A stretch of DNA of 64,000 nucleotides from Williamsia limnetica (GTDB lineage: Bacteria; Actinomycetota; Actinomycetes; Mycobacteriales; Mycobacteriaceae), in contig NZ_QJSP01000003.1 of assembly GCF_003217475.1 (NCBI RefSeq), positions 62,001 through 126,000 on the forward strand, given 5' to 3'. Below are positions 1 through 64,000 of the stretch, one piece after another; position 1 is the stretch's first letter; each line of letters starts with the position of its first letter. The notes beneath the pieces are model-generated. The model did not search any database. It had not been told where the DNA came from and saw only the letters and a list, made by a program, of their open reading frames with translations. The position numbers and the translations under genes are program-made.

Positions 1-1
1 G

Positions 2-442
2 GTGCAGTATCCGCCGATCCCTTCGTTTGCACCTGAGCACTTCTCGATGCTCCGCGCGGAATCTGCGGGCAAGTACAAGCAGTTCCGCAAGGCCATCGAT
101 CAACTCGATTCCGAAGGCGTTGTGCAGGTGCTGCGCAACGACATCCGTGGCGATGCCTCCCCGGTCCTGGCCGCGGTGGGACCCATGCAGTTCGAGGTCG
201 TCACCGCCCGCATGAAGACCGAGTTCGGTGTCGACACCAGTTTCCAGCCTCTGCCCTACACACTGGCGCGTCGCACAGACGCAGCCAGCGCAGATGAACT
301 GGGCCGGCAACGCGGTGTCGAGGTGTTCACCCGCACCGATGGCGCGATGCTCGCCCTCGTCAGCGACAAGTGGCGCCTGCAGTACATCGAAAAGGAACAC
401 AGCGACCTCACCCTCGAACCGTTGGTGGCGACGGCGGATTGA
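2..442 (+). CDS. prfC: Peptide chain release factor 3, C-terminal part
   Basis: This is the last 146 codons of RF3, the translational GTPase that recycles RF1/RF2 from the ribosome after peptide release. The 5' part, with the G domain, lies outside the window. The fragment has the RF3 C-terminal signature, with a GPMQFEV block near residue 60, a FGVD block shortly after, and a terminal stretch that reads DKWRLQYIEKEH. The stop TGA overlaps the ATG of the next gene by one base, so the lipoprotein may be translationally coupled to it. Partial gene; identification is by family recognition. Confidence 0.9.
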   Translation: MQYPPIPSFAPEHFSMLRAESAGKYKQFRKAIDQLDSEGVVQVLRNDIRGDASPVLAAVGPMQFEVVTARMKTEFGVDTSFQPLPYTLARRTDAASADELGRQRGVEVFTRTDGAMLALVSDKWRLQYIEKEHSDLTLEPLVATAD

Positions 443-1080
443 TGCAGCGGCACGGTCTCCTTCGCGTGGCCACCGCCGTGGTCGTCGCTGCGCTCGCCCT
501 CGGTGCGTGCAGTGATCACTCGGACCCGCCCGATACGGCGAAGGTCTCGTCCTCGGACCCGGCACCGACGCCCGCTCCCAACGCCAAGGTGGCGACCAGC
601 GAATGCGGACGTGAACCCCCGAACGCCACCATCGATCACAGCCTGCAGGACTTCACCTTCGGTAAAGGGTCGGCGACAGTCCTCGTCAGCGGAGCGACCG
701 GGCAGGCCGACTGCTACAGCTATCAGCGCTGGGGCAACGCCGATCCCGCGGTCCCACTCGACAGCCTGCTGTTCCTGTTCAAAGGTCCTACAGCAGACGG
801 TGTCACGATCGACATGCTCGTCGGCGACCTCACCGTCGCGACGCGGGTCAATGCCCGGGTGGCGATAGCCCAAGGCGACACCACGTTCCAGGGCGACAGC
901 TGCTCGATGACGATCACCGCGCTCTCGAGCAGCGGCGTGGCGGGCAAGTTCACCTGCCCTACCGCCACTCGGGTCTTCGGCAATCCCTTTGCGCCACTGG
1001 ACGATGCCGAGCCTGAACCGAGCCAGTCAGCGCCGCTACCCACGGTGGCACTGTCAGGGTGGTTCACCACCAGCCGCTGA
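442..1080 (+). CDS. Putative lipoprotein of unknown function
   Basis: A 212-residue secreted lipoprotein. The ATG at 442 overlaps the prfC stop. The N-terminus has a short basic region, a hydrophobic stretch and a lipobox LGAC with the cysteine at about residue 23, so the mature protein should be lipid-anchored on the outer face of the membrane. A Ser/Pro/Ala/Asp-rich linker follows, then a beta-rich region with several cysteines that could form disulfides. I recognise no catalytic motif. An upstream in-frame start inside prfC (370) is unlikely because it would bury the signal peptide. Confidence 0.75.
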   Translation: MQRHGLLRVATAVVVAALALGACSDHSDPPDTAKVSSSDPAPTPAPNAKVATSECGREPPNATIDHSLQDFTFGKGSATVLVSGATGQADCYSYQRWGNADPAVPLDSLLFLFKGPTADGVTIDMLVGDLTVATRVNARVAIAQGDTTFQGDSCSMTITALSSSGVAGKFTCPTATRVFGNPFAPLDDAEPEPSQSAPLPTVALSGWFTTSR

Positions 1081-1086
1081 CCGCAC

Positions 1087-3153
1087 TCAGGCGGTCACCT
1101 CGAAGGCTCGCGACGTACCGGCGAAACCGGTGACCACTCCGGCAGGATTCTTCCAATCACCGAAGTATCTGATGCGGAAGGTCCCAGAGGTCCCCACCGG
1201 AATGGCCCAGATGACCTTGATGACCGACGCGTCGAGACTCCCCTCCGGCCGTGACCAGTGAAACTCCGTCGACCACGAATTGTCGTCGAACACCCGGATC
1301 CATCCATCAGCCGAGCGCCGCTCGACCGACACGTATGTGTCCGACCGGCGCAGATTGTTGTTCGGGTGTGCCCCGACGAACTCGGCAATCGCGCTCTCCC
1401 CTGCGCGATAGCCGGACTTCGGGGCGAGGAGAACGTCGCCGAACCGACGTCCCGCCGGCGGCGCATCGGGTGGAGGGGGTGGCACCAGATCCGGCTGGAT
1501 GCCCGACTTGTCGAGAGGCGCCGGACCGCGACCCAGATCGGTACCACGGGCGAGCGCGCTCGCGAGCTTGTCGAAGCTCTGCATGTACGCCGGCAGCGTC
1601 CACCGCCCGAACTGGGTTTCGCCGCCCTCGTACTGTTGCGACACATACTCTTCGGGGGTGGTGACGTACTGGCTGTAGCCGTTCGCGAAACCCTGCAGCA
1701 GTACGTTGTCCATGGGTATGCGGAGGGCGTTCGCAACCACCCGCCGGACCCGCAGCCCGGACACGATGGTGAACTCGGCGGGTGCTGCGGCGAGCACCAG
1801 GTCTCCGATGCGCATGATCTGCACCGGCATCACTTGCGGGATCCACGGCCACGGCGGCAGCAGCCCGAGCGGGAAGGCGATCAGCTTGGGGGCCTGCACA
1901 TCCCGTATCCACGGCGAGACCGGTGCATCGAGTCCTCCGAGAGCCGCGACCAGCGGGTTGACCTGACCTTCGTAGAAGAACGGCAACGGCTGCTCGAAGT
2001 TGTCCTCGGTGCTGGTGGCCACAGCACCGGCGCCCATCATCGCCGGGCTGGTCCTGGCCGCCTTGCCGTCGAGAGTGTACGAGCCGTCGATGGCCACGTC
2101 GGAGAAGTCCACGTAGTGGACCACCGAGTCGATGCCGCTGCGGGTCATCGCCGAACTGTCCGCCAGTGCCTCGCGTCCCGCCTGGTATTGCCGCTCGCCG
2201 ATGATCGCGCAGTTCGCCCTGTTGTCTTTCGTGGGACCTGACGGGCTGAACGGCACCAGGTTCAGATTCGGCGACATGTCTCCGGCGTTGGTCTGCGGAA
2301 ATGCCGCGATCAGCCCGGGTTGATCGGTTTCCCACCGATGGCTCGCGTAGCCCTTGTTGTCGACCGTGATCAACCGGTTGTGATCGGCGATAGAGGTGCC
2401 GTGGGTCGAGAACCACGTGATCACCCCGATGTCCTTTCCGCTCTGCGCCAGTCGCAGCACGGTCACCGCCGGATCCACCGCACCCGGGAACACCTTCTTG
2501 TCCTCGGCGGGGTTCAGATCGAAGGCCGCTCGTGATCTTTGAGCGCTGGCATTGTGTAACTCGCTGCGGCCCAAACTGATCGTTCCCGGGGCCAGCGAAT
2601 CGTGTGCCCGCGCGACGGCATCGACAATGCCGCCGACCTCGGCGTCGTACGAGTTCTTTTTGAATCCGAAAGCCGCCAGGGAGTACGCGTAATCCCAAGC
2701 CGTTCCCCCACACGAGTTGTGATTGTGGGTGGCATTCAAATTCACGTTCTTCGCGGTGTACAGCGAGCCATACCTCTTCTGGAGTGCGCGCAGCACACCG
2801 AGGTGGATCGACTCGAACAGGCATGCCGAATCGGCGGTGACGAACACGACCCGATTACCCGTGGCGTTGTCGACGATGATGAATGCTCGTGCCCAATAAC
2901 GCATATGCAGTCCCTGTGCGATCTGCTGAGGCTGCGAGTACCCCATCATCCCCTGTCCGGCAACGGCGCCGGTCATGTCCGCCCGGCCCGCACCCACCAG
3001 GTACACCGGCGATGCAGCGCCCGCGGTCCCGGTCGCCCCCAACCCGAGCGCGCCGGCCGTTCCCGCAACCACGGTGCCGGCCGCCGCCGCGCCGAGCAGT
3101 GTCCGACGCGAGATCTCGGGTCCGCGTGCCCCTCTGGATTCGGGATGGTCCAT
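1087..3153 (-). CDS. Neutral/alkaline ceramidase family protein, Tat-exported
   Basis: A 688-residue member of the neutral ceramidase family, which hydrolyses the N-acyl bond of ceramides. The N-terminus carries a twin-arginine signal (SRRTLLG at residues 15-21, then an Ala/Gly-rich hydrophobic segment). The metal-site block reads ATHNHNSCGG near residues 141-150 where the usual family text is THTHSGPGG. The nucleophile region (HNASAQRSRAAF, Ser about 207) and the later WFSTHGTS and NAGDMSPN blocks are conserved. I chose the start at 3153 because it has a strong GGGGGAG site 7 nt upstream. An ATG at 3207 overlaps the preceding stop (ATGA) but has no Shine-Dalgarno. It is the last gene of the five-gene run. 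A hydrolase of other N-acyl lipids is possible. Confidence 0.85.
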   Translation of the reverse strand: MDHPESRGARGPEISRRTLLGAAAAGTVVAGTAGALGLGATGTAGAASPVYLVGAGRADMTGAVAGQGMMGYSQPQQIAQGLHMRYWARAFIIVDNATGNRVVFVTADSACLFESIHLGVLRALQKRYGSLYTAKNVNLNATHNHNSCGGTAWDYAYSLAAFGFKKNSYDAEVGGIVDAVARAHDSLAPGTISLGRSELHNASAQRSRAAFDLNPAEDKKVFPGAVDPAVTVLRLAQSGKDIGVITWFSTHGTSIADHNRLITVDNKGYASHRWETDQPGLIAAFPQTNAGDMSPNLNLVPFSPSGPTKDNRANCAIIGERQYQAGREALADSSAMTRSGIDSVVHYVDFSDVAIDGSYTLDGKAARTSPAMMGAGAVATSTEDNFEQPLPFFYEGQVNPLVAALGGLDAPVSPWIRDVQAPKLIAFPLGLLPPWPWIPQVMPVQIMRIGDLVLAAAPAEFTIVSGLRVRRVVANALRIPMDNVLLQGFANGYSQYVTTPEEYVSQQYEGGETQFGRWTLPAYMQSFDKLASALARGTDLGRGPAPLDKSGIQPDLVPPPPPDAPPAGRRFGDVLLAPKSGYRAGESAIAEFVGAHPNNNLRRSDTYVSVERRSADGWIRVFDDNSWSTEFHWSRPEGSLDASVIKVIWAIPVGTSGTFRIRYFGDWKNPAGVVTGFAGTSRAFEVTA

Positions 3154-3203
3154 GGTCGCGCTCCCCCTGTTGTGATTGCTGCCTGTCCCGCGACGTGCCG
3201 GTG

Positions 3204-4520
3204 TCATGGTCCGAGTACCGATCGCAGGTACGGATTGTCGAACACGCGATCCGGATCGAAGTCAGCGCGTACGGCAAGGAACTCGTCGAACCGCGGGTAC
3301 ACCGTGCGCAGGTACTCCGTCCCTGCGGTGTGCATCTTCCCCCAATGCGGTCTGCCTCCATGGGACATCATGATCTCTTCGACGTCATCGAAGTAGCCGT
3401 CTGCTCGATCCCCGTGGTACCGGTGAACGGCGATGTAGCCGGTTACGCGGCCACTGGCCGTCGACAGCATCAGGTCGTCAGCGGCGGCGGCCCTCACCTC
3501 CAGCGGGAAGCTGATCTTGTATCGGCGACGAACGATCACCTCGCGAACCTGCTGCAGGGCCTCCGGTATCCGCTCGATCGGCAGCGCGTACTCCATCTCG
3601 CGAAATCGCACGGTTCGCGACGACACGAACACCCGAGTGGACGAATCGGTGTAACTGCGCGCCGACAACGCCCGGGATGCCAGTGAATTGAGCGTCGGGA
3701 CCACCTTCGGAGTCCGCGCCCCCACTGCGCACAACACCCCGAACAGACCGTTGCTCAGTAATTCATCGTCTATGTAGCGACGCACTGTGCCCGGTCCATG
3801 CGCCGGCACATCGGCGCCGACCCTCGCGTTCTTCTTCGTGAGGGCGATCGCGGTGTGCGGAAACCAATAGAATTCGTAGTGGTCGTGCGCAGCAACAGAA
3901 TCGAGAAACGAATCGATCACATCGTCGATGGGCTCAGGCCCCTCCTGCGCATGCAACCCGAAACTCGGCACACACTGCAGGGTGATCTCGGTGACCACTC
4001 CGAGGGCGCCGAGGCCGAGTGCGGCAGCAGAGAGCAACGCCGGCTCATCGCTACCGACCTTTCGCACCTCACCTGTACCGGTGACGATCTCGAGACCGAC
4101 GATCTGGGTGCTGATCCCGCCGAAACCACCACCTGTGCCATGCGTTCCTGTCGACGTCGCACCAGAGAGCGTCTGCGCATCGACGTCGCCCAGATTGGGC
4201 ATCGCCAGTCCGTGCGGCGCCAGCAGGTCCGGGACCTCATGCAGGGTGGTGCCTGCCCGGAAGGTCGCCTGTGCGGTACCGGCATCCACCGACACGAGTC
4301 CGCGCAGGGCGGACATGTCCAACTGGATTCCCGCCGCCACCGCGATCGCACTGAAGCTGTGGCCGGAACCCACCGGTTTGACCGTCAGCCCCTCGGCGCG
4401 GGCGTCGGCGATGGCCGTAGCGATGTCGCCGGCCGAGCGGGGCGTGCGCACCTGCGCCGGGACCACCGACTCGGTGCGGCCCCAATTGCGCCATGTCCCC
4501 GGAGCCGATCGCGCGCTCAC
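3204..4520 (-). CDS. D-arabinono-1,4-lactone oxidase-type FAD oxidoreductase
   Basis: A flavoprotein of the aldonolactone oxidase family (438 residues). The FAD-binding PCMH domain fills the N-terminal half, with PVGSGHSFS near residues 49-57; its histidine is the covalent flavin attachment site in some relatives. The C-terminal ALO domain has the family signature HWGKMH near the end. Known members oxidise sugar lactones such as D-arabinono-1,4-lactone or L-gulono-lactone. The GTG at 4520 overlaps the preceding TGA (GTGA), so I prefer it to the GTG at 4529, which lies very close to the GAGGGG site. The downstream ceramidase follows directly. Its substrate cannot be read from sequence. Confidence 0.85.
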   Translation of the reverse strand: MSARSAPGTWRNWGRTESVVPAQVRTPRSAGDIATAIADARAEGLTVKPVGSGHSFSAIAVAAGIQLDMSALRGLVSVDAGTAQATFRAGTTLHEVPDLLAPHGLAMPNLGDVDAQTLSGATSTGTHGTGGGFGGISTQIVGLEIVTGTGEVRKVGSDEPALLSAAALGLGALGVVTEITLQCVPSFGLHAQEGPEPIDDVIDSFLDSVAAHDHYEFYWFPHTAIALTKKNARVGADVPAHGPGTVRRYIDDELLSNGLFGVLCAVGARTPKVVPTLNSLASRALSARSYTDSSTRVFVSSRTVRFREMEYALPIERIPEALQQVREVIVRRRYKISFPLEVRAAAADDLMLSTASGRVTGYIAVHRYHGDRADGYFDDVEEIMMSHGGRPHWGKMHTAGTEYLRTVYPRFDEFLAVRADFDPDRVFDNPYLRSVLGP

Positions 4521-5776
4521 AGGAAACACTTCCCCTCGCCGCGGTACGTGGGCAGCTCGCCCACGACTGTGTCGCCGTCGACCACCAGCACTGCGTTCAC
4601 ATGCTCACTGAGCTCACCGGACTTCGTGTGCCGCAGCCAGATCCGGTCGCCTACGGTGAGTCGACGCGCCTGAGCTCCCTGCAACGGCGTCTGAACCTCT
4701 CCGGCCGCCTCACGGGTGACGTACCCCAATCCTGGTGGCCAGACGGGCAGCGGCAGTCGGTCGGCTCCGGGCGGGCCGGAAGCGATCCAGCCGCCACCCA
4801 GACAGGTCACCATGCCGCGCGTCGGGACCCGCGCGACCGACAGCGCAAACGACATCGCGGGTGCCGGTTTGAAGTGTGCGTAATTGTCGAACAGGTGACC
4901 ACCGAAGAATCCGCTGCCCGCGGCGATGTCCGTGATCGAGGGATCGAGCGCGGTTGCCTCGATCGAACCCGTGCCCCCGGCATTGACGAACTCGAGGTCG
5001 GCGATGTCTCGGATCGCGGCCACGACCGCCCCACGGCGCTCGATGAGCTCGGTCATCGACCGACGCTGCATGTCGCCGATGATGCTGTTGCGCAGACGCT
5101 TCCCCGGCACCTCGTTTCCGACCCCGGCGACCTGCGCCTCGTACGACATCACACCCACCAACGTCATCCGCTCACAGCCGAGGATGGTGCGCGCGAGTTC
5201 CACGGCCTGGGCCTCGGTGCGCACCGGCGATCGCCTCACCCCGATGTGGCCGAGCAATGGCGTCTTGTACGAGGCGTCGAGGTCGATGGCAATGCGCACG
5301 CCGCCGGCCGCGCCGGCAATCGCTCTCCCGATCAAGCCCAATTGCTCCACCGAATCGACGAGCAGGGTGACCCGCGCTGCCGCGACAGGATCGGCCACCA
5401 AGGCCGCGATCGCACGGGGATTCGGAGACGGGTATCCCACGAGCACATCGGTGATCTCCCCGGCCGTCGCCAGCCAGTGTGCCTCGGCAACGTCGTAGGC
5501 GAGCACGCCGGCAAATCCATCGACGGCCACGATCTGCTCGATGACCGAGCGCACCCGCAGCGACTTGGACGCGACCCGGATCGGCACTCCCCCAGCCCGA
5601 GCCCGCAGGTCCGCGAGGTTGTGCCGTAGCGCCGACAGCTCGAGTACGGCCACCGGACTGTCCACGGCGCCGTACTCACCGACGGCGTGTTCTATTGCGC
5701 CCCAGTAACTCTCCGGATCGGCATCCCACGGCCACTGCGGCCGCATGACCGCGCAGCCGAGATCGAGATCGGTCAC
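4517..5776 (-). CDS. Fold-type III PLP enzyme (amino acid deaminase/D-threonine aldolase-like)
   Basis: A 419-residue PLP protein with an alanine racemase-type TIM barrel followed by a D-serine dehydratase/D-threonine aldolase-like C-terminal domain. The Schiff-base lysine is in VASKSLR (Lys71). Relatives are annotated as amino acid deaminase/aldolase acting on D-serine, D-threonine or beta-hydroxy amino acids. A VNAGGTGS block probably helps bind the phosphate. The gene is coupled on both sides: its ATG overlaps the MFS stop (ATGA) and its stop overlaps the next GTG. Its place between a transporter and a lactone oxidase suggests catabolism of a hydroxylated amino compound, but that is inference. 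Confidence 0.82.
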   Translation of the reverse strand: MTDLDLGCAVMRPQWPWDADPESYWGAIEHAVGEYGAVDSPVAVLELSALRHNLADLRARAGGVPIRVASKSLRVRSVIEQIVAVDGFAGVLAYDVAEAHWLATAGEITDVLVGYPSPNPRAIAALVADPVAAARVTLLVDSVEQLGLIGRAIAGAAGGVRIAIDLDASYKTPLLGHIGVRRSPVRTEAQAVELARTILGCERMTLVGVMSYEAQVAGVGNEVPGKRLRNSIIGDMQRRSMTELIERRGAVVAAIRDIADLEFVNAGGTGSIEATALDPSITDIAAGSGFFGGHLFDNYAHFKPAPAMSFALSVARVPTRGMVTCLGGGWIASGPPGADRLPLPVWPPGLGYVTREAAGEVQTPLQGAQARRLTVGDRIWLRHTKSGELSEHVNAVLVVDGDTVVGELPTYRGEGKCFL

Positions 5777-7026
5777 CGCACACTCCTGACCTGCAACACC
5801 GAGAGACCGCCGAGTACGCCGAAAATCGCAGAGGCGACGAACAATCCGGTGAATCCCGCCGTCGCCTGCACGATCCAGGCACCGAGCAGTGGACCCAGTG
5901 CCTGCGGTACGGCCATTGCTATGTTCATGATCCCCAAATCTTTTCCGTAGTGGTCGGCGTCGGGCAGAACCTGGGTGGCCAGCGCCTGGTCGACGGCAAG
6001 GAAGCTCCCGAATCCCGCACCGAGCAGGGCCGCGGCGATCAACGTCGTCGACAGACTCGGTACCACCGCGATGATCACGGCTGCGACCCCCTGCAGCACA
6101 CCGGAGATGAGCACGAATGGTTTGCGCCTGCCGATCCGGTCGCTGAGTACACCCGACATCACCGACGCCCCGATGACGAACACCATGTAGACAGCAGTCA
6201 GCGCGAGCAGTGACACTTCGGGGTCGGAGACCTCGAGTCCGAACTGCAGGTAGAAGAACAGTAGTGACGTGCCCAGTGCGTTACCGATGTTGACGAGGAT
6301 TCGGCCGAGCAGCGTCCAGCCGAAGTCGGGGTGCTCGCGTGGTGAGATCCACAACTCGGACAGCAACTGCCTGCCGGTGAGCCGTGCGCGATCATGTTGC
6401 GGCACAGCCGCATCGTCGACGAAGTACACAAACGGTGCGACGAGGAGGATCAGCAGGACCGCGAGCACCGCATACCCGGCGAAGAACCCGAGCGCGAGAA
6501 CGGACAGTACCGCGATACCGATGATGGTTCCGATTGCCTGCGGCGCGGACACCCAACTCGAGACGACCCCACGCTGATCGACAGGGACCTGGTCGCTGAT
6601 CATCGCGGTCAGCGCTGACGAGGCGGCACTGAAACCGGTGAGCGCCAGACACCAGCAGAACGCCAGCCCCCAGTAGGTGTCTTGCAGACCGAGCAGGATG
6701 AGCCCGACCGCGAAAGCCAGCACGCCTCCGAGAATCCATGGCCGACGCCGGCCGAACCGGCTGGTGGTGCGGTCGCTCAGTGCACCTGCCATCGGGAAGG
6801 TGATCAGTGCGCACAGCGCCGACATCCCCGAGATCGTGCCGAATGTGGTGACGCTTTCTTGCCAATTGTCCTGCCGGAGTTCGGACCCGAGCCCGAGCCA
6901 GTCGTTGATCTGCTCGGGCAGCGACAGTTGAAAGGGAGCCAGTTGCGCCATCCAGATCCCGACCCACGCGAGCGCGAACAGACTGATCCAGCGGTTCGAG
7001 ACCCTGGCCGGGGTGAGCACCGTCAT
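5773..7026 (-). CDS. MFS transporter
   Basis: A 417-residue 12-helix major facilitator protein of the inner membrane. The loop 2-3 motif is present as GALSDRTTSRFGRRRPW, and a second copy reads GVLSDRIGRRKP after helix 8, as expected from the internal duplication. The start ATG at 7026 overlaps the TetR stop (ATGA); a longer reading frame to 7176 lies inside tetR and is rejected. Co-transcription with a TetR gene suggests it is regulator-controlled. It could import a substrate for the downstream enzymes or export a toxic one. Confidence 0.87.
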   Translation of the reverse strand: MTVLTPARVSNRWISLFALAWVGIWMAQLAPFQLSLPEQINDWLGLGSELRQDNWQESVTTFGTISGMSALCALITFPMAGALSDRTTSRFGRRRPWILGGVLAFAVGLILLGLQDTYWGLAFCWCLALTGFSAASSALTAMISDQVPVDQRGVVSSWVSAPQAIGTIIGIAVLSVLALGFFAGYAVLAVLLILLVAPFVYFVDDAAVPQHDRARLTGRQLLSELWISPREHPDFGWTLLGRILVNIGNALGTSLLFFYLQFGLEVSDPEVSLLALTAVYMVFVIGASVMSGVLSDRIGRRKPFVLISGVLQGVAAVIIAVVPSLSTTLIAAALLGAGFGSFLAVDQALATQVLPDADHYGKDLGIMNIAMAVPQALGPLLGAWIVQATAGFTGLFVASAIFGVLGGLSVLQVRSVR

Positions 7027-7673
7027 CGGGCCGCCACATGGCCGCGCAGCATGGCGACCGTCGAGTCGATGATCCGCTCGGCGATCTCCCGGTCGCCGGT
7101 GTTCAGATATGCCAGCGTCAAGCCGTCTGTCGCGGCCACCACCAGCGGCGCCAGGTCCTTCGGATCTGTTGCCCACGACAGGTCCATCGCCGCCGCGGCC
7201 GCTTCTAGCGAGGCCTGGGCGATCTCGTAGTAGCGCTCGTACAGGCGCCGCGCGAAATGCTCGAGTCCCTCGGTGCGACGTGCGTATTGGGCAAGGGTGA
7301 TCATCGCCGCCTCCCGACCGGGGTCCGCGATGACGCTGTCGAGGTATGACATGAGGCCCGCCTTGAGCAGCACGCCGATGTCATCCGGCAGTGTCCACGA
7401 TCCGTCCGACGACGTCGAGGATCCGCCGGGCTCGGCTACCGGTGGTGTCAGCGGTGCGGTGATCGTCGCGAACTCGTCGGAGGTCCCACGGGCGACCAAC
7501 TCCGCCAGCAGTTCATCGCGGGATGCGAAGGCATAGTGGAAGCTGGCCAGGGACATCTCTGCCTCAGCGCTGATCCGGCGAGTTGTCGCAGCTTCGACAC
7601 CGTGGTCGGCGATCACCCGGAAGGCCGCTTGGACCAGCAGGTCCCGGCGCCGCTCCACAGAGATCCTCGCCAT
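7023..7673 (-). CDS. TetR family transcriptional regulator
   Basis: A 216-residue regulator and the first gene of the five-gene operon. The N-terminal HTH spans about residues 15-60, with the recognition helix in EMSLASFHYAFASRDEL, followed by a helical ligand domain. The ATG at 7673 has a GGAGG site 9 nt upstream, so I prefer it to 7718. A perfect 6-4-6 inverted repeat at 7702-7717, just upstream, is a likely autoregulatory operator. The effector may be a substrate of the ceramidase, lactone oxidase or PLP enzyme encoded downstream. Confidence 0.87.
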   Translation of the reverse strand: MARISVERRRDLLVQAAFRVIADHGVEAATTRRISAEAEMSLASFHYAFASRDELLAELVARGTSDEFATITAPLTPPVAEPGGSSTSSDGSWTLPDDIGVLLKAGLMSYLDSVIADPGREAAMITLAQYARRTEGLEHFARRLYERYYEIAQASLEAAAAAMDLSWATDPKDLAPLVVAATDGLTLAYLNTGDREIAERIIDSTVAMLRGHVAAR

Positions 7674-7701
7674 GACTGCGCACCTCCGCCCACACCAGAA
7701 C

Positions 7702-7717
7702 TGGGTCAAACGACCCA
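7702..7717. promoter_or_regulatory. Candidate TetR operator
   Basis: A perfect inverted repeat TGGGTC-AAAC-GACCCA lies about 30-45 bp upstream of the tetR start and overlaps a possible TTGACC -35 on the minus strand. Size and position fit a TetR autoregulatory site for the 7673-to-1087 operon. Confidence 0.55.
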
Positions 7718-7793
7718 CTTGATCACCGAGGGTAGGGCACGGTCACTCCCGGCGCTGCCTGAATCGCGGTACTGCGTCGCGACAACGAACCGA

Positions 7794-8795
7794 TCAGCCG
7801 ATGATCCGGTTCACCACATCAGGGTCGACATCGAGCAGGTCGGCCGGACTGAACGACGGATTGCGATCTTTGTCGACCAGCACAGCACGCACGCCTTCGG
7901 CGAAGTCGGGGGTCCTGGTGATCTGCTCGGCGGCGTGCAACTCCCTCTCGAGGCACTCGTCCAGAGTGGATCGGGCCCCTAGTTCGATCATCGCGGCGGT
8001 GACCACGAGACTGGTCGGTGAGGCCTGCTCGAGCAACGTCACCATCTCGGCCGCCCAGTCGTCGCCCACCGCTCCCCGCAGCCCACCGAGGATCGCGTTC
8101 ACCGGATCGTCGCTGAAGTACTCGGCGATCTTGGCCAGCGGGAGGTCGGTGCGGGACGCGTCTTCGGCGCGCCCATTCAGCGCCTGGGCCAGCGGGATCC
8201 CGGAGCGGATTGCGTCGGCCAGCTCTCCGATCTTGGCACTGGGCACATAGTGGGTGGCCAAGCCCACCGCGACGGCGTCGGCGCCGCGCACGCGGGCGCC
8301 GGTGAGACCCAGCCAGAGTCCGACTCCGGCAGGCAGTCGCGGAAGGAAGTAGGTCGAGCCGATGTCGGGCATGAAACCGATGGCCGTCTCCGGCATCGCG
8401 ATCATGGCCTTCTCGCTCACCACCCGCACCTCCCCGTGCACGCTGATCCCGAGGCCACCACCCATCGCCGCGCCGTCGATCAGCGACACATATGGCTTGG
8501 GATACTCCGCAACCAGTTGATCGAGTTCGTACTCCGCGCTGAAATAGCGGGTCACGGCCGCGGTGTCACCGGCGATCGCGGCATCCCGGATCGCTCGGAT
8601 GTCACCGCCTGCGCAGAACGCGCGATCGCTGGCCGAGGTCACCAGTACCAGTTCCACCGACGGGTCATCCGCCCACTCGGTGAGGATGGGGAACATGTCG
8701 TCGACCATCGTCTGATCGAGCGCATTGAGCGCCTTCGGCCGGTCGAGGATGATCTCGCCGACACCGTTTCCCACCGACGTGCGGATGAATGACAC
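7794..8795 (-). CDS. Enoyl-CoA hydratase/isomerase family, probable 3-hydroxyisobutyryl-CoA hydrolase
   Basis: A 333-residue crotonase-fold protein. The oxyanion-hole block is AAMGGGLGIS, and the block PETAIGFMPDIG followed by STYFLPRL is typical of the 3-hydroxyisobutyryl-CoA hydrolase branch, which acts in valine breakdown. The GTG at 8795 has AAGGAG 7 nt upstream; the longer frame to 8840 overlaps the ABC-F gene and is less likely. It lies 14 bp after the ABC-F stop and is the last gene of the operon that begins with the PhzF-like gene. The exact CoA thioester is inferred from family resemblance. Confidence 0.83.
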   Translation of the reverse strand: MSFIRTSVGNGVGEIILDRPKALNALDQTMVDDMFPILTEWADDPSVELVLVTSASDRAFCAGGDIRAIRDAAIAGDTAAVTRYFSAEYELDQLVAEYPKPYVSLIDGAAMGGGLGISVHGEVRVVSEKAMIAMPETAIGFMPDIGSTYFLPRLPAGVGLWLGLTGARVRGADAVAVGLATHYVPSAKIGELADAIRSGIPLAQALNGRAEDASRTDLPLAKIAEYFSDDPVNAILGGLRGAVGDDWAAEMVTLLEQASPTSLVVTAAMIELGARSTLDECLERELHAAEQITRTPDFAEGVRAVLVDKDRNPSFSPADLLDVDPDVVNRIIG

Positions 8796-8809
8796 GGACC
8801 TTCTCCTTC

Positions 8810-10614
<1,805 letters not shown>

Positions 10615-10618
<4 letters not shown>

Positions 10619-11553
10619 AGTGAACCGTCGATCAGTCGGGCGCCGGCCACCGGGCCGGTCGCGGTACGTACCGCGCGGCACACGCCGGCGCCGGACAGCT
10701 CTGCTGCGGTCGTGACCGCAGCGTCGGAATCGGTGCACAGGAATGCGCAGGTCGGTCCCGAGCCGGAGATGATGCCAGCGAGGGCGCCTGCATCCACTCC
10801 CGCACGCAGGGTTCGGCGCAGCGCGGGGCGCATGGACAGCGCCGCCGGTTGCATGTCGTTGTGCAGCAAATCCGCAACTCTCCTCGGGTCCCCGGATGCG
10901 AGCGCCTGTAGCAACTCGTCGGGTGATTCTGTGTAGGTGCCGGTGTCGTCGGCGGACGAATAGTTCTCTCGCAGGTGATCGAGCTCGCGGAAGACCTCGG
11001 GGGTACTGAGTCCTTCTTTCGCCACCGCCAGCACCCAGTGGTATTCGCCGCGGGAGAGCACGGTGGTGAGTTTTTCTCCACGGCCGGTGCCCAGCGCCGT
11101 CCCACCACGAAGCGAGAAGGGCACGTCGCTGCCCAATTCGGCTGCCAGATCGCGCATCTTGTCGCGTCCGATCTCCAGATGCCACATCCGCGCCAGCGCC
11201 ACCAGCGTGCCCGCGGCATCGGCACTGCCACCGGCCATGCCGCCGGCCACCGGGATGCCCTTGGCGATCGTGATCGCAACCGCAGGCTCGCGGCCCGCGA
11301 TCCTGGCCATCAGTTCAGCCGCCCGCCACGCCAGGTTCGTCCCGTCGACGGGAACCTCGCGAGCGCTGTCACCGGTGACGGTGATCGACAATTCGTCGGC
11401 CGGAACCACCGAGATGGTGTCGGAGAGCGAGAGGGCCTGGAACACCGTCGTCAGTTCGTGATAGCCGTCACGGCGCGGCAAACCCACGCCGAGGTGCAGA
11501 TTCACCTTGGCGGGTACCCGAACGGTGACGGGGCGAGGGACGACAGACAACAC
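10615..11553 (-). CDS. ispE: 4-diphosphocytidyl-2-C-methyl-D-erythritol kinase
   Basis: A GHMP kinase of the non-mevalonate (MEP) isoprenoid pathway that phosphorylates the 2-hydroxyl of CDP-methylerythritol. It has 312 residues. The ATP-binding glycine-rich loop [14 protein letters not shown] is at residues 101-114, and the N-terminal KVNLHLGVG and [11 protein letters not shown] blocks are typical. The start is a GTG, 24 bp downstream of the rsmA stop, and the stop overlaps the ABC-F start, so it is co-transcribed. The gene order rpfB-rsmA-ispE matches the mycobacterial arrangement as I recall it. Confidence 0.95.
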
Positions 11554-11577
11554 GGTGTCCTAGTCTATGCGGCCCGC

Positions 11578-12441
11578 CTAATCGAGTTGCGCGGCAAGCG
11601 CCACATAGTCTTCGATCGCCAGCCGTTCCCCACGCAGACCAGGGTCGATACCCGCACCGCGCAGCCACTCCTCCGCCTTGACCGGAGAGCCGGCCAGACC
11701 GGACAGGGCCCCGCGTAAAGTCTTGCGACGCTGCGCAAATGCCGCATCGACGACGGAGAACACCCGCTTACGGTGCGCCTCGTCGACGGGCCACGGGGCC
11801 TGCGGATAGCGGCGGATGCGTACCAGCCCGGACTCCACCTTGGGTTCGGGCCAGAAGACACTGCGGCCCACCGAACCGGCCTGCGAAACCTCACCGAAGA
11901 ACCGCGCCTTGACGCTCGGGACGCCATAGATCCGGCCGCCGGGCCCGGCGGCGAGACGTTGTGCGACCTCCAATTGCACCATCACCAAAGCGGTCTGGAT
12001 GCTGGGCAGTTGGGACATCAGGTGGATCAGCACCGGGACTGCGACGTTGTACGGCAGGTTCGCCACCAACGCGGTCGGCATGGCGGGCAGATCGGCTGCT
12101 GTGATCTTGAGCGCATCTGCGCCTATGACGGTCAGTGCAGCCGCCTGATCCGGAGCACGATCGGCCACCGTCTCCGGCAGCCGTCCGGCGAGGACGGGAT
12201 CGATCTCGACGGCAAGCACCTGATGAGCGCTCGCGAGCAATCCCAGGGTGAGCGAGCCCAGACCCGGACCCACTTCCAGCACGACGTCGTCGCTGCCGAC
12301 ACCCGAGGCGGTGACGATGCGGCGCACGGTGTTCGCATCGTGCACGAAGTTCTGGCCCAGCGTTTTGGTGGGCCGGATGTCGAGGTCGGCCGCGAGCTCA
12401 CGGATTTCCGCGGGGCCCAGGAACAACGGCGTGGCGCTCAC
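11578..12441 (-). CDS. rsmA: 16S rRNA dimethyladenosine transferase RsmA/KsgA
   Basis: An SAM-dependent methyltransferase of 287 residues that dimethylates two adjacent adenines in the 3'-terminal hairpin of 16S rRNA during 30S maturation. Visible motifs are TLGQNF near residue 28, the SAM motif [12 protein letters not shown] at 55-65 and the catalytic NLPYN in the middle. The GTG at 12441 is preferred because it gives the usual N-terminus; the frame extends to 12762 inside rpfB. The gap to the rpfB stop is 34 bp. Its loss is known to give kasugamycin resistance. Confidence 0.95.
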
Positions 12442-12475
12442 CGCGCGACTTCGGGTGCAGCGTGGGGAATGGTCG

Positions 12476-14546
<2,071 letters not shown>

Positions 14547-14547
14547 G

Positions 14548-15390
14548 TCAGAGATCGACCTCGCCCGCGATGATCGTCGTGCTGCGGCCGCCCACCCAGA
14601 TGTTCGTGCCGTCGTCGTCGATGAACACCCGTCCGGCCCTGCCCAGCGCCGTGCCCTGCGACGCGACATAGCGCGCAGGCGCTACCTTCTCGGCGCGCAA
14701 CCAGGTCGCGAGGCCGGCATTGAGGCTCCCGGTCACCGGGTCTTCGGGTACGCCGATCTCCGGGACAAACGCTCGGACCTCGTAATCGGGACGGTCCTGC
14801 GGTCCACTGTCCCGGTACGGGCCGATCAGTCCGACATGCAACGACCCCAGGGCGGCGAAATCGGGCCTCACGTCGAGGACTCGCTGCGCCGAGGTCAGCA
14901 GCAGACCGATCCACCGGGGCCCGTTGTCCACCCAGTTGGCCGCGACCACATCGGACGGCCGCAGATCCAGCGCGCGTTGGATCACGTCCAGGTCGGACGC
15001 GTCGACGGGACCAGACCTGATGAGCGGGGGCGCCGCGAAGGCAAGGGCGTCACCGTCGCGGCGGATGGAGACCAATCCGACGCCGCACTCCTGGATGATG
15101 GTGCCGGCTTTCGGTTCACCGCCTGCTCGCAGCCATGCATGTGCCGATCCGAGAGTCGGATGGCCGGCAAACGGCAATTCTTCCCCTGGAGTGAAGATGC
15201 GCAGACCGTAATCAGCCGATGGGTCGCGTGGCCTGGTGAAGAACGTGGTCTCCGACAGGTTGGTCCACCGGGCGAACGCCGCCATCTGCTCGTCGGTCAG
15301 ACCTTCCGCATCCAGGACCACGGCCACCGGATTTCCGGTGAGAGACCCGGACACGAACACGTCGACTTGCTGGAATGAGCGGGAAACCAT
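14548..15390 (-). CDS. PhzF family isomerase/epimerase-like protein
   Basis: A PhzF-fold protein of 280 residues. The N-terminal FQQVDVFVSGSLTGNPVAVV block and LSETTFF with the catalytic-type Glu47 are characteristic, and a second GHPTLGSA block carries the active-site turn. PhzF isomerises dihydro-hydroxyanthranilate in phenazine synthesis, but most homologues, including this one with no phz genes nearby, have unknown substrates. It is the first gene of the tatD-rpfB-rsmA-ispE operon, so its promoter should lie in the 69-bp divergent gap before 15460. The same frame extends far upstream antisense to the hydrolase; that part is not coding. Confidence 0.85.
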   Translation of the reverse strand: MVSRSFQQVDVFVSGSLTGNPVAVVLDAEGLTDEQMAAFARWTNLSETTFFTRPRDPSADYGLRIFTPGEELPFAGHPTLGSAHAWLRAGGEPKAGTIIQECGVGLVSIRRDGDALAFAAPPLIRSGPVDASDLDVIQRALDLRPSDVVAANWVDNGPRWIGLLLTSAQRVLDVRPDFAALGSLHVGLIGPYRDSGPQDRPDYEVRAFVPEIGVPEDPVTGSLNAGLATWLRAEKVAPARYVASQGTALGRAGRVFIDDDGTNIWVGGRSTTIIAGEVDL

Positions 15391-15459
15391 GACCAGATTG
15401 TGCCTGCCAGGCGTCGTCGGAGGTACTCGGGTCTCGAAGTCTGCATTACTGTCGGGCGG

Positions 15460-16494
15460 ATGAGTGAGACCCAGCAGCATCCCGAGGATGCGACCAGACA
15501 TCGCGGAGACGAAGCGCAGCGGAGCTCGACCAGACATCGCGGAGACGAAGCGCAGCGGAGCTCGACCAGACATCACATCGGTACCGCGCAGGTCGGTGAG
15601 ATCACCATTGCTTATGAGGACATCGGTGATCCGGAAGATCCGGCTGTTTTGCTGATCATGGGCCTGAGCGCTCAGCTCACGTTCTGGCAGACCGAGTTCT
15701 GCATGTCGATCGTCGAGCGGGGCTATCGCGTGATCCGGTTCGACAACCGTGACATCGGGCTGTCGACGCATCTCGACGGCGCCCGTGTCGGCGGGAATGC
15801 ACTGACCGGCCTGGCCCGACTCGCCAAACACGAACTCGGACTGCCGAGTGATGTGCCGTACACGCTGGTGGACATGGCCGGTGACGCCATCGGACTCCTG
15901 GATGCGCTCGGTATCGAGCAGGCTCATGTCGTGGGCGGTTCGATGGGCGGGATGATCACCCAGGTCCTCGCGGGCACGCATCCCGATCGGGTGCTGTCGG
16001 TCGCGATCCTGTTCTCCAGCACCAATGAGGCATTCCTGCCGCCGCCCGATCCACGGAAGCTGAAGGCGCTGCTGACCGGACCCGGCAAGGGCGCGACCCG
16101 TGAGCAGTACGTCGAGAACGCGGCGAAGGCGATGCGGACCATCGGTAGCCCCAAGTACGCATTGCCGTGGGAAGAGTCGTTGCGCCGTGCGGGGCTCGCC
16201 TATGACCGCGCGCATGACCCTGCCGGGATCGTGCGGCAGACCGCTGCGGTGATGGGTACGGGAAGTCTCAAGAAATACACGACCGCGATCACGGCGCCGA
16301 CCGTCGTCATCCACGGCAAGGTCGACGGTCTGATGCGTCCGTCGGGCGGCAAGGCGATCGCTCGCGCGGTCAAGGGGTCCAAACTCGTTCTCATCGACGA
16401 CATGGGTCACGACATCCCCGAACCGTTGTGGCCGCAGATCATCACCGAACTCACGGAGAACTTCGCCCGCGCCGGGGTGGCTCAGCCGGAGTAG
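15460..16494 (+). CDS. Alpha/beta hydrolase with a tandem-repeat N-terminus
   Basis: A 344-residue alpha/beta-fold hydrolase. The nucleophile elbow is VVGGSMGGM (Ser161), [11 protein letters not shown] is a block typical of actinobacterial esterases, and a C-terminal DDMGHDIP supplies the histidine. The N-terminus is odd: residues 12-38 are two copies of a 12-residue unit beginning [12 protein letters not shown] plus a third partial copy, made by a 36-bp DNA repeat. The repeat probably forms a disordered tail. The gene overlaps the PPOX gene tail to tail by 13 bp. Confidence 0.85.
15491..15574 (+). repeat. 36-bp tandem repeat inside the hydrolase gene
   Basis: Two exact copies (15491-15526, 15527-15562) of a 36-bp unit that starts CGACCAGACATCGCGGAGAC and ends in GCGGAGCT, followed by the first 12 bases of a third copy. 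The unit keeps the reading frame (12 codons). The GAAGCGCAGCGGAGC core looks like a family of small dispersed repeats found in related genomes, which I cannot test here. Confidence 0.95.
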
Positions 16495-16892
16495 CTCCAC
16501 GACGACCACCGGGTCACGGTGATGGCGATGACCTGCCCGGCGAGTGACACCGATTCGTACTGGTCGTACTTGGCTCTCAAGAGTTGCCGGGCCCGGTCGG
16601 CTCGTTCACCGTCGGTATGCACGGTGGCCACGCCGTCGACCCGGACCCACCAGAGTTGTTGCCAGTCGTCGTCGTAGTGGTCGACGAGCACGCTGACCTC
16701 GGGCTGCGCCTCGATGTTGGCCAGTCGCCGGAGCCTGATCGTCGACTTGGGCTTTCCGTCGACTGCGGTGTAGACGACGTCGCCCTCGCAGGCGAACACG
16801 ATCGGTACCAGATGCGGTTGACCGTCGGACGCGACTGTCCCGAGCACCGCAGAGCGGGCGTCGGTGAACCGGATCCGCGCAGAGTCGTCCAT
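16482..16892 (-). CDS. PPOX-class F420-dependent flavin-type reductase
   Basis: A small split beta-barrel protein (136 residues) of the pyridoxamine-phosphate-oxidase-like superfamily. Its closest recognisable group is the actinobacterial Rv0121-type family that binds coenzyme F420. Typical blocks are [20 protein letters not shown] at about 13-32 and a [14 protein letters not shown] segment. The substrate is unknown. It is a monocistronic gene divergent from metG (87-bp gap) and convergent with the hydrolase, with a 13-bp overlap. Confidence 0.8.
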
Positions 16893-16979
16893 ATGAGACG
16901 ACAGTAGCGACCTGGCTCTGTGGTGACCGCGGCAGCCGGGTCCGCGGCCATTGCGTGGGCCGATAAGCTGTCACCCACC

Positions 16980-18533
16980 ATGGCTTCTGCATCGAAACCG
17001 CCGTTCTACATCACGACGGCCATCGCTTACCCCAACGGCGCCCCACACATCGGGCATGCCTATGAATACATCTCCGCGGACACCCTCGCCCGTTTCAAAC
17101 GGCTCGACGGCCACGAGGTGCTGTTCGTCACCGGCACCGATGAACACGGTCAGAAGATGCAGCAGACAGCCGAGAAGGAGGGCATCGAGACCCGCGCGCT
17201 CGCCGACCGTAACTCTGCGGCCTTCCAGAAGTTGCAGGAGACCCTCGGCAGCAGTTTCGACCGATTCATCCGGACCACGGATGCCGATCACCACGTCGCG
17301 TCGAAGGCGATCTGGGAGAAGATGGCCGCGAACGGCGACATCTACCTCGACAAGTACTCGGGGTGGTATTCCATTCGCGACGAGGCGTTCTACGCCGAAT
17401 CCGACACCAGGGTCCTCGAGGACGGCAGCCGCGTCACCAACGACACCGGCACCGAGGTCGAGTGGACCGAGGAAGAGGCCTACTTCTTCCGGCTGTCGGC
17501 CTACCAGGACAAGCTGCTCGCGCTCTACGAGGAGCATCCCGAGTTCATCGGACCGGTGACCAGGCGCAATGAGGTCGCGAGCTTTGTTCGCGGCGGACTG
17601 CGCGATCTGTCGGTGTCGCGCACCACCTTCGACTGGGGTGTCAAGGTGCCCGGACACGACGACCACGTGATGTACGTGTGGGTGGACGCGCTGACGAACT
17701 ACATCACCGCGGCCGGCTATCCCGACACCGAGTCCGAGAAGTGGAAGAAGTTCTGGCCCGCCGATCTGCACATCATCGGCAAGGACATCATCCGTTTCCA
17801 CTGTGTCTACTGGCCGGCGTTCCTGTTGAGCGCCGGGATCGAGTTGCCCAAACGCGTGTTCGCGCACGGCTTCCTGCTCAACAGCGGCGAGAAGATGAGT
17901 AAGTCGGTCGGCAACGTCGTAGACCCCTACGTGCTCGTCGAAGAATTCGGTCTCGACCCCATCCGGTTCTTCTGCCTGCGTGAGGTGCCCTTCGGGCAGG
18001 ACGGCTCGTACAGCCACGAGGCCATCGTCGCGCGGGTCAATGCCGACCTGTCGAACGAACTCGGCAACCTGGCCCAGCGCACCCTGTCGATGGTGGGCAA
18101 GTACTTCGACGGCGTACTTCCCGAACCGGTGAACCTCACCGACGCCGACAACGAGTTGCTCGCCAAAGCAGACGGGTTGCTCGACCGTGTGCGCGTCGAA
18201 TTCGATCAGCAGGCGATTCATACTGCGCTCGAGGCGATCTGGGAAGTTCTCGGCGACACGAACAAGTACATCTCCGTCGAGCAGCCGTGGAAGCTGGCCA
18301 AGACCGACCTCGAACGTACCGGAACGGTGCTCTACATCTGCGCCGAGGTCGTCCGGATAACCACCTTGTTGGCGCAGCCGGCCATGCCGGAATCCACCGG
18401 TCGCCTGCTCGATCAGCTGGTCGTCGGACCAGATGCCAGGACGTTCGATTCCATCGGTACACGCCTCAAAGCCGGCACGACGCTACCGAAGCCCACCCCG
18501 ATCTTTCCCCGGTTCGAAGTCCCGAAGGACTGA
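16980..18533 (+). CDS. metG: Methionyl-tRNA synthetase
   Basis: Class I aminoacyl-tRNA synthetase that charges tRNA-Met. It has 517 residues. The HIGH motif is HIGH itself at residues 23-26 and the KMSKS loop is at 305-309. The insertion after HIGH lacks a CxxC zinc knuckle and there is no C-terminal tRNA-binding EMAP-like domain, so this is the short MetRS form usual in actinobacteria. The ATG at 16980 follows a short leader. pabB starts 7 bp after the stop. Confidence 0.97.
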
Positions 18534-18540
18534 TCGTTCG

Positions 18541-19716
18541 TTGCGCAGCGTTGAGCTCGGTCCGGCGGCCCCAGCGGATGTGTTGCGCGCCCTCGACTTC
18601 CACACCCGGCGACTCGGCATACCCGGCCCCGCGGCACTGATCGGCGATTGGCTCGACACCGACGCGGTGATCGCCCCGTCCATCTCGCTGCGCGCCGGTG
18701 TCGACATACCGGACGACCCGCAGGAATTCTGGTTCGGGTATCGGAGCTTTTCCGATCGCGCCGACGAGGGCCCGCTGCCGCCCACCGCGGGCGGTACGAC
18801 CGACAGCGTGCTGCACCTCGATCGCACCGGCAGCTGGTGGTGGACCTCGCTGAGCGGTCAGACCTGCCCCGACTGGGTCCGGGCCTGTCTCACCGAACAC
18901 CACAGCCACATGTGGTCCGTCAACTGGCAGCTGCCGCCGCAGCGCCCACACGTGGAGGCAATTGCTCTGTGTCTGGACGCGATACGTGCAGGCGAGGTCT
19001 ACCAAGCTTGCATCTGTACCCGGTTCTCCGGACGAATCGTCGGGTCGGTCGCGAACTATTTCGCCGACGGAGTCGCGGTCACCCGCCCACGCAAATCTGC
19101 TCTGCTGCAGGGCGACTGGGGATCCGTCGCGTCTTTCTCCCCCGAGACGTATCTGCGGCGACGAGGCAACGTTGTCTCATCGAGCCCGATCAAGGGAACC
19201 CTCCCGATCGATCTCGACCCGCAGGTTTTGCGAAACTCGGCCAAAGACGTTGCCGAGAACATCATGATCGTCGACCTGGTACGCAACGATCTCGGCCGGG
19301 TGGCCGTCCCGGGTACCGTGATCGTCACCGAACTCCTCGACGTCCATCCCGCACCCGGAGTCTGGCACCTCGTGTCCACGGTCCAGGCCACCACCGCGTC
19401 AGCAGTGACCAACACCGACCTCATCGAGGCGACCTTCCCCCCTGCGTCGGTCACCGGAACGCCGAAAATGCGCGCTCAGGAACTGCTTTCGAGCTGGGAG
19501 CCCTTCCCTCGGGGGGTGTACTGCGGCGCGGTCGGCGTCGTCTCCCCCACTGCAGGCCTCGATCTGAACGTCGCCATCAGGACGGTGCAGATCACCCCGA
19601 ACGGTGCGGCATACCTTGGCGTCGGTGGCGGCATCACCATCGATTCCGACCCGCTCGCCGAATGGCAGGAATGCCTCGACAAGGCCGCAGCCATCATCGG
19701 CCTGCAACCGACCTGA
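18541..19716 (+). CDS. pabB: Aminodeoxychorismate synthase component I
   Basis: A chorismate-using enzyme (391 residues) that makes 4-amino-4-deoxychorismate for folate synthesis. The C-terminal chorismate-binding domain has SSPIKGTLP with the active-site lysine, ENIMIVDLVRNDLGRV, and PPASVTGTPKMRAQE followed by YCGAVG. The N-terminal third is poorly conserved. I place the start at TTG 18541, with GAAGGA ten bases upstream and 7 bp after metG; no ATG or GTG gives a sensible N-terminus in this frame. The amidotransferase partner (PabA) is not in the window. Anthranilate synthase is less likely. Confidence 0.85.
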   Translation: MRSVELGPAAPADVLRALDFHTRRLGIPGPAALIGDWLDTDAVIAPSISLRAGVDIPDDPQEFWFGYRSFSDRADEGPLPPTAGGTTDSVLHLDRTGSWWWTSLSGQTCPDWVRACLTEHHSHMWSVNWQLPPQRPHVEAIALCLDAIRAGEVYQACICTRFSGRIVGSVANYFADGVAVTRPRKSALLQGDWGSVASFSPETYLRRRGNVVSSSPIKGTLPIDLDPQVLRNSAKDVAENIMIVDLVRNDLGRVAVPGTVIVTELLDVHPAPGVWHLVSTVQATTASAVTNTDLIEATFPPASVTGTPKMRAQELLSSWEPFPRGVYCGAVGVVSPTAGLDLNVAIRTVQITPNGAAYLGVGGGITIDSDPLAEWQECLDKAAAIIGLQPT

Positions 19717-19721
19717 CTCCC

Positions 19722-20570
19722 CTATTCCTGTCGCGCCGCCAGCACCGCTTCGTACAGCTCGCGTTTGGAAGCGCCGGTGGATGTCGCGACCGTCGCACAT
19801 GCATCCTTGAGCCGGATGCCTTCGGCCACCAACCGTTCGACGCGTGCAATGAGGTCGTCGATGTCGGGTTCGCCTACCACCGCACCTTCGAGGACGACGG
19901 TGATCTCACCGCGCACACCGCCCGCCGCCCAGTCGACGAGTTCGGCCAGCGTCCCGCGTCTCACCTCCTCGTAGGTCTTGGTCAGCTCGCGGCAGACGGC
20001 CGCGCGCCGATCCGGTCCGAGGACCTGAACCGCATCCGTCAGACACTCGGCAAGGCGATGAGGTGCCTCGAAGAACACGGCCGTCCGCGCTTCCTCGACG
20101 TATGCCGCCAGCCAGGTCTTCCGCTGCCCCGACTTCCTCGGCGCGAACCCGTCGAAGCAAAATCGCTCGACCGGCAGTCCGGACACTGCCAGCGCGGTCG
20201 TCACAGCGGAGGGTCCGGGCAGGCACGTCACCGCCAGCCCTGCCTCCACACAGGCCACCACGAGCCGATAGCCGGGGTCGGAGACCGACGGCATGCCTGC
20301 ATCGGTGACGACCAGCACGGTGGCACCTGAGCGCACCTCGTCGACGAGCGCGGGTGTCCGCTGGGCCTCCACCTGGTCGTAGTAGCTCACGATGCGACCG
20401 CCGATGCTCACACCGAGCCCGGTGGCAAGGGCTCGCGTCCGGCGGGTGTCCTCGGCGGCCACCACATCGGCGGTGGCCAACGCGTCACGTAGGCGGGGTG
20501 AAGCGTCGTCGAGGCGACCCATCGGGGTCGCGGCAAGTACCAGTAGGCCCTGCGGTTGCGGAGAGTTCAT
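19722..20570 (-). CDS. rsmI: 16S rRNA 2'-O-ribose C1402 methyltransferase RsmI
   Basis: A tetrapyrrole-methylase-fold SAM enzyme of 282 residues that methylates the ribose of C1402 in the 16S rRNA decoding centre. Blocks include GLLVLAATPMGRLDD near the N-terminus, VVAAEDTRRTRALA, SYYDQ, VTDAGMPSVSDPGYR and LPGPSAVTTALAVSGLP. The ATG at 20570 is 25 bp from the divergent mannosyltransferase start. The gene is convergent with pabB, with a 5-bp gap. Confidence 0.95.
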   Translation of the reverse strand: MNSPQPQGLLVLAATPMGRLDDASPRLRDALATADVVAAEDTRRTRALATGLGVSIGGRIVSYYDQVEAQRTPALVDEVRSGATVLVVTDAGMPSVSDPGYRLVVACVEAGLAVTCLPGPSAVTTALAVSGLPVERFCFDGFAPRKSGQRKTWLAAYVEEARTAVFFEAPHRLAECLTDAVQVLGPDRRAAVCRELTKTYEEVRRGTLAELVDWAAGGVRGEITVVLEGAVVGEPDIDDLIARVERLVAEGIRLKDACATVATSTGASKRELYEAVLAARQE

Positions 20571-20595
20571 CACTGCACAGCCTACGATTGGCTCC

Positions 20596-22218
20596 GTGAC
20601 GTTTGCCCCGCCGCTCGAGATCTCCGCACCGGAGGACTCGATCTCAGCTCGCCGCGCAGCCGAAGAGCTGCCCGGCACCTACGCCGAGGACCTCGGTACC
20701 AGTCCTGGGGGCGCCCGCACGATCCCGGCGCCGGTGTTCGGTGCCACCGATCGGCGTCGCGGCTGGATCGTCGCGCTGGTCCTCACGGCGATCGGTGCCC
20801 TCACCCGGTTCGTCAATCTCGGTTCGCCCACCGACAAGGGCACCCCTGTCTTCGACGAGAAGCACTACGTCCCGCAGGCGTATCAGGTGCTCACCGGCGA
20901 CAACTGGCTCGAGGACAACCCTGCCTACGGCCTCGTCGTCCATCCGCCGGTCGGTAAATGGATGATCGCGGCCGGTGAGTGGATCTTCGGCTACGACGCG
21001 TGGGGCTGGCGTTTCATGTCGGCGGTCTGCGGGACGCTGATGATCTTGATCGTCATCCGGCTGGTCCGGCGGCTGACCAGGTCGACGCTCGTCGGCGGCA
21101 TCGCGGGCGTACTGATGATCTGCGACGGGGTGGCGTTTGTCAGTTCACGGACCGGCTTGCTCGACATCTTCCAGATCTTCTTCGTCCTGGCCGCGCTCGC
21201 GGCGATCGTGTGTGACCGCGACCAGATGCGTGCGCGGATGCACCGGGTATTCGTGGAAGGCCGGATCGATGATTCGCCGTACGGACCACGCCTGGGCTTC
21301 CGGTGGTGGCGCTTCGGCGCCGCGGTTCTCCTGGGGCTGGCCTGCGGTACGAAATGGTCGGGGATCTACTTCGTCATCGCCTTCACGGTGCTGTCTCTCG
21401 GCTTCGACGTCGCGACCCGCCGGGCCTACAAGGTTCGTCGACCGTGGCGCGGAGTCCTGGTCCGCGACCTGGTCCCCACCGGTTTCTCTCTGGGAATCAC
21501 GCCTGTCCTGGTCTATCTGGCCACCTTTGCTCCCTGGTTCGGTTCGGAGACCGCGGTCTACCGCTATGAAGTCGGTAGACAGATCGGCACCGGCGGCCCG
21601 TTCGCGTGGGTGCCGGACGCGTGGCGTTCGCTCTGGTATTACGAATCGGGTGTTCTGGACTTCCACTCCCACCTGACGAACTCGGCGGGCAACCACCATC
21701 CGTGGGAGTCCAAGCCTTGGACCTGGCCGATGAGCTTGCGGCCCATGCTCTATTACATCGAGTACGGCCCCGACAAATGCGGTGAGTCCGAGTGCGTGCG
21801 GGCGATGATGTTCATCGGGACGCCCATCCTGTGGTGGCTTGCCCTGCCGATGCTGGCCTGGGCGCTGTGGCGGATGGTGATCCGCCGCGATTGGCGCTAC
21901 GCCGTCGTCCTCGTCGGCTACGGCGCGGCTTTTCTGCCCTGGTTCACCAACCTCGACCGCCAGATGTATTTCTTCTACGCCGCGGCCATGGCCCCATTCC
22001 TCATCATGGGTGTGGCGCTGTGCGCGGGCGACATCCTCGAGGCGGGGCGCCGGGCCAGACGCAACGGTTACGAGTGGAAGATCGTCAGCACGGTGGGCGT
22101 CAGCATCTATCTGGGGCTGGTGGTGCTCAACTTCATGTGGATGTGGCCGATCCTGACGGGTGAGCCCATCTCGAGGGAGATGTGGAACATGCAGATCTGG
22201 CTACCGAGCTGGAGTTAG
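20596..22218 (+). CDS. pmt: Dolichyl-phosphate-mannose (polyprenyl) protein O-mannosyltransferase
   Basis: A GT39-family membrane enzyme of 540 residues that transfers mannose from polyprenyl-phosphate-mannose to Ser/Thr of secreted proteins. The catalytic-type acidic pair is in FDEKHY (Asp87, Glu88) in the first extracytoplasmic loop. About ten or more hydrophobic segments follow, and a conserved HPPVGKW is seen just after. The GTG at 20596 is the likely start. The gene ends at a strong bidirectional terminator. Its place beside rsmI is as in mycobacteria from memory. Confidence 0.92.
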   Translation: MTFAPPLEISAPEDSISARRAAEELPGTYAEDLGTSPGGARTIPAPVFGATDRRRGWIVALVLTAIGALTRFVNLGSPTDKGTPVFDEKHYVPQAYQVLTGDNWLEDNPAYGLVVHPPVGKWMIAAGEWIFGYDAWGWRFMSAVCGTLMILIVIRLVRRLTRSTLVGGIAGVLMICDGVAFVSSRTGLLDIFQIFFVLAALAAIVCDRDQMRARMHRVFVEGRIDDSPYGPRLGFRWWRFGAAVLLGLACGTKWSGIYFVIAFTVLSLGFDVATRRAYKVRRPWRGVLVRDLVPTGFSLGITPVLVYLATFAPWFGSETAVYRYEVGRQIGTGGPFAWVPDAWRSLWYYESGVLDFHSHLTNSAGNHHPWESKPWTWPMSLRPMLYYIEYGPDKCGESECVRAMMFIGTPILWWLALPMLAWALWRMVIRRDWRYAVVLVGYGAAFLPWFTNLDRQMYFFYAAAMAPFLIMGVALCAGDILEAGRRARRNGYEWKIVSTVGVSIYLGLVVLNFMWMWPILTGEPISREMWNMQIWLPSWS

Positions 22219-22226
22219 AAACGAAC

Positions 22227-22293
22227 AAACCCACCTGTTCTGGTCACACCCACGGGCCGTGGACCCTTGGGTGTGACCGGAACGAGTGGGTTT
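22227..22293. terminator. Bidirectional long-stem terminator between convergent genes
   Basis: Two nested arms, AAACCCAC with GTGGGTTT outside and CTGGTCACACCCA with TGGGTGTGACCGG inside (one G-T pair), form a long hairpin between pmt and the BCCT gene. There is no long T-run, so it would work as a stem-dominated terminator in both directions. Confidence 0.75.
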
Positions 22294-22309
22294 GCCAGTC
22301 GAGCGCGAG

Positions 22310-24031
22310 CTACTTGTCTTTCGGCTTCCGAGGTGAATCGATCGCGTCGGCCTGAGCAAGTTGCTCCGGGGTGATCGCGGAGAACTCACCCGACGGCAGC
22401 ACATCGTTCGAATCGTCTTCGATCGCAATGATGTTCGCGTGGGTCCGCAGATCGCGGTCGAGGTTGCCCTCGTAGTGCGTCTGCGCCACGATCAGTGGAT
22501 CCTTACGCAGGTCCATGAACAGCGACACGCACATCAGGATCATGACGATCACGAAGGGCAGCGCCGCGATGATGGCCATCGTCTTGATGCCTTGTAGCGC
22601 GTCATCGCCACTGACCCAGAGCAGCAGAGCGGCAACAGCACCGGTCAGTGTGCCCCAGAAGATGGTCACCCGCTTGGTGGGTTCATGCGCTCCCCGTTCC
22701 GAGAGCGTTCCCATCACCAGCGATGCGGCATCGGCTCCCGAGACGAAGAAGATCGCGACCAGGATCATGACGAGCACCGAGGCGATACCGGCCAGCGGCA
22801 TGTTGCCGAGCATGTCGAAGAGCTGACTCTCGGGTGTCTCGATGTCGGCCAGGTTCTTGCCGTCCATCTGCTGCTTGATCGCAGTCCCACCGAAGATCGC
22901 GAACCAGACCAGCGAGACGATGGTCGGTACGAACAGCACTCCGACCACGAACTGGCGGATGGTGCGGCCACGGCTGATCTTGGCGAGGAACATGCCGACG
23001 AACGGGGTCCAGGACACCCACCACGCCCAGTAGAAGATCGTCCAGCCGGCGAGCCAGGTTTCGCCCTCACTGTCGACGGTGGCGCCGGAGCGGGCGGAGA
23101 ACGAGGTGATGTCGTTGAGGTAGGTGCCGATCGTCGTAGGCAGGACGTTCAGGATGAAGACGGTCGGGCCCACCACGAAGATGAACAGCGCCAGCACGAT
23201 GGCCAGCACCATGTTCGTGTTCGACAGCCACTGAATGCCTTTGGCGACACCCGAGACGGCCGAGGCGACGAATGCGGCGGTCAGTACAGCGATGATCGCG
23301 ACCAGCAACAGCTTCGACGGCTCGTTGAGCCAACCGATCTCGACGAATCCCGAACCGATCTGTGCAGCACCGAGTCCCAACGATGCGACCGTGCCGAAGA
23401 GGGTCGCGAAGATCGCCAGGATGTCGATGACCTTGCCGCCCCAGCCGTTGGCGCGGTGACCGAGGATAGGAGCGAAGACCGCACTCACCAACTGACCCCG
23501 ACCGCAACGGTAGGTGCTGTAGGCGATCGCGAGACCGACCACGGCGTACATCGCCCACGGATGAAAGCCCCAGTGGAACATGGTGGTTGCCATCGCCACG
23601 CCGACGTCGTCGGCGCTCTGCCCCGGTGGGGCGTTGACGTAGTGCGTCAGAGGCTCGTTGGCGCCGTAGAACATGAGTCCGATACCCATGCCGGCGCTGA
23701 ACATCATGGCGATCCAGCTGATGGTGTTGTATTCCGGCTTCTCGCCGTCGCGCCCGAGCGGGATCTTGCCGTACTTGCTGACGGCGAGATAGATCGCGAA
23801 GAGGACGAAGAACGTGGCCGAGAGGATGAACACCCAGCCCAAATTCTCGGTTATCCAGGCGAGAACGTCCTGGGTCCTGGTGTTGAGGCTCTCCTTGTCG
23901 ACGATGCCCCAGATCACAAACGCGATCACGGCGGCGGCTGTCACCCCGAATACCACCAGGTCGATGCGCGGTTTCGGCCCCGGCACGTCAGGGGTCGGAA
24001 CCGCGTCGGATGTTTCGGTCTTCAATGCCAT
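22310..24031 (-). CDS. BCCT family betaine/carnitine/choline-type transporter
   Basis: A 573-residue, 12-helix secondary transporter of the BCCT family, known for glycine betaine, choline, carnitine and ectoine uptake. The sodium-site helix 3 reads SAGMGIGLMFYGANEPLTHY and the helix-8 block is FYWAWWVSWTPFVGMF with aromatic substrate-box residues, followed by ISRGRTIRQF. An acidic hydrophilic C-terminal tail of about 60 residues may sense osmotic state. The glycine-rich GMGIG version is usual for sodium-coupled betaine carriers. It lies downstream of arcA and gntR but seems to have its own leaderless promoter. Confidence 0.9.
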   Translation of the reverse strand: MALKTETSDAVPTPDVPGPKPRIDLVVFGVTAAAVIAFVIWGIVDKESLNTRTQDVLAWITENLGWVFILSATFFVLFAIYLAVSKYGKIPLGRDGEKPEYNTISWIAMMFSAGMGIGLMFYGANEPLTHYVNAPPGQSADDVGVAMATTMFHWGFHPWAMYAVVGLAIAYSTYRCGRGQLVSAVFAPILGHRANGWGGKVIDILAIFATLFGTVASLGLGAAQIGSGFVEIGWLNEPSKLLLVAIIAVLTAAFVASAVSGVAKGIQWLSNTNMVLAIVLALFIFVVGPTVFILNVLPTTIGTYLNDITSFSARSGATVDSEGETWLAGWTIFYWAWWVSWTPFVGMFLAKISRGRTIRQFVVGVLFVPTIVSLVWFAIFGGTAIKQQMDGKNLADIETPESQLFDMLGNMPLAGIASVLVMILVAIFFVSGADAASLVMGTLSERGAHEPTKRVTIFWGTLTGAVAALLLWVSGDDALQGIKTMAIIAALPFVIVMILMCVSLFMDLRKDPLIVAQTHYEGNLDRDLRTHANIIAIEDDSNDVLPSGEFSAITPEQLAQADAIDSPRKPKDK

Positions 24032-24066
24032 GAACTCAATAACATCAGTGTTGGGTCTGTTTGTTC
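24032..24066 (-). promoter_or_regulatory. Probable leaderless promoter of the BCCT gene
   Basis: On the minus strand a TTGAAC -35, an 18-bp spacer and a TGTTAT -10 end 7 nt before the ATG at 24031, so transcription would start at the start codon. Two TCGGCAAAA copies lie further upstream in the AT-rich gap and could bind the neighbouring GntR. Inferred from spacing only. Confidence 0.45.
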
Positions 24067-24138
24067 AACTTTTGCCGAACATTAACTACTTGCTCGTAAC
24101 CTTTTTGCCGACTGGTCTGAATTCGGACAATGGTCTGC

Positions 24139-24519
24139 TCACCTGCGCAAAGCCTGGTCGAGCAACGACTTGATGTGACTGTCGTCGACACGCAATTGTC
24201 GCAGCGCGGCAACATGCTCGACAGTCAGGAGGGCGGCGCGCTGGAGGGTCGAATCGGAGTGGGCCTTGATGAATGAGCCCTGTCGTCCTCGGGTCTCGAT
24301 GACGTCCTCGGCCTCGAGCTCGCGATAGGACCTCGCGACGGTATTCGGCGCGAGCGAGAGTTCTTGTGCCAGCGCCCTGACCGTGGGCAACCGGCTTCCG
24401 GCCAGGAGGGATCCGGTGTTGACCAGTTCGATGACCCCGCGCCGGACCTGCTCATAAGGTGCGATGTCCGAGTCCGGATCGAGTGTGAGGCCGAGACCGT
24501 TGCCGATCGTCATGCTCAC
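24139..24519 (-). CDS. Short GntR family regulator (YtrA-like)
   Basis: A 126-residue regulator with a winged helix at about residues 15-80 ([17 protein letters not shown], then [26 protein letters not shown]) and only a short helical C-terminal dimerisation tail, as in the YtrA subgroup that normally controls transporters. The GTG at 24519 overlaps the arginine deiminase stop (GTGA). An internal ATG at 24513 is the alternative. It probably controls the BCCT gene just downstream. Confidence 0.85.
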
Positions 24520-25790
24520 AACCGATCACGAGACACCGGACACGACATACAGCGGGGACCACCTCGTCCCGACCCCAGCTCGCTGCCGGCGATGGTCAGT
24601 ACTTCGATACCCGAATCCTCCAGTCGGCGATTGGTTTCGACGTTGCGGTCATAGGCGACCACCACGCCCGGCGCCAGAGCCAGCGTGTTGTTCCCGTCAT
24701 CCCACTGCTCACGCTCGGCGGTCACCGCATCCAGCCCGGTGTCGATCACCCGCAATTTCTCGATACCCATCGCTTCGGCCGCTGCCTCGACGAACGGCTG
24801 GGGTCCGGTGACGGAGACAGATTCACCGCTGTGGATGGTGAAAGCAGACAACGAATCCTGAATGACCGGGTACATGACGACGGCGTCGGTGTCGACCATC
24901 GTGCAGACGGTGTCGAGATGCATCGACGCCCGACGCTGCTCGATCGGCACCGCCAGCACCGTGTGCGCCAGGTTGTCGTCGAACAGGCTGCGTGCCAGCG
25001 CCTCGGCACCCGCGGGAGTCGTGCGCTCACCGACTCCGACGGCGACCACACCCGGCGCGAGCAGCAGCACATCGCCGCCCTCGACCGGCGCGGTGTGGGA
25101 CTCGTACGCGCGGCGCACCCCGAGAAATCTGGGGTGGTGGGCGTAGATGAGATCGGTCAGCGAGGTTTCGCGGACCCGGGCCGGCAGCGCCAGGGAGGTG
25201 ATCGCGAAACGATCGCCGATCCAGAACGAACTGTCTCGCGTGAACAACAGGTTCGGCAACGGGTCGATGGCGAACTCCGCACCGTGATGCATGCGCCACA
25301 CCAGCGAGGACCGGACCGTGGCAGCTGATTCGGGCATCTCGTCGAAGGTCATACCCGCCATCAGCACGCGGGCCAGGTCGTCCGCCGACAGGCCCCGGAG
25401 TTCGGTCGACAAGTCCTGCGCGAGGTGGTGTCCGAGTCGGCGCGGGCTGACTGCGGCCGCTATCCCCTGCATCCGAGCCGCGCCGCTGCTCTCGAACGTC
25501 TCCTTCAGCAGGTCTCCGAGGAGCAGGACCTCGACGCCGCGACCGGTGAGCACGTCCGCGAATGCGTCGTGTTCTTCCTGTGCGCGATCCACCCACGGCA
25601 GTCCGTCGAACAGCAGTTGATCGCTGTTCCGAGGGGTGAGTCGCCGCAGTTCGTCGCCAGGACGGTGCAGCATCACCGTGCGCAGCCGGCCGACCTCGGA
25701 ATCGGCTCCCAACAACGGTCCCGCTGAACTCGACACGCCTGAACTCGGCACCCCTGAACTCGAAACCTCAGAACTGGAAACGTCGGACAT
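24516..25790 (-). CDS. arcA: Arginine deiminase with a Ser-rich repeat N-terminus
   Basis: A guanidino-group modifying enzyme that hydrolyses L-arginine to citrulline and ammonia. The 424-residue protein has [14 protein letters not shown] near the N-terminus, [21 protein letters not shown] and a C-terminal [15 protein letters not shown] with the nucleophilic cysteine. Residues 5-23 come from four 15-bp DNA repeats and read as repeated (V)SSS(G/E) units before the true fold starts near residue 28. No ornithine carbamoyltransferase, carbamate kinase or arginine/ornithine antiporter is nearby. It lies 19 bp after the MFS gene and overlaps gntR. Confidence 0.92.
25722..25781. repeat. Four 15-bp in-frame tandem repeats at the 5' end of arcA
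   Basis: Four consecutive 15-bp units on the plus strand, CGCTGAACTCGACAC, GCCTGAACTCGGCAC, CCCTGAACTCGAAAC and CTCAGAACTGGAAAC. They keep the arcA reading frame and encode a Ser/Val/Gly tail. The units diverge at two to five positions, so the array is not recent. Confidence 0.85.
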
Positions 25791-25809
25791 GAGCACAACG
25801 GTAGTGCCG

Positions 25810-27012
25810 TCAGCTCTCGTTCGCCCGTAAGTTGTCGGTCCCGCGCGGTGGGAGCGTCTCGCGCGCGAACATCCAGAAGATCGTGGCCACGAATGCGACT
25901 GCACCGGTCACCGCGAACGCGGGGCCGAAACCCCACTGCTGCGCAATGAAACCCGCGATCACGGGCCCAGTGATCGCACCCAGGTCGGCAACCATCTGAT
26001 AGGAGGCCAGCGCAGGCCCGCCCTGTCCGCGACCGGCCAGTACGTCGGCGAGCGCAGCCTGATGGGTGGGCGCGAACAGTCCCGACCCGATGCCTGCGAC
26101 GAACGTCAGCGCACTCGCGACCCAGATGTTTCCGCTGTAGCCGAGTACCGCTGTGGAGGCACCCATCAACAGCAGCCCCGGTAACATGATCGGCCTGCGT
26201 CCCAGGGAGTCGGACAGCCTGCCCGCTGCGATGATCGCGATGACGTTGCCCGCCGAATACACCGCGAGCACCACCCCGGAGATGGCGGCCGACTCGCCGA
26301 GGCCGTCCACGATGAACAGGGGCACCAACGCCACCCGCACGCCCATCGAAGCCCAGCCCTGGGTGAAGGCCGACGACAGAATCGCCCGATAGGCGCTATC
26401 ACGCAGCGCTTCTGCGAAGGGCATCGCGACCTGGCCGTCGCCGCCGGGCAACGGACGCCCGCCGACGCTGCGCAGCTGGGTGGCAACCACTGCCGACGCG
26501 ATCAGCAACGCGATCGCGTAGACGACAAAGGGCATGCGGAGGCCGAAACTGACCAGTGCGCTGCCGACCAGCGGGCCCATGATGTTGCCCATCAGGAAGC
26601 CGGCACTGAAGTATCCCGAAACCCGTCCCCGGATGTCCGGTGGCGCCAATCGGATCATCAGGGCGGTCGCCGAGACTGTGAACATCGTCGAACCGATTCC
26701 GCCGAGTCCGCGGAAGACAAGCAGTTGCCAATATGTCTGGGCGAAGGCGCACGCCAGCGTCGAGGCCGCGACCACCAGCAGTCCACTCAGGTAGATCCGG
26801 CGCTCGCCGAGAATGCGGACCAGCCGCCCGCTGGCGGGTGCGAACAGCAGTCGCATCACGGCGAACGCGGAGATGATCACCGACGCCGCCGTGTAACCGA
26901 CGTTGAAGCTGCGGGCGAATGCCGGCAGGGCGGGCGCAATCAGCCCGAATCCGAGGGCGATGACGACGTTGGCACTGAGCAGGACCCATATCTCGCGGGG
27001 TATCTGCTTCAC
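25810..27012 (-). CDS. MFS transporter (drug or metabolite efflux type)
   Basis: A 400-residue, 12-helix MFS permease. The N-half motif region is degenerate, with [16 protein letters not shown], while the C-half copy is clear in [14 protein letters not shown]. The helix-5 block [17 protein letters not shown] resembles antiporter motif C. It lies 19 bp upstream of arcA and is probably its first operon partner, so a link to arginine, citrulline or a guanidino compound is possible but unproven. It is divergent from the MpaB-like gene. Confidence 0.85.
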
Positions 27013-27123
27013 GTGGCCAAGCTACCGCCGCGGTGCACCGAATCCCGAATCGCTCGGTGGCACACGTCGGCGACGCACAGGTGCCGCGAAGCCATACCGA
27101 TCCCGGTGAGACCGCGTTACCAT

Positions 27124-27143
27124 CTGACAACAATCGTTATCAG
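27124..27143. promoter_or_regulatory. Imperfect 20-bp palindrome upstream of the MpaB-like gene
   Basis: CTGACAACAATCGTTATCAG has 10-bp arms with two mismatches and ends 25 bp before the start of the oxygenase gene, in the 156-bp divergent gap. It has the size of a TetR- or GntR-type operator. No cognate regulator is adjacent. Confidence 0.4.
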
Positions 27144-27168
27144 AGCCGCGCACCGCCGAGGAGCCCCG

Positions 27169-28002
27169 ATGCACAAGAATCCGACCCGAACGGCCGATCT
27201 GATGACGGCGCTCGGCACCACGATGGGGGTGGCGAATGTGATCATGCAGCTCACGCCGCCGGAAGTCGGCTATGGCGTCCTCGAGAGCAGGGTCGACAGC
27301 GGCAGCACCTTCGAGCACCCCTTCAAACGGGCGCGCACGACCGGCCAGTATCTCGCGGTGGCGGTCCAGGGCAACGACGACGACGCGGCATACGTGCGCG
27401 ATGCGCTGCGCACGGTCCATGACCAGGTCACCTCGACCCCGGACAGCCCCGTCCGTTACAGCGCCAACAATCCGCGACTGCAGTTGTGGGTTGCTGCGTG
27501 CCTGTATCGGTTCTATGTCGACCAGTACGAGTTCATGTACGGCCCGCTGAGCGTTTCGTCCGCCGACGCCGTCTACGCCGACGCCGCCAGGCTCGGGACG
27601 ACCCTGAACGTTCAACCCGACATGTGGCCCGCGGATCGAGCGGCGTTCGAGGTCTACTGGGGCGAGCAGACCCGCGAACTCACCATCGACCCACCCGTCC
27701 GGGACATGCTGGTCTCGCTCGCCGACCTCAGTTTCCTCCCACGACCTCTCGGTCGATTCGGGACAGTTCTGCACCGGCTCTTCGGACGGCAGCAACTGTT
27801 CATGACCAAGGGAGCGCTGCCCGAACCGTTTCGCCGCGCCATGGGTTTCGACTGGACGGCAGCCGACGACATCCGCTACCGCAAGGCGATCGATCGCTAC
27901 CGACGGATCGACCGCGTCACGCCCGGACTGCTCAAGGGCTACAACGAGGTCATGCTCGCCGGCCTCCGAATCCGGCGCCGATTCGGCATCAGGGTGTTCT
28001 GA
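27169..28002 (+). CDS. MpaB/DUF2236 family oxygenase-like protein
   Basis: A 277-residue member of the DUF2236 family, related to the fungal MpaB enzyme and the bacterial latex-clearing protein Lcp, which bind haem b. The block FKRARTTGQYLAVAVQG at about 45-60 and the downstream YRFYVDQYEFMYGPLS fit the family. The ATG at 27169 has a GAGGAG site. The substrate is unknown; relatives are proposed to cleave or oxidise hydrophobic chains. It is separated from the molybdoenzyme by 52 bp and may be co-transcribed. Confidence 0.8.
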   Translation: MHKNPTRTADLMTALGTTMGVANVIMQLTPPEVGYGVLESRVDSGSTFEHPFKRARTTGQYLAVAVQGNDDDAAYVRDALRTVHDQVTSTPDSPVRYSANNPRLQLWVAACLYRFYVDQYEFMYGPLSVSSADAVYADAARLGTTLNVQPDMWPADRAAFEVYWGEQTRELTIDPPVRDMLVSLADLSFLPRPLGRFGTVLHRLFGRQQLFMTKGALPEPFRRAMGFDWTAADDIRYRKAIDRYRRIDRVTPGLLKGYNEVMLAGLRIRRRFGIRVF

Positions 28003-28054
28003 AGTCCGGCGTAATCGACCGCGACAAAGCCGGAGAGGGCTAGCGTGAACTGAT

Positions 28055-30217
28055 ATGACCCCCATCACCACCCGCAGCGTGTGCAACCTCTGTGAGGCGA
28101 TCTGCGGCCTGCAGGTCACCGTCGACGCGGGCAAGGTCACCGATATCCGCGGAGATCGGGACGACCCGCTCTCCCGTGGGCACATCTGCCCCAAGGCAAC
28201 CGCACTGACCGACCTGCACCTCGACCCCGATCGGCTGCGCACACCGCTGCGCAAGACGGCGGACGGGGGCTGGGAGGACATCAGCTGGAAGGCCGCGGCG
28301 ACCCTGGTCGCCGACAAGATCGTGTCGACACAGGAGAAGTACGGGCGCGACGGCGTCGCCGTCTACACCGGCAACCCCAACGTGCACAGCCTCGGATTCG
28401 TCACCCACGGTGTGCCGTTCCTCGGTGCGTTGGGCACCCGAAACATGTTCTCGGCCACCTCCGCCGACCAGTTGCCGATACAGCTGACCGCACATCTGAT
28501 GTACGGCCATCAGTTGCAGATACCGATTCCCGACCTCGACCACACCGATCATCTGCTCATCATCGGCGCCAACCCCGTCGTCTCGAACGGGTCGATGATG
28601 ACGGCGCCGGATTTCCGCAACCGGATGCGTGAGCTGCGTCGCCGCGGCGGCAGGTTGGTGGTGATCGACCCGCGCCGCACCGAGACCGCCGCCATCGCCG
28701 ACGAGCATCACTACGTTCGCCCCGGCACCGATGCCGCCCTGCTGCTCGCGGTGCTGCACGTGCTGGTCCACGAAGCGGGCGTCGACGACAAGCGCATCGC
28801 GCACCTCCCCCTCGCCGGACTCGATGAGCTCGAGGCCGCATGTCGCAGTACGACCCCGGAGTGGGCCGCACCCCTCACGGGTGTCGACGCCGAGGACATA
28901 CGCTCGATCGCCACCGATTTCGCCGCGGCCGAGCGCGCAGTCGCGTACGGGCGGATGGGGGTCTCCACCCAGCAGTTCGGCACCTTGTGCCAGTGGGCGA
29001 TCCAGGCCATCAACGCGGTCACCGGCAACCTCGACCGTGTCGGCGGAGCCCTGCTGACCGATCCGGAGATCGACCTGGTGGCACGCAAACTCAGCGGCCG
29101 GGGACATTTCGACAAGTGGCGCAGCCGGGTTCGCGATCTCCCGGAGTTCGGCGGAGAGCTCCCGGTCTCGACGTTGGCCGACGAGATCTCCACGCCGGGC
29201 GAGCGGCAGATCAAGACACTGATAACCGTGGCCGGAAACCCCGTGTCGTCGTCACCCGGCGGCAGCGGCCTGGACGAGGCGCTCGCCGGCCTCGACTTCA
29301 TGGTGTCCATCGACTTCTACGTCAACGAGACGACTCGGCACGCCGATCTCATCTTGCCACCGACGATGATCTTCGAACGCGACCACTATGACCTGATCTT
29401 TCACCAACTCGCAGTGCACAATTCGGCTCGCTTCTCCCCCGCAGTCGTCGAGAAGTCCGCAGGCGCGAAACACGATTGGGAGATTTTCCGCGATCTGACC
29501 TCGGCGATCGCACGTCGACGAGCGACCTCGCATGGTCGGGGGATCAACGCCCTCAGACGCCGGGCCGCGGGAATGCCGGCACAGGTCAAGTCGAGGGCCC
29601 GATCGCGTGCGACCCCACGCACCCTGCTCGCGCTACTACTGCGGACCGGACCGGGCAAGCTCACCCTGTCGGCCTTGCTCCGGTCACCGTCCGGTGTCGA
29701 CCTGGGCCCGCTACGGCCAGGGCTGCGAGGCAAGCTGGTCGCCAAGTCGGGTGCAGTGCAGTTGGCACCGCCCCTGCTACTGGCGGATCTGGACCGCCTG
29801 CACACCGACCTCGTCAGCATCGCCGACGGACAGTTGCTGTTGATCGGCCGCAGGCACCTGAGGTCGAACAACTCTTGGATGAACAACTCGCCGAGGCTGT
29901 CGAAAGGCCAAGCCCGACATCACCTGCTCATGCACCCCAAGGACCTCGCGGGGTGTGGACTGAGCACGGGCGATCGCGCGGTGTTGCGTTCGCGCGCAGG
30001 CAGTGTCACCGTCACGGTCGCCGAGACCGACGACATCATGCCCGGCGTGGTCAGCCTGCCCCATGGCTTCGGTCAGCGACGGTCCGGTGTCCGTCTGGCC
30101 GTGGCCGGGCAGGTCGACGCACCATCGGCGAATGATGTCACCGACCCCATGCACCTCGACACGGTCTCCGGCAACGCCGTCCTCAACGGCGTGCCGGTGA
30201 CCGTGTCCCCGTCCTGA
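28055..30217 (+). CDS. Molybdopterin oxidoreductase with one 4Fe-4S cluster
   Basis: A DMSO-reductase family molybdoenzyme of 720 residues. The N-terminal 4Fe-4S motif is Cys10, Cys13, Cys17 and Cys45, followed by the bis-MGD binding domains and a C-terminal molybdopterin dinucleotide domain (NNSWMNNSPRL and SLPHGFGQ blocks). There is no Tat signal, so it should be cytoplasmic. The place where formate dehydrogenases and nitrate reductases carry the Mo-ligand Cys or Sec reads SATSADQLP, with Asp138 the only charged candidate. No electron-transfer subunit or cofactor gene is adjacent. The reaction is unknown. Confidence 0.85.
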   Translation: MTPITTRSVCNLCEAICGLQVTVDAGKVTDIRGDRDDPLSRGHICPKATALTDLHLDPDRLRTPLRKTADGGWEDISWKAAATLVADKIVSTQEKYGRDGVAVYTGNPNVHSLGFVTHGVPFLGALGTRNMFSATSADQLPIQLTAHLMYGHQLQIPIPDLDHTDHLLIIGANPVVSNGSMMTAPDFRNRMRELRRRGGRLVVIDPRRTETAAIADEHHYVRPGTDAALLLAVLHVLVHEAGVDDKRIAHLPLAGLDELEAACRSTTPEWAAPLTGVDAEDIRSIATDFAAAERAVAYGRMGVSTQQFGTLCQWAIQAINAVTGNLDRVGGALLTDPEIDLVARKLSGRGHFDKWRSRVRDLPEFGGELPVSTLADEISTPGERQIKTLITVAGNPVSSSPGGSGLDEALAGLDFMVSIDFYVNETTRHADLILPPTMIFERDHYDLIFHQLAVHNSARFSPAVVEKSAGAKHDWEIFRDLTSAIARRRATSHGRGINALRRRAAGMPAQVKSRARSRATPRTLLALLLRTGPGKLTLSALLRSPSGVDLGPLRPGLRGKLVAKSGAVQLAPPLLLADLDRLHTDLVSIADGQLLLIGRRHLRSNNSWMNNSPRLSKGQARHHLLMHPKDLAGCGLSTGDRAVLRSRAGSVTVTVAETDDIMPGVVSLPHGFGQRRSGVRLAVAGQVDAPSANDVTDPMHLDTVSGNAVLNGVPVTVSPS

Positions 30218-30240
30218 CAGGTCGACGCGGTGCGAAAGCC

Positions 30241-31767
30241 TCAGCCCATGTGTGCAGCCGTCATCGACTGCAACTCGTCCTTCTTGACCCGGACCAGGAT
30301 CAGCACCACCGGTGTCGCGAGGATCAGCAACCCGGCCGCCCAGGCGAACGCCGTGGTGTAACCGGATACCTCGGCGGCGACGAACGCCACCCGTCCTTCG
30401 GTGAGCGGATTGGCGGACAACGAATCCGACTTCGCCGACGTGTAGACGGTGGTCAGCAGGGCGGTCCCCAGTGCACCACCGACCTGCAGCGTGGCGCTCG
30501 ACAGTGCGCTGGCGGCACCGGCATCGTGATCGGGCACTCCGATCAGTGCCACGTTCTGCATCGGTACCATCAGCAGACCCATGCCGAACCCGAAGACGGC
30601 CAGGCCCGGGAAGACACCGGTCCAGTACGAGCTGTCGACATCGATCTGTGCGAGCAACAGCAGGCCGGCGGCCGCGACCACGGGGCCGATGGCCAGCGGT
30701 ATACGCGCTCCGACGGTGACCGTCAGCCGGGCTGCCAGTCCTGAGGCGAGCACGATGAAGACGGTGATCGGCAGGCATGCGACACCGGCCATCATCGGGC
30801 TGAATTCGAGGATCGCCTGCAGATAGATCGCGAGATACAGGGTGCTACCGATGATCGCGACGCCGGCGAGCGTGATGCCGATCAGCGCCGCGCCGCGATT
30901 GCGATCCCATGGAACCGACAGTGGCAGAAGGGGATTCGCAGACCGATTCTCGACGAGCACGAACACGGCCAGGACCACCAGCCCGCCGATGATGAAGCCG
31001 AGGGTGTCGGCCTCGAGCCAGCCGTGTTCTGCGCGGGTGAAGCCGTAGACGAGCGATCCCAGACCGATGGCGACGAGCAGCGCGCCCGGCAGGTCATAAC
31101 TGGTGTCGCCGTGCGCCTTCGTCTCGACGATGACCGGGACCGCAGCCGCGATCGCGAGCGCGGCGATGGGGATGTTCACCAGCAGGCACCAGCGCCAGTC
31201 GACGTACTGGGTCAACGCTCCACCGAGCAGCAACCCGATTGCCGCGCCGCCACCCGAGATGGCACCGTAGACGGCGAACGCTTTGGCACGCTCTTCATTT
31301 CGGGTGAAGGTGGTGGTGAGGATGGCCAGCGCAGCGGGTGCGACCAGTGCCGCGAACACGCCTTGGCCGGCGCGTGCGATGAACAGTTCGATTCCGTTCT
31401 GCGCGATGCCGCCGATGCCGGACATCACGGCGAAACCGACCATGCCGACGACGAATGAGCGCTTGCGGCCCCAGTAGTCGGCGATCCGTCCGCCGAGCAA
31501 GAGCAAGGCGCCGAACGCCAGGGCGTAGGAGGTCACCACCCAGGCGCGGTCGCCGTCACCGATACCGAGTTCGGCCTGGGCGTCGGGTAGTGCGATGGAC
31601 ACGATCGTGGCGTCCAGCACAACCATCAGCTGCGCGATCGCGACGATGGTCAGGACGAGCCACCGCCGCCGGTGGTTCGGGTTGTCCCGGTGGTTCGAAG
31701 TATCGGGGTCGAGGCCGGGATGAACCGGTCCCGTGCTCGCCGGGGCGTCAGAAGGAGATGAAGTCAC
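30241..31767 (-). CDS. DHA2 family (EmrB/QacA) MFS efflux transporter
   Basis: A 14-helix drug:H+ antiporter of 508 residues. Helix 1 has the typical VVLDATIVSIALPDAQ, the loop 2-3 motif is GGRIADYWGRKRSFV, and helix 5 has an antiporter C block in GGGAAIGLLLGGALTQY. A polar N-terminal tail of about 35 residues precedes helix 1. I place the start at GTG 31767 because a TTTGAC -35 and ATACCT -10 put the transcript start almost on it. The shared palindrome indicates repression by the divergent TetR. It likely exports hydrophobic toxins. Confidence 0.88.
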   Translation of the reverse strand: MTSSPSDAPASTGPVHPGLDPDTSNHRDNPNHRRRWLVLTIVAIAQLMVVLDATIVSIALPDAQAELGIGDGDRAWVVTSYALAFGALLLLGGRIADYWGRKRSFVVGMVGFAVMSGIGGIAQNGIELFIARAGQGVFAALVAPAALAILTTTFTRNEERAKAFAVYGAISGGGAAIGLLLGGALTQYVDWRWCLLVNIPIAALAIAAAVPVIVETKAHGDTSYDLPGALLVAIGLGSLVYGFTRAEHGWLEADTLGFIIGGLVVLAVFVLVENRSANPLLPLSVPWDRNRGAALIGITLAGVAIIGSTLYLAIYLQAILEFSPMMAGVACLPITVFIVLASGLAARLTVTVGARIPLAIGPVVAAAGLLLLAQIDVDSSYWTGVFPGLAVFGFGMGLLMVPMQNVALIGVPDHDAGAASALSSATLQVGGALGTALLTTVYTSAKSDSLSANPLTEGRVAFVAAEVSGYTTAFAWAAGLLILATPVVLILVRVKKDELQSMTAAHMG

Positions 31768-31800
31768 GAGGAGCAAAGGTATGGCAGCCCACCCCCAAGA

Positions 31801-31830
31801 GTCAAACGAACTAGTTCGTTTGGTTACGCT
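31801..31830. promoter_or_regulatory. Divergent promoter with perfect TetR palindrome
   Basis: CAAACGAACTAGTTCGTTTG at 31803-31822 is a perfect 20-bp palindrome. On the minus strand it abuts a TTTGAC -35 (31801-31806) for the efflux pump. On the plus strand a TACGCT -10 (31825-31830) lies 7 nt before the tetR ATG. One bound dimer would block both promoters. Confidence 0.8.
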
Positions 31831-31837
31831 GTGAGGC

Positions 31838-32413
31838 ATGAGTGTCAAAGATGTCAGCGCGACCAAGCAGCGGATCATCGATGCGGCCCGCACGGAGTTC
31901 GCTGATCACGGCCTTGCCGGGGCACGTATCGACCGAATCGCCACCACCGCCAGAGCCAGCAAAGAGCGGCTGTACGCGTACTACGGCGACAAGGAGTCAC
32001 TGTTCCACGCGATCCTCGATGAAGACTTCGGCCGTTTCCTCGACTCCGTCCCTTTCGACTCGGACGACCTGCCGGGGTATGCGGTCGCGGTGTTCGACGA
32101 TCTCCGCCGCACACCGCACATACAGCGGCTGATGCTGTGGGGCCAGCTACAGGGCCAGTCCGCTCGCGCACAGCGGCTGGCAAATGCGAATCCGCGCTGG
32201 GATGTCCGCCTCGAAGCAATCCGGCGCGCCCAGTCCGCTCAGATCATCGGGCCCACGTGGGACCCCACCGACGTACTGACGGTGATCTTCGGGATCGTCT
32301 CCAGTTGGGTGATCACGCCCGGGTCCGATGGGAACATCGACATTGCCCCCGAAGAGTTGGAGCGCAGGCGCGAGATCGTCCGGGACGCCGTTCGCGCGAT
32401 TTTTCAGGGCTGA
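31838..32413 (+). CDS. TetR family regulator of the divergent efflux pump
   Basis: A 191-residue TetR protein. The HTH is at about residues 8-55, with RIDRIATTARASKERLYAYYGDKESLF as recognition region, and the C-terminal domain resembles TetR_C groups seen next to DHA2 pumps. The ATG at 31838 lies 7 nt after a -10 box, so the mRNA is probably leaderless. It should bind the perfect palindrome at 31803-31822 and be released by a pump substrate. Confidence 0.9.
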   Translation: MSVKDVSATKQRIIDAARTEFADHGLAGARIDRIATTARASKERLYAYYGDKESLFHAILDEDFGRFLDSVPFDSDDLPGYAVAVFDDLRRTPHIQRLMLWGQLQGQSARAQRLANANPRWDVRLEAIRRAQSAQIIGPTWDPTDVLTVIFGIVSSWVITPGSDGNIDIAPEELERRREIVRDAVRAIFQG

Positions 32414-32438
32414 ATCGCCATATCGAGGTGGAAATACG

Positions 32439-32562
32439 AGTTTTCCGCCCAGACAGTCTCCGCCCAGACAGTTTTCCGCCCTGAGAGTTTTTCGCCCTGA
32501 CAGTTTCCGCACTGACAGTTTCCGCACTGACAGTTTTCCGCTTCAACAGTTTTCACCGAAGC
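32439..32562. repeat. About eight degenerate 15-16 bp tandem repeats
   Basis: Units begin at 32439, 32455, 32470, 32486, 32502, 32517, 32532 and 32548 with consensus AGTTTTCCGCCCTGAC. Units 5 and 6 are identical, others differ by one to four bases, and the last is weakest. Length alternates between 15 and 16 bp because of T-run changes, so the array is not coding in a single frame. It fills the gap between the TetR stop and the amidase start. Confidence 0.92.
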
Positions 32563-32599
32563 AATCGCACGGAAACGTCGCCGCGAGCATCATCAACAG

Positions 32600-33475
32600 A
32601 TGAGCGCACAGGAAGCCGGCGGGGCAAACGAGGGGCGCACATCCGTGCGGGCCGCCATCGTCCAGACCAATTGGACCGGCGATCGCGAATCCATGGTCGC
32701 CGCCCACATCGATCATGCCCGTGAGGCCGCGGCCCAGGGTGCACAGATCATCGGCTTCCAAGAAGTGTTCAACGCCCCCTACTTCTGCCAGGTGCAGGAC
32801 TCGAGATACTACGAGTTCGCCGAGTCCATCCCCGGCCCGACCATCGACACGTTCTGCACACTTGCCAGAGAACTGGCGATGGTGATGGTGGTTCCCATCT
32901 ACGAACGCGAGCAGGACGGAGTCCTTTACAACACCGCGGCGGTGATCGATGCCGACGGCGCACTTCTGGGCAAGTACCGCAAACATCACATCCCCCAGGT
33001 CAAGGGATTCTGGGAGAAGTTCTACTTCAAACCCGGCAATCTCGGTTGGCCCGTCTTCGACACCGCCGTCGGGAAGGTCGGGGTGTACATCTGCTACGAC
33101 CGCCACTTCCCTGAAGGATGGCGGGCCCTGGGGTTGGCAGGTGCGCAAATAGTCTTCAATCCCTCTGCCACCAGCCGAGGCCTGTCGAGCTATCTGTGGA
33201 AGCTGGAACAGCCCGCGGCCGCCGTCGCCAATGAGTATTTCGTCGCGGCGATCAACAGGGTGGGCATCGAATCCGAGTACGGCGACGACGACTTCTACGG
33301 AACAAGTTATTTCGTCGACCCAGAGGGGAAGTTCGTCGGCGACGTCGCCTCTGACCAGGATCCGGAGTTGGTTGTCCGCGACCTCGACCTGAGTCTGATC
33401 AGAACTGTGCGTGACCGCTGGGCGTTCTATCGAGATCGCCGACCTGACGCGTACGGAATCCTCACCGAACCTTGA
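32600..33475 (+). CDS. Nitrilase-superfamily amidohydrolase, probable N-carbamoyl-beta-alanine amidohydrolase
   Basis: A C-N hydrolase of 291 residues with the catalytic triad Glu55 (FQEVFNAPYF), Lys128 (KYRKHHIP) and Cys165 (YICYDRHFPEGWR). The long insert VKGFWEKFYFKPG and the overall text are those of beta-ureidopropionase, which releases beta-alanine, CO2 and ammonia in the last step of reductive uracil breakdown. The next gene is a dihydropyrimidinase, 31 bp downstream, supporting this role. The promoter must lie in or after the tandem repeats at 32439-32562. N-carbamoyl D-amino acid hydrolysis is an alternative. Confidence 0.9.
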   Translation: MSAQEAGGANEGRTSVRAAIVQTNWTGDRESMVAAHIDHAREAAAQGAQIIGFQEVFNAPYFCQVQDSRYYEFAESIPGPTIDTFCTLARELAMVMVVPIYEREQDGVLYNTAAVIDADGALLGKYRKHHIPQVKGFWEKFYFKPGNLGWPVFDTAVGKVGVYICYDRHFPEGWRALGLAGAQIVFNPSATSRGLSSYLWKLEQPAAAVANEYFVAAINRVGIESEYGDDDFYGTSYFVDPEGKFVGDVASDQDPELVVRDLDLSLIRTVRDRWAFYRDRRPDAYGILTEP

Positions 33476-33506
33476 GCACGACCACCGCATACACCGAGGA
33501 GTAGCT

Positions 33507-34928
33507 GTGTCGACCACATTCATCCATGGCGGCACCGTCGTGTCGCCCACCGGTAGCCAACTGCTCGACGTCCTGGTCGACGACGGCACCATCGTGGCTG
33601 TGCTGCAACCTGGTTCGACGGCACTGGCCACCGATCTGGCCGGGTCTGCCGACATCGCGATCGACGCCACCGGCAAATACGTGATACCCGGCGGAGTGGA
33701 CGGCCACACCCATATGGAGATGCCCTTCGGCGGCACCTTCGCCTCGGACACCTTCGAAACCGGCACCCGGGCCGCTGCCTGGGGCGGCACCACCACCATC
33801 GTGGACTTCGCGGTGCAGAATCCGGGCATGCGCATCCAGGACACCGTCGCGGCCTGGCACGACAAGGCTGCGGGCAACTGCGCCATCGACTACGGATTCC
33901 ACCAGATAATCGGTGGCGTCGACGCCGAATCGCTCAAGGGGATGGCCGAACTCGTCGACGAGGGCATCACGAGCTTCAAGCTGTTCATGGCCTACCCTGG
34001 CGTCTTCTACTCCGACGACGGTCAGATCGTGCGGGCCATGCAGGAGGCCGCGGGACTCGGCGCGCTGCTGATGATGCACGCCGAGAACGGCATAGCGATC
34101 GACGTGCTGGTGGAGCAGGCACTCGCGCGCGGCGACACGGCGCCCTACTTTCACGGGACATCTCGGGCATGGCAACTGGAGGAAGAGGCCACCCATCGCG
34201 CGATCATGCTCGCCCAGCTGACCGGCGCCCCGCTCTACATCGTTCACGTCTCGGCGAAGCAGGCCCTCGCCCAGATCGCGGAAGCACGGGGTGAAGGACA
34301 GAACGTCTTCGGGGAGACGTGCCCCCAATATCTCTATCTCTCACTCGAAGAGCAGCTGGGAGCACCGGGTTTCGAGGGCGCCAAGTGGGTGTGTTCCACC
34401 CCGCTGCGGTCCCGCGAAGAAGGCCACCAGGACGAACTCTGGCGCTATATCCGGACCGGCGATGTCGCGACCGTCGCCACCGACCACTGCCCGTTCTGTA
34501 TGAAGGGTCAAAAAGACTTGGGCGTCGACAATTTCGCAAACATCCCGAACGGGATCGGGTCGGTGGAACATCGCATGGACCTGATGTTCCAGGGCGTGAA
34601 GGACGGCCGAATCTCACTGGAACGCTGGGTTGATGTCTGCGCGACGACGCCGGCCAAGATGTTCGGGATGTACCCCCGCAAAGGCATCATCTCACCGGGT
34701 GCCGATGCCGACATCGTGATATATGATCCCAACGGACACACCAGCATCGGGCTCGAGAAGACCCATCACATGAACATGGACTACTCGGCCTATGAGGGTT
34801 ACGAGATCGAGGGTCACGTCGACACAGTGCTCTCGAAAGGCTCCGTGATCATCGATCGGAACGAGTACCTGGGAACCAAGGGACACGGCAGCTTCGTCAA
34901 ACGCGGATTGTCCCAAAACCTCATCTGA
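33507..34928 (+). CDS. hydA: Dihydropyrimidinase/hydantoinase
   Basis: A zinc amidohydrolase of 473 residues that opens the ring of dihydrouracil, dihydrothymine or hydantoins. Metal ligands visible are His67 and His69 (DGHTHMEMPFGG), carboxylated Lys158 (ITSFKLFMAYPG), His191 (MMHAENG), His247 (IVHVSA) and Asp326 (VATDHCPF). Length is normal. The GTG at 33507 has a GAGGAG site. It sits between the ureidopropionase-type amidase and the LLM enzyme, and the three genes form an operon with gaps of 31 and 44 bp. Confidence 0.93.
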   Translation: MSTTFIHGGTVVSPTGSQLLDVLVDDGTIVAVLQPGSTALATDLAGSADIAIDATGKYVIPGGVDGHTHMEMPFGGTFASDTFETGTRAAAWGGTTTIVDFAVQNPGMRIQDTVAAWHDKAAGNCAIDYGFHQIIGGVDAESLKGMAELVDEGITSFKLFMAYPGVFYSDDGQIVRAMQEAAGLGALLMMHAENGIAIDVLVEQALARGDTAPYFHGTSRAWQLEEEATHRAIMLAQLTGAPLYIVHVSAKQALAQIAEARGEGQNVFGETCPQYLYLSLEEQLGAPGFEGAKWVCSTPLRSREEGHQDELWRYIRTGDVATVATDHCPFCMKGQKDLGVDNFANIPNGIGSVEHRMDLMFQGVKDGRISLERWVDVCATTPAKMFGMYPRKGIISPGADADIVIYDPNGHTSIGLEKTHHMNMDYSAYEGYEIEGHVDTVLSKGSVIIDRNEYLGTKGHGSFVKRGLSQNLI

Positions 34929-34972
34929 AGGCGCGACCTCACCCGATTCACCGACCGGACCCCGGAGAAACC

Positions 34973-36061
34973 ATGGATATCGGCGTAGTACTGCAGTGTG
35001 ATCCACCGGCCCTACGACTCGTCGACCTCGCCGTCCGCGCAGAGGCCCTCGGCTTCTCGCATGTGTGGACCTTCGACTCGCATCTACTCTGGCAAGAACC
35101 GTTCGTGATCCACTCGGCCATCCTCGGGGCGACCAGAAAGGTCACGGTAGGGCCGATGGTCACCAACCCGGCCAATCGCGATTGGACCGTCATCGCAAGC
35201 ACTTTCGCTACCCTGAACGACCTGTACGGCAACCGCAGCATCTGCGGCATCGGACGCGGAGACTCCGCAGTACGGACCCTCAACGGCAAACCGGCGACCC
35301 TGGCAACGCTGCGCGAGGCCATCCATGTCATCCGGGAACTGGCCAATTCTCGTTACGCGGACTACGGCGGTCGCAGGCTCCGATTCCCGTGGAGCCACGG
35401 GTCCGAACTCGAACTGTGGGTGGCCGCGTACGGGCCCAAGGCCCTCGAACTGACCGGCCAGGTCGCCGATGGCTACATCTTGCAGCTCGGCGACCCCGAC
35501 ATCGCGGCATGGACCATCGGGCGGGTCCGCGAGGCTGCCGAGGCCTCCGGCAGGGATCCCATGGCGATCAAGTTCTGTGTTGCCGCACCGGCATACGTGA
35601 CCAAGGACAACAGCCCCGAGTCGATGGCGCTGGCTCGGGATCAGTGTCGCTGGTTCGGCGGGATGGTGGGCAACCACGTCGCCGACCTGGTGAAGCGTTA
35701 CGGTACGGAGGGCGAGGTACCCGCCGCGCTGACCGACTATGTCGTCGGCAGGGCAGGATACGACTACAACGACCACGGAAAGGTCGGGACGTCGCACACC
35801 GACTATGTTCCCGACGAGATCGTCGACCGGTTCTGCATCCTCGGCACCCCTGCCGACCACCTCGCCAAACTCGAAGTGCTCCGGCAGATCGGTGTCGATC
35901 AATTCGCGGTGTATCTCCAGCACAATGACAAACGCGCGACCTTGGAATCATACGGGGAGAACATCATTCCAGCACTGCACCCACCCGTGCAGGCGATCGA
36001 GGACATCACCTCGACGCACCTTCAGTCGGAGGCGGCGATCAGCAACCCTCACTCTCGATGA
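34973..36061 (+). CDS. LLM-class flavin/F420-dependent oxidoreductase (TIGR03842-like)
   Basis: A luciferase-like TIM-barrel oxidoreductase of 362 residues, resembling the TIGR03842 group of F420-dependent enzymes. Visible blocks are WTFDSHLLWQEPF, VGPMVTNPANRDWTV, GIGRGDSAVRTLNG, and VADGYILQLGDPD. It is the third gene of the pyrimidine-type operon, where no classical dihydropyrimidine dehydrogenase is present, so it may carry out the redox step on the pyrimidine or hydantoin substrate; this is inference. Its 3' end overlaps the convergent oxygenase gene by 23 bp. Confidence 0.85.
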   Translation: MDIGVVLQCDPPALRLVDLAVRAEALGFSHVWTFDSHLLWQEPFVIHSAILGATRKVTVGPMVTNPANRDWTVIASTFATLNDLYGNRSICGIGRGDSAVRTLNGKPATLATLREAIHVIRELANSRYADYGGRRLRFPWSHGSELELWVAAYGPKALELTGQVADGYILQLGDPDIAAWTIGRVREAAEASGRDPMAIKFCVAAPAYVTKDNSPESMALARDQCRWFGGMVGNHVADLVKRYGTEGEVPAALTDYVVGRAGYDYNDHGKVGTSHTDYVPDEIVDRFCILGTPADHLAKLEVLRQIGVDQFAVYLQHNDKRATLESYGENIIPALHPPVQAIEDITSTHLQSEAAISNPHSR

Positions 36062-37046
36062 TCGGGGAACCCTCCAGCCGCGCGAAGCGCGAGACCGCCA
36101 GATTGCACAGACCCTGCAGTCGGCAGAGCCAGCGGTCGGTACCGTCCCATCTCGCGGCGAAGGAACTGCGGCCGTGGATGGCTCGGCTGTTGTCGATGAT
36201 GAACAGGTCGCCGGGACCGAGCACGACCTTGCTGCGGTGGGTCGCCCACACGCCCTTGACCGCGGCCAGCGCAGCGGCGTGTTGTGGACTGTCGGTCGAC
36301 ATGAGATCTTCGTCGTAGGTGATGACAGGGTCGTTCCACGAGCCGCTGAGCACCGGGATGGGTCCGCGGACCTCGTCCGGCACACCGCCGTCGACGAACG
36401 AGCCGTCGACGCGTGTGTGGAAGACGGGATCACGTAGCAGTCGAGCGGTCTCAGCGGGCAGCTGCCGTTGCAGCTCGCGGGCCGACAGCAGGTACGTCGC
36501 GGCATTTCGGTCGCCGCGTAGACAACCGAGTGCGATGAAATCCGGACGCGACACCATGTTGTGGCACTGCTCGGTATGGCTCTCAAGGTCGACCGCGCTG
36601 CCGGTGGAGGTCTGTCGGCGCTGGTGGCTGCGGATCGGCACCAGGGTCTGGACGAGCTCTCCGCGACATTCCGGCCGGTATCCCACCAGATGCACGATGC
36701 TCGACAACAGCACCGCCGACTGTTTCGCCACGTCCGTATGGCGCGTCGGGGCGTCGACCGGCGAGTCCGGCGTCGACGAGATCGCACCGACCTCCAGGCC
36801 GCTGAGCATCAGACCGCCATCGCCGTCGACCAGGAAATCGAGCAGCAACTCGCGAACGGCTGCCGGCAGCAGCGCCGCCGCGAGTCTGGCCTGCCTGGCG
36901 AAGGCTTGCGGATCGTCCAGGGAGTCGGCTTGGACATTCTGCGCGATCATGCCGATGACCTGGCGGTATTCATCGACGGGGACATGTTTGACGGTTGGCC
37001 AGGACGCCCCTGGGTTCCATCCTGGATTCGTGTGTGCACTCATCAT
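36039..37046 (-). CDS. TauD/AsnO-like Fe(II)/2-oxoglutarate amino acid oxygenase
   Basis: A clavaminate synthase/asparagine oxygenase-type dioxygenase of 335 residues. The first iron ligands are His157 and Glu159 in LESHTEQCHN; using Glu instead of Asp is characteristic of the AsnO/VioC subgroup that beta-hydroxylates free L-Asn or L-Arg. The distal ligands are in NSRAIHGRSSFAARWDG with a later WLCRL arginine. The ATG at 37046 has GGAGGG 7 nt upstream. No peptide synthetase is nearby, so the product is not obviously part of a non-ribosomal peptide. It is a single gene, convergent with the LLM gene. Confidence 0.82.
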   Translation of the reverse strand: MMSAHTNPGWNPGASWPTVKHVPVDEYRQVIGMIAQNVQADSLDDPQAFARQARLAAALLPAAVRELLLDFLVDGDGGLMLSGLEVGAISSTPDSPVDAPTRHTDVAKQSAVLLSSIVHLVGYRPECRGELVQTLVPIRSHQRRQTSTGSAVDLESHTEQCHNMVSRPDFIALGCLRGDRNAATYLLSARELQRQLPAETARLLRDPVFHTRVDGSFVDGGVPDEVRGPIPVLSGSWNDPVITYDEDLMSTDSPQHAAALAAVKGVWATHRSKVVLGPGDLFIIDNSRAIHGRSSFAARWDGTDRWLCRLQGLCNLAVSRFARLEGSPIIESEGC

Positions 37047-37226
37047 GAGATTGCCCTCCGATCCGTAGGTCGACGCATTACCAACAGCGTAATGCGCAAC
37101 ACCGGTTCGCACATCGCAACAAATGCGGCGAATTGGTCACCGCGATGAGTTCATGTCGCCGTCGGGGTCTACCTTTCGACCGCCACCGAACCATCGAGCG
37201 CACGGCACCAACCCGAGGAGCCCACC

Positions 37227-37682
37227 ATGACCGAGATCATCCCGTCACTCTGGTTCAACCAGAACATCGAGGAGGCGATGAAGTTCTACACCGAGACATT
37301 CCCCGATTCGTCGATAGACAACATCACCGAGAATGACGGAAAGGTCTTCGCTGCGGAGTTCACCGTCTCGGGCCAGAAGTTCCACGGCATCAACGCGGGC
37401 CCGGAGTTCACGTTCAACGAGGCCGTGTCGTTCATCGTCACCTGCGCGTCGCAAGACGAGGTCGACCACTACTGGAACACCCTCTCCGCCGGCGGCTCGG
37501 AATCACGCTGCGGTTGGCTCAAGGACCAGTTCGGATTGAGTTGGCAGGTCGTCCCCACCAGACTCTATGAACTGGCGTCCGATCCCAACCCTGCCCGGGC
37601 CAAGGGTGCCATCGACGCCATGATGACAATGGCCAAGCTGAGCATCGCCGACCTCGAGGCCGGCGCCGACGCCGCAGGCTGA
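37227..37682 (+). CDS. VOC family (PhnB/3-demethylubiquinone-type) protein
   Basis: A 151-residue glyoxalase-fold protein of the PhnB-like group. Typical features are PSLWFNQNIEEAMKFYTETF at the start, SFIVTCASQDEVDHYWNTLS in the middle and CGWLKDQFGLSWQVVP near the end. The methyltransferase name attached to this family is misleading, and its function is unknown. It is followed by a strong inverted repeat shared with soxR. Confidence 0.85.
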   Translation: MTEIIPSLWFNQNIEEAMKFYTETFPDSSIDNITENDGKVFAAEFTVSGQKFHGINAGPEFTFNEAVSFIVTCASQDEVDHYWNTLSAGGSESRCGWLKDQFGLSWQVVPTRLYELASDPNPARAKGAIDAMMTMAKLSIADLEAGADAAG

Positions 37683-37691
37683 GTTATCACG

Positions 37692-37759
37692 CAAACCCAG
37701 GTATCCCAGGCACAACCAGCTGCTGCAACACGTGGTTTTGCCTGGGATACCTGGGTTTG
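37692..37759. terminator. Bidirectional long-stem terminator
   Basis: A perfect 21-bp inverted repeat has arms 37692-37712 and 37739-37759, each containing CCCAGGTATCCCAGG or its complement. The match continues for about six more bases into the loop with one mismatch. It lies between the convergent VOC and soxR genes and has no T-run. Confidence 0.8.
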
Positions 37760-37769
37760 TGCCGCTGCG

Positions 37770-38246
37770 CTACTCCGCCGCCTCGAGTTTGCGCTCGCAG
37801 GTGTCGGTGATGAGGCGGTTCGAACCCAACCCCTGCTGGGCATAGGCATCGTCCGGGTTCAGCAGGTGACACGCCTTCATCGACAGGCAACCACAACCGA
37901 CGCAGGAGTCCATGAGGTCGCGCATGCGTTGCAACAGCGCGATCCGCTCGTCGAGGTCATCCACCCAGCGCTGTGACGCCTTGTGCCACATGGACTTCGT
38001 CGGCGACTCGTGCTCACCGAGCGCCTCCAGGACCGACCCGATGGTGGCCAGCGGGATTCCCGCGGCCTGGGACGCCCTGATGAAGGCCACGCGCCGGAGC
38101 ATGGCCCGGTGGTACCGCCGCTGATTCCCTGTCGTTCGCCGACTGAAGATCAGGCCACGGTCCTCGTAGTAACGCACGGCAGAGGGAGCCACCCCTGCAC
38201 GGATCGCCAGCTCCCCGACCGTCAACTCCAACTTCTTCAGACCCAT
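37770..38246 (-). CDS. soxR: Redox-sensitive MerR-family activator SoxR
   Basis: A MerR-family iron-sulfur regulator of 158 residues. The winged HTH is at about 8-75 (VGELAIRAGVAPSAVRYYEDRGLI). The 2Fe-2S ligands Cys115, Cys118, Cys120 and Cys126 have the SoxR spacing CxxCxCx5C. In actinobacteria SoxR usually responds directly to redox-active compounds and switches on efflux or reductase genes rather than soxS. A canonical target promoter lies directly upstream, facing the flavin reductase operon. A GTG two codons earlier (38252) is a possible alternative start. Confidence 0.95.
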   Translation of the reverse strand: MGLKKLELTVGELAIRAGVAPSAVRYYEDRGLIFSRRTTGNQRRYHRAMLRRVAFIRASQAAGIPLATIGSVLEALGEHESPTKSMWHKASQRWVDDLDERIALLQRMRDLMDSCVGCGCLSMKACHLLNPDDAYAQQGLGSNRLITDTCERKLEAAE

Positions 38247-38259
38247 GCGCACATGGTAC

Positions 38260-38290
38260 TTGACTTCAAGTTCACTTGAACTTGAATACT
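38260..38290 (+). promoter_or_regulatory. SoxR-controlled promoter
   Basis: A TTGACT -35 (38260-38265) and an AATACT -10 (38285-38290) are separated by 19 bp, the overlong spacer typical of MerR/SoxR activation. The spacer holds the palindrome TTCAAGTTCACTTGAA (38265-38280), close to the E. coli sox box. The -10 ends 8 nt before the ATG at 38299. Confidence 0.88.
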
Positions 38291-38298
38291 CAGGAACC

Positions 38299-38832
38299 AT
38301 GAAACCGACCCCACTGAATTTCGTATCGATCATCGCAAGTGTGCGCACCGGCAGGATCGGACCCGACATCGCACGCTGGTTCCTCGAACAAATAGATGCC
38401 GGTGGCCCGGAGTTCGAAGTCATCGACCTCGCCGAACCCACCGGAGCAGGCACCACCCGAATGCTCGAACACGCTGATGGATTCGTCATCGTCACCCCGG
38501 AGTACAACCACTCCTACCCCGGCGAGCTGAAGATACTGATCGACGCTCATCGCAGCGAATGGAAGCACAAGCCGGTCATGTTCGTTTCCTACGGTGGCAT
38601 GTCCGGCGGCCTACGCGCGGTCGAGCATCTCCGCACGGTGTTCGCAGAGCTCTACGCGGTGGGGACCCGCAACGGTGTTGTGATTCACGCACCATGGAGT
38701 CACGTCGACGACGGGATCCTCACCCTTGACGACACCGCTGCCGCCTCAGCCCGGCAGGCAATGGATGAATTGATCTGGTGGGCAGAGTTGTTGAAGCCTG
38801 AGCGCCCCGCCCGCGCCCGTGGGGTGGCGTGA
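38299..38832 (+). CDS. NADPH-dependent FMN reductase family protein
   Basis: A flavodoxin-fold reductase of 177 residues. The N-terminal SIIASVRTGRIGPDIARW binds the FMN phosphate, and the block VIVTPEYNHSYPGELKILID is the family signature. Members reduce quinones, azo compounds or flavins with NAD(P)H. The gene is the first of a SoxR-controlled operon, which suggests it detoxifies redox-cycling compounds. The efflux gene starts one base after its stop. Confidence 0.9.
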   Translation: MKPTPLNFVSIIASVRTGRIGPDIARWFLEQIDAGGPEFEVIDLAEPTGAGTTRMLEHADGFVIVTPEYNHSYPGELKILIDAHRSEWKHKPVMFVSYGGMSGGLRAVEHLRTVFAELYAVGTRNGVVIHAPWSHVDDGILTLDDTAAASARQAMDELIWWAELLKPERPARARGVA

Positions 38833-38833
38833 G

Positions 38834-40324
38834 ATGAACCGACTGGCCAGACAGGTCGCAGCGATCTTGGCACTGGGCACTCTCATGGTGATGCTCGACG
38901 TCACGGTCACCGTGGTGGCCATCCCCCGGCTCGCCGAGTCCTTCGACACCAACCTGTCGACCGTGCAATGGGTGACCACCGCCTACGCACTTGCTCTGGT
39001 CGCCGTCATGCCGACCGCAGCCTGGGCCATCGCAAGGTTCGGCGCGGCCCGGGTTTACATCACGGCCCTGACCCTCTTCGTCGCCGGTTCGGCACTGGCG
39101 GGGCTTGCCTGGAATATCGAGAGCCTCATCGCATTTCGTGCAATCCAGGGTCTTGGTGGCGGCTACCTGCAACCAGTCGGCATGACCATCGCCCTGCAGC
39201 TCGTCGACGAACGCCATCGAGGAAAGATGATGGGCTGGCTCGGGTTGCCGCTGATGATCGGCCCGGTACTGGGTCCGGCGCTCGGCGGTTTCCTGATCGA
39301 CAGCGTCGGGTGGCGTTCACTGTTCCTCATCAACGTGCCGCTCGGACTGATCGCAATACTGTTGGCCGGCAAGTTGTTTCCCCAAGCTGCCGGCAGTGGC
39401 CGCAAGCCCCTCGATTGGGTGGGTCTCCTGCTCCTCGCGCCGGGCGGAGCGTTGGTCGTCTACGGCCTGTCCCGGGCCGGCGATCACGGCGACCCATTGA
39501 CGCCGCAAGTGTTGGTGCCTGGCGTGCTCGGGGTCGGACTGCTCTGCCTGTTCGTGCTGCGTACCAACAGGTCTGCACGGCCGCTGCTCGATCTACGACT
39601 GCTCGAACGACGCTCGCTGGCTGTCGGGGCGACGAGCATGTTGCTCGTCGGAGGTGCCTACTTCGGTTCGATGATGATCCTGCCGATCTATGTACAGGCG
39701 GTTCGGGGCGACAGTGCCACCACCGCGGGCCTGCTCATGATCGGCCAGGCGTTGACCACGGGCGTGGTGGTGCAGATCGCCACGCGCCTGGTCGACCGGA
39801 TCGACCCTCGGAAGATCGTCTGGTTCGGTATCGGAGCCACCGTGGTCGCCATGTCGCTGATGACCTCGCTGCTCGCTGCAGACACGTCGTACGCCGTGAT
39901 CGCGGGGATCGGCGTCCTGATGGGCGTCGGGATAGGTTCCACATTCATGCCGATCATGACCGCCGCCCTGCGAGGAATCACCGGCCCCGACCTCGCGTCG
40001 GGAACCACCATCCTCACCACCGGCAACCAATTCGCCGCAGCGATCGGCGCGGCGGCGAGCGCAACGCTGTTGACCGCCTATTTCAACAGCCGGGTACCGC
40101 TGCTCGCCGACGGCGGTATGGCGGCAGCACTCGGACTTCCTGATATGGCGCGGCTGCAGGCGGCACCTGGGCTGGCCGGCGCGGTTGCCGACACCTACAT
40201 CCTCACCCTGGGGATGCTCATAGCCGGATTCGGTGTCTCATTACTGCTACCGGGGTCGGGTTCAGACCCGAAACCAGGCGATCCACGTCAGTCGACGCAT
40301 CCGGAGACATCCGACGTCGGCTGA
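38834..40324 (+). CDS. DHA2 family MFS efflux transporter in the SoxR regulon
   Basis: A 14-helix drug:H+ antiporter of 496 residues. Helix 1 has MVMLDVTVTVVAIPRLAESF, and the motif C region is LMIGPVLGPALGGFLID. The ATG at 38834 lies one base after the reductase stop, so translation is coupled and expression follows SoxR. It likely exports the redox-active compound that oxidises SoxR. The operon ends at a 13-bp-stem hairpin. Confidence 0.9.
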   Translation: MNRLARQVAAILALGTLMVMLDVTVTVVAIPRLAESFDTNLSTVQWVTTAYALALVAVMPTAAWAIARFGAARVYITALTLFVAGSALAGLAWNIESLIAFRAIQGLGGGYLQPVGMTIALQLVDERHRGKMMGWLGLPLMIGPVLGPALGGFLIDSVGWRSLFLINVPLGLIAILLAGKLFPQAAGSGRKPLDWVGLLLLAPGGALVVYGLSRAGDHGDPLTPQVLVPGVLGVGLLCLFVLRTNRSARPLLDLRLLERRSLAVGATSMLLVGGAYFGSMMILPIYVQAVRGDSATTAGLLMIGQALTTGVVVQIATRLVDRIDPRKIVWFGIGATVVAMSLMTSLLAADTSYAVIAGIGVLMGVGIGSTFMPIMTAALRGITGPDLASGTTILTTGNQFAAAIGAAASATLLTAYFNSRVPLLADGGMAAALGLPDMARLQAAPGLAGAVADTYILTLGMLIAGFGVSLLLPGSGSDPKPGDPRQSTHPETSDVG

Positions 40325-40334
40325 GCATGCCGGT

Positions 40335-40369
40335 CGCCGCCTGCCGACCTATTCCATCGGCAGGCGGCG
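40335..40369. terminator. Hairpin terminator between convergent genes
   Basis: A perfect 13-bp stem, CGCCGCCTGCCGA with TCGGCAGGCGGCG, and a 9-base loop lie between the DHA2 gene and the universal stress gene. Confidence 0.8.
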
Positions 40370-40379
40370 AGGGCTCAGA

Positions 40380-41249
40380 TCACTCGTGCGGCGTCTTCAC
40401 GACCAACACGGGGCAGGTGGCCTTGTGCAGGACCGCCTGACTCGTCGATCCGAGCAGCAGACCCCTGAACCCACCGCGGCCACGGCTGCCGACCACGAGC
40501 AGCTGCGCGTCTGTGGAGTGTTCGACCAGCTGGGCGGCCGGGCCGTCCGGCACGATGACCCGCTCCACCTCGACATCGGGATAGTCGGCGCCGAATCCGG
40601 CGACGCGTTCGGCCACCACCTCTTGCGCCTCGTCAGCGAGCCGCTGCACCTGCTGCGGCTCCAGCCCATACCCGTAGAGGGCGTCCGACGACAGATCGGT
40701 CCAGGTGTGGACCACCCGGACGCCTGTGCCCAGCTCCGCCGCGTATGCGAAGGCAGCTTTGAGGGCACCTTCACTGAGCGGCGAGCCATCGACCCCGACC
40801 ACGACCGGGCCCTGACCACCGGCTCCGGCATGAACCAGCACCGGGCTCTTGGCGTGGGCGGCCACATCGACCCCGACGGAGCCGAGGAACAATCCGCGCA
40901 CGCCGCCCAGACCGCGGCTGCCGACCACGACCAGGTCTGCGCCCTCCGATTCTGCGATCAACAGCGAAGCCGGCCGACCTTCCTCTGTCTTGATCTTGAC
41001 CTTCACCCCGGGCGCGACGTCACCGGCGGCCGCAAGCGCCTTCTGCACGTTCGATTCGGCTTCGGCGCGAATGACGTCGATGACGTCCTGCGGGATCACC
41101 AGTGCCGGCGCGTACGCAGCGGTCTGCGTTTCATAAGCACCGAGAATCGCCAGCGATTTTCCTTGCCGGTCTGCGGTTTTCGCCGCCCAGATCACTGCCT
41201 CGAGAGCAGATTCCGAACCGTCGAACCCGACCACAATTGTTGAGCTCAC
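40380..41249 (-). CDS. Universal stress protein, tandem UspA domains
   Basis: A 289-residue protein of two UspA domains. Each has the ATP-binding loop with the G-x2-G-x9-G pattern: GSRGLGGVRGLFLGS in the first and GSRGRGGFRGLLLGS in the second. Each domain starts with a VVGFDGS or VVGVDGS strand. The GTG at 41249 has AAGGAGG 7 nt upstream. Such tandem USPs are common in mycobacteria and are often induced by hypoxia or nitric oxide; I see no certain operator here. Confidence 0.93.
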   Translation of the reverse strand: MSSTIVVGFDGSESALEAVIWAAKTADRQGKSLAILGAYETQTAAYAPALVIPQDVIDVIRAEAESNVQKALAAAGDVAPGVKVKIKTEEGRPASLLIAESEGADLVVVGSRGLGGVRGLFLGSVGVDVAAHAKSPVLVHAGAGGQGPVVVGVDGSPLSEGALKAAFAYAAELGTGVRVVHTWTDLSSDALYGYGLEPQQVQRLADEAQEVVAERVAGFGADYPDVEVERVIVPDGPAAQLVEHSTDAQLLVVGSRGRGGFRGLLLGSTSQAVLHKATCPVLVVKTPHE

Positions 41250-41732
41250 CCTTGAACCTCCTTGTCCACGTTCCCCCTTCAATGCTTTCCCTGTTGGGTG
41301 GACACGTCAATGCGACAGGCGGGTCTACTGCGCCACATCTGGGTGAACGTTGCCCTGGCGAGAGTCGCCCTCGGCAAACGCTCGGCGTGGCTTATGTGCC
41401 CGTTACCACCAGCGAGAACGTGTTACCCGTACACTTGAGGCGTCGGACACATTCACCGGCCGGTAACCTTCCCTGAAGAGACCCTCACGATGAGGCTTCG
41501 AGAAGCCGGGTCCGGATGGACGATGCAACCACGCGAGCGGCAACGAAAGGCCGATCCTCACCGCTGCGACGCTGACCAAGCCCTGTTCCGGGCCTCCAGG
41601 CAGCAGTGTGGTTCCAGCCGACAGCAAGATACAGATACCTCCCGCCCCGGCCGTCAGAGCGAGACACCACTCCCTGACCGCCCGGCACATACTTCGGACG
41701 CCACGTGGCGTTCACTGCAGGAAGAAGACAAC
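41250..41732. other. Long gap without a clear gene
   Basis: About 480 bp upstream of the universal stress gene. Reading frames here are short, have mixed codon use and show no domain. An in-frame ATG at 41490 could extend the next small gene, but the added residues are Gln/Arg-rich with low third-position GC. A GGGTAAC element on the minus strand near 41421-41430 could be part of an alternative-sigma promoter; this is weak. A small RNA cannot be excluded. Confidence 0.5.
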
Positions 41733-41903
41733 ATGCAACAAGATCGAGATCTTTTCTCGCATCCAGAACGAAGCCATTCCGAGGATCCCCAGAAAGCTGC
41801 CGACAGCGGCCGGATACCGCAGCCGGTGTTTTCCGATCTGGTGACCGATCCCGCCGCCAAGCGCCAACAAGCTCCGTCGGTATCGGTTTCGGATCGGGCC
41901 TGA
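41733..41903 (+). CDS. Small hypothetical protein upstream of the DUF5994-like gene
   Basis: A 56-residue polar reading frame beginning at an ATG with an AGGAAGAAG site about 5 nt upstream and ending two bases before the next start. This spacing suggests co-translation with the next gene. It is rich in Gln, Ser, Asp and Pro with no recognisable domain. The same frame is open back to an ATG at 41490 (137 residues). Codon use is less GC-biased than the neighbours, so it may not be a real gene. Confidence 0.35.
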   Translation: MQQDRDLFSHPERSHSEDPQKAADSGRIPQPVFSDLVTDPAAKRQQAPSVSVSDRA

Positions 41904-41905
41904 CG

Positions 41906-42373
41906 ATGAGCAGACCGATGTCGGCGCCAATACGCTTCACCCTCGCAACCGAGCGGGGCGCCAACATCGACGGAGCCTGGTGGCCGGAGACGGCACGGGT
42001 CGGCAATGAGTTGCCGCTGCTGGTCAGCGCCCTCAATCCACTGTTAGGGGTTGTCCGCGACGTCTCGGTCAACTGGTCACGCTCCGACGCTTTTCCCGAT
42101 CTCGATGCTGTCGAATATGACGGCATCAGAAACTCGCTCGTGCCCGTCGCGCAACGCATCATCTCGCTGACCGGTTTGAAAAGGACCGCCACTCTGCTCG
42201 TGATCCCCTATCGCACATCGTCGGCTCTGGCGGTGGCAATTCTGGGAGAAACAGCCGGAATTGCCTCCGCCGGAAACTCGTCGGCCAAGGCTCGAGTATC
42301 GGCACGCCGAATCGTTCGCGAAGCCACCAAACAGTTCTGCGGCACGATAGTGCCCGCAAAAACGCCTTCCTGA
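41906..42373 (+). CDS. DUF5994-like protein
   Basis: A 155-residue protein with the pattern of the actinobacterial DUF5994 family: an IDGAWWPETARVGNELPLLV block at about 24-43, a hydrophobic RTATLLVIPYRTSSALAVAIL segment near 95-115, and a helical C-terminus. The function is not known. Members commonly occur in stress-response regions of mycobacteria and relatives, which fits the nearby universal stress gene, though they are not in one operon. It ends 8 bp from the convergent acyl-CoA synthetase gene. Confidence 0.65.
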   Translation: MSRPMSAPIRFTLATERGANIDGAWWPETARVGNELPLLVSALNPLLGVVRDVSVNWSRSDAFPDLDAVEYDGIRNSLVPVAQRIISLTGLKRTATLLVIPYRTSSALAVAILGETAGIASAGNSSAKARVSARRIVREATKQFCGTIVPAKTPS

Positions 42374-42381
42374 CGCAGATT

Positions 42382-44010
42382 TCACTGCTTCCGGAGCAAG
42401 AACCTCTGAACCTTTCCGCTCGGCGTCTTGGGCAACGCATCGATGAAATGGACCGTCCGCGGGTATGCGTGCGCAGCGAACTTCTTCTTCACGAGTTGTT
42501 GTAATTGCGCCTCCAGCTCAGGTGAACCGCTCACCGAGTTACGCAACACCACATAGGCTTCCAGAACCTCGCCGCGCAACTCGTCCGCTTTCCCGACGAC
42601 AGCTGCCTCGACGACGTCGTCATGCATGACGAGAACACTCTCCACGTCGAAGGGCCCGATGCGGTACCCGGCCATGATGATCACGTCGTCGTCGCGGGAG
42701 GAAAAGAAGAAGAACCCATCCTCGTCCACCGCGCCGGAGTCACCGGTGAGGTACCAGCGCCCGTCGTCGGAATAGCGCTCCGCTGTCTTCTCGGGCGCAT
42801 CGACATAGGCGGTGAACCAGCGCAGTGGGCTGGCGGGGGTGTCGATCGCGACTCGACCGACGACGCCTGTGACTGCCTGCTCATCGGAATCCTCCTGCAG
42901 CACAGTCGAGGACCACCCCGGAAGCGATCGGCCCATGGAACCCGCCGGCACGTCGGTACGAAGTTCGTCGTGCCAGGCGTTGACAATGAACATGCCGTGC
43001 TCGGTCTGACCGTAGTGGTCGCGAACCGCCACGCCGAGGGTGTCGGCGGACCAACTCACCACATCCGGCGTCAATGGCTCACCGGCGGAGGAGGCCCTGC
43101 GCAGGTTGATCTCCGGAACGGGACCATCCCCGGCCCGCAGCGCGCGATACACCGTCGGCGCCGCCGCGAAATTGGTGACACCGAACTCGTCGAGAACTCG
43201 CCAGGTGAGTGCGGGTGAGAACCCTGCATGCAGGAACAGCGATCGCGTTCCCGCCGCCATCGGCCCCAGCAGCGCGTAATAGAGGCCATAGGCCCACCCT
43301 GGATCGGCGGCGTTCCAGAAGACGTCGTCGGGACGGACATCGAGGCCGAACTCCTGATAGGCGTGGAACGACGCCAGCGCGCGTACCGGCACGGGCACCC
43401 CCTTTGGCGTCCCCGTTGTGCCGCTGGTGAACAGTTCGACGAGCAGCCCATCGCCGCCGACGGCGACTGCGGCACCGGCCGGATCATCTGGCTGGTGGGC
43501 GGCGATCAGCGCCGGGAGCTCGAGTTCGTGATCAGCAGACCGGCCCGCCGCGATGACTCGCCACGGCGCATCGGCAGGCATGTCCTCTCCGGCCGCCAGC
43601 TTGGGCAGCTGATCGAGGTCCGAGATGACGAGCTTCGCCCCGCTGGCCTGCAAGCGGAACGCGATGGCTCCGGGCGCGAACGCCGTGAACAACGGGACGT
43701 AGACCGCGCCGCGCCGCCAGATCCCCAATGCGGCGACGACGAGATCCGCAGACTTGCTCATCAGGGTCGCCACCCGATCCCCCGGTTCGACGCCGAGTCC
43801 GGCGATGGCCGCGGCGAAACGGGACGACTGCTCGCGCAGGTGCCCATAGGTCAGGTCGAGCGACACCAGGTCGCCCGCGGCGTCGGTCTCGATCACCGTG
43901 AACGCCACCGCGTCGGCGGGGTGCCGGTCGCACAGCAGGTCAGCGGCACAGGCATCGGGACGGTCGTACTGCGCGAGCAGTTCATCGACACGGTCGGTGG
44001 TGGTGGTCAT
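42382..44010 (-). CDS. AMP-dependent acyl-CoA synthetase/ligase
   Basis: An ANL-superfamily adenylating enzyme of 542 residues that activates a carboxylic acid to its CoA thioester. Motifs are P-loop-like LFTSGTTGTPKGVP, DHYGQTEHGM (A5), YLTGDSGAVDEDGFFFF (A7), and the C-terminal catalytic lysine in PKTPSGKVQRFLLRK. It resembles medium-chain or acetoacetyl/benzoyl-type ligases more than acetyl-CoA synthetase, but the acid is uncertain. GAGGAG precedes the ATG by 3 nt. The divergent GAF-LuxR gene probably regulates it. Confidence 0.88.
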   Translation of the reverse strand: MTTTTDRVDELLAQYDRPDACAADLLCDRHPADAVAFTVIETDAAGDLVSLDLTYGHLREQSSRFAAAIAGLGVEPGDRVATLMSKSADLVVAALGIWRRGAVYVPLFTAFAPGAIAFRLQASGAKLVISDLDQLPKLAAGEDMPADAPWRVIAAGRSADHELELPALIAAHQPDDPAGAAVAVGGDGLLVELFTSGTTGTPKGVPVPVRALASFHAYQEFGLDVRPDDVFWNAADPGWAYGLYYALLGPMAAGTRSLFLHAGFSPALTWRVLDEFGVTNFAAAPTVYRALRAGDGPVPEINLRRASSAGEPLTPDVVSWSADTLGVAVRDHYGQTEHGMFIVNAWHDELRTDVPAGSMGRSLPGWSSTVLQEDSDEQAVTGVVGRVAIDTPASPLRWFTAYVDAPEKTAERYSDDGRWYLTGDSGAVDEDGFFFFSSRDDDVIIMAGYRIGPFDVESVLVMHDDVVEAAVVGKADELRGEVLEAYVVLRNSVSGSPELEAQLQQLVKKKFAAHAYPRTVHFIDALPKTPSGKVQRFLLRKQ

Positions 44011-44071
44011 GTGCTCCTCGGTTCTGTCGGCGGTCTCTGGGTAGGATCCATGTCACAGTTGCCCAACCGCT

Positions 44072-44087
44072 ACCCCCGAAAAGGGGT
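44072..44087 (+). promoter_or_regulatory. Small inverted repeat before the GAF-LuxR gene
   Basis: ACCCC-CGAAAA-GGGGT lies in the 84-bp divergent gap and overlaps the purine-rich ribosome site of the regulator. It may be an autoregulatory operator or an RNA hairpin that covers the site; the arms are only 5 bp. Confidence 0.3.
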
Positions 44088-44094
44088 GAGAACG

Positions 44095-44955
44095 ATGACA
44101 GGCCGGAATGCGTTGCTCCGACCGCGCGACACCGACGCGCTGCGCGACGAGATGCGCCGCCTGTCGAAGGCACTCGAGGTCCCGGTCCTGTTCGGTGGCG
44201 AGGTCCACGCGGGGTCGCTTCTCCTGACGGAATTCGCCGGCACCCGGACGAATGGCCTGCGCGGACTCGCCGTCAGTTCGCAATCCGGGCTGGGCGGGCG
44301 GGTCATCGACCGACTGCGCCCGGCGGCGGTCTCCGACTACCGCAGCGCCGACGCGATCACCCACCACTACGACCGCCCGGTCCTCGGCGAAGGGCTGCGG
44401 TCCGTGCTGGCCGTGCCGGTCGTCGTCGACTCCATACCTCGCGCCGTGCTGTACGCCGCCCGAAGAGACTCCACGCCGATGGGTGGGAAGACGGCCGACG
44501 CGGTGGTCGCGGCGTGTCGACGCCTTGCCGCAGAAATCGCCATCAGGGACGAGGTCGATAGACGCACCGAAATGCTCTCGCTCGCTCGGACCGGCGCCCG
44601 GAGCGCGCCCGACGCGGCGTCGATCGAGGAGCTCAGGAGCATTCATGCAGGACTTCGTGAGCTCGGTGCCTCGCTCGACTCCGTCACGAGCCGACAAGCA
44701 CAAGCTCTCTCAGATCGTCTCGCCCGAGTCATCGGTGGAGACACCGAGGTCCGAGACCAGGCTTGCTTGTCACGCAGGGAGATCGACGTTTTGGCCCTTG
44801 TCGCCGTCGGATGCGCGAATGCCGAAGCCGCCAAGAGGCTTTCCCTCGGCGCCGAAACGGTGAAGAGCTATCTCCGCAGCGCGATGCGCAAGCTGGGCGC
44901 ACATTCACGGGCCGAAGCAGTGGCCAACGCGCGACGGATGAACCTGCTCCCCTAG
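44095..44955 (+). CDS. GAF-domain LuxR-type transcriptional regulator
   Basis: A 286-residue regulator with an N-terminal GAF-like sensor (about 25-160, block GLGGRVIDRLRPAAVSDY) and a C-terminal LuxR HTH (about 222-286, LSRREIDVLALVAVGCANAEAAKRL then TVKSYLRSAMRKLGAHSR). It is divergent from an acyl-CoA synthetase gene, and I infer that it senses the acid or its CoA ester. The ATG at 44095 has an AGGGGTGAG site; an ATG at 44050 would add 15 residues. Its 3' end overlaps the convergent reductase-like gene by 4 bp. Confidence 0.85.
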   Translation: MTGRNALLRPRDTDALRDEMRRLSKALEVPVLFGGEVHAGSLLLTEFAGTRTNGLRGLAVSSQSGLGGRVIDRLRPAAVSDYRSADAITHHYDRPVLGEGLRSVLAVPVVVDSIPRAVLYAARRDSTPMGGKTADAVVAACRRLAAEIAIRDEVDRRTEMLSLARTGARSAPDAASIEELRSIHAGLRELGASLDSVTSRQAQALSDRLARVIGGDTEVRDQACLSRREIDVLALVAVGCANAEAAKRLSLGAETVKSYLRSAMRKLGAHSRAEAVANARRMNLLP

Positions 44956-45878
44956 CGACCGGTACGAATGTGGATGTCCCAGTGCGTGAGTCCGTGGGAC
45001 TCGAGGACGTCAGTGGTGAACAGCACCGGGTCGATGCGGTTCTCGGCCGCCTCCACCGCCGCGACCGTCATGGTGGCCGTCGCCTCCGACTGGTTGTGGC
45101 CTGACGTATGGGACCACCGCCCGGTGGTGCGGTTCCGGATGAGCACCGACCACTCGTCGGTCCCCGGAAGGTGCAGTCGACGCAGCATCGGGCCACCAAC
45201 GGCCGGCAGCAGACTTGCTGCCCGCAACGACCACGTCGCTACGGCCGAACTCAGCGCCAGGTAATTCTCGATGAGTCGACCGTCTTCGCCGGCGACGAGA
45301 TGGTCAGGAAAGTCGGCCCGGACAAACCGCTTCCGGCTCCCCGGCGGCCCTTCGATGGTTCTCGGACGCGTCAGGTTACGGATCATTGCGTTGCTCGCAC
45401 CGTCAGGGAACTTCGTCCCCAACAGACCAGCAGTCCATTCGACTGCGGCACGGCCATGCCTCTCACCCGTTCCCAGGGTCAAGGCCACATCGATGTGATC
45501 CCCCGATTCGGCCGGGAGTTCGCCGGCCATCAACGTGGTGAGACCGGGAGCCAGCCCGACGAATGCCAGCACACCACCTGCGGCCGGCGCCGCGATGATC
45601 TTCTCCAGGTAACCGGCGGTCGCGCTGATATCGACGAATCTGGCCGTCCCCGCCTGCTGGGCGAGCGCGGGATCCTCCAGGCCTGACGCGTTGATGACCG
45701 TGTCCACGTCTGCGATTGCCGATACGTACTCCGACTTGTCGGCGGCACCGAGGTATACGAGCCGATCATCGGCCGCGGCCCGGCGCCCCACCCTCACGAC
45801 GTCGTGGCCGCGACCGGACAAGGTGGTCACGATCCGCGCGCCGACAGCACCGTTGGCACCGAGCACCGCGACCTTCAT
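44952..45878 (-). CDS. Saccharopine dehydrogenase-like NAD(P)-binding protein
   Basis: A 308-residue Rossmann protein. GANGAVGARIV at residues 8-18 is the dinucleotide loop, and the arrangement VINASGLEDP, FVDISATAGYL and GLAPGLTTLMAGEL matches saccharopine dehydrogenase-like enzymes of unknown substrate. The ATG overlaps the ABC exporter stop (ATGA), so the two are co-expressed. No lysine pathway genes are near, so a housekeeping lysine role is unlikely. Confidence 0.8.
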   Translation of the reverse strand: MKVAVLGANGAVGARIVTTLSGRGHDVVRVGRRAAADDRLVYLGAADKSEYVSAIADVDTVINASGLEDPALAQQAGTARFVDISATAGYLEKIIAAPAAGGVLAFVGLAPGLTTLMAGELPAESGDHIDVALTLGTGERHGRAAVEWTAGLLGTKFPDGASNAMIRNLTRPRTIEGPPGSRKRFVRADFPDHLVAGEDGRLIENYLALSSAVATWSLRAASLLPAVGGPMLRRLHLPGTDEWSVLIRNRTTGRWSHTSGHNQSEATATMTVAAVEAAENRIDPVLFTTDVLESHGLTHWDIHIRTGR

Positions 45879-47686
45879 CGCACCGCCTCATCCAATTGCG
45901 CTGCCGGAAGATCGAAACCGCCGGCGTGCACCATGCGCCGGTACAACTCGTCGCTGTCCATCAGATGTTCATGATCGCCGGTTGCCCGTACCCGGCCTGC
46001 CTCCATCACCACGATCATGTCGGCGTGACGCACGGTGGAGAGTCGGTGGGCAATGGTGATGACTGCGCCTGTCTTCGCCCGCTTCTTGATGGATCCGACG
46101 ATTGCCGCCTCCGTCAGGGTGTCGACCTGCGATGTCGCCTCATCCAGGAGCAGAATCGGTGAAGGCCGAATCATTGCGCGCGCCATGGCGATCCGCTGAC
46201 GCTGACCACCGGACAGGTCGGTGTCGCGAATCGGCGTGTCGAGACCGCGGACCTGCGCTGCGACCACCTCGTCGAGCTGCAACAACGTCAGCACCTCGGC
46301 CAGTTCGTCGTCGGTGGCGCCGGGATGGATGAACCGGAGGTTCTCACCTACGGTCCCCGGGACCAACGGCGACTCCTGCTCCACGTACGCGATCCTCGCC
46401 CGAACCGATTCCACACTCAGGTCCGGGTACCGCGCACCACCGAGACGAACCACTCCCGAAGCGGGCTCGACGAACCTGAGCACGGTGGAGAACAACGACG
46501 TCTTGCCCGCGCCGGAAGGCCCGACGATCGCGGTGTGCCCGATGGCCGGGATACGTACATCGACCCGATCGAGCGCAGGGTCGAGTTCGGCACCATATCG
46601 GACGGTGACATTGTCGAACTCGATGGCAGCGGTATCGGCCCTCGACAGTGATTGCGGTTCGGCGCCTTCGGCCGGTACGGCCTCTGCTTCCAGTGTTTCG
46701 AGTTCGCGGATACGCATCGCTGCCGCGATACCCGACTGTAGGGCGGTGATGTTTGTCGTCAGCTCGCCCACCGGGCCCATCAACGTAAACGCATACAGCA
46801 GGAACGCGATCAGGGCAGAGACCTCCAGGGTTCCCGAATCCACCCGCCACGCGCCCAGCGCCAAGATCGCGATGATCGCTCCTTGCACCCCCGTCCAGGC
46901 GACGGTCCACGCCCCGGCCGAGATGCGCACGCCTGAAATGGCATGCACCCGCGCCTGCATTGCGTTCTTGCCGATGAGCGCCCCGACCCGGCCCTCGGCC
47001 CCGGCTGCTTTCACCGTCCGCACCGACCGCAAACTGCCCTCCAGCACACCGCCGAGATGACCGAGTGATTCCTGGGTCAGGGCCTCGGCCTTGGCAATCC
47101 GCGGCATCAGCACCGCGAAGATCGCGCCCACGATGACGATCGCGGCGAGCGTGACACCCAAGAGCATCAGATCGAGAACACCCATCAACACCACGGTGCC
47201 GATCGTGACGCAGGTCGCGTTGATCACCCCGACAGCGGCTGTCGATGCGGCTTCACGCAACAGCACGGTGTCGGAGGTGACCCTGGTGACCAGTTCACCG
47301 ACGGGCCTCGATTGCACCGACGGCACCGTGGAGCCGAGTAGGCGTCTGACCAACGACGCACGTGCATCGAACACGATGTGTTCGGCAGTGGTCCCCAGCA
47401 CCACCCACTGAGCCCATCCGAGTACGGCTCCGACGATGAGCAGTGCGATCAACACCCAGACCGGCCCCTGCATCGACGCCCCTGTGCCGAGAGAGTCCAG
47501 GATCCACTTCGTCACCATCGGTGTCGCGAGCACGGTGACCGAGCCACTCAGTGCCAACACCAGCCCCAATAGGATTCTGCGCTTGTGCGGTCTCGCGAAA
47601 CCGATCAGAACTTTGACGTTGCGCAGCCCACCGGCCTCGGATACGGGGGGTTGTTCGCTCAACTCGACGGAGGTATCCACCCTCAT
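45875..47686 (-). CDS. ABC exporter, fused membrane and ATPase domains
   Basis: A type-IV ABC half-exporter of 603 residues. Six membrane helices occupy about 40-320, and the ATPase domain has Walker A GPSGAGKTS, signature LSGGQRQRIAMA, Walker B ILLLDEATSQVD and the H-loop AHRLSTVRHAD. It likely works as a homodimer exporting a lipid, peptide or drug. The ATG at 47686 lies just after an inverted repeat that is a candidate operator for the divergent TetR. It is coupled to the reductase-like gene. Confidence 0.9.
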   Translation of the reverse strand: MRVDTSVELSEQPPVSEAGGLRNVKVLIGFARPHKRRILLGLVLALSGSVTVLATPMVTKWILDSLGTGASMQGPVWVLIALLIVGAVLGWAQWVVLGTTAEHIVFDARASLVRRLLGSTVPSVQSRPVGELVTRVTSDTVLLREAASTAAVGVINATCVTIGTVVLMGVLDLMLLGVTLAAIVIVGAIFAVLMPRIAKAEALTQESLGHLGGVLEGSLRSVRTVKAAGAEGRVGALIGKNAMQARVHAISGVRISAGAWTVAWTGVQGAIIAILALGAWRVDSGTLEVSALIAFLLYAFTLMGPVGELTTNITALQSGIAAAMRIRELETLEAEAVPAEGAEPQSLSRADTAAIEFDNVTVRYGAELDPALDRVDVRIPAIGHTAIVGPSGAGKTSLFSTVLRFVEPASGVVRLGGARYPDLSVESVRARIAYVEQESPLVPGTVGENLRFIHPGATDDELAEVLTLLQLDEVVAAQVRGLDTPIRDTDLSGGQRQRIAMARAMIRPSPILLLDEATSQVDTLTEAAIVGSIKKRAKTGAVITIAHRLSTVRHADMIVVMEAGRVRATGDHEHLMDSDELYRRMVHAGGFDLPAAQLDEAVR

Positions 47687-47688
47687 AG

Positions 47689-47706
47689 TGGAACACAGTT
47701 GTTCCA
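47689..47706. promoter_or_regulatory. Candidate TetR operator at the ABC exporter start
   Basis: TGGAACA-CAGT-TGTTCCA is a perfect 7-4-7 inverted repeat two bases upstream of the exporter ATG in the divergent region. Confidence 0.55.
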
Positions 47707-47739
47707 GTTCGGGCAAGGATTATTCCGTCATAAAACAAC

Positions 47740-47773
47740 AGTGCACCAGTATGGGCCAGAAGTGCACTAAACT
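47740..47773 (+). promoter_or_regulatory. TetR promoter with paired AGTGCAC sites
   Basis: Inverted AGTGCAC (47740-47746) and GTGCACT (47762-47768) flank 15 bp, and a TAAACT -10 (47768-47773) ends 7 nt before the tetR ATG, suggesting a leaderless, autoregulated transcript. Confidence 0.5.
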
Positions 47774-47780
47774 CGCTGTC

Positions 47781-48347
47781 ATGACTGCGACGCACCCCGC
47801 CGCCGAAACCGGCGCCCGCGAACGTACCCGCCGCGCCATACTCGACGCCGCGGTCGTCGTCCTCGCGAAATCACCCACCGCGCCGTTGTCGGAGATCGCC
47901 GACCGCGCCCGGGTGGGCCGCACCACGCTGCACCGCTACTTCCCGGAACGCGGCGACCTACTCGCCGCCGTAGGACGCTACGGCGAGCAGGCCATGGCCG
48001 AGGCAGGCGCCAGAGCCGATCTCGCCTCCGGGGACGGTCTCGACGCCGTGCTGCGGCTCTGCCAGGAGTACTTCGAACTCAGCGATGTGCTGACGGTGGC
48101 GTTCTTCGCCGCCGGGATCAACGACCAGGACATCTGCTTCTCCGACAGCACCGTCGTCGACGCGGTCGAACGCGGGCGCCACGACGGATCCATCGACCGC
48201 GAACTCGATGCGGCCTGGATCATCAACATGATGTGGGCTGTGCTCTACGCCTCGGTCGACCACGTCAACACCGGCGCTGCCGGCCGAATGAAGGTGCAGT
48301 CGATGACACTGCGGAGCGTGCGTAAAGCCATTGCAGCCCAGCAGTAG
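47781..48347 (+). CDS. TetR family regulator of the divergent ABC exporter
   Basis: A 188-residue TetR-type protein with the HTH at about 15-60 (PLSEIADRARVGRTTLHRYFPERGDLL) and a short ligand domain. The ATG at 47781 is 7 nt after the -10. The long frame upstream of it lies within the exporter gene and is not coding. It faces the ABC exporter/reductase operon across 94 bp with two inverted repeats, so it most likely represses that operon and itself. Confidence 0.87.
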   Translation: MTATHPAAETGARERTRRAILDAAVVVLAKSPTAPLSEIADRARVGRTTLHRYFPERGDLLAAVGRYGEQAMAEAGARADLASGDGLDAVLRLCQEYFELSDVLTVAFFAAGINDQDICFSDSTVVDAVERGRHDGSIDRELDAAWIINMMWAVLYASVDHVNTGAAGRMKVQSMTLRSVRKAIAAQQ

Positions 48348-48358
48348 TCATCAACCGG

Positions 48359-50608
48359 CTACGTGATCGCCCGACGGGGCACACCGTCGGGTTCACCCAC
48401 CTCGACCCCGCTCGTGGTCACTCTCACCACGCGCGCGGTATTGATGTCGAAGAACAGTCCGGCCACCCGCATGCGTCCATCGGCGACGGCTCTGCCGACC
48501 ACAGGATGCCGCTGCAAGGTCTGTAACTGCACGGCCACGTTGACGATGCCGAGCTGATCGACCTCGTCGAATCCGGCCACCGCGGCGCTCAACCCCGCAG
48601 GATGGCCGGAGCGGAAGGCTGCCAGGGACGGTTGCGCGTTCTGCAACCAGCTGGCGACGGGTCCGCTGCCGTCCGACGCATCGCCCGCGATGAGTGCCTT
48701 CATCGCCCCGCACGACGAATGTCCGCACACCACTGCCGAACTCACGCCGAGTTCGTCGATCGCGAACTCGATGGCGGCCTCGACAGAGGTGTCCGTCGCA
48801 GGGGCGGCCGGCACCAGGTTGCCGACGTTACGCACCGTGAACAGATCCCCTGGGCCACTGGAGGTGATCACATTCGGCACCACCCGGGAATCGGCGCACG
48901 TGACGAAGAGCGTGTCCGGGTCCTGCCCGTCGGTGAGATCGGTCAGGTAGCCCAGCAGTTCATCTGCGCCGTTCCGATGGTATTCGTCGACACCGTCCCT
49001 GATCGGCTGCAGTGCCCGCGGCGAGTCCGTCGCCGTGCCGGATTGCCAGAACTTCCACGGCACCAATCCCAATCCGCGGCCGAAGGCAGCGCGGCGCGCA
49101 GGCGGGGCCATCGGGGCGTCTTCGATCATGGCCCCGCCGGTCTGCTGGATCAGCACGGTTCCGCCGTTCGCCTCATGGGCTCGCTTCCAGTCCTCGATCA
49201 TGTCCGCTGCGGCATGGTCGAGATAGTCGGTGTCGAGTTCGAGGCTCACATGCGCGTCGGCAGGAACCGACGACAGCGTCTTGGTCAGCCGCGGCAACGC
49301 GAGAAAGCTCAGTGAACCCCTGACGCTCACGCGCCACTGTCGCGATTCGTCGGTACCGAACTGTTCTGCGCTCATCTCCGCCCGGACCACTCTCCAGATG
49401 AGCACCAGGACGGCTACCGCGAGTCCGATCCCGACGCCCTCGAGCAGGTTCAGGAAGATCACCGACAGCATGGTGATCAGGTAGACCCACAGGTCTCCGG
49501 TCCGCAGCGCCAGCCGCATGTGGGCAAGTTTGACCAGCTGGATACCGATCACCACGAGTAGACCGGCCAAGGCGGCCGTCGGGATCTGCTGCACCAGGCC
49601 CGTCAGCAGGACCGAGAACACCAGCAGCCAGACCCCGTGCATTACCGTTGATGCACGAGTCCGGGCACCGGTGGCGACGTTCGTCGAGCTTCGCACGATG
49701 ACGCCGGTCACCGGCAGTCCGCCGAGCATGCCCGACGTGATGTTGGCGCTGCCCTGTCCCAGGAGTTCCCGGTTGAATTCGGTACGGGGACCGGTGTGCA
49801 TCTTGTCCACGGCCACGGCCGAGAGCAGCGACTCCACACTGGCGATCAGTGCCACGGTGATGACGCCGAGGACGACGGCGCTCCAGTTGCCGGTCGGGAG
49901 TTCGGGCAGCGCAATCGAATCAAAGAAGTTGCCGCCGAGTTCGATTCGCTCGGCGTCGATCGGGGCGGCAATGGCGACCAGTGTCGCGGCGACGATGGCG
50001 ACCAACGGCGCCGGTACCTTGCGAACGTTTTCCGGTAGCAGCGGCCAGGTGAGCATGATGACAACGACGAGTCCACCGACCAAGACGTCGGCAGTCCGGA
50101 AGTCGACGATCTGGCCGGGTAGGGCCGTCAGGTTCTCCCAGGCGTCACTACGTGAGGATCCACCGAGCAGAACGTGAATCTGTTGCAGCGCAATGGTGAT
50201 CCCGATCCCGGCGAGCATCGCATGGACCACGACCGGTGCGATGGCCAGAGCCGACTGTGCCACCCGGCTCAGTCCGAACACTATTTGCAGGACGCCCGCC
50301 GCGACGGTGATCGCGCAGGTGACCTTCCAACCGAAATTGGCCACCAACTCGGCGACGACGACGGTCAAACCCGCTGCCGGACCACTGACCTGCAGCGGGG
50401 ATCCACCGATCATCCCGGCGACGATGCCACCGACCACGCCTGCGATGAGACCCGCCATCACCGGCGCGCCCGAGGCGATGGCGATACCGAGCGAAAGTGG
50501 CAGTGCTACAAGGAAAACCACCAGCGACGCTGGTAAGTCATACCGAAAGTTCTCCCTGAAATATTTTCCCCGACGACTTAGCGATGAGTTTTCACTGAGC
50601 ATCTGCAT
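48359..50608 (-). CDS. SulP family transporter fused to a beta-carbonic anhydrase
   Basis: A 749-residue fusion. The N-terminal SulP anion transporter (about 20-420, 10-14 helices, with GSPLQVSGPAAGLTVVV) is followed by a degenerate STAS-like region (about 440-510) and a C-terminal beta-carbonic anhydrase (about 545-745). The anhydrase has zinc ligands in VTCADSRV and CGHSSCGAMKAL. The layout suggests coupled bicarbonate transport and hydration, and a similar fusion is known in mycobacteria. The ATG at 50608 or 50602 follows a TGTAAA -10 in AT-rich DNA. Confidence 0.93.
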   Translation of the reverse strand: MQMLSENSSLSRRGKYFRENFRYDLPASLVVFLVALPLSLGIAIASGAPVMAGLIAGVVGGIVAGMIGGSPLQVSGPAAGLTVVVAELVANFGWKVTCAITVAAGVLQIVFGLSRVAQSALAIAPVVVHAMLAGIGITIALQQIHVLLGGSSRSDAWENLTALPGQIVDFRTADVLVGGLVVVIMLTWPLLPENVRKVPAPLVAIVAATLVAIAAPIDAERIELGGNFFDSIALPELPTGNWSAVVLGVITVALIASVESLLSAVAVDKMHTGPRTEFNRELLGQGSANITSGMLGGLPVTGVIVRSSTNVATGARTRASTVMHGVWLLVFSVLLTGLVQQIPTAALAGLLVVIGIQLVKLAHMRLALRTGDLWVYLITMLSVIFLNLLEGVGIGLAVAVLVLIWRVVRAEMSAEQFGTDESRQWRVSVRGSLSFLALPRLTKTLSSVPADAHVSLELDTDYLDHAAADMIEDWKRAHEANGGTVLIQQTGGAMIEDAPMAPPARRAAFGRGLGLVPWKFWQSGTATDSPRALQPIRDGVDEYHRNGADELLGYLTDLTDGQDPDTLFVTCADSRVVPNVITSSGPGDLFTVRNVGNLVPAAPATDTSVEAAIEFAIDELGVSSAVVCGHSSCGAMKALIAGDASDGSGPVASWLQNAQPSLAAFRSGHPAGLSAAVAGFDEVDQLGIVNVAVQLQTLQRHPVVGRAVADGRMRVAGLFFDINTARVVRVTTSGVEVGEPDGVPRRAIT

Positions 50609-50773
50609 GATTTACAACCGTAGGGACGTCACGTTAACAACGCCTTAGATTTTTGTTACTTCGTACTATTTGTGACATATGCAACCAGTGCCGGATATGT
50701 CCCGATCAGTTCACTTATGGTTTTCGCCGAATCACTACCGGGAACTCCGGGCGCCCAGTTGTAATCTGATGCA

Positions 50774-51976
50774 ATGGCCCGCCCTGATAACGACATCCCG
50801 TCCACCCTCGCCTTCGGTAGTCGCGCGGTACACGCCGGCAACACGGTCGACAAGGGTTCCGGCGCAATCCGCACCCCCATCGTGATGGCGAACTCCTATG
50901 CCTTGCCGGACGATCCGTCGAACGTCAGCTGGTCAGGCACCGACATACCGCTCTACACCCGCAACTCCGGCGCCAATCAGATTGCGCTGCAAGAGAAGAT
51001 TGCCGCACTGGAGGAAGCACAGGACTCTGTCGCACTCGCTTCCGGTGTTGCCGCGCTGCATGCGGTGTTCTTCACCTATTTGAACACCGGCGACCACATC
51101 GTCGTCGCCGACGTGACCTACGAGGCCACGTGGCGCCTGTTCACCGAACTGCTACCGCAGAAGTTCGGCATCGAAGCCACCTTCGTCGACGCCGCCGATC
51201 CCGAGTCGGTCCGTGCGGCCCTGCGCACCAACACCCGGATCGTCCATGTCGAGGCCATTGCGAATCCGACCACGAAGGTCACCGACATCTCGGCAATCGC
51301 CGACATCGCGCATGCCGGTGGCGCTCTGTTGTCCGTCGACTCCACGTTCACCCCGCCGCCGCTCTATCGCCCGATCACCGATGGCGCAGATCTGGTGATC
51401 CACTCGTTGACGAAGTATTACAACGGCCACGGAGATGCGATGGGCGGTGCGGTGGTGGGCTCGCGAGCGATGATCGCGCCCATCAAATCGAATGCGATGG
51501 TCGATGTGGGAGGGGTGATCTCGCCGTTCAACGCGTGGCTGATCAGTCGCGGCGCGATCACCCTGCCGTTGAGACTCACCCGCCATCTCGACTCGGCTCA
51601 ACAGGTGGCCGAGTTCCTCGAGGCCGATGACCGGGTCGCATACGTCGCGTACCCCGGCCTGCCGTCGCACCCCCAACACGAGGTCGCAGTCCGGCAGTTC
51701 GGCGGTCGCGGGTTCGGCGCCATGATGGCCTTCGCGGTCCGCGGCGACTCCGACACCCAGAACCGTTTCGTCGCGAACCTGCGGATGATCACGTCTGCGG
51801 TGTCGCTCGGACACGACGAGTCGCTGATCGTGCATGTGGGGACCGACGGCCCTCGCGTCGTCGCCTATCCCGAGCCCTTTCGGACGTGGGGACACCTCCG
51901 GTTCTCGATCGGACTCGAAGATCCCGCCGACATCATCGCCGACCTGAGCGCGGCGCTGGACGAGACGGTCAGGTGA
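50774..51976 (+). CDS. Cys/Met metabolism PLP-dependent enzyme (gamma-lyase type)
   Basis: A fold-type I PLP enzyme of 400 residues in the cystathionine gamma-lyase/synthase family. The PLP lysine is Lys214 in SLTKYYNGHGDAMGG, Asp189 (SVDSTF) pairs with the ring nitrogen, and YTRNSGANQ gives the tyrosine and arginine that bind phosphate of the neighbouring subunit. The usual ENPTNP block is altered to EAIANPTTKV, so cystathionine itself may not be the substrate; methionine gamma-lyase or O-acetylhomoserine sulfhydrylase is possible. A TAATCT -10 ends 6 nt before the ATG. Confidence 0.87.
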   Translation: MARPDNDIPSTLAFGSRAVHAGNTVDKGSGAIRTPIVMANSYALPDDPSNVSWSGTDIPLYTRNSGANQIALQEKIAALEEAQDSVALASGVAALHAVFFTYLNTGDHIVVADVTYEATWRLFTELLPQKFGIEATFVDAADPESVRAALRTNTRIVHVEAIANPTTKVTDISAIADIAHAGGALLSVDSTFTPPPLYRPITDGADLVIHSLTKYYNGHGDAMGGAVVGSRAMIAPIKSNAMVDVGGVISPFNAWLISRGAITLPLRLTRHLDSAQQVAEFLEADDRVAYVAYPGLPSHPQHEVAVRQFGGRGFGAMMAFAVRGDSDTQNRFVANLRMITSAVSLGHDESLIVHVGTDGPRVVAYPEPFRTWGHLRFSIGLEDPADIIADLSAALDETVR

Positions 51977-53203
51977 TCAGATCGCGTCCTTCGGCCGTCT
52001 CAACAATCCGATGAGACTACCTATCGAGACCACCCCGATCACCGCAGCGAACACCACTCCCGCGGTCGTCAGACCCCAAGCCTCGGCGGCAAATCCCACC
52101 GCGATGATGGGTACCGAGATGGCCAGATACGCGATCACGAAGTAGGCGGACGTCGCATCGGCTTTGCGGTGGGGTTCCACCCGGGACGCGATGGCCGCGA
52201 TGCCCTTGCTGAACAGCAGACCCTGGCTGGCCCCGGCGATGACCGCGCCCACCACGAGACCTGGTAACGACGATGCCTCCAGGCTCACGATCAGGACGAT
52301 CATTCCTGCGGCGAGCGCGACATAGCCGATCATCAGGGATGTGCGCACGGGTGCCTTGGACGTCAGGATCTGGGTCAGTGCCGATGTCGCGAACAGGGTG
52401 AAGACGACCAGGCCGGTGATGGTGGGCGACGACACGTCCAGGACACTGCCCATGAAGTTCGGCGCCACCGCGGTGAACAGACCCGCAACCGCGAACCCGG
52501 CCACCGCACCGACCGCGGCCTGGGTGAAAACCCCCCGCACGGACGGCGGGATGCTCACCCGCTGCAACTTCGGCCGAGCACCCTTGAGGACCTTCACGGT
52601 CTCCGGCACGACCATCAAACCGATCCCGGCGATCACCAGCAACACTGCGTGGACCACGAAGATCGTGCGGGTCGGGTACGGCGCGAACTCGGTGACGATG
52701 CCGGCCACCAGTGGCCCCAACCCCAGGCCACCTATGTTGGCTGCCGTCGCCACTGCGGTTGCCATCTTGCGGCGGCCTTTCGGGGCGGCCTCGATGACGG
52801 CCACCGTCGCGGTACTGGTGAAGATGCCCGCCGAGAAGCCCGAGATCAGTCGGCCGACGAACAGGATCTCCACACTGCCACCGACCAGGAACAGCACCGC
52901 GCTGAGCAGGGACAGGATCACTCCGGCGTAGAGCATGGGGCGCCGACCGATGGTGTCGGAGAACTGTCCGACCCCCACCAGTGCCGCGATGACACCGACG
53001 GCGTACGTGGCGAAGATTATCGTCGTCATCAGGCTGCCGAAACCGAACTCCCGCTCATATTCGGGATAGAGCGGGGTCGGCAACGTCGTCCCCATCATGA
53101 CCACCGCGAACGCGTAGACGACCGCCGGGAACGCCAGCACCTTCACGCGCCCCGGACGCGCGAGTTCGGTGTCGTCCGTGAGCTGGGTTCGATCGTCGGT
53201 CAT
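51977..53203 (-). CDS. MFS transporter
   Basis: A 12-helix MFS permease of 408 residues. Motif A is GVGQFSDTIGRRPMLYAG between helices 2 and 3. The N-terminal tail is hydrophilic and the helix-1 region has TLPTPLYPEYEREFGFG, a pattern common in actinobacterial efflux MFS members. It is tail to tail with the PLP enzyme gene, whose stop is directly adjacent. The substrate is unknown. Confidence 0.87.
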   Translation of the reverse strand: MTDDRTQLTDDTELARPGRVKVLAFPAVVYAFAVVMMGTTLPTPLYPEYEREFGFGSLMTTIIFATYAVGVIAALVGVGQFSDTIGRRPMLYAGVILSLLSAVLFLVGGSVEILFVGRLISGFSAGIFTSTATVAVIEAAPKGRRKMATAVATAANIGGLGLGPLVAGIVTEFAPYPTRTIFVVHAVLLVIAGIGLMVVPETVKVLKGARPKLQRVSIPPSVRGVFTQAAVGAVAGFAVAGLFTAVAPNFMGSVLDVSSPTITGLVVFTLFATSALTQILTSKAPVRTSLMIGYVALAAGMIVLIVSLEASSLPGLVVGAVIAGASQGLLFSKGIAAIASRVEPHRKADATSAYFVIAYLAISVPIIAVGFAAEAWGLTTAGVVFAAVIGVVSIGSLIGLLRRPKDAI

Positions 53204-53375
53204 GACCTACCTCGTTCAGTCGCAGGACCAGCGGGTCCGGTTCTTCGGTGTGCTCGGGTACTCACCTCACAAGCCTCTCAGGCGCCCCGTTGTTCCTGCG
53301 GCGTTCGAGGGTCGAATTCCGGCTCCCCGGTAGAAAGATTGCGGCTACCTGGTAGAGCTGCGCCACCGAGTGGGC

Positions 53376-53400
53376 CTGACCGACGCTCTACCGCGGTCAG
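53376..53400. terminator. Short inverted repeat after the amidohydrolase gene
   Basis: CTGACCG and CGGTCAG (7-bp arms, 11-base loop) lie just past the amidohydrolase stop and are probably a weak terminator. The rest of the 200-bp gap to the MFS start holds no gene. Confidence 0.4.
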
Positions 53401-53403
53401 TGG

Positions 53404-54666
53404 CTAGGACGCGGGCGCGGCCGTCCAGGTCTGGGTCTCGCTGACCGACACGATGGTGCCGTCGTGGATGACGATGCGATCGGAGGGTGCATTGGCGATG
53501 ACATCGAGCACGCTTGTTCCGCGTACCGCGAGAAACTCCGCCCTCGCGCCCACCGTCGCGCCCGCTTGCGGAAGACCCATCACCGTCCTCGCATCGTCGG
53601 TGACCATGGCCAGCGCGACGTCGGGGTGGACGTGCGCGGCGGTGATGGTCAGGGCCGCGGTTTCGAGGGCGTCGCTGCGCCCGATCGGATTGAACGGGTC
53701 GCGCACGTTGTCGGCACCGGCCGCCACACGGACACCGCCGGCTCGCAGCGGTTCGATTGCGGTGATACCTCGGGGCATCGATATCGGGTGATCGCGGCCC
53801 TGTAGGTAGAGATTGGTGATCGGGTTCGTCACCACCCCGATCCCGCTCTCGGCGATACGCGGGATCAATTCGTCCAGCTCGTCCCGTTGCATGGTCCCGA
53901 GCCGGGTGCAGTGCCCGGCGGTCCGGATCCGGTCGGCAGGCCACCCCCGGACCCGCTCGGCAAATGCGGCGATCGTGTGATGGTGGCCTTCGAGGAACTC
54001 GTCGGTGTGCAGATCCACCCCGACCCCTCTCGTTTCGGCGACGTCGAGCAAGCGGTTCAGGTCTCCGATCGGATCGGGAGCGCTGTGCGGCGATCCTCCG
54101 ACGAGGTCGGCGCCGGCATCCAGTGCGGCGTGCAGCAGCTCATCGCTCGAATAGGCCTTGCACAGAGCGGCGATCTCGATGTCGATCAGTCCTCGCAACT
54201 CGCCACGAACCTGCGCGACGGCGCGGATGCCCCGCAGCGGATCGTCGCCGGCGAGGATGTCGACATGCGACCGGACCGCTGTCGTTCCGTTGCGCACCAG
54301 GGCAAGTGCGGCTGCCCGCGCCCGTACGCGGAATGATTCGGTATCGAACGACGCGCTCCCCTGCTTCCAGTTAGCGATGGCGTCGTGAAGATCACCCAGC
54401 GGTGGCTGCAGAGCATCCCACGAGAGGGCTTTGTCGAGGTGCGCATGTGGCTCGGCGGGCGCGGTCATCAACACGAACCCTCTCAGGTCGACGGTCCCAG
54501 CTGTATCGTCTGTCTCCGCTCTCTCCGCTGCACGGTCGTCGGTCGATCGCACTGCGGCGACCACGGCGTGGTCACCATTGCGCACCACATCGACGTCGAC
54601 GACGGAGCCATCGGGCAACGTCGCGCCGCGAAGCCGCGAAACCGGCCGGGGAAGTACATGTTTCAT
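53404..54666 (-). CDS. CodA-fold amidohydrolase (cytosine deaminase-like, substrate probably different)
   Basis: A metal-dependent deaminase-type amidohydrolase of 420 residues. Metal and catalytic residues line up with E. coli cytosine deaminase: His74 and His76 (PHAHLDK), His219 and Glu222 (LHTDE), His251 (GHC) and Asp318 (AGADNVRDPF). The stretch that in CodA contains the base-contacting glutamine (text AFPQEG, from memory) reads ALCKAYS here, so cytosine is probably not the substrate. It is the last gene of the minus-strand arm that includes GntR, a dioxygenase and ABC genes. A creatinine, isocytosine, s-triazine or other N-heterocycle substrate is possible. Confidence 0.85.
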   Translation of the reverse strand: MKHVLPRPVSRLRGATLPDGSVVDVDVVRNGDHAVVAAVRSTDDRAAERAETDDTAGTVDLRGFVLMTAPAEPHAHLDKALSWDALQPPLGDLHDAIANWKQGSASFDTESFRVRARAAALALVRNGTTAVRSHVDILAGDDPLRGIRAVAQVRGELRGLIDIEIAALCKAYSSDELLHAALDAGADLVGGSPHSAPDPIGDLNRLLDVAETRGVGVDLHTDEFLEGHHHTIAAFAERVRGWPADRIRTAGHCTRLGTMQRDELDELIPRIAESGIGVVTNPITNLYLQGRDHPISMPRGITAIEPLRAGGVRVAAGADNVRDPFNPIGRSDALETAALTITAAHVHPDVALAMVTDDARTVMGLPQAGATVGARAEFLAVRGTSVLDVIANAPSDRIVIHDGTIVSVSETQTWTAAPAS

Positions 54667-54717
54667 CAGGTCTACTCCTCACAAGGACTGCCGATGGGCA
54701 GGGGGCGGAACGGTGGG

Positions 54718-55362
54718 TCAGACCCGCTGGGTACGCACGAAGATGCCCGCGACGTGGGCACAGGCCGCGCTGCGGGCGCCCTCTGCATCGCCTGCCTCGA
54801 TCGCCGCGACGATCCGCTCGTGCTCGGACACCGCGAGGCGCCGATTGAGATCGGCAGTCCACACGTCCGACCGGAACAGATGGGACTGCCCGTCCAACCT
54901 CGACAGCGCCTCACCCAACGGGCGGTTTCCGGCCGTCTCCCGAATCAAGGTGTGAAATTGCAGGTCCAGTTGAGAATCACGCCGTTGATCGGCCGGCTCG
55001 TCGAGCAGTTCATATTGCATCTGCACCATCGCGCGCAGCTGCGCGACGGTTCCGTGCGTGGCGGTTCGGGTGGCGGTGAAGGCGGCGAGGCCATCGAGGA
55101 CCTCACGCACGTCGAACACGGCTTTGAGCGTCTCCGCATCCAGCGACGCAACCCGGGCGCCCGCGTTCCGCGTATGCCATGCCAGTCCCTCGTAGATCAG
55201 CTGCTGCACCGCTTCCCGGACGGGAGTGCGGCTGACATTCAACCGCGCGGCCAGTGCCGGGACACTCAGCGGGCTACCTGACGCCAGTTCGCCCGAAAAG
55301 ATCAACTCCCGCAGTGCGTCATGCACGGAGTCGGTGAGCAGTGCACGCTCGGTTGACGCCAC
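54718..55362 (-). CDS. GntR family regulator, FCD type
   Basis: A 214-residue FadR-subfamily regulator with the winged helix at about 10-75 (VHDALRELIFSGELASG, VPALAARLNVSRTPVREAVQQL) and an all-helical FCD ligand domain (about 90-205) that usually binds a metal and a small acid. It sits between the amidohydrolase (51-bp gap) and the 2OG oxygenase (20-bp gap), so it should be the local regulator. Its likely targets are the repeated ATTACATGYA elements at 58179-58372. Confidence 0.9.
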   Translation of the reverse strand: MASTERALLTDSVHDALRELIFSGELASGSPLSVPALAARLNVSRTPVREAVQQLIYEGLAWHTRNAGARVASLDAETLKAVFDVREVLDGLAAFTATRTATHGTVAQLRAMVQMQYELLDEPADQRRDSQLDLQFHTLIRETAGNRPLGEALSRLDGQSHLFRSDVWTADLNRRLAVSEHERIVAAIEAGDAEGARSAACAHVAGIFVRTQRV

Positions 55363-55382
55363 GTCGCTTGTCCTGTCCCGTA

Positions 55383-56438
55383 CTAGTTTCCGGCCGCCGC
55401 TACCCGCGCGGTTTCACGCAGGTCGACCGCCGGTGCCACACCGGTCCGCAGACCGGCCACTTTCATGGCGATGTTCTCGGCCACCGTAATCGGAGCGTAG
55501 CCGGTCTCGCCGTCCGAGAGGGTCCCGGGAAGGGCTTCGATCACGGCGTCGTGGTTGCCGTCGAAGAAGAACGCTGCCGAACGTCGCCTCCGAATCTGCC
55601 CGTTCACCACCGGCGGATTCACCCGGTGGATCGTCGACATCCAGCGGTCGTTGGTCCAGCGGGCCATGGCGTCGCCCAGATTGACGAGCAGGGCGCCGTC
55701 AGCGAGCTCCACGTCATGCCAGCGACCGCCGCGGTCGAGCACTTGCAATCCCGGCACCTGATCGGCCCACAGGACCGTCAGAATTCCGAAATCCGAGTGC
55801 GCGCCCATGCCCTGGAGATCACCGGTGAACTCGGTATCACCTTCGGGCAGGGCATAGTTGTTCATCTTGAGGACCTCGATCGAATGATCGACCATGCTGC
55901 CGAAGTGGTGCGGCTCGAGTCCCAGGGCATCGGTGAACGCCGTCATCAACGTGCGCGACAATTGCTGCGCGGCGGCGAAATACCGCCTCACCCGGGGCTC
56001 GAATCCGGGAACTGCCCCCGGCCAGTTGTTGGCGGCATAGCTGATCTCGGGGAGGTCGAGGCCTGCGAAATCCGCGGCGGCCGTACCCACGGTGAATGCC
56101 TCGTAGAAGTCGTTCATCTGGTTGGCGGTCGGGATACCCAGACTCATGCTGAGCGACTCGGACTTCGGCGGGGAGTATCCCCGGTTGGTGGCCGGGTCGC
56201 GCCGATACTCCTTCTTGACCGCCAACGGCAGCGCAAAGAACTCATCGAGCGCATCGGCCAGGTCAGCGGTCAGTGCGGTGTCGATACCGTGTCCGACGAT
56301 CTGTACGAAACCAACCTCCCGACAGGCGTTGTCGAGTCCAGCGGCGACGGCGGCGCACTCCGCGCTGCTACCGGCATCGCGTCCGTGCAGATACGGGCTG
56401 ATGTCGATGATGGGTACGTGGAACGGTGTCGTGAACAT
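55383..56438 (-). CDS. Isopenicillin N synthase-like 2OG-Fe(II) oxygenase (first)
   Basis: A cytosolic non-haem iron dioxygenase of 351 residues. Iron ligands are His214, Asp216 (GAHSDFG) and His271 (TIHRV); Arg285 and Ser287 in RRRRSAAFFF form the RxS pair that holds 2-oxoglutarate. The N-terminal HVPIIDISPYL and VGFVQIVGHGI blocks are typical of the DIOX_N region. Such enzymes hydroxylate, demethylate or close rings; thymine and xanthine hydroxylases belong to related superfamily branches. It lies 26 bp downstream of the permease stop and is clearly part of the uptake operon. Confidence 0.88.
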   Translation of the reverse strand: MFTTPFHVPIIDISPYLHGRDAGSSAECAAVAAGLDNACREVGFVQIVGHGIDTALTADLADALDEFFALPLAVKKEYRRDPATNRGYSPPKSESLSMSLGIPTANQMNDFYEAFTVGTAAADFAGLDLPEISYAANNWPGAVPGFEPRVRRYFAAAQQLSRTLMTAFTDALGLEPHHFGSMVDHSIEVLKMNNYALPEGDTEFTGDLQGMGAHSDFGILTVLWADQVPGLQVLDRGGRWHDVELADGALLVNLGDAMARWTNDRWMSTIHRVNPPVVNGQIRRRRSAAFFFDGNHDAVIEALPGTLSDGETGYAPITVAENIAMKVAGLRTGVAPAVDLRETARVAAAGN

Positions 56439-56464
56439 GGTGATGCTTCTTTCGCCGAAGGTTC

Positions 56465-57349
56465 TCAGGATTTGTTCGCGGACTCGTGCCAGCTGCCGAC
56501 CGCCGCCTTGGACACCAGGCCCATCAGCGCGAACACGGCCACACCGAACACCGAGGCGAGCACGATGGCAGCGATCAAGTCATCGGACTGCAGCCGGCCC
56601 CGGTAGACATCGAGCAGGGTTCCGATGCCGGGTTGGCCCTTGGCGAAGAACATGTCGCCGATGATCGCGCCCACCACCACCAACCCAGAAGCTGTGCGGA
56701 TACCGGTCAAGATCGTCGGAAGTGCGGCGCGCAGTTCGAGTTTGACCAAGCGATCCCAGCGGGAGGCGTGTGACAGTGCGAACAGTTCGTGGAGACCGCG
56801 ATCCACCGATCGGATACCGAAATGGGTGTTGGTGATGATGGGGAACGCAGCGATGAGAACACATACGAGCGTGCGCGACGACATCCCGTAGCCGAACCAC
56901 AAGCCGATCAGCGGCACGATGGCCAGGATCGGGATCACCTGGATCACCACGGCGTAGGGGTAGATGATGCGTTCGATCCACTTGGCCTGGCTCATCAGCA
57001 CACCCGTGCCGACCCCGACGACCACGGCCACCAGGAATCCCACGAGCGCCACTTGTGCGGTGACAGCGAGGGCCGCCAGCATGGGTTGCAGGTGCGACCA
57101 CTCGAGCAGAGAGTTGGTCAGCACCTCCGACGGCGGGGGCAGCAGAAACCGTCGTTCGGGTGCGAGCAGCCAGTAGCTGACCGCGGACCATGCGGCGAGG
57201 GCCCCGATCAGCGAGAGCAGCGGATAGAGCAGCGCAGCCGCAAATCCGCGGACGCGACGGATGTTCCGGTTCCGCGCCTGAACTCCTGTAGCCGTCTTGC
57301 TGCGTGGGCGGGTCCGGGCAGGCATACCGGTTGTGGCGGTGAGGGTCAT
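56465..57349 (-). CDS. ABC transporter permease (NitT/TauT type)
   Basis: An inner-membrane permease of 294 residues with about six helices and the EAA loop in ELFALSHASRWDRLVKLELRAALP, the pattern of SsuC/TauC/ThiX. The N-terminal 30 residues are basic and polar. The ATG overlaps the ATPase stop (ATGA), so the two proteins are made in step. It should pair with the lipoprotein encoded divergently at 58401. Confidence 0.9.
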   Translation of the reverse strand: MTLTATTGMPARTRPRSKTATGVQARNRNIRRVRGFAAALLYPLLSLIGALAAWSAVSYWLLAPERRFLLPPPSEVLTNSLLEWSHLQPMLAALAVTAQVALVGFLVAVVVGVGTGVLMSQAKWIERIIYPYAVVIQVIPILAIVPLIGLWFGYGMSSRTLVCVLIAAFPIITNTHFGIRSVDRGLHELFALSHASRWDRLVKLELRAALPTILTGIRTASGLVVVGAIIGDMFFAKGQPGIGTLLDVYRGRLQSDDLIAAIVLASVFGVAVFALMGLVSKAAVGSWHESANKS

Positions 57350-58152
57350 CGGATGCTCCCATGCAAGGTCGCGGAGATATCGGCAACGTATTCGTTGAAC
57401 CGCTGATCGAATCGCAGTTCTGGGTCACGCGGGTACGGCAGGTCGATGTCGATCACGGCGGCGATCTTTCCCGGGCGGTGGGTCATCACCACGACCTTGT
57501 TGGCGAGATACACCGCCTCCGACACCGAGTGGGTGATGAACATGGCGGTGAACTTCTGTGCGGTATAGAGCTTCTGCAGCTCGGCCTGCATCTCCAGGCG
57601 GGTCATCTCGTCAAGGGCCCCGAACGGCTCGTCGAGCAGCATGATCTCCGGAGACAGCGTGAGCGCGCGGGCGAGCGACACCCGCATCTTCATGCCACCC
57701 GACAAGGCGTTCGGCAACTGGTCCGCGAACTGATCGAGCCCGACCGCTGAGATCGCCTCCGCGGCACGACGTTTGTAGTCTGCTCGATAGCCTCGCCGGT
57801 CACGTCTGAGTTCTCCCCCTTTCAGTTCTGCCGACAATTCCACGTTCGCGCGGACGTTGCGCCACGGGAGCAGGGTCGGCTCCTGGAAGATGAAGCCGAC
57901 GGATTCGCCGGCCACCGCCACCGAACCCTCCGTAGGGCTTTCGAGCCCGGCCGCCATACGCAGCAGCGTCGACTTCCCGCAGCCCGACGGTCCCACCACC
58001 GCGACAAAATCACCGCGCCGCACCTCGAGGTCCGCCTTCTCGATGGCAACGGTTCCGGTGTCGAACTGCTTCACCACATCTGCAAACACCATCTGCAGAT
58101 CTTTGGTGAGCCGCCGAGCGTCGGTTCCCCGCGTCGTGTCGGCTAGTTTCAT
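57346..58152 (-). CDS. ABC transporter ATP-binding protein (NitT/TauT type)
   Basis: A 268-residue ATPase. Walker A is GPSGCGKST, Q-loop FIFQEPTLLPW, signature LSGGMKMRVSLA and Walker B IMLLDEPFGALD, followed by the H-loop ITHSVSEAVYLA as in SsuB/TauB. An unusual extension, ELKGGELRRDRRGYRADYKRR, sits between the Q-loop and the signature. The ATG at 58152 has GGAG 6 nt upstream; an ATG at 58158 abuts that site directly. First gene of the minus-strand arm, transcribed from the divergent region. Confidence 0.9.
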   Translation of the reverse strand: MKLADTTRGTDARRLTKDLQMVFADVVKQFDTGTVAIEKADLEVRRGDFVAVVGPSGCGKSTLLRMAAGLESPTEGSVAVAGESVGFIFQEPTLLPWRNVRANVELSAELKGGELRRDRRGYRADYKRRAAEAISAVGLDQFADQLPNALSGGMKMRVSLARALTLSPEIMLLDEPFGALDEMTRLEMQAELQKLYTAQKFTAMFITHSVSEAVYLANKVVVMTHRPGKIAAVIDIDLPYPRDPELRFDQRFNEYVADISATLHGSIR

Positions 58153-58178
58153 GGTCATCTCCAAGAGCTTGGCTGTAC

Positions 58179-58372
58179 ATGTAACGGCTGGGCTGACTTC
58201 CGATTCTCATCTTTGATTACATGCATGACGTTCTCGTTGCACAGAGTTACAACTTGATGACATCACCGCGGTGAAAGTAGGGAAAGACGACCTCAACCGC
58301 GCCTTTACGCAACTCCCCATCGTGCAGAACCCCATGCTTAACACCATCGCAACAGAACAGTGATTACATGCA
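58179..58372. promoter_or_regulatory. Divergent control region with three ATTACATGYA elements
   Basis: TGATTACATGCA occurs twice, at 58214-58225 and 58361-58372, and a related inverted copy, TACATGTAA, lies at 58177-58185. All three are between the ABC ATPase (start 58152) and binding-protein (start 58401) genes. The palindromic TTACATGTAA-like core has the size of FadR/FCD GntR operators. The third copy lies about 29 bp before the binding-protein start. Confidence 0.6.
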
Positions 58373-58400
58373 ATTGTTCGAACTCACCCCAAGGAGAACC

Positions 58401-59567
58401 GTGAAAGCACAACGCACCCGGCGCATCGGTGTCACCGTCGTCGCCCTCACCACACTCGGTCTGTCGGCCTGCGCCTATGGCTCGGACGAGGCCGCAGAGT
58501 CCGTGTCCATCGAGCCGGCCGCGGCAGCACAGAGTCTCGCCGATGTCTGTCCCGCGAATGTCGGCGTCCAGCTACAGTGGCAACCGCAATCGGACATGGG
58601 TGGCCTGTTCGGGTTGCTGGGACCCGGATACGTCGTCGACACCGACGACAAGTCGGTCACCGGCCCCCTGGTGGCGGGCGGTAAGGACACCGGCGTCGAC
58701 ATCACGCTCAAGTCCGGTGGCCCCGCGATCGGCTTTCAGTCGGTGACCTCGCAGCTGTACGTCGACGACTCGGTCATGCTCGGCGTGGTGCACGGCGATC
58801 AGCTCGTGTCGGCAGCGGCCGACCAGCCTGTGGTGGGCGTGACGCCTCTGCTCAAATACAGCCCCGCCATTCTCATGTGGGATCCCGCGACCCATCCGGA
58901 ATGGAAATCCGTCGGCGACGTCGGCACCACCGACGCCACGGTGGTGGTGTCCAAGGATCAGATTTTCCCGCAGTGGATGGTGGCGAAAGGACTGCTCAAG
59001 CAGTCGCAGCTCGATACCAGCTACGACGGGGCGCCGTCCAGGTTCGTCGGGGACCCCGCAATCGCTCAGCAGGGCTTCGCCAACTCTGAGCCGTACACCT
59101 ACGCCGAGGAAACCCCTGCCTGGGACAAGCCCGTGTCGTACGGACTGGTCAAAGACGCCGGTTACGACATCTACGCGTCAAATGTCTCTGTGCGCGCCGA
59201 CAAGGTCGCCGAGTACTCCCCATGCCTCGATAAACTGGTACCGATCATCCAGCAGTCCGGTGTCGACTACATCGGCTCGCCCGAAGCCACCAACAAGGTG
59301 ATCGTCGACGTGGTGTCGCAAGATCAGACGTACTCCCCCTACAGCGAGGGTGAAGCTGCCTTCAGCGCGAACCTGCTGAAGGACAAAGGATTGTTGGCAA
59401 ACGAAGACAACGGCTCGTTCGGTGTCTACGACGAGGCGCGCACGCAGCGCAACGTCGACGACCTGCGTCCTGTCCTCGCTGCCGGCGGCAACCAGGTTCC
59501 CGACGCCATGACCGCCGAGCAACTGTTCACCAACCAGTTCACCGACCCCTCGATCACGATCCCCTGA
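58401..59567 (+). CDS. ABC transporter substrate-binding lipoprotein (NMT1/ThiY-like)
   Basis: A 388-residue lipid-anchored binding protein. The signal peptide ends in a lipobox LSAC (Cys at about residue 25), then a short Ser/Glu/Ala linker leads into a two-lobe NMT1-type fold (NVGVQLQWQPQSDMGG near the start, a WDPATHPEW block mid-protein, and an aromatic-rich second lobe). Known relatives bind pyrimidine thiamine precursors, sulfonates or nitrate; the QLQWQPQ start is close to ThiY-like proteins. The GTG at 58401 has AAGGAGA upstream. It delivers substrate to the permease and ATPase of the opposite strand. Confidence 0.87.
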   Translation: MKAQRTRRIGVTVVALTTLGLSACAYGSDEAAESVSIEPAAAAQSLADVCPANVGVQLQWQPQSDMGGLFGLLGPGYVVDTDDKSVTGPLVAGGKDTGVDITLKSGGPAIGFQSVTSQLYVDDSVMLGVVHGDQLVSAAADQPVVGVTPLLKYSPAILMWDPATHPEWKSVGDVGTTDATVVVSKDQIFPQWMVAKGLLKQSQLDTSYDGAPSRFVGDPAIAQQGFANSEPYTYAEETPAWDKPVSYGLVKDAGYDIYASNVSVRADKVAEYSPCLDKLVPIIQQSGVDYIGSPEATNKVIVDVVSQDQTYSPYSEGEAAFSANLLKDKGLLANEDNGSFGVYDEARTQRNVDDLRPVLAAGGNQVPDAMTAEQLFTNQFTDPSITIP

Positions 59568-59599
59568 CCGAGCACTCTTCACCGGAAGGCACTCTCCGC

Positions 59600-60568
59600 A
59601 TGACAAACGACATGAAAGAACTCGAGCGCGAACGCCGTATGGGGGCCCTGGGCACCGAGAGCGACCGTGAGGTGCGGCGAATATCGCTCGCAGACCTGGA
59701 CAGTCGACGCTCAGACATCGCCGATGAACTCTGGTCCGCAGCAGTCGACATCGGCTTCTTCCAGGTGATCGACCACGGTATCGATCTTGCCGATGTCCGC
59801 CACGCGTTTGCAATGGCCGAAGCGTTCTTCGCGCTGCCCGAAAGCGTCAAAGCCCTCCGTCCCAAGCGCTACAACTCGGGATGGGAGAGCCTGACCCAGG
59901 TACGACCGTCGGTGGGAACTCCCGATCAGAAGGAGTCATACCAGGTCACCTTGTCGAATATGGACGGGCTGTGGCCGACGGACGCCGAGCTCGCCGGTTT
60001 CGAGAAGACGATCCTCGACTTCGAACGCCGCTGCTGGACCCTCGCGATGGAACTGCTCTCGCTGTTCGCCGACAAGCTCGGGTTCGATCGCGACTTCTTC
60101 ACCCGCGCACACGATCCCGCGTCACCGAGCTACCAGAGCACGCTGCGGCTGCTGCACTATTACGCGTTGCCGGCGGACGCCGATCTCACCGGCGTGTGGC
60201 GGGCCGGTGCACACACCGACTTCGACTGCTTGACGCTGCTTTTCCAGCGCAGCGGGCAGGGCGGACTACAGGTCTGCCCGGGCAAGGAGATGGACGATCA
60301 GGTGTGGACGTCGGTGGAACCGTCAGACGATGCCATCACCTGCAACATCGGAGACATGCTGATGCGGTGGAGCGACGATGTCCTGCCGTCGAACTTCCAC
60401 CGGGTACGCAGCCCGGGACCCGACGATCATCGCGGTTCCCGCTACAGCATCGCATTCTTCGCTCAGGCGAACCGAGAGGTGCCGATCGAGGGCCCGCACG
60501 GAAAATACCCTGTCATCACTGCCGAGGACTACCTGCAACAACGCATCAGCGCGAACTTCGCCACCTAG
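59600..60568 (+). CDS. 2OG-Fe(II) oxygenase (second)
   Basis: A second non-haem iron dioxygenase, 322 residues, with His205, Asp207 (GAHTDFD) and His267 (FHRV) as iron ligands and Arg281/Ser283 (RYSIAFF) for 2-oxoglutarate. It has a DIOX_N-like start (DIGFFQVIDHGID). It is clearly different in sequence from the first oxygenase, so it is not a recent duplicate and probably acts at another step. It follows the binding protein by 32 bp on the same strand and ends before a long-stem terminator. Confidence 0.88.
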   Translation: MTNDMKELERERRMGALGTESDREVRRISLADLDSRRSDIADELWSAAVDIGFFQVIDHGIDLADVRHAFAMAEAFFALPESVKALRPKRYNSGWESLTQVRPSVGTPDQKESYQVTLSNMDGLWPTDAELAGFEKTILDFERRCWTLAMELLSLFADKLGFDRDFFTRAHDPASPSYQSTLRLLHYYALPADADLTGVWRAGAHTDFDCLTLLFQRSGQGGLQVCPGKEMDDQVWTSVEPSDDAITCNIGDMLMRWSDDVLPSNFHRVRSPGPDDHRGSRYSIAFFAQANREVPIEGPHGKYPVITAEDYLQQRISANFAT

Positions 60569-60581
60569 CCCGTACCGACCC

Positions 60582-60640
60582 ATCCTGGTGGGTTCTGGCG
60601 AGCGTGACCTGGGTCGATACTCGCCAGAACCCACCAGGAT
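60582..60640. terminator. Bidirectional long-stem terminator
   Basis: A perfect 21-bp inverted repeat with arms 60582-60602 and 60620-60640 contains GGTGGGTTCTGGCGAG or its complement, with a 17-base loop. It lies between the convergent oxygenase and SMR genes. Confidence 0.82.
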
Positions 60641-60647
60641 CGGGGCC

Positions 60648-60974
60648 TCAGTGGTGCGCAGCCCCGAGTTCGATGATCAAGACCCCGCCGGCGATGGTCA
60701 CGATGCCCAGACCCATCAGCCAGGTCAGCGGATCATCGAAGAGGATCTTGGCCACCACCGCGGTGATCGCGACACCGCACGCCGCCCAGATCCCGTAAGC
60801 GATGCCCACCGGCATCCCCTCGGCCAACGTCAGCGCCAGCATCCCGAAGGCCAGCAGATAGCCGATCGCCGTCGGGATGAGCCACACGGCTTTCCGAAAA
60901 CCGTCTGATGCCCGCAACGACATGGTCCCGGCGACTTCACTCACGATCGCGATGGCCAGATACACCCACTGCAT
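60648..60974 (-). CDS. SMR family transporter subunit A
   Basis: A 108-residue four-helix small multidrug resistance protein. The essential membrane glutamate is Glu13 in AIVSEVAGTMSL, and the helix-3 block AYGIWAACGVAITAVV is typical. SMR proteins act as dual-topology dimers; a separate partner gene directly upstream suggests a heterodimer with fixed opposite orientations. Its ATG overlaps the partner's stop by one base. The substrate could be guanidinium or quaternary cations. Confidence 0.9.
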   Translation of the reverse strand: MQWVYLAIAIVSEVAGTMSLRASDGFRKAVWLIPTAIGYLLAFGMLALTLAEGMPVGIAYGIWAACGVAITAVVAKILFDDPLTWLMGLGIVTIAGGVLIIELGAAHH

Positions 60975-61366
60975 CAGGGTTGCTCCGACTCTGGGTCCGT
61001 GGACATCGTCACCATCTCGGCCCTGTGGGACCCCAGTTCCACCAGCAGGACCCCGACGATCACGACCCCGATCCCGAGCGCGATCACCCAGGTGAACGGG
61101 TCGTCGAAGATGATGGCCGCGAGTACAGCGGTCAACGCGACGCCGCATGCTGCCCAGATCCCGTAGGCGACACCGATCGGCATGCCCTCACGCAGCACCA
61201 GCGCCAGGCAGACAAATGCACCGCTGTAGCCGAGCACGACGAGGACGATCCAGGCCGGATGATCCACGGCCGCCCGTAGTGCGAGAGTCGCGGTGACCTC
61301 CATGACAATTGCGCCGCACAGCAGCAACCACGGTTTGATCGAGCGGGACTGCGCGGAAGTGCTCAT
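60974..61366 (-). CDS. SMR family transporter subunit B
   Basis: A 130-residue SMR protein, longer than usual, with 12 extra N-terminal residues and a hydrophilic C-terminal tail of about 20. Glu23 in CGAIVMEVTATLAL corresponds to the proton/substrate-binding glutamate. The charge pattern of its loops differs from that of subunit A, as expected for paired SMRs. The ATG at 61366 overlaps the lipase stop (ATGA). Confidence 0.9.
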   Translation of the reverse strand: MSTSAQSRSIKPWLLLCGAIVMEVTATLALRAAVDHPAWIVLVVLGYSGAFVCLALVLREGMPIGVAYGIWAACGVALTAVLAAIIFDDPFTWVIALGIGVVIVGVLLVELGSHRAEMVTMSTDPESEQP

Positions 61367-62553
61367 GACCGGCAATCATCCCGCACGGGCGCCCCGGCGA
61401 GGCGGTCGATCAGATACGGGAGGATCCCGCCGGTGTTCACGGTGCCGTGACCGGCAGTGGGTTGCAGATCGACAGTCACCGAACCTCCCAGAACACACTG
61501 GTCCCGGATGGACGCTGCCGTCCACGCGGGGTCATTGAACTTGTCCTGCCCGCCGTACAGCACGAGCAGCGGAGCAGTGAGGGCTGCCTTGGGCAGCGCC
61601 ATCTGCTGGATCAGCTCGCGTAGTCGAGCGGTGGCGACGGGCGACGCAGGCACGAAGTCGGGCCCCGAGATCTGAGTGACCGCCTTCTCCCGCACAGACG
61701 CCTCGGCGCATGCGCTCAGTGCATCCCAGTGCTGGGCGAGTCCACCGCGCCGATAGTCATCGCGGTTCATGTCGGGGTTGCGCCGCGCGAGCGATTCCTC
61801 CATCCACTGCAGGCTTCCCTGCTGTTCTCTGGTGAGCGCGCCGGCCGCGGCCAGGTCGACCACCGGTACCTTGCTGGTGGGCGGCACCTGGGCCACCGCA
61901 CCTTTCAGGTGCAACTCGGGCGCATACGACGCGGCCATCTCGTCCGCGGCCCAGCTCGCGCCGGCACCCTGCGATATCCCGTAGGTCACCCAGGTCGTCG
62001 ACACCTGCGGGTACACCTGCCGGACCGCACGGACCGAGTCGATCATGGTGCGCGCGGCAGAATAGGGATCGAGGTACGGGTGCGGGCCGCTGTCCGACCC
62101 GAGGCCGGCGAAGTCGGCGAGGGTCACTGCCATACCCGCGCGCAGATACGTGGTCACCAATCGGGCGAGCCCATAGAGGTTGCCAGTCAGCGATGGCGCA
62201 CAGTTGGTGTTGATCCCGGTCGACCCGTGTCCCAGCGCCAGGACGGGCCAGCCGCCCTCGGGCGGTGTGCCCTCTGGTTCGAAGACCGTTCCCGACACGA
62301 CATTCGGCTTGCCAGTGGTGTCGGTGGACCGATACAGCATCCGGACGCCACGCAGGTCGGGAGCGAGGCCGGTGGTCGACACCCAGTCGCGCCTGTCGAC
62401 GACGTCACCGGGAGCCGGATAGGCGATGGACGACGTCGTCGGCATCGGCTCATCGGGTGGCGTGGCGGGCTGGGCCGTGCCGCACGCAGCGAGAACCAGC
62501 GACACGATCGCGGCAATCGCCACAAATCCGTGTCTTGTGAACGTCACGGGCAC
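61363..62553 (-). CDS. Secreted lipoprotein alpha/beta hydrolase (secretory lipase type)
   Basis: A 396-residue lipid-anchored hydrolase. The signal peptide ends with lipobox LAAC (Cys at about 24). The nucleophile elbow is YGISQGAGA, the acid is likely in GGQDKFNDP and the histidine in TAGHGTVNTGG. A GHGSTGINTNCAPS block and further paired cysteines are typical of the LIP (secretory lipase, CaLipA-like) family. It probably acts on esters or triacylglycerols at the cell surface. It is coupled to the SMR genes by a stop/start overlap. Confidence 0.88.
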   Translation of the reverse strand: MPVTFTRHGFVAIAAIVSLVLAACGTAQPATPPDEPMPTTSSIAYPAPGDVVDRRDWVSTTGLAPDLRGVRMLYRSTDTTGKPNVVSGTVFEPEGTPPEGGWPVLALGHGSTGINTNCAPSLTGNLYGLARLVTTYLRAGMAVTLADFAGLGSDSGPHPYLDPYSAARTMIDSVRAVRQVYPQVSTTWVTYGISQGAGASWAADEMAASYAPELHLKGAVAQVPPTSKVPVVDLAAAGALTREQQGSLQWMEESLARRNPDMNRDDYRRGGLAQHWDALSACAEASVREKAVTQISGPDFVPASPVATARLRELIQQMALPKAALTAPLLVLYGGQDKFNDPAWTAASIRDQCVLGGSVTVDLQPTAGHGTVNTGGILPYLIDRLAGAPVRDDCRS

Positions 62554-62583
62554 GAACTTACCAGCGGCCGGGTACTGCTCCGC

Positions 62584-64000
62584 TCACGTGATCGGCACCG
62601 CCGCAGACACCACCCGATCGGGTCGGATCAACACTGCCCGGGCTCCATTGGTGTTCAGCCATCGGCGCATCGCAGGTGTGAACGGCCCCAGGTCGCCGAC
62701 CTCCACCTCCCGCGCACGCACCGATCGGGCGCGCCGCAGCAGCGCCGCATCAGCGTGCCCGTCGACGAGGAGAACGTAACCGCAGCCGAGGATTTCGTCG
62801 GACCGCCGAGACTCGCCGCCTGCATCGGGCGACGTGAACTGAGGAACCGGCCGTCCTACGATGCCCCGCGGACGACGTGCCCATGCGCGGAATCGGGAGC
62901 CCCGACGACCCACCGGCGGATAGATGAAGGCGGGGCCGACCGCCGCTGCTCCCGGTACGGAGTCGACCAGACGCATCGCTGCGTGAGCCACCGTCTGCGC
63001 GGGCATGCCGCGAACGCTCATCAGCGTTCCCACCACGGTCGCCGCGGCCACCGACCGCAGCACATGCGGCCTGCGTTCGGATTGATACGTCTCCAGTAGC
63101 CGCGCGTCTGCGCGGCCCCCGATGACCGCCGCCAGCTTCCACGCCAGGTTCATCGCGTCACGCTGACCCGCGCCGAGGCCCTGCCCGATGAACGGCGGCG
63201 TGAGATGCGCCGCGTCCCCGAGGACGAACAGCGGACCCGAGCGCCAGCGCCGACGGACGCGAGCGGCGTGCCGGTAGGTCGCTGTCCGGAGTATGTGCAC
63301 GTCGTCGACGTCGGTCGGCAGGTGTGCGCGTACTGCCTTCAGCGCCCACGCCTCGTCCAGGTCGTCAACCTCGTCCGAATCGTCCATCTCATCCAGGTCG
63401 TCGCCACGATCCGGGAGCCGGAACTCCCAGCGGTATCTGTCTCGTCCGATACGCATGAACGTCGATGCCTGTGCTCCCGTACAGACCTGGTGCACGCCGG
63501 GCCACATGTGCAGTTCGGCGGCACAACGGACATCGACGACGAGCCAGCGTTGCCTGAAGCGAAGGTCGAACGCGTTGCGCCCGATAGCAGTTGACACAAC
63601 GCTCGAGGCGCCGTCGCATCCCAGGACGAATCGCGGGGTGAGGATCTCGCTACCGTGCTCACTGCGCACCCTGAGTGTGGTCACCCCGTCGACGACCTCA
63701 ACCGATTCGACGTCGACCCCCTCCCGGACGGTGATGGCGGGTTGCCGAGACACCGCGACGCGCAGCGCCCGCTCGAGGTCCGGTTGGTCGAACATCGTGC
63801 TCTGGCGCCAGCCGTGATATCCGTCGGGAGAGTCACGAACAAACCTCATCAACACCCGCATCTGGGCATCGACCAGGCGCATCCCCTCGGCGGGCCTGCC
63901 GTGCGGACCGAAATCGTCAGCCGCCCCGGCGCACTGCAGGATTCGGTACACCTCGTCGTCGATGTGGACGGCGCGAGGCAACGGGTACACCCCGCGGTGA
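62584..64000 (-). CDS. FAD-dependent aromatic hydroxylase (MhpA-like), N-terminus cut
   Basis: The last 470 or so codons of a class A flavoprotein monooxygenase. The GxGxxG start lies beyond the window. Seen are VLGCDGASSVVSTAIG (DG motif) and the FAD pyrophosphate/ribityl block FVLGDAAHLTPPFIGQGLGAGQRDA, close to MhpA, the 3-(3-hydroxyphenyl)propionate hydroxylase. A striking acidic insertion (about 18 residues of Asp/Glu with Leu, Met, Ser and Val) follows DRGD. The frame is open to base 64000. Confidence 0.85.
   Translation of the reverse strand, partial: HRGVYPLPRAVHIDDEVYRILQCAGAADDFGPHGRPAEGMRLVDAQMRVLMRFVRDSPDGYHGWRQSTMFDQPDLERALRVAVSRQPAITVREGVDVESVEVVDGVTTLRVRSEHGSEILTPRFVLGCDGASSVVSTAIGRNAFDLRFRQRWLVVDVRCAAELHMWPGVHQVCTGAQASTFMRIGRDRYRWEFRLPDRGDDLDEMDDSDEVDDLDEAWALKAVRAHLPTDVDDVHILRTATYRHAARVRRRWRSGPLFVLGDAAHLTPPFIGQGLGAGQRDAMNLAWKLAAVIGGRADARLLETYQSERRPHVLRSVAAATVVGTLMSVRGMPAQTVAHAAMRLVDSVPGAAAVGPAFIYPPVGRRGSRFRAWARRPRGIVGRPVPQFTSPDAGGESRRSDEILGCGYVLLVDGHADAALLRRARSVRAREVEVGDLGPFTPAMRRWLNTNGARAVLIRPDRVVSAAVPIT

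Follow-up and report, generated by a model that had tools for sequence, protein, structure and literature searches.

Genes and features of the locus

The window analysed here is a 64,000-nt stretch from Williamsia limnetica (assembly GCF_003217475.1, contig NZ_QJSP01000003.1, positions 62,001-126,000, forward strand), and all coordinates are positions within this window. The operon under study, at 32600-36061, consists of an amidase, a dihydropyrimidinase and an LLM gene on the same strand, separated by gaps of 31 and 44 bases. The features are as follows.

31838..32413, + strand: TetR-family regulator, upstream; operon membership is possible either way (TetR_C_21, 85 bits)
32439..32541, no strand: tandem repeat with a 15-16 base unit, 6.6 copies, in the gap ahead of the amidase
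32600..33475, + strand: nitrilase-superfamily amidase, probable beta-ureidopropionase (CN_hydrolase, triad E55/K128/C165, solved relatives)
33507..34928, + strand: dihydropyrimidinase / D-hydantoinase (TIGR02033, motifs, start behind GGAG)
34973..36061, + strand: LLM-family oxidoreductase, proposed F420H2-dependent uracil/thymine reductase (TIGR03842, F420-enzyme fold and sequence, gene context)

The original prediction described an amidase and a dihydropyrimidinase followed by an LLM gene, and this is borne out by the matches to CN_hydrolase, TIGR02033 and TIGR03842. The amidase is 291 aa long and matches CN_hydrolase of Pfam with 235 bits; the triad proposed for it, Glu55/Lys128/Cys165, was confirmed in the sequence. 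Its top solved match is CG3027-PA (2vhh, 188 bits), a Drosophila beta-alanine synthase, and it scores 185 bits against a solved N-carbamoylputrescine amidohydrolase (5h8i) and 180 bits against a solved beta-ureidopropionase (8pt4). Against the AguB model it reaches 245.9 bits with a cut-off of 410. The family is therefore clear and the substrate unfixed, since the beta-alanine synthase type and the N-carbamoylputrescine amidohydrolase score near-equal.

The dihydropyrimidinase exceeds the TIGR02033 cut-off of 393 with 544 bits. Its longest frame runs from 33411, while the probable start is the GTG at 33507 with GGAG ahead of it; the gene ends at 34928. It was also said to have a full metal set, and all five motifs that presumably carry the metal ligands (GHTH, FKLF, MHAENG, VHVS and ATDH) were found. 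Its best solved match is named D-hydantoinase, and judging by sequence a TIGR02033 dihydropyrimidinase is not separable from D-hydantoinase here.

For the TetR regulator, the top NCBIfam match is RutR with 37.9 bits, far under the RutR cut-off of 368. The tandem-repeat unit has 3 matches in the window compared with 0.07 expected. A promoter and terminator scan gave nothing above shuffles, and neither a pathway transporter nor an aminotransferase adjoins the operon.

The LLM protein and the dehydrogenase search

The LLM protein has 362 aa. It matches TIGR03842 (F420_CPS_4043) with 552 bits over residues 2-335, passing the cut-off of 295, and Bac_luciferase (210 bits) is its sole Pfam match. Its best solved sequences are those of Mer, the F420-dependent methylenetetrahydromethanopterin reductase (1z69, 8qpl), with which it shares the fold of an F420-binding LLM barrel, and its first 18 fold matches are all Mer, FGD or Adf. 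Both the fold and the closest relatives are thus those of F420 enzymes. It differs from Mer in scoring below both Mer cut-offs (109.1 against 348.7 bits for TIGR03555, 119.6 against 276 bits for NF002619) and in having Val6 at the position altered in the Mer mutant E6Q; that Glu6 matters in Mer is suggested by the title given to the mutant's entry. The RutA model (TIGR03612) is absent from the 23 NCBIfam matches of the LLM protein at E<=1e-3. A PHROGs search with the protein returned nothing useful.

From a conservation count over 121 sequences, which leaves out L119, L066, L142 and L072 as split or short matches, the conserved residues are D35, S36, R69, H235, Y256, R260, Y265 and H268. For the structure alignment, 33 were chosen from 80 loci. 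In the LLM tree the deep branching order is unreliable, and the branch of the plasmid row L079 is very long; the LLM protein of this operon is shown there untagged for context, as its neighbours were unscored in that table.

The own genome was searched with the PreA model and Fer4_20 for a dihydropyrimidine dehydrogenase. The lack of an iron-sulfur dihydropyrimidine dehydrogenase, noted for the vicinity, holds genome-wide: no PreA match is over the cut-off of 335, the best having 40.7 bits. The main finding named in advance as speaking against the prediction was such a dehydrogenase at another place in the genome, and it was looked for here and not found. The three weak PreA matches look like PyrD, a DusB-type protein and a complex I region, and two PreT-like (Fer4_20) proteins, each beside a glutamate-synthase large-subunit gene, both read as GltD. 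A second gene set in the same genome comprises Xan_ur_permease, dihydropyrimidinase, LLM, an M20-type carbamoylase and an aminotransferase. The two LLM copies are only 67% identical and therefore may differ in substrate. CofG is present in the genome, and CofH was not found within the 10 kb fetched around it.

Gene neighbourhoods and co-occurrence

For the neighbour comparison, 20 LLM loci were chosen for a dihydropyrimidinase on the same contig, so that its presence there is by selection. The conserved neighbours at related loci are an NCS1 symporter, a class III aminotransferase, a malonate-semialdehyde-type dehydrogenase and PucR, and the nucleobase transporters include NCS1 or uracil-type permeases. 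The other pathway steps are covered at these loci, and therefore only the first reductase is without its known enzyme.

In a scan of genomes giving 80 loci, F420 and pyrimidine genes occur together in 26/80 and neither in 14/80, and PreA was found in the fetched flanks of 0/80. In Proteobacteria, the LLM gene is often the last gene of a cofGHDCE-npdG F420 operon and frequently has pyrimidine genes as neighbours there, and the order cofGHDCE-npdG-LLM was seen in annotated plasmids.

LLM is present in 44 of 200 genomes sampled from the order; dihydropyrimidinase accompanies it in 42 of the 44, and PreA was found in none of the 200. Local chance as an explanation of the pairing was rejected: for 42 of the 46 LLM matches, a dihydropyrimidinase is found on the same strand no more than 300 bases away. 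In this count 46 of 47 LLM rows were used, the dropped row being the latter part of a match that was split in G033; two sub-cut-off dihydropyrimidinase rows were also dropped, with both genomes still counted via other rows. Six genomes of the order sample have dihydropyrimidinase and no LLM. One of them, G095 (583 bits for dihydropyrimidinase, neither LLM nor PreA), carries, besides a second amidohydrolase, an amidase and carbamoylase-like and permease-like genes, and stays an exception to the rule.

In a phylum sample of 346 genomes, LLM is present in 72 and PreA in 2, and the two occur together in 0. LLM is absent from 35 of the 103 dihydropyrimidinase genomes. We fetched the loci of 20 of these 35, some stretches ending at contig ends, and 18 of the 20 gave no amidase, carbamoylase, aminotransferase, transporter or aldehyde dehydrogenase match. 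These 18 include one with a weak 72-bit LLM match (L201) and one with a CofD-type match (L210). A weak amidase match (128 bits) was found at L206, and a carbamoylase together with PreA at L208.

Across the actinobacterial samples, LLM and PreA apparently take each other's place. They are not strictly exclusive: PreA is over cut-off in 6 of the 43 LLM genomes, picked from the 80 scanned loci, that were searched whole. For LLM/PreA exclusion in Halomonadaceae the comparison is 0/5 against 33/96 (p=0.17), where the Fisher p, like our other Fisher p values, ignores shared ancestry.

Proposed role, alternatives and known systems

We consider it likely that the operon serves reductive pyrimidine degradation, with the LLM protein as an F420H2-dependent uracil/thymine reductase that replaces PreA. 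The observed gene families and their order, the genome-wide absence of PreA over cut-off, the co-occurrence and the F420-enzyme fold underlie this reading; what we infer is the substrate and direction of the LLM step, its use of the cofactor and its hydride transfer. The LLM protein is predicted to bind F420H2 and, doing the work of the iron-sulfur flavoprotein PreA/PydA, would reduce the C5=C6 bond of uracil, probably of thymine too, giving the dihydropyrimidine. In this reaction C6 would receive the hydride of F420H2 and C5 a proton. Dihydropyrimidinase would next open the ring, and the amidase would last release beta-alanine (or 3-aminoisobutyrate), CO2 and ammonia. Uracil/thymine reduction is proposed from gene context, and the use of F420 rather than FMN is indirectly pointed to by the F420 operons that contain the gene. 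The original prediction had offered two options. Reduction of uracil/thymine with F420H2 is supported, as a predicted function, by the co-occurrence, the near-absence of PreA and the ties to F420 and pathway genes. Ring oxidation fits less well: in the established pathway the ring is already reduced when dihydropyrimidinase and ureidopropionase act.

An unlikely reading, though the best of the alternatives, is that the target of the operon is a different cyclic ureide (a hydantoin or modified pyrimidine), and that the LLM protein reduces or oxidises the ring of that compound instead of uracil or thymine. TIGR02033 includes hydantoinases, the best solved match of the dihydropyrimidinase points the same way, the operon is without nucleobase transporter and aminotransferase, and the divergence of the two LLM copies would allow different substrates; against this, the permeases, aminotransferase and malonate-semialdehyde-type dehydrogenase of related loci fit uracil to beta-alanine, and so does the seeming LLM/PreA alternation in actinobacterial samples argue for a uracil-type role. 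We give still less weight to a later step, such as F420-linked malonate semialdehyde reduction or oxidation of the kind that the related F420 alcohol dehydrogenase (Adf) performs in the superfamily. PMC7332683 describes PydE, a malonic semialdehyde reductase, as a known extra step, but at many loci LLM lies with aminotransferase and aldehyde dehydrogenase, so that the end of the pathway is already provided for and the first step would be left without an enzyme.

RutA, the pyrimidine oxygenase, belongs to the LLM superfamily and acts on uracil by oxygen-dependent ring opening. That the LLM protein is a RutA-like, FMN-dependent oxygenase attacking the ring with O2 is nevertheless very improbable, for it has no RutA-model match at E<=1e-3, its closest relatives use F420, F420 operons contain its gene, and dihydropyrimidinase would be left without reduced substrate. 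Equally improbable is an unrecognised dihydropyrimidine dehydrogenase elsewhere in these genomes with LLM as an accessory: although the search covered the PreA model and Fer4_20 only and PreA does accompany LLM in 6/43 genomes, the own-genome PreA search brought up homologues of PyrD and DusB and no other notable match, and the oxidoreductases among the named conserved neighbours are LLM and aldehyde dehydrogenase only.

Many bacteria with uracil/thymine breakdown genes have no iron-sulfur enzyme of the usual kind for the first step and possess instead an unrelated enzyme of an F420-using family, which probably carries out this step. With less assurance, we lean towards the wider view that the widespread family TIGR03842 comprises F420H2-dependent uracil/thymine reductases, which stand in for the non-homologous PreA in Actinomycetota, Chloroflexota, some Proteobacteria and a haloarchaeon, and that in Proteobacteria (Halomonas, Vibrio, Marinomonas, Paracoccus) the F420 operon is kept and has spread chiefly for this enzyme. 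If the proposed role of the LLM protein is right, it would fill a missing step of the reductive uracil pathway, add a reaction to F420 chemistry, assign F420 a definite function in Proteobacteria and allow a number-only NCBI family (F420_CPS_4043) to be annotated; it also offers a possible reason why this rare cofactor is made by some bacteria. Among the papers listed in searches of an open-licence library, none proposes an F420-dependent uracil reductase role for the LLM family. In Mycobacterium smegmatis, according to PMC4617892, a reductive uracil pathway is assigned with not all genes identified.

The dehydrogenases described in PMC7332683 are PreA/PreT, PydA and the ferredoxin-dependent PydAc. 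They share with the LLM protein the proposed reaction and its place, uracil to dihydrouracil before dihydropyrimidinase, and PydAc is likewise a variant of the first step with another electron donor. These known enzymes are DHODH-type FMN and iron-sulfur proteins, whereas the LLM protein matches Bac_luciferase alone in Pfam. Two further proteins are likened by description. SSGG-03002 / NpsU of mureidomycin/napsamycin biosynthesis (PMC10714638) is a putative F420/FMN oxidoreductase, and reduction of the C5=C6 bond of the antibiotic's uracil depends on its gene; it tailors bound uracil, and the authors there report that no in vitro activity was obtained. The uric acid clusters of Chloroflexota (PMC12507026) contain a putative F420-dependent luciferase-family reductase, with yanthine of the purine pathway as predicted substrate; here too a predicted LLM protein stands in place of an iron-sulfur reductase ahead of a hydrolase in a ring-reducing pathway.

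Genes of the operon and the predicted fold of the oxidoreductase

The operon and the features around it are as follows.

32439-32541, gap between the TetR and amidase genes: tandem repeat, 15-16 base unit of AGTTTTCCGCCCTGAC type, 6.6 copies
32600-36061, + strand: three-gene set of the next three lines
32600-33475, + strand: amidase (CN_hydrolase, 235 bits)
33507 (likely GTG start) to 34928, + strand: dihydropyrimidinase (TIGR02033, 544 bits; cut-off 393)
34973-36061, + strand: LLM, a luciferase-like oxidoreductase (TIGR03842, 552 bits; cut-off 295)
36039-37112, - strand: 2OG-Fe(II) oxygenase (top NCBIfam match GntD, enduracididine beta-hydroxylase, 167 bits, below the cut-off of 345)

The original prediction of this gene set was confirmed by the family matches and by the presence of E55, K128 and C165 in the amidase. 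Three solved matches to the amidase score almost alike, namely the insect protein 2vhh (which we take to be beta-alanine synthase), N-carbamoylputrescine amidohydrolase and beta-ureidopropionase. The top solved match to the dihydropyrimidinase is named D-hydantoinase, and NCBI gives TIGR03842 a number-only name, as an F420-dependent LLM oxidoreductase. MFS efflux and TetR genes lie upstream and the oxygenase lies downstream on the opposite strand; these flanking genes do not look like pathway genes. Further away, a molybdopterin oxidoreductase is encoded at 28055-30217 (+), with PhsA and formate dehydrogenase alpha as top NCBIfam matches, under every cut-off shown. The repeat unit matches the window three times against 0.07 expected, every time inside its own array.

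The predicted LLM structure was built with 34 sequences (mean pLDDT 86.7, pTM 0.85). Its top fold match is F420-dependent Mer (1z69 with F420; TM-scores 0.73 and 0.81), followed by FGD2, FGD1 and Adf, and flavin luciferases and monooxygenases appear lower, from rank 19 onward. The sequence falls under the cut-offs of both Mer models, and it has Val where a Mer mutant entry alters Glu6. D35, S36, R69, R95, D97, W140, Q171, W227, N234, H235, D238, Y256, R260, Y265 and H268 are conserved in at least 118 of 121 family sequences.

Pyrimidine and F420 genes in the Williamsia limnetica genome

The genome (6.35 Mb, 52 contigs, completeness rated 100%) was searched for PreA, the iron-sulfur dihydropyrimidine dehydrogenase that usually reduces uracil. 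No protein passed the cut-off, the top match reaching 40.7 bits vs 335, so that within the reach of the PreA model the usual dehydrogenase is absent; of 14 control genomes, two (E. coli and Deinobacterium chartae) have a protein that reaches the cut-off of this model. One of three weak matches was read as a class 2 PyrD, another as a DusB-type protein and the third as a complex I region. The two Fer4_20 proteins, each adjoining a glutamate-synthase large-subunit gene, were read as GltD.

A second pyrimidine set (L036) lies about 220 kb away on the same contig (C3, 311000-328000), and it is fuller than the window operon. It contains Xan_ur_permease, dihydropyrimidinase (77% identical to that of the window), LLM (67% identical), a carbamoylase and an aminotransferase. 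The carbamoylase is of M20 type (TIGR01879, 285 bits; cut-off 204) and the aminotransferase of class III. CofG is also present (466 bits; contig C15, about 82341-83330; loci L170 and L212). In FbiC of many actinobacteria a CofH half is fused to CofG; here the CofG frame ends without one, and tblastn found none within the surrounding 10 kb.

Gene neighbours in the order and phylum

Among the 200 genomes of the order sample, LLM was found in 44 and dihydropyrimidinase in 48, with both in 42, neither in 150, LLM only in 2 (G153 and G165, 79% and 76% complete) and dihydropyrimidinase only in 6; PreA was found in 0 of 200. A same-strand dihydropyrimidinase lies within 300 bases of 42 of the 46 LLM matches used and within 3 kb of 44. 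Most sampled genomes of the organism's own family have no LLM, and only G000 and G160 among those listed have one. The counts in the phylum sample (346 genomes) are 72 for LLM and 103 for dihydropyrimidinase (both 68, LLM only 4, dihydropyrimidinase only 35), and PreA occurs in 2 genomes, neither with LLM. Here the dihydropyrimidinase is on the same strand within 300 bases for 21 of 76 LLM matches and within 10 kb for 52, and 19 have none on their own contig and strand. The Fisher p values of 3.6e-34 and 1.5e-40 ignore shared ancestry and serve as description only.

Genes were clustered over 44 loci and the window, and the counts are rough because genes were called by a simple script: LLM 39 loci, dihydropyrimidinase 38, amidase 20, NCS1 nucleobase symporter 18, class III aminotransferase 16, PucR 11, subtilisin-inhibitor-like protein 9 and methylmalonate-semialdehyde-type dehydrogenase 8. 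The only oxidoreductases kept in at least 8 loci, among named neighbours, are the LLM and the aldehyde dehydrogenase. Twenty LLM loci picked from the phylum sample carry an amidase or carbamoylase (19/20), an aminotransferase (16/20), a nucleobase- or NMT1-type transporter (14/20) and an aldehyde dehydrogenase (7/20). From these neighbours, the reductive pathway is complete except for its known first enzyme.

As a control, loci (L192-L211) were fetched from 20 of the 35 phylum-sample genomes having dihydropyrimidinase without LLM. Eighteen have no adjoining amidase, carbamoylase, aminotransferase, transporter or aldehyde dehydrogenase match, and are therefore probably not pyrimidine operons. 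In L208, from the PreA genome G401, dihydropyrimidinase, carbamoylase and PreA occur in one locus. Thus in the control set the downstream genes accompany LLM or PreA, except in L206. Apart from L208, these dihydropyrimidinase-like genes come from several actinobacterial families and lack other pathway genes, save the weak amidase match of L206. In a separate locus (L082; G095 C12:227000-244000) the neighbours of dihydropyrimidinase are another amidohydrolase, an amidase, and carbamoylase-like and permease-like genes, and neither LLM nor PreA was found in that genome; the locus possibly encodes another ring-opening pathway.

This comparative evidence supports the original prediction that the LLM may replace the usual dehydrogenase, and we infer that it reduces uracil or thymine in PreA's place. 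In the literature covered, which mostly excludes subscription papers, no proposal of TIGR03842 as a uracil reductase was found among the matches listed. M. smegmatis has a reductive uracil pathway whose gene set is only partly identified (PMC4617892), and PydA variants are NAD(P)H-dependent or ferredoxin-dependent, F420 and luciferase being unmentioned in the passages covered (PMC7332683). PMC10714638 describes reduction of the mureidomycin uracil ring by a putative F420/FMN oxidoreductase, from gene disruption and NMR, with an unsuccessful in vitro assay.

Loci beyond the phylum

Named genomes gave more than 586 matches, of which the 80 most similar to a Leisingera query were kept, so that the set is skewed to Proteobacteria. 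Like the missing CofH half and the absence of LLM from most sampled genomes of the organism's own family, the PreA results that follow count against the proposed replacement. PreA was searched in the whole of 43 of these genomes and exceeded its cut-off in 6 (two Leisingera, Aquamicrobium, Devosia psychrophila, Limimaricola and a Geminicoccaceae); a seventh, Motiliproteus, has a match under it. Strict exclusion between LLM and PreA therefore does not hold, and two of the six (L128 and L143) also have dihydropyrimidinase within the LLM locus. In 101 Halomonadaceae, PreA was found in 33, LLM in 5 and both in 0, an exclusion that is not significant (p=0.17).

Within flanks of up to 9 kb per side, these best 80 loci contain at least two cof genes in 41, npdG in 43, dihydropyrimidinase or amidase/carbamoylase in 48, F420 and pyrimidine genes together in 26 and neither in 14; no PreA match of at least 120 bits was found there. 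Plasmids of Leisingera and Paracoccus alcaliphilus are annotated cofG-cofH-cofD-cofC-cofE-npdG-LLM, cofD in the latter being placed by product annotation only. PMC8498797 reports trace quantities of F420 in two Alphaproteobacteria, and its passages covered here mention neither uracil nor Gammaproteobacteria. At seven loci of Devosiaceae and a Hyphomicrobiales MAG (L124, L125, L126, L127, L131, L134 and L150), the LLM has nothing but a CofE-type match (114-134 bits) nearby, and the fetched flanks contain no pyrimidine genes.

TIGR02033 scores of 591-622 bits were obtained for the dihydropyrimidinases that adjoin LLM in four genomes: Paracoccus denitrificans (L086), a marine alphaproteobacterium (L099), Halomonas (L110) and a Vibrio (L123). 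Carbamoylases exceed the TIGR01879 cut-off in the first three and in the haloarchaeon Saliphagus (L161), and the aldehyde dehydrogenase of the Vibrio reaches 662 bits for TIGR01722. At the Saliphagus locus LLM is accompanied by carbamoylase, aminotransferase and aldehyde dehydrogenase, and the dihydropyrimidinase-like match there is weaker (202 bits); PMC8305020 calls F420's importance in haloarchaea enigmatic. Most Chloroflexota loci have LLM, dihydropyrimidinase, amidase and aldehyde dehydrogenase, with cof genes absent nearby. For Chloroflexota uric acid clusters without YgfK and UacX, an F420 luciferase-family reductase is predicted in PMC12507026. In the tree, whose deep branches are uncertain, an actinobacterial group is separate from a Proteobacteria/Chloroflexota group; pyrimidine contexts occur in both, and therefore the link between LLM and pyrimidine genes is either old or of repeated origin.
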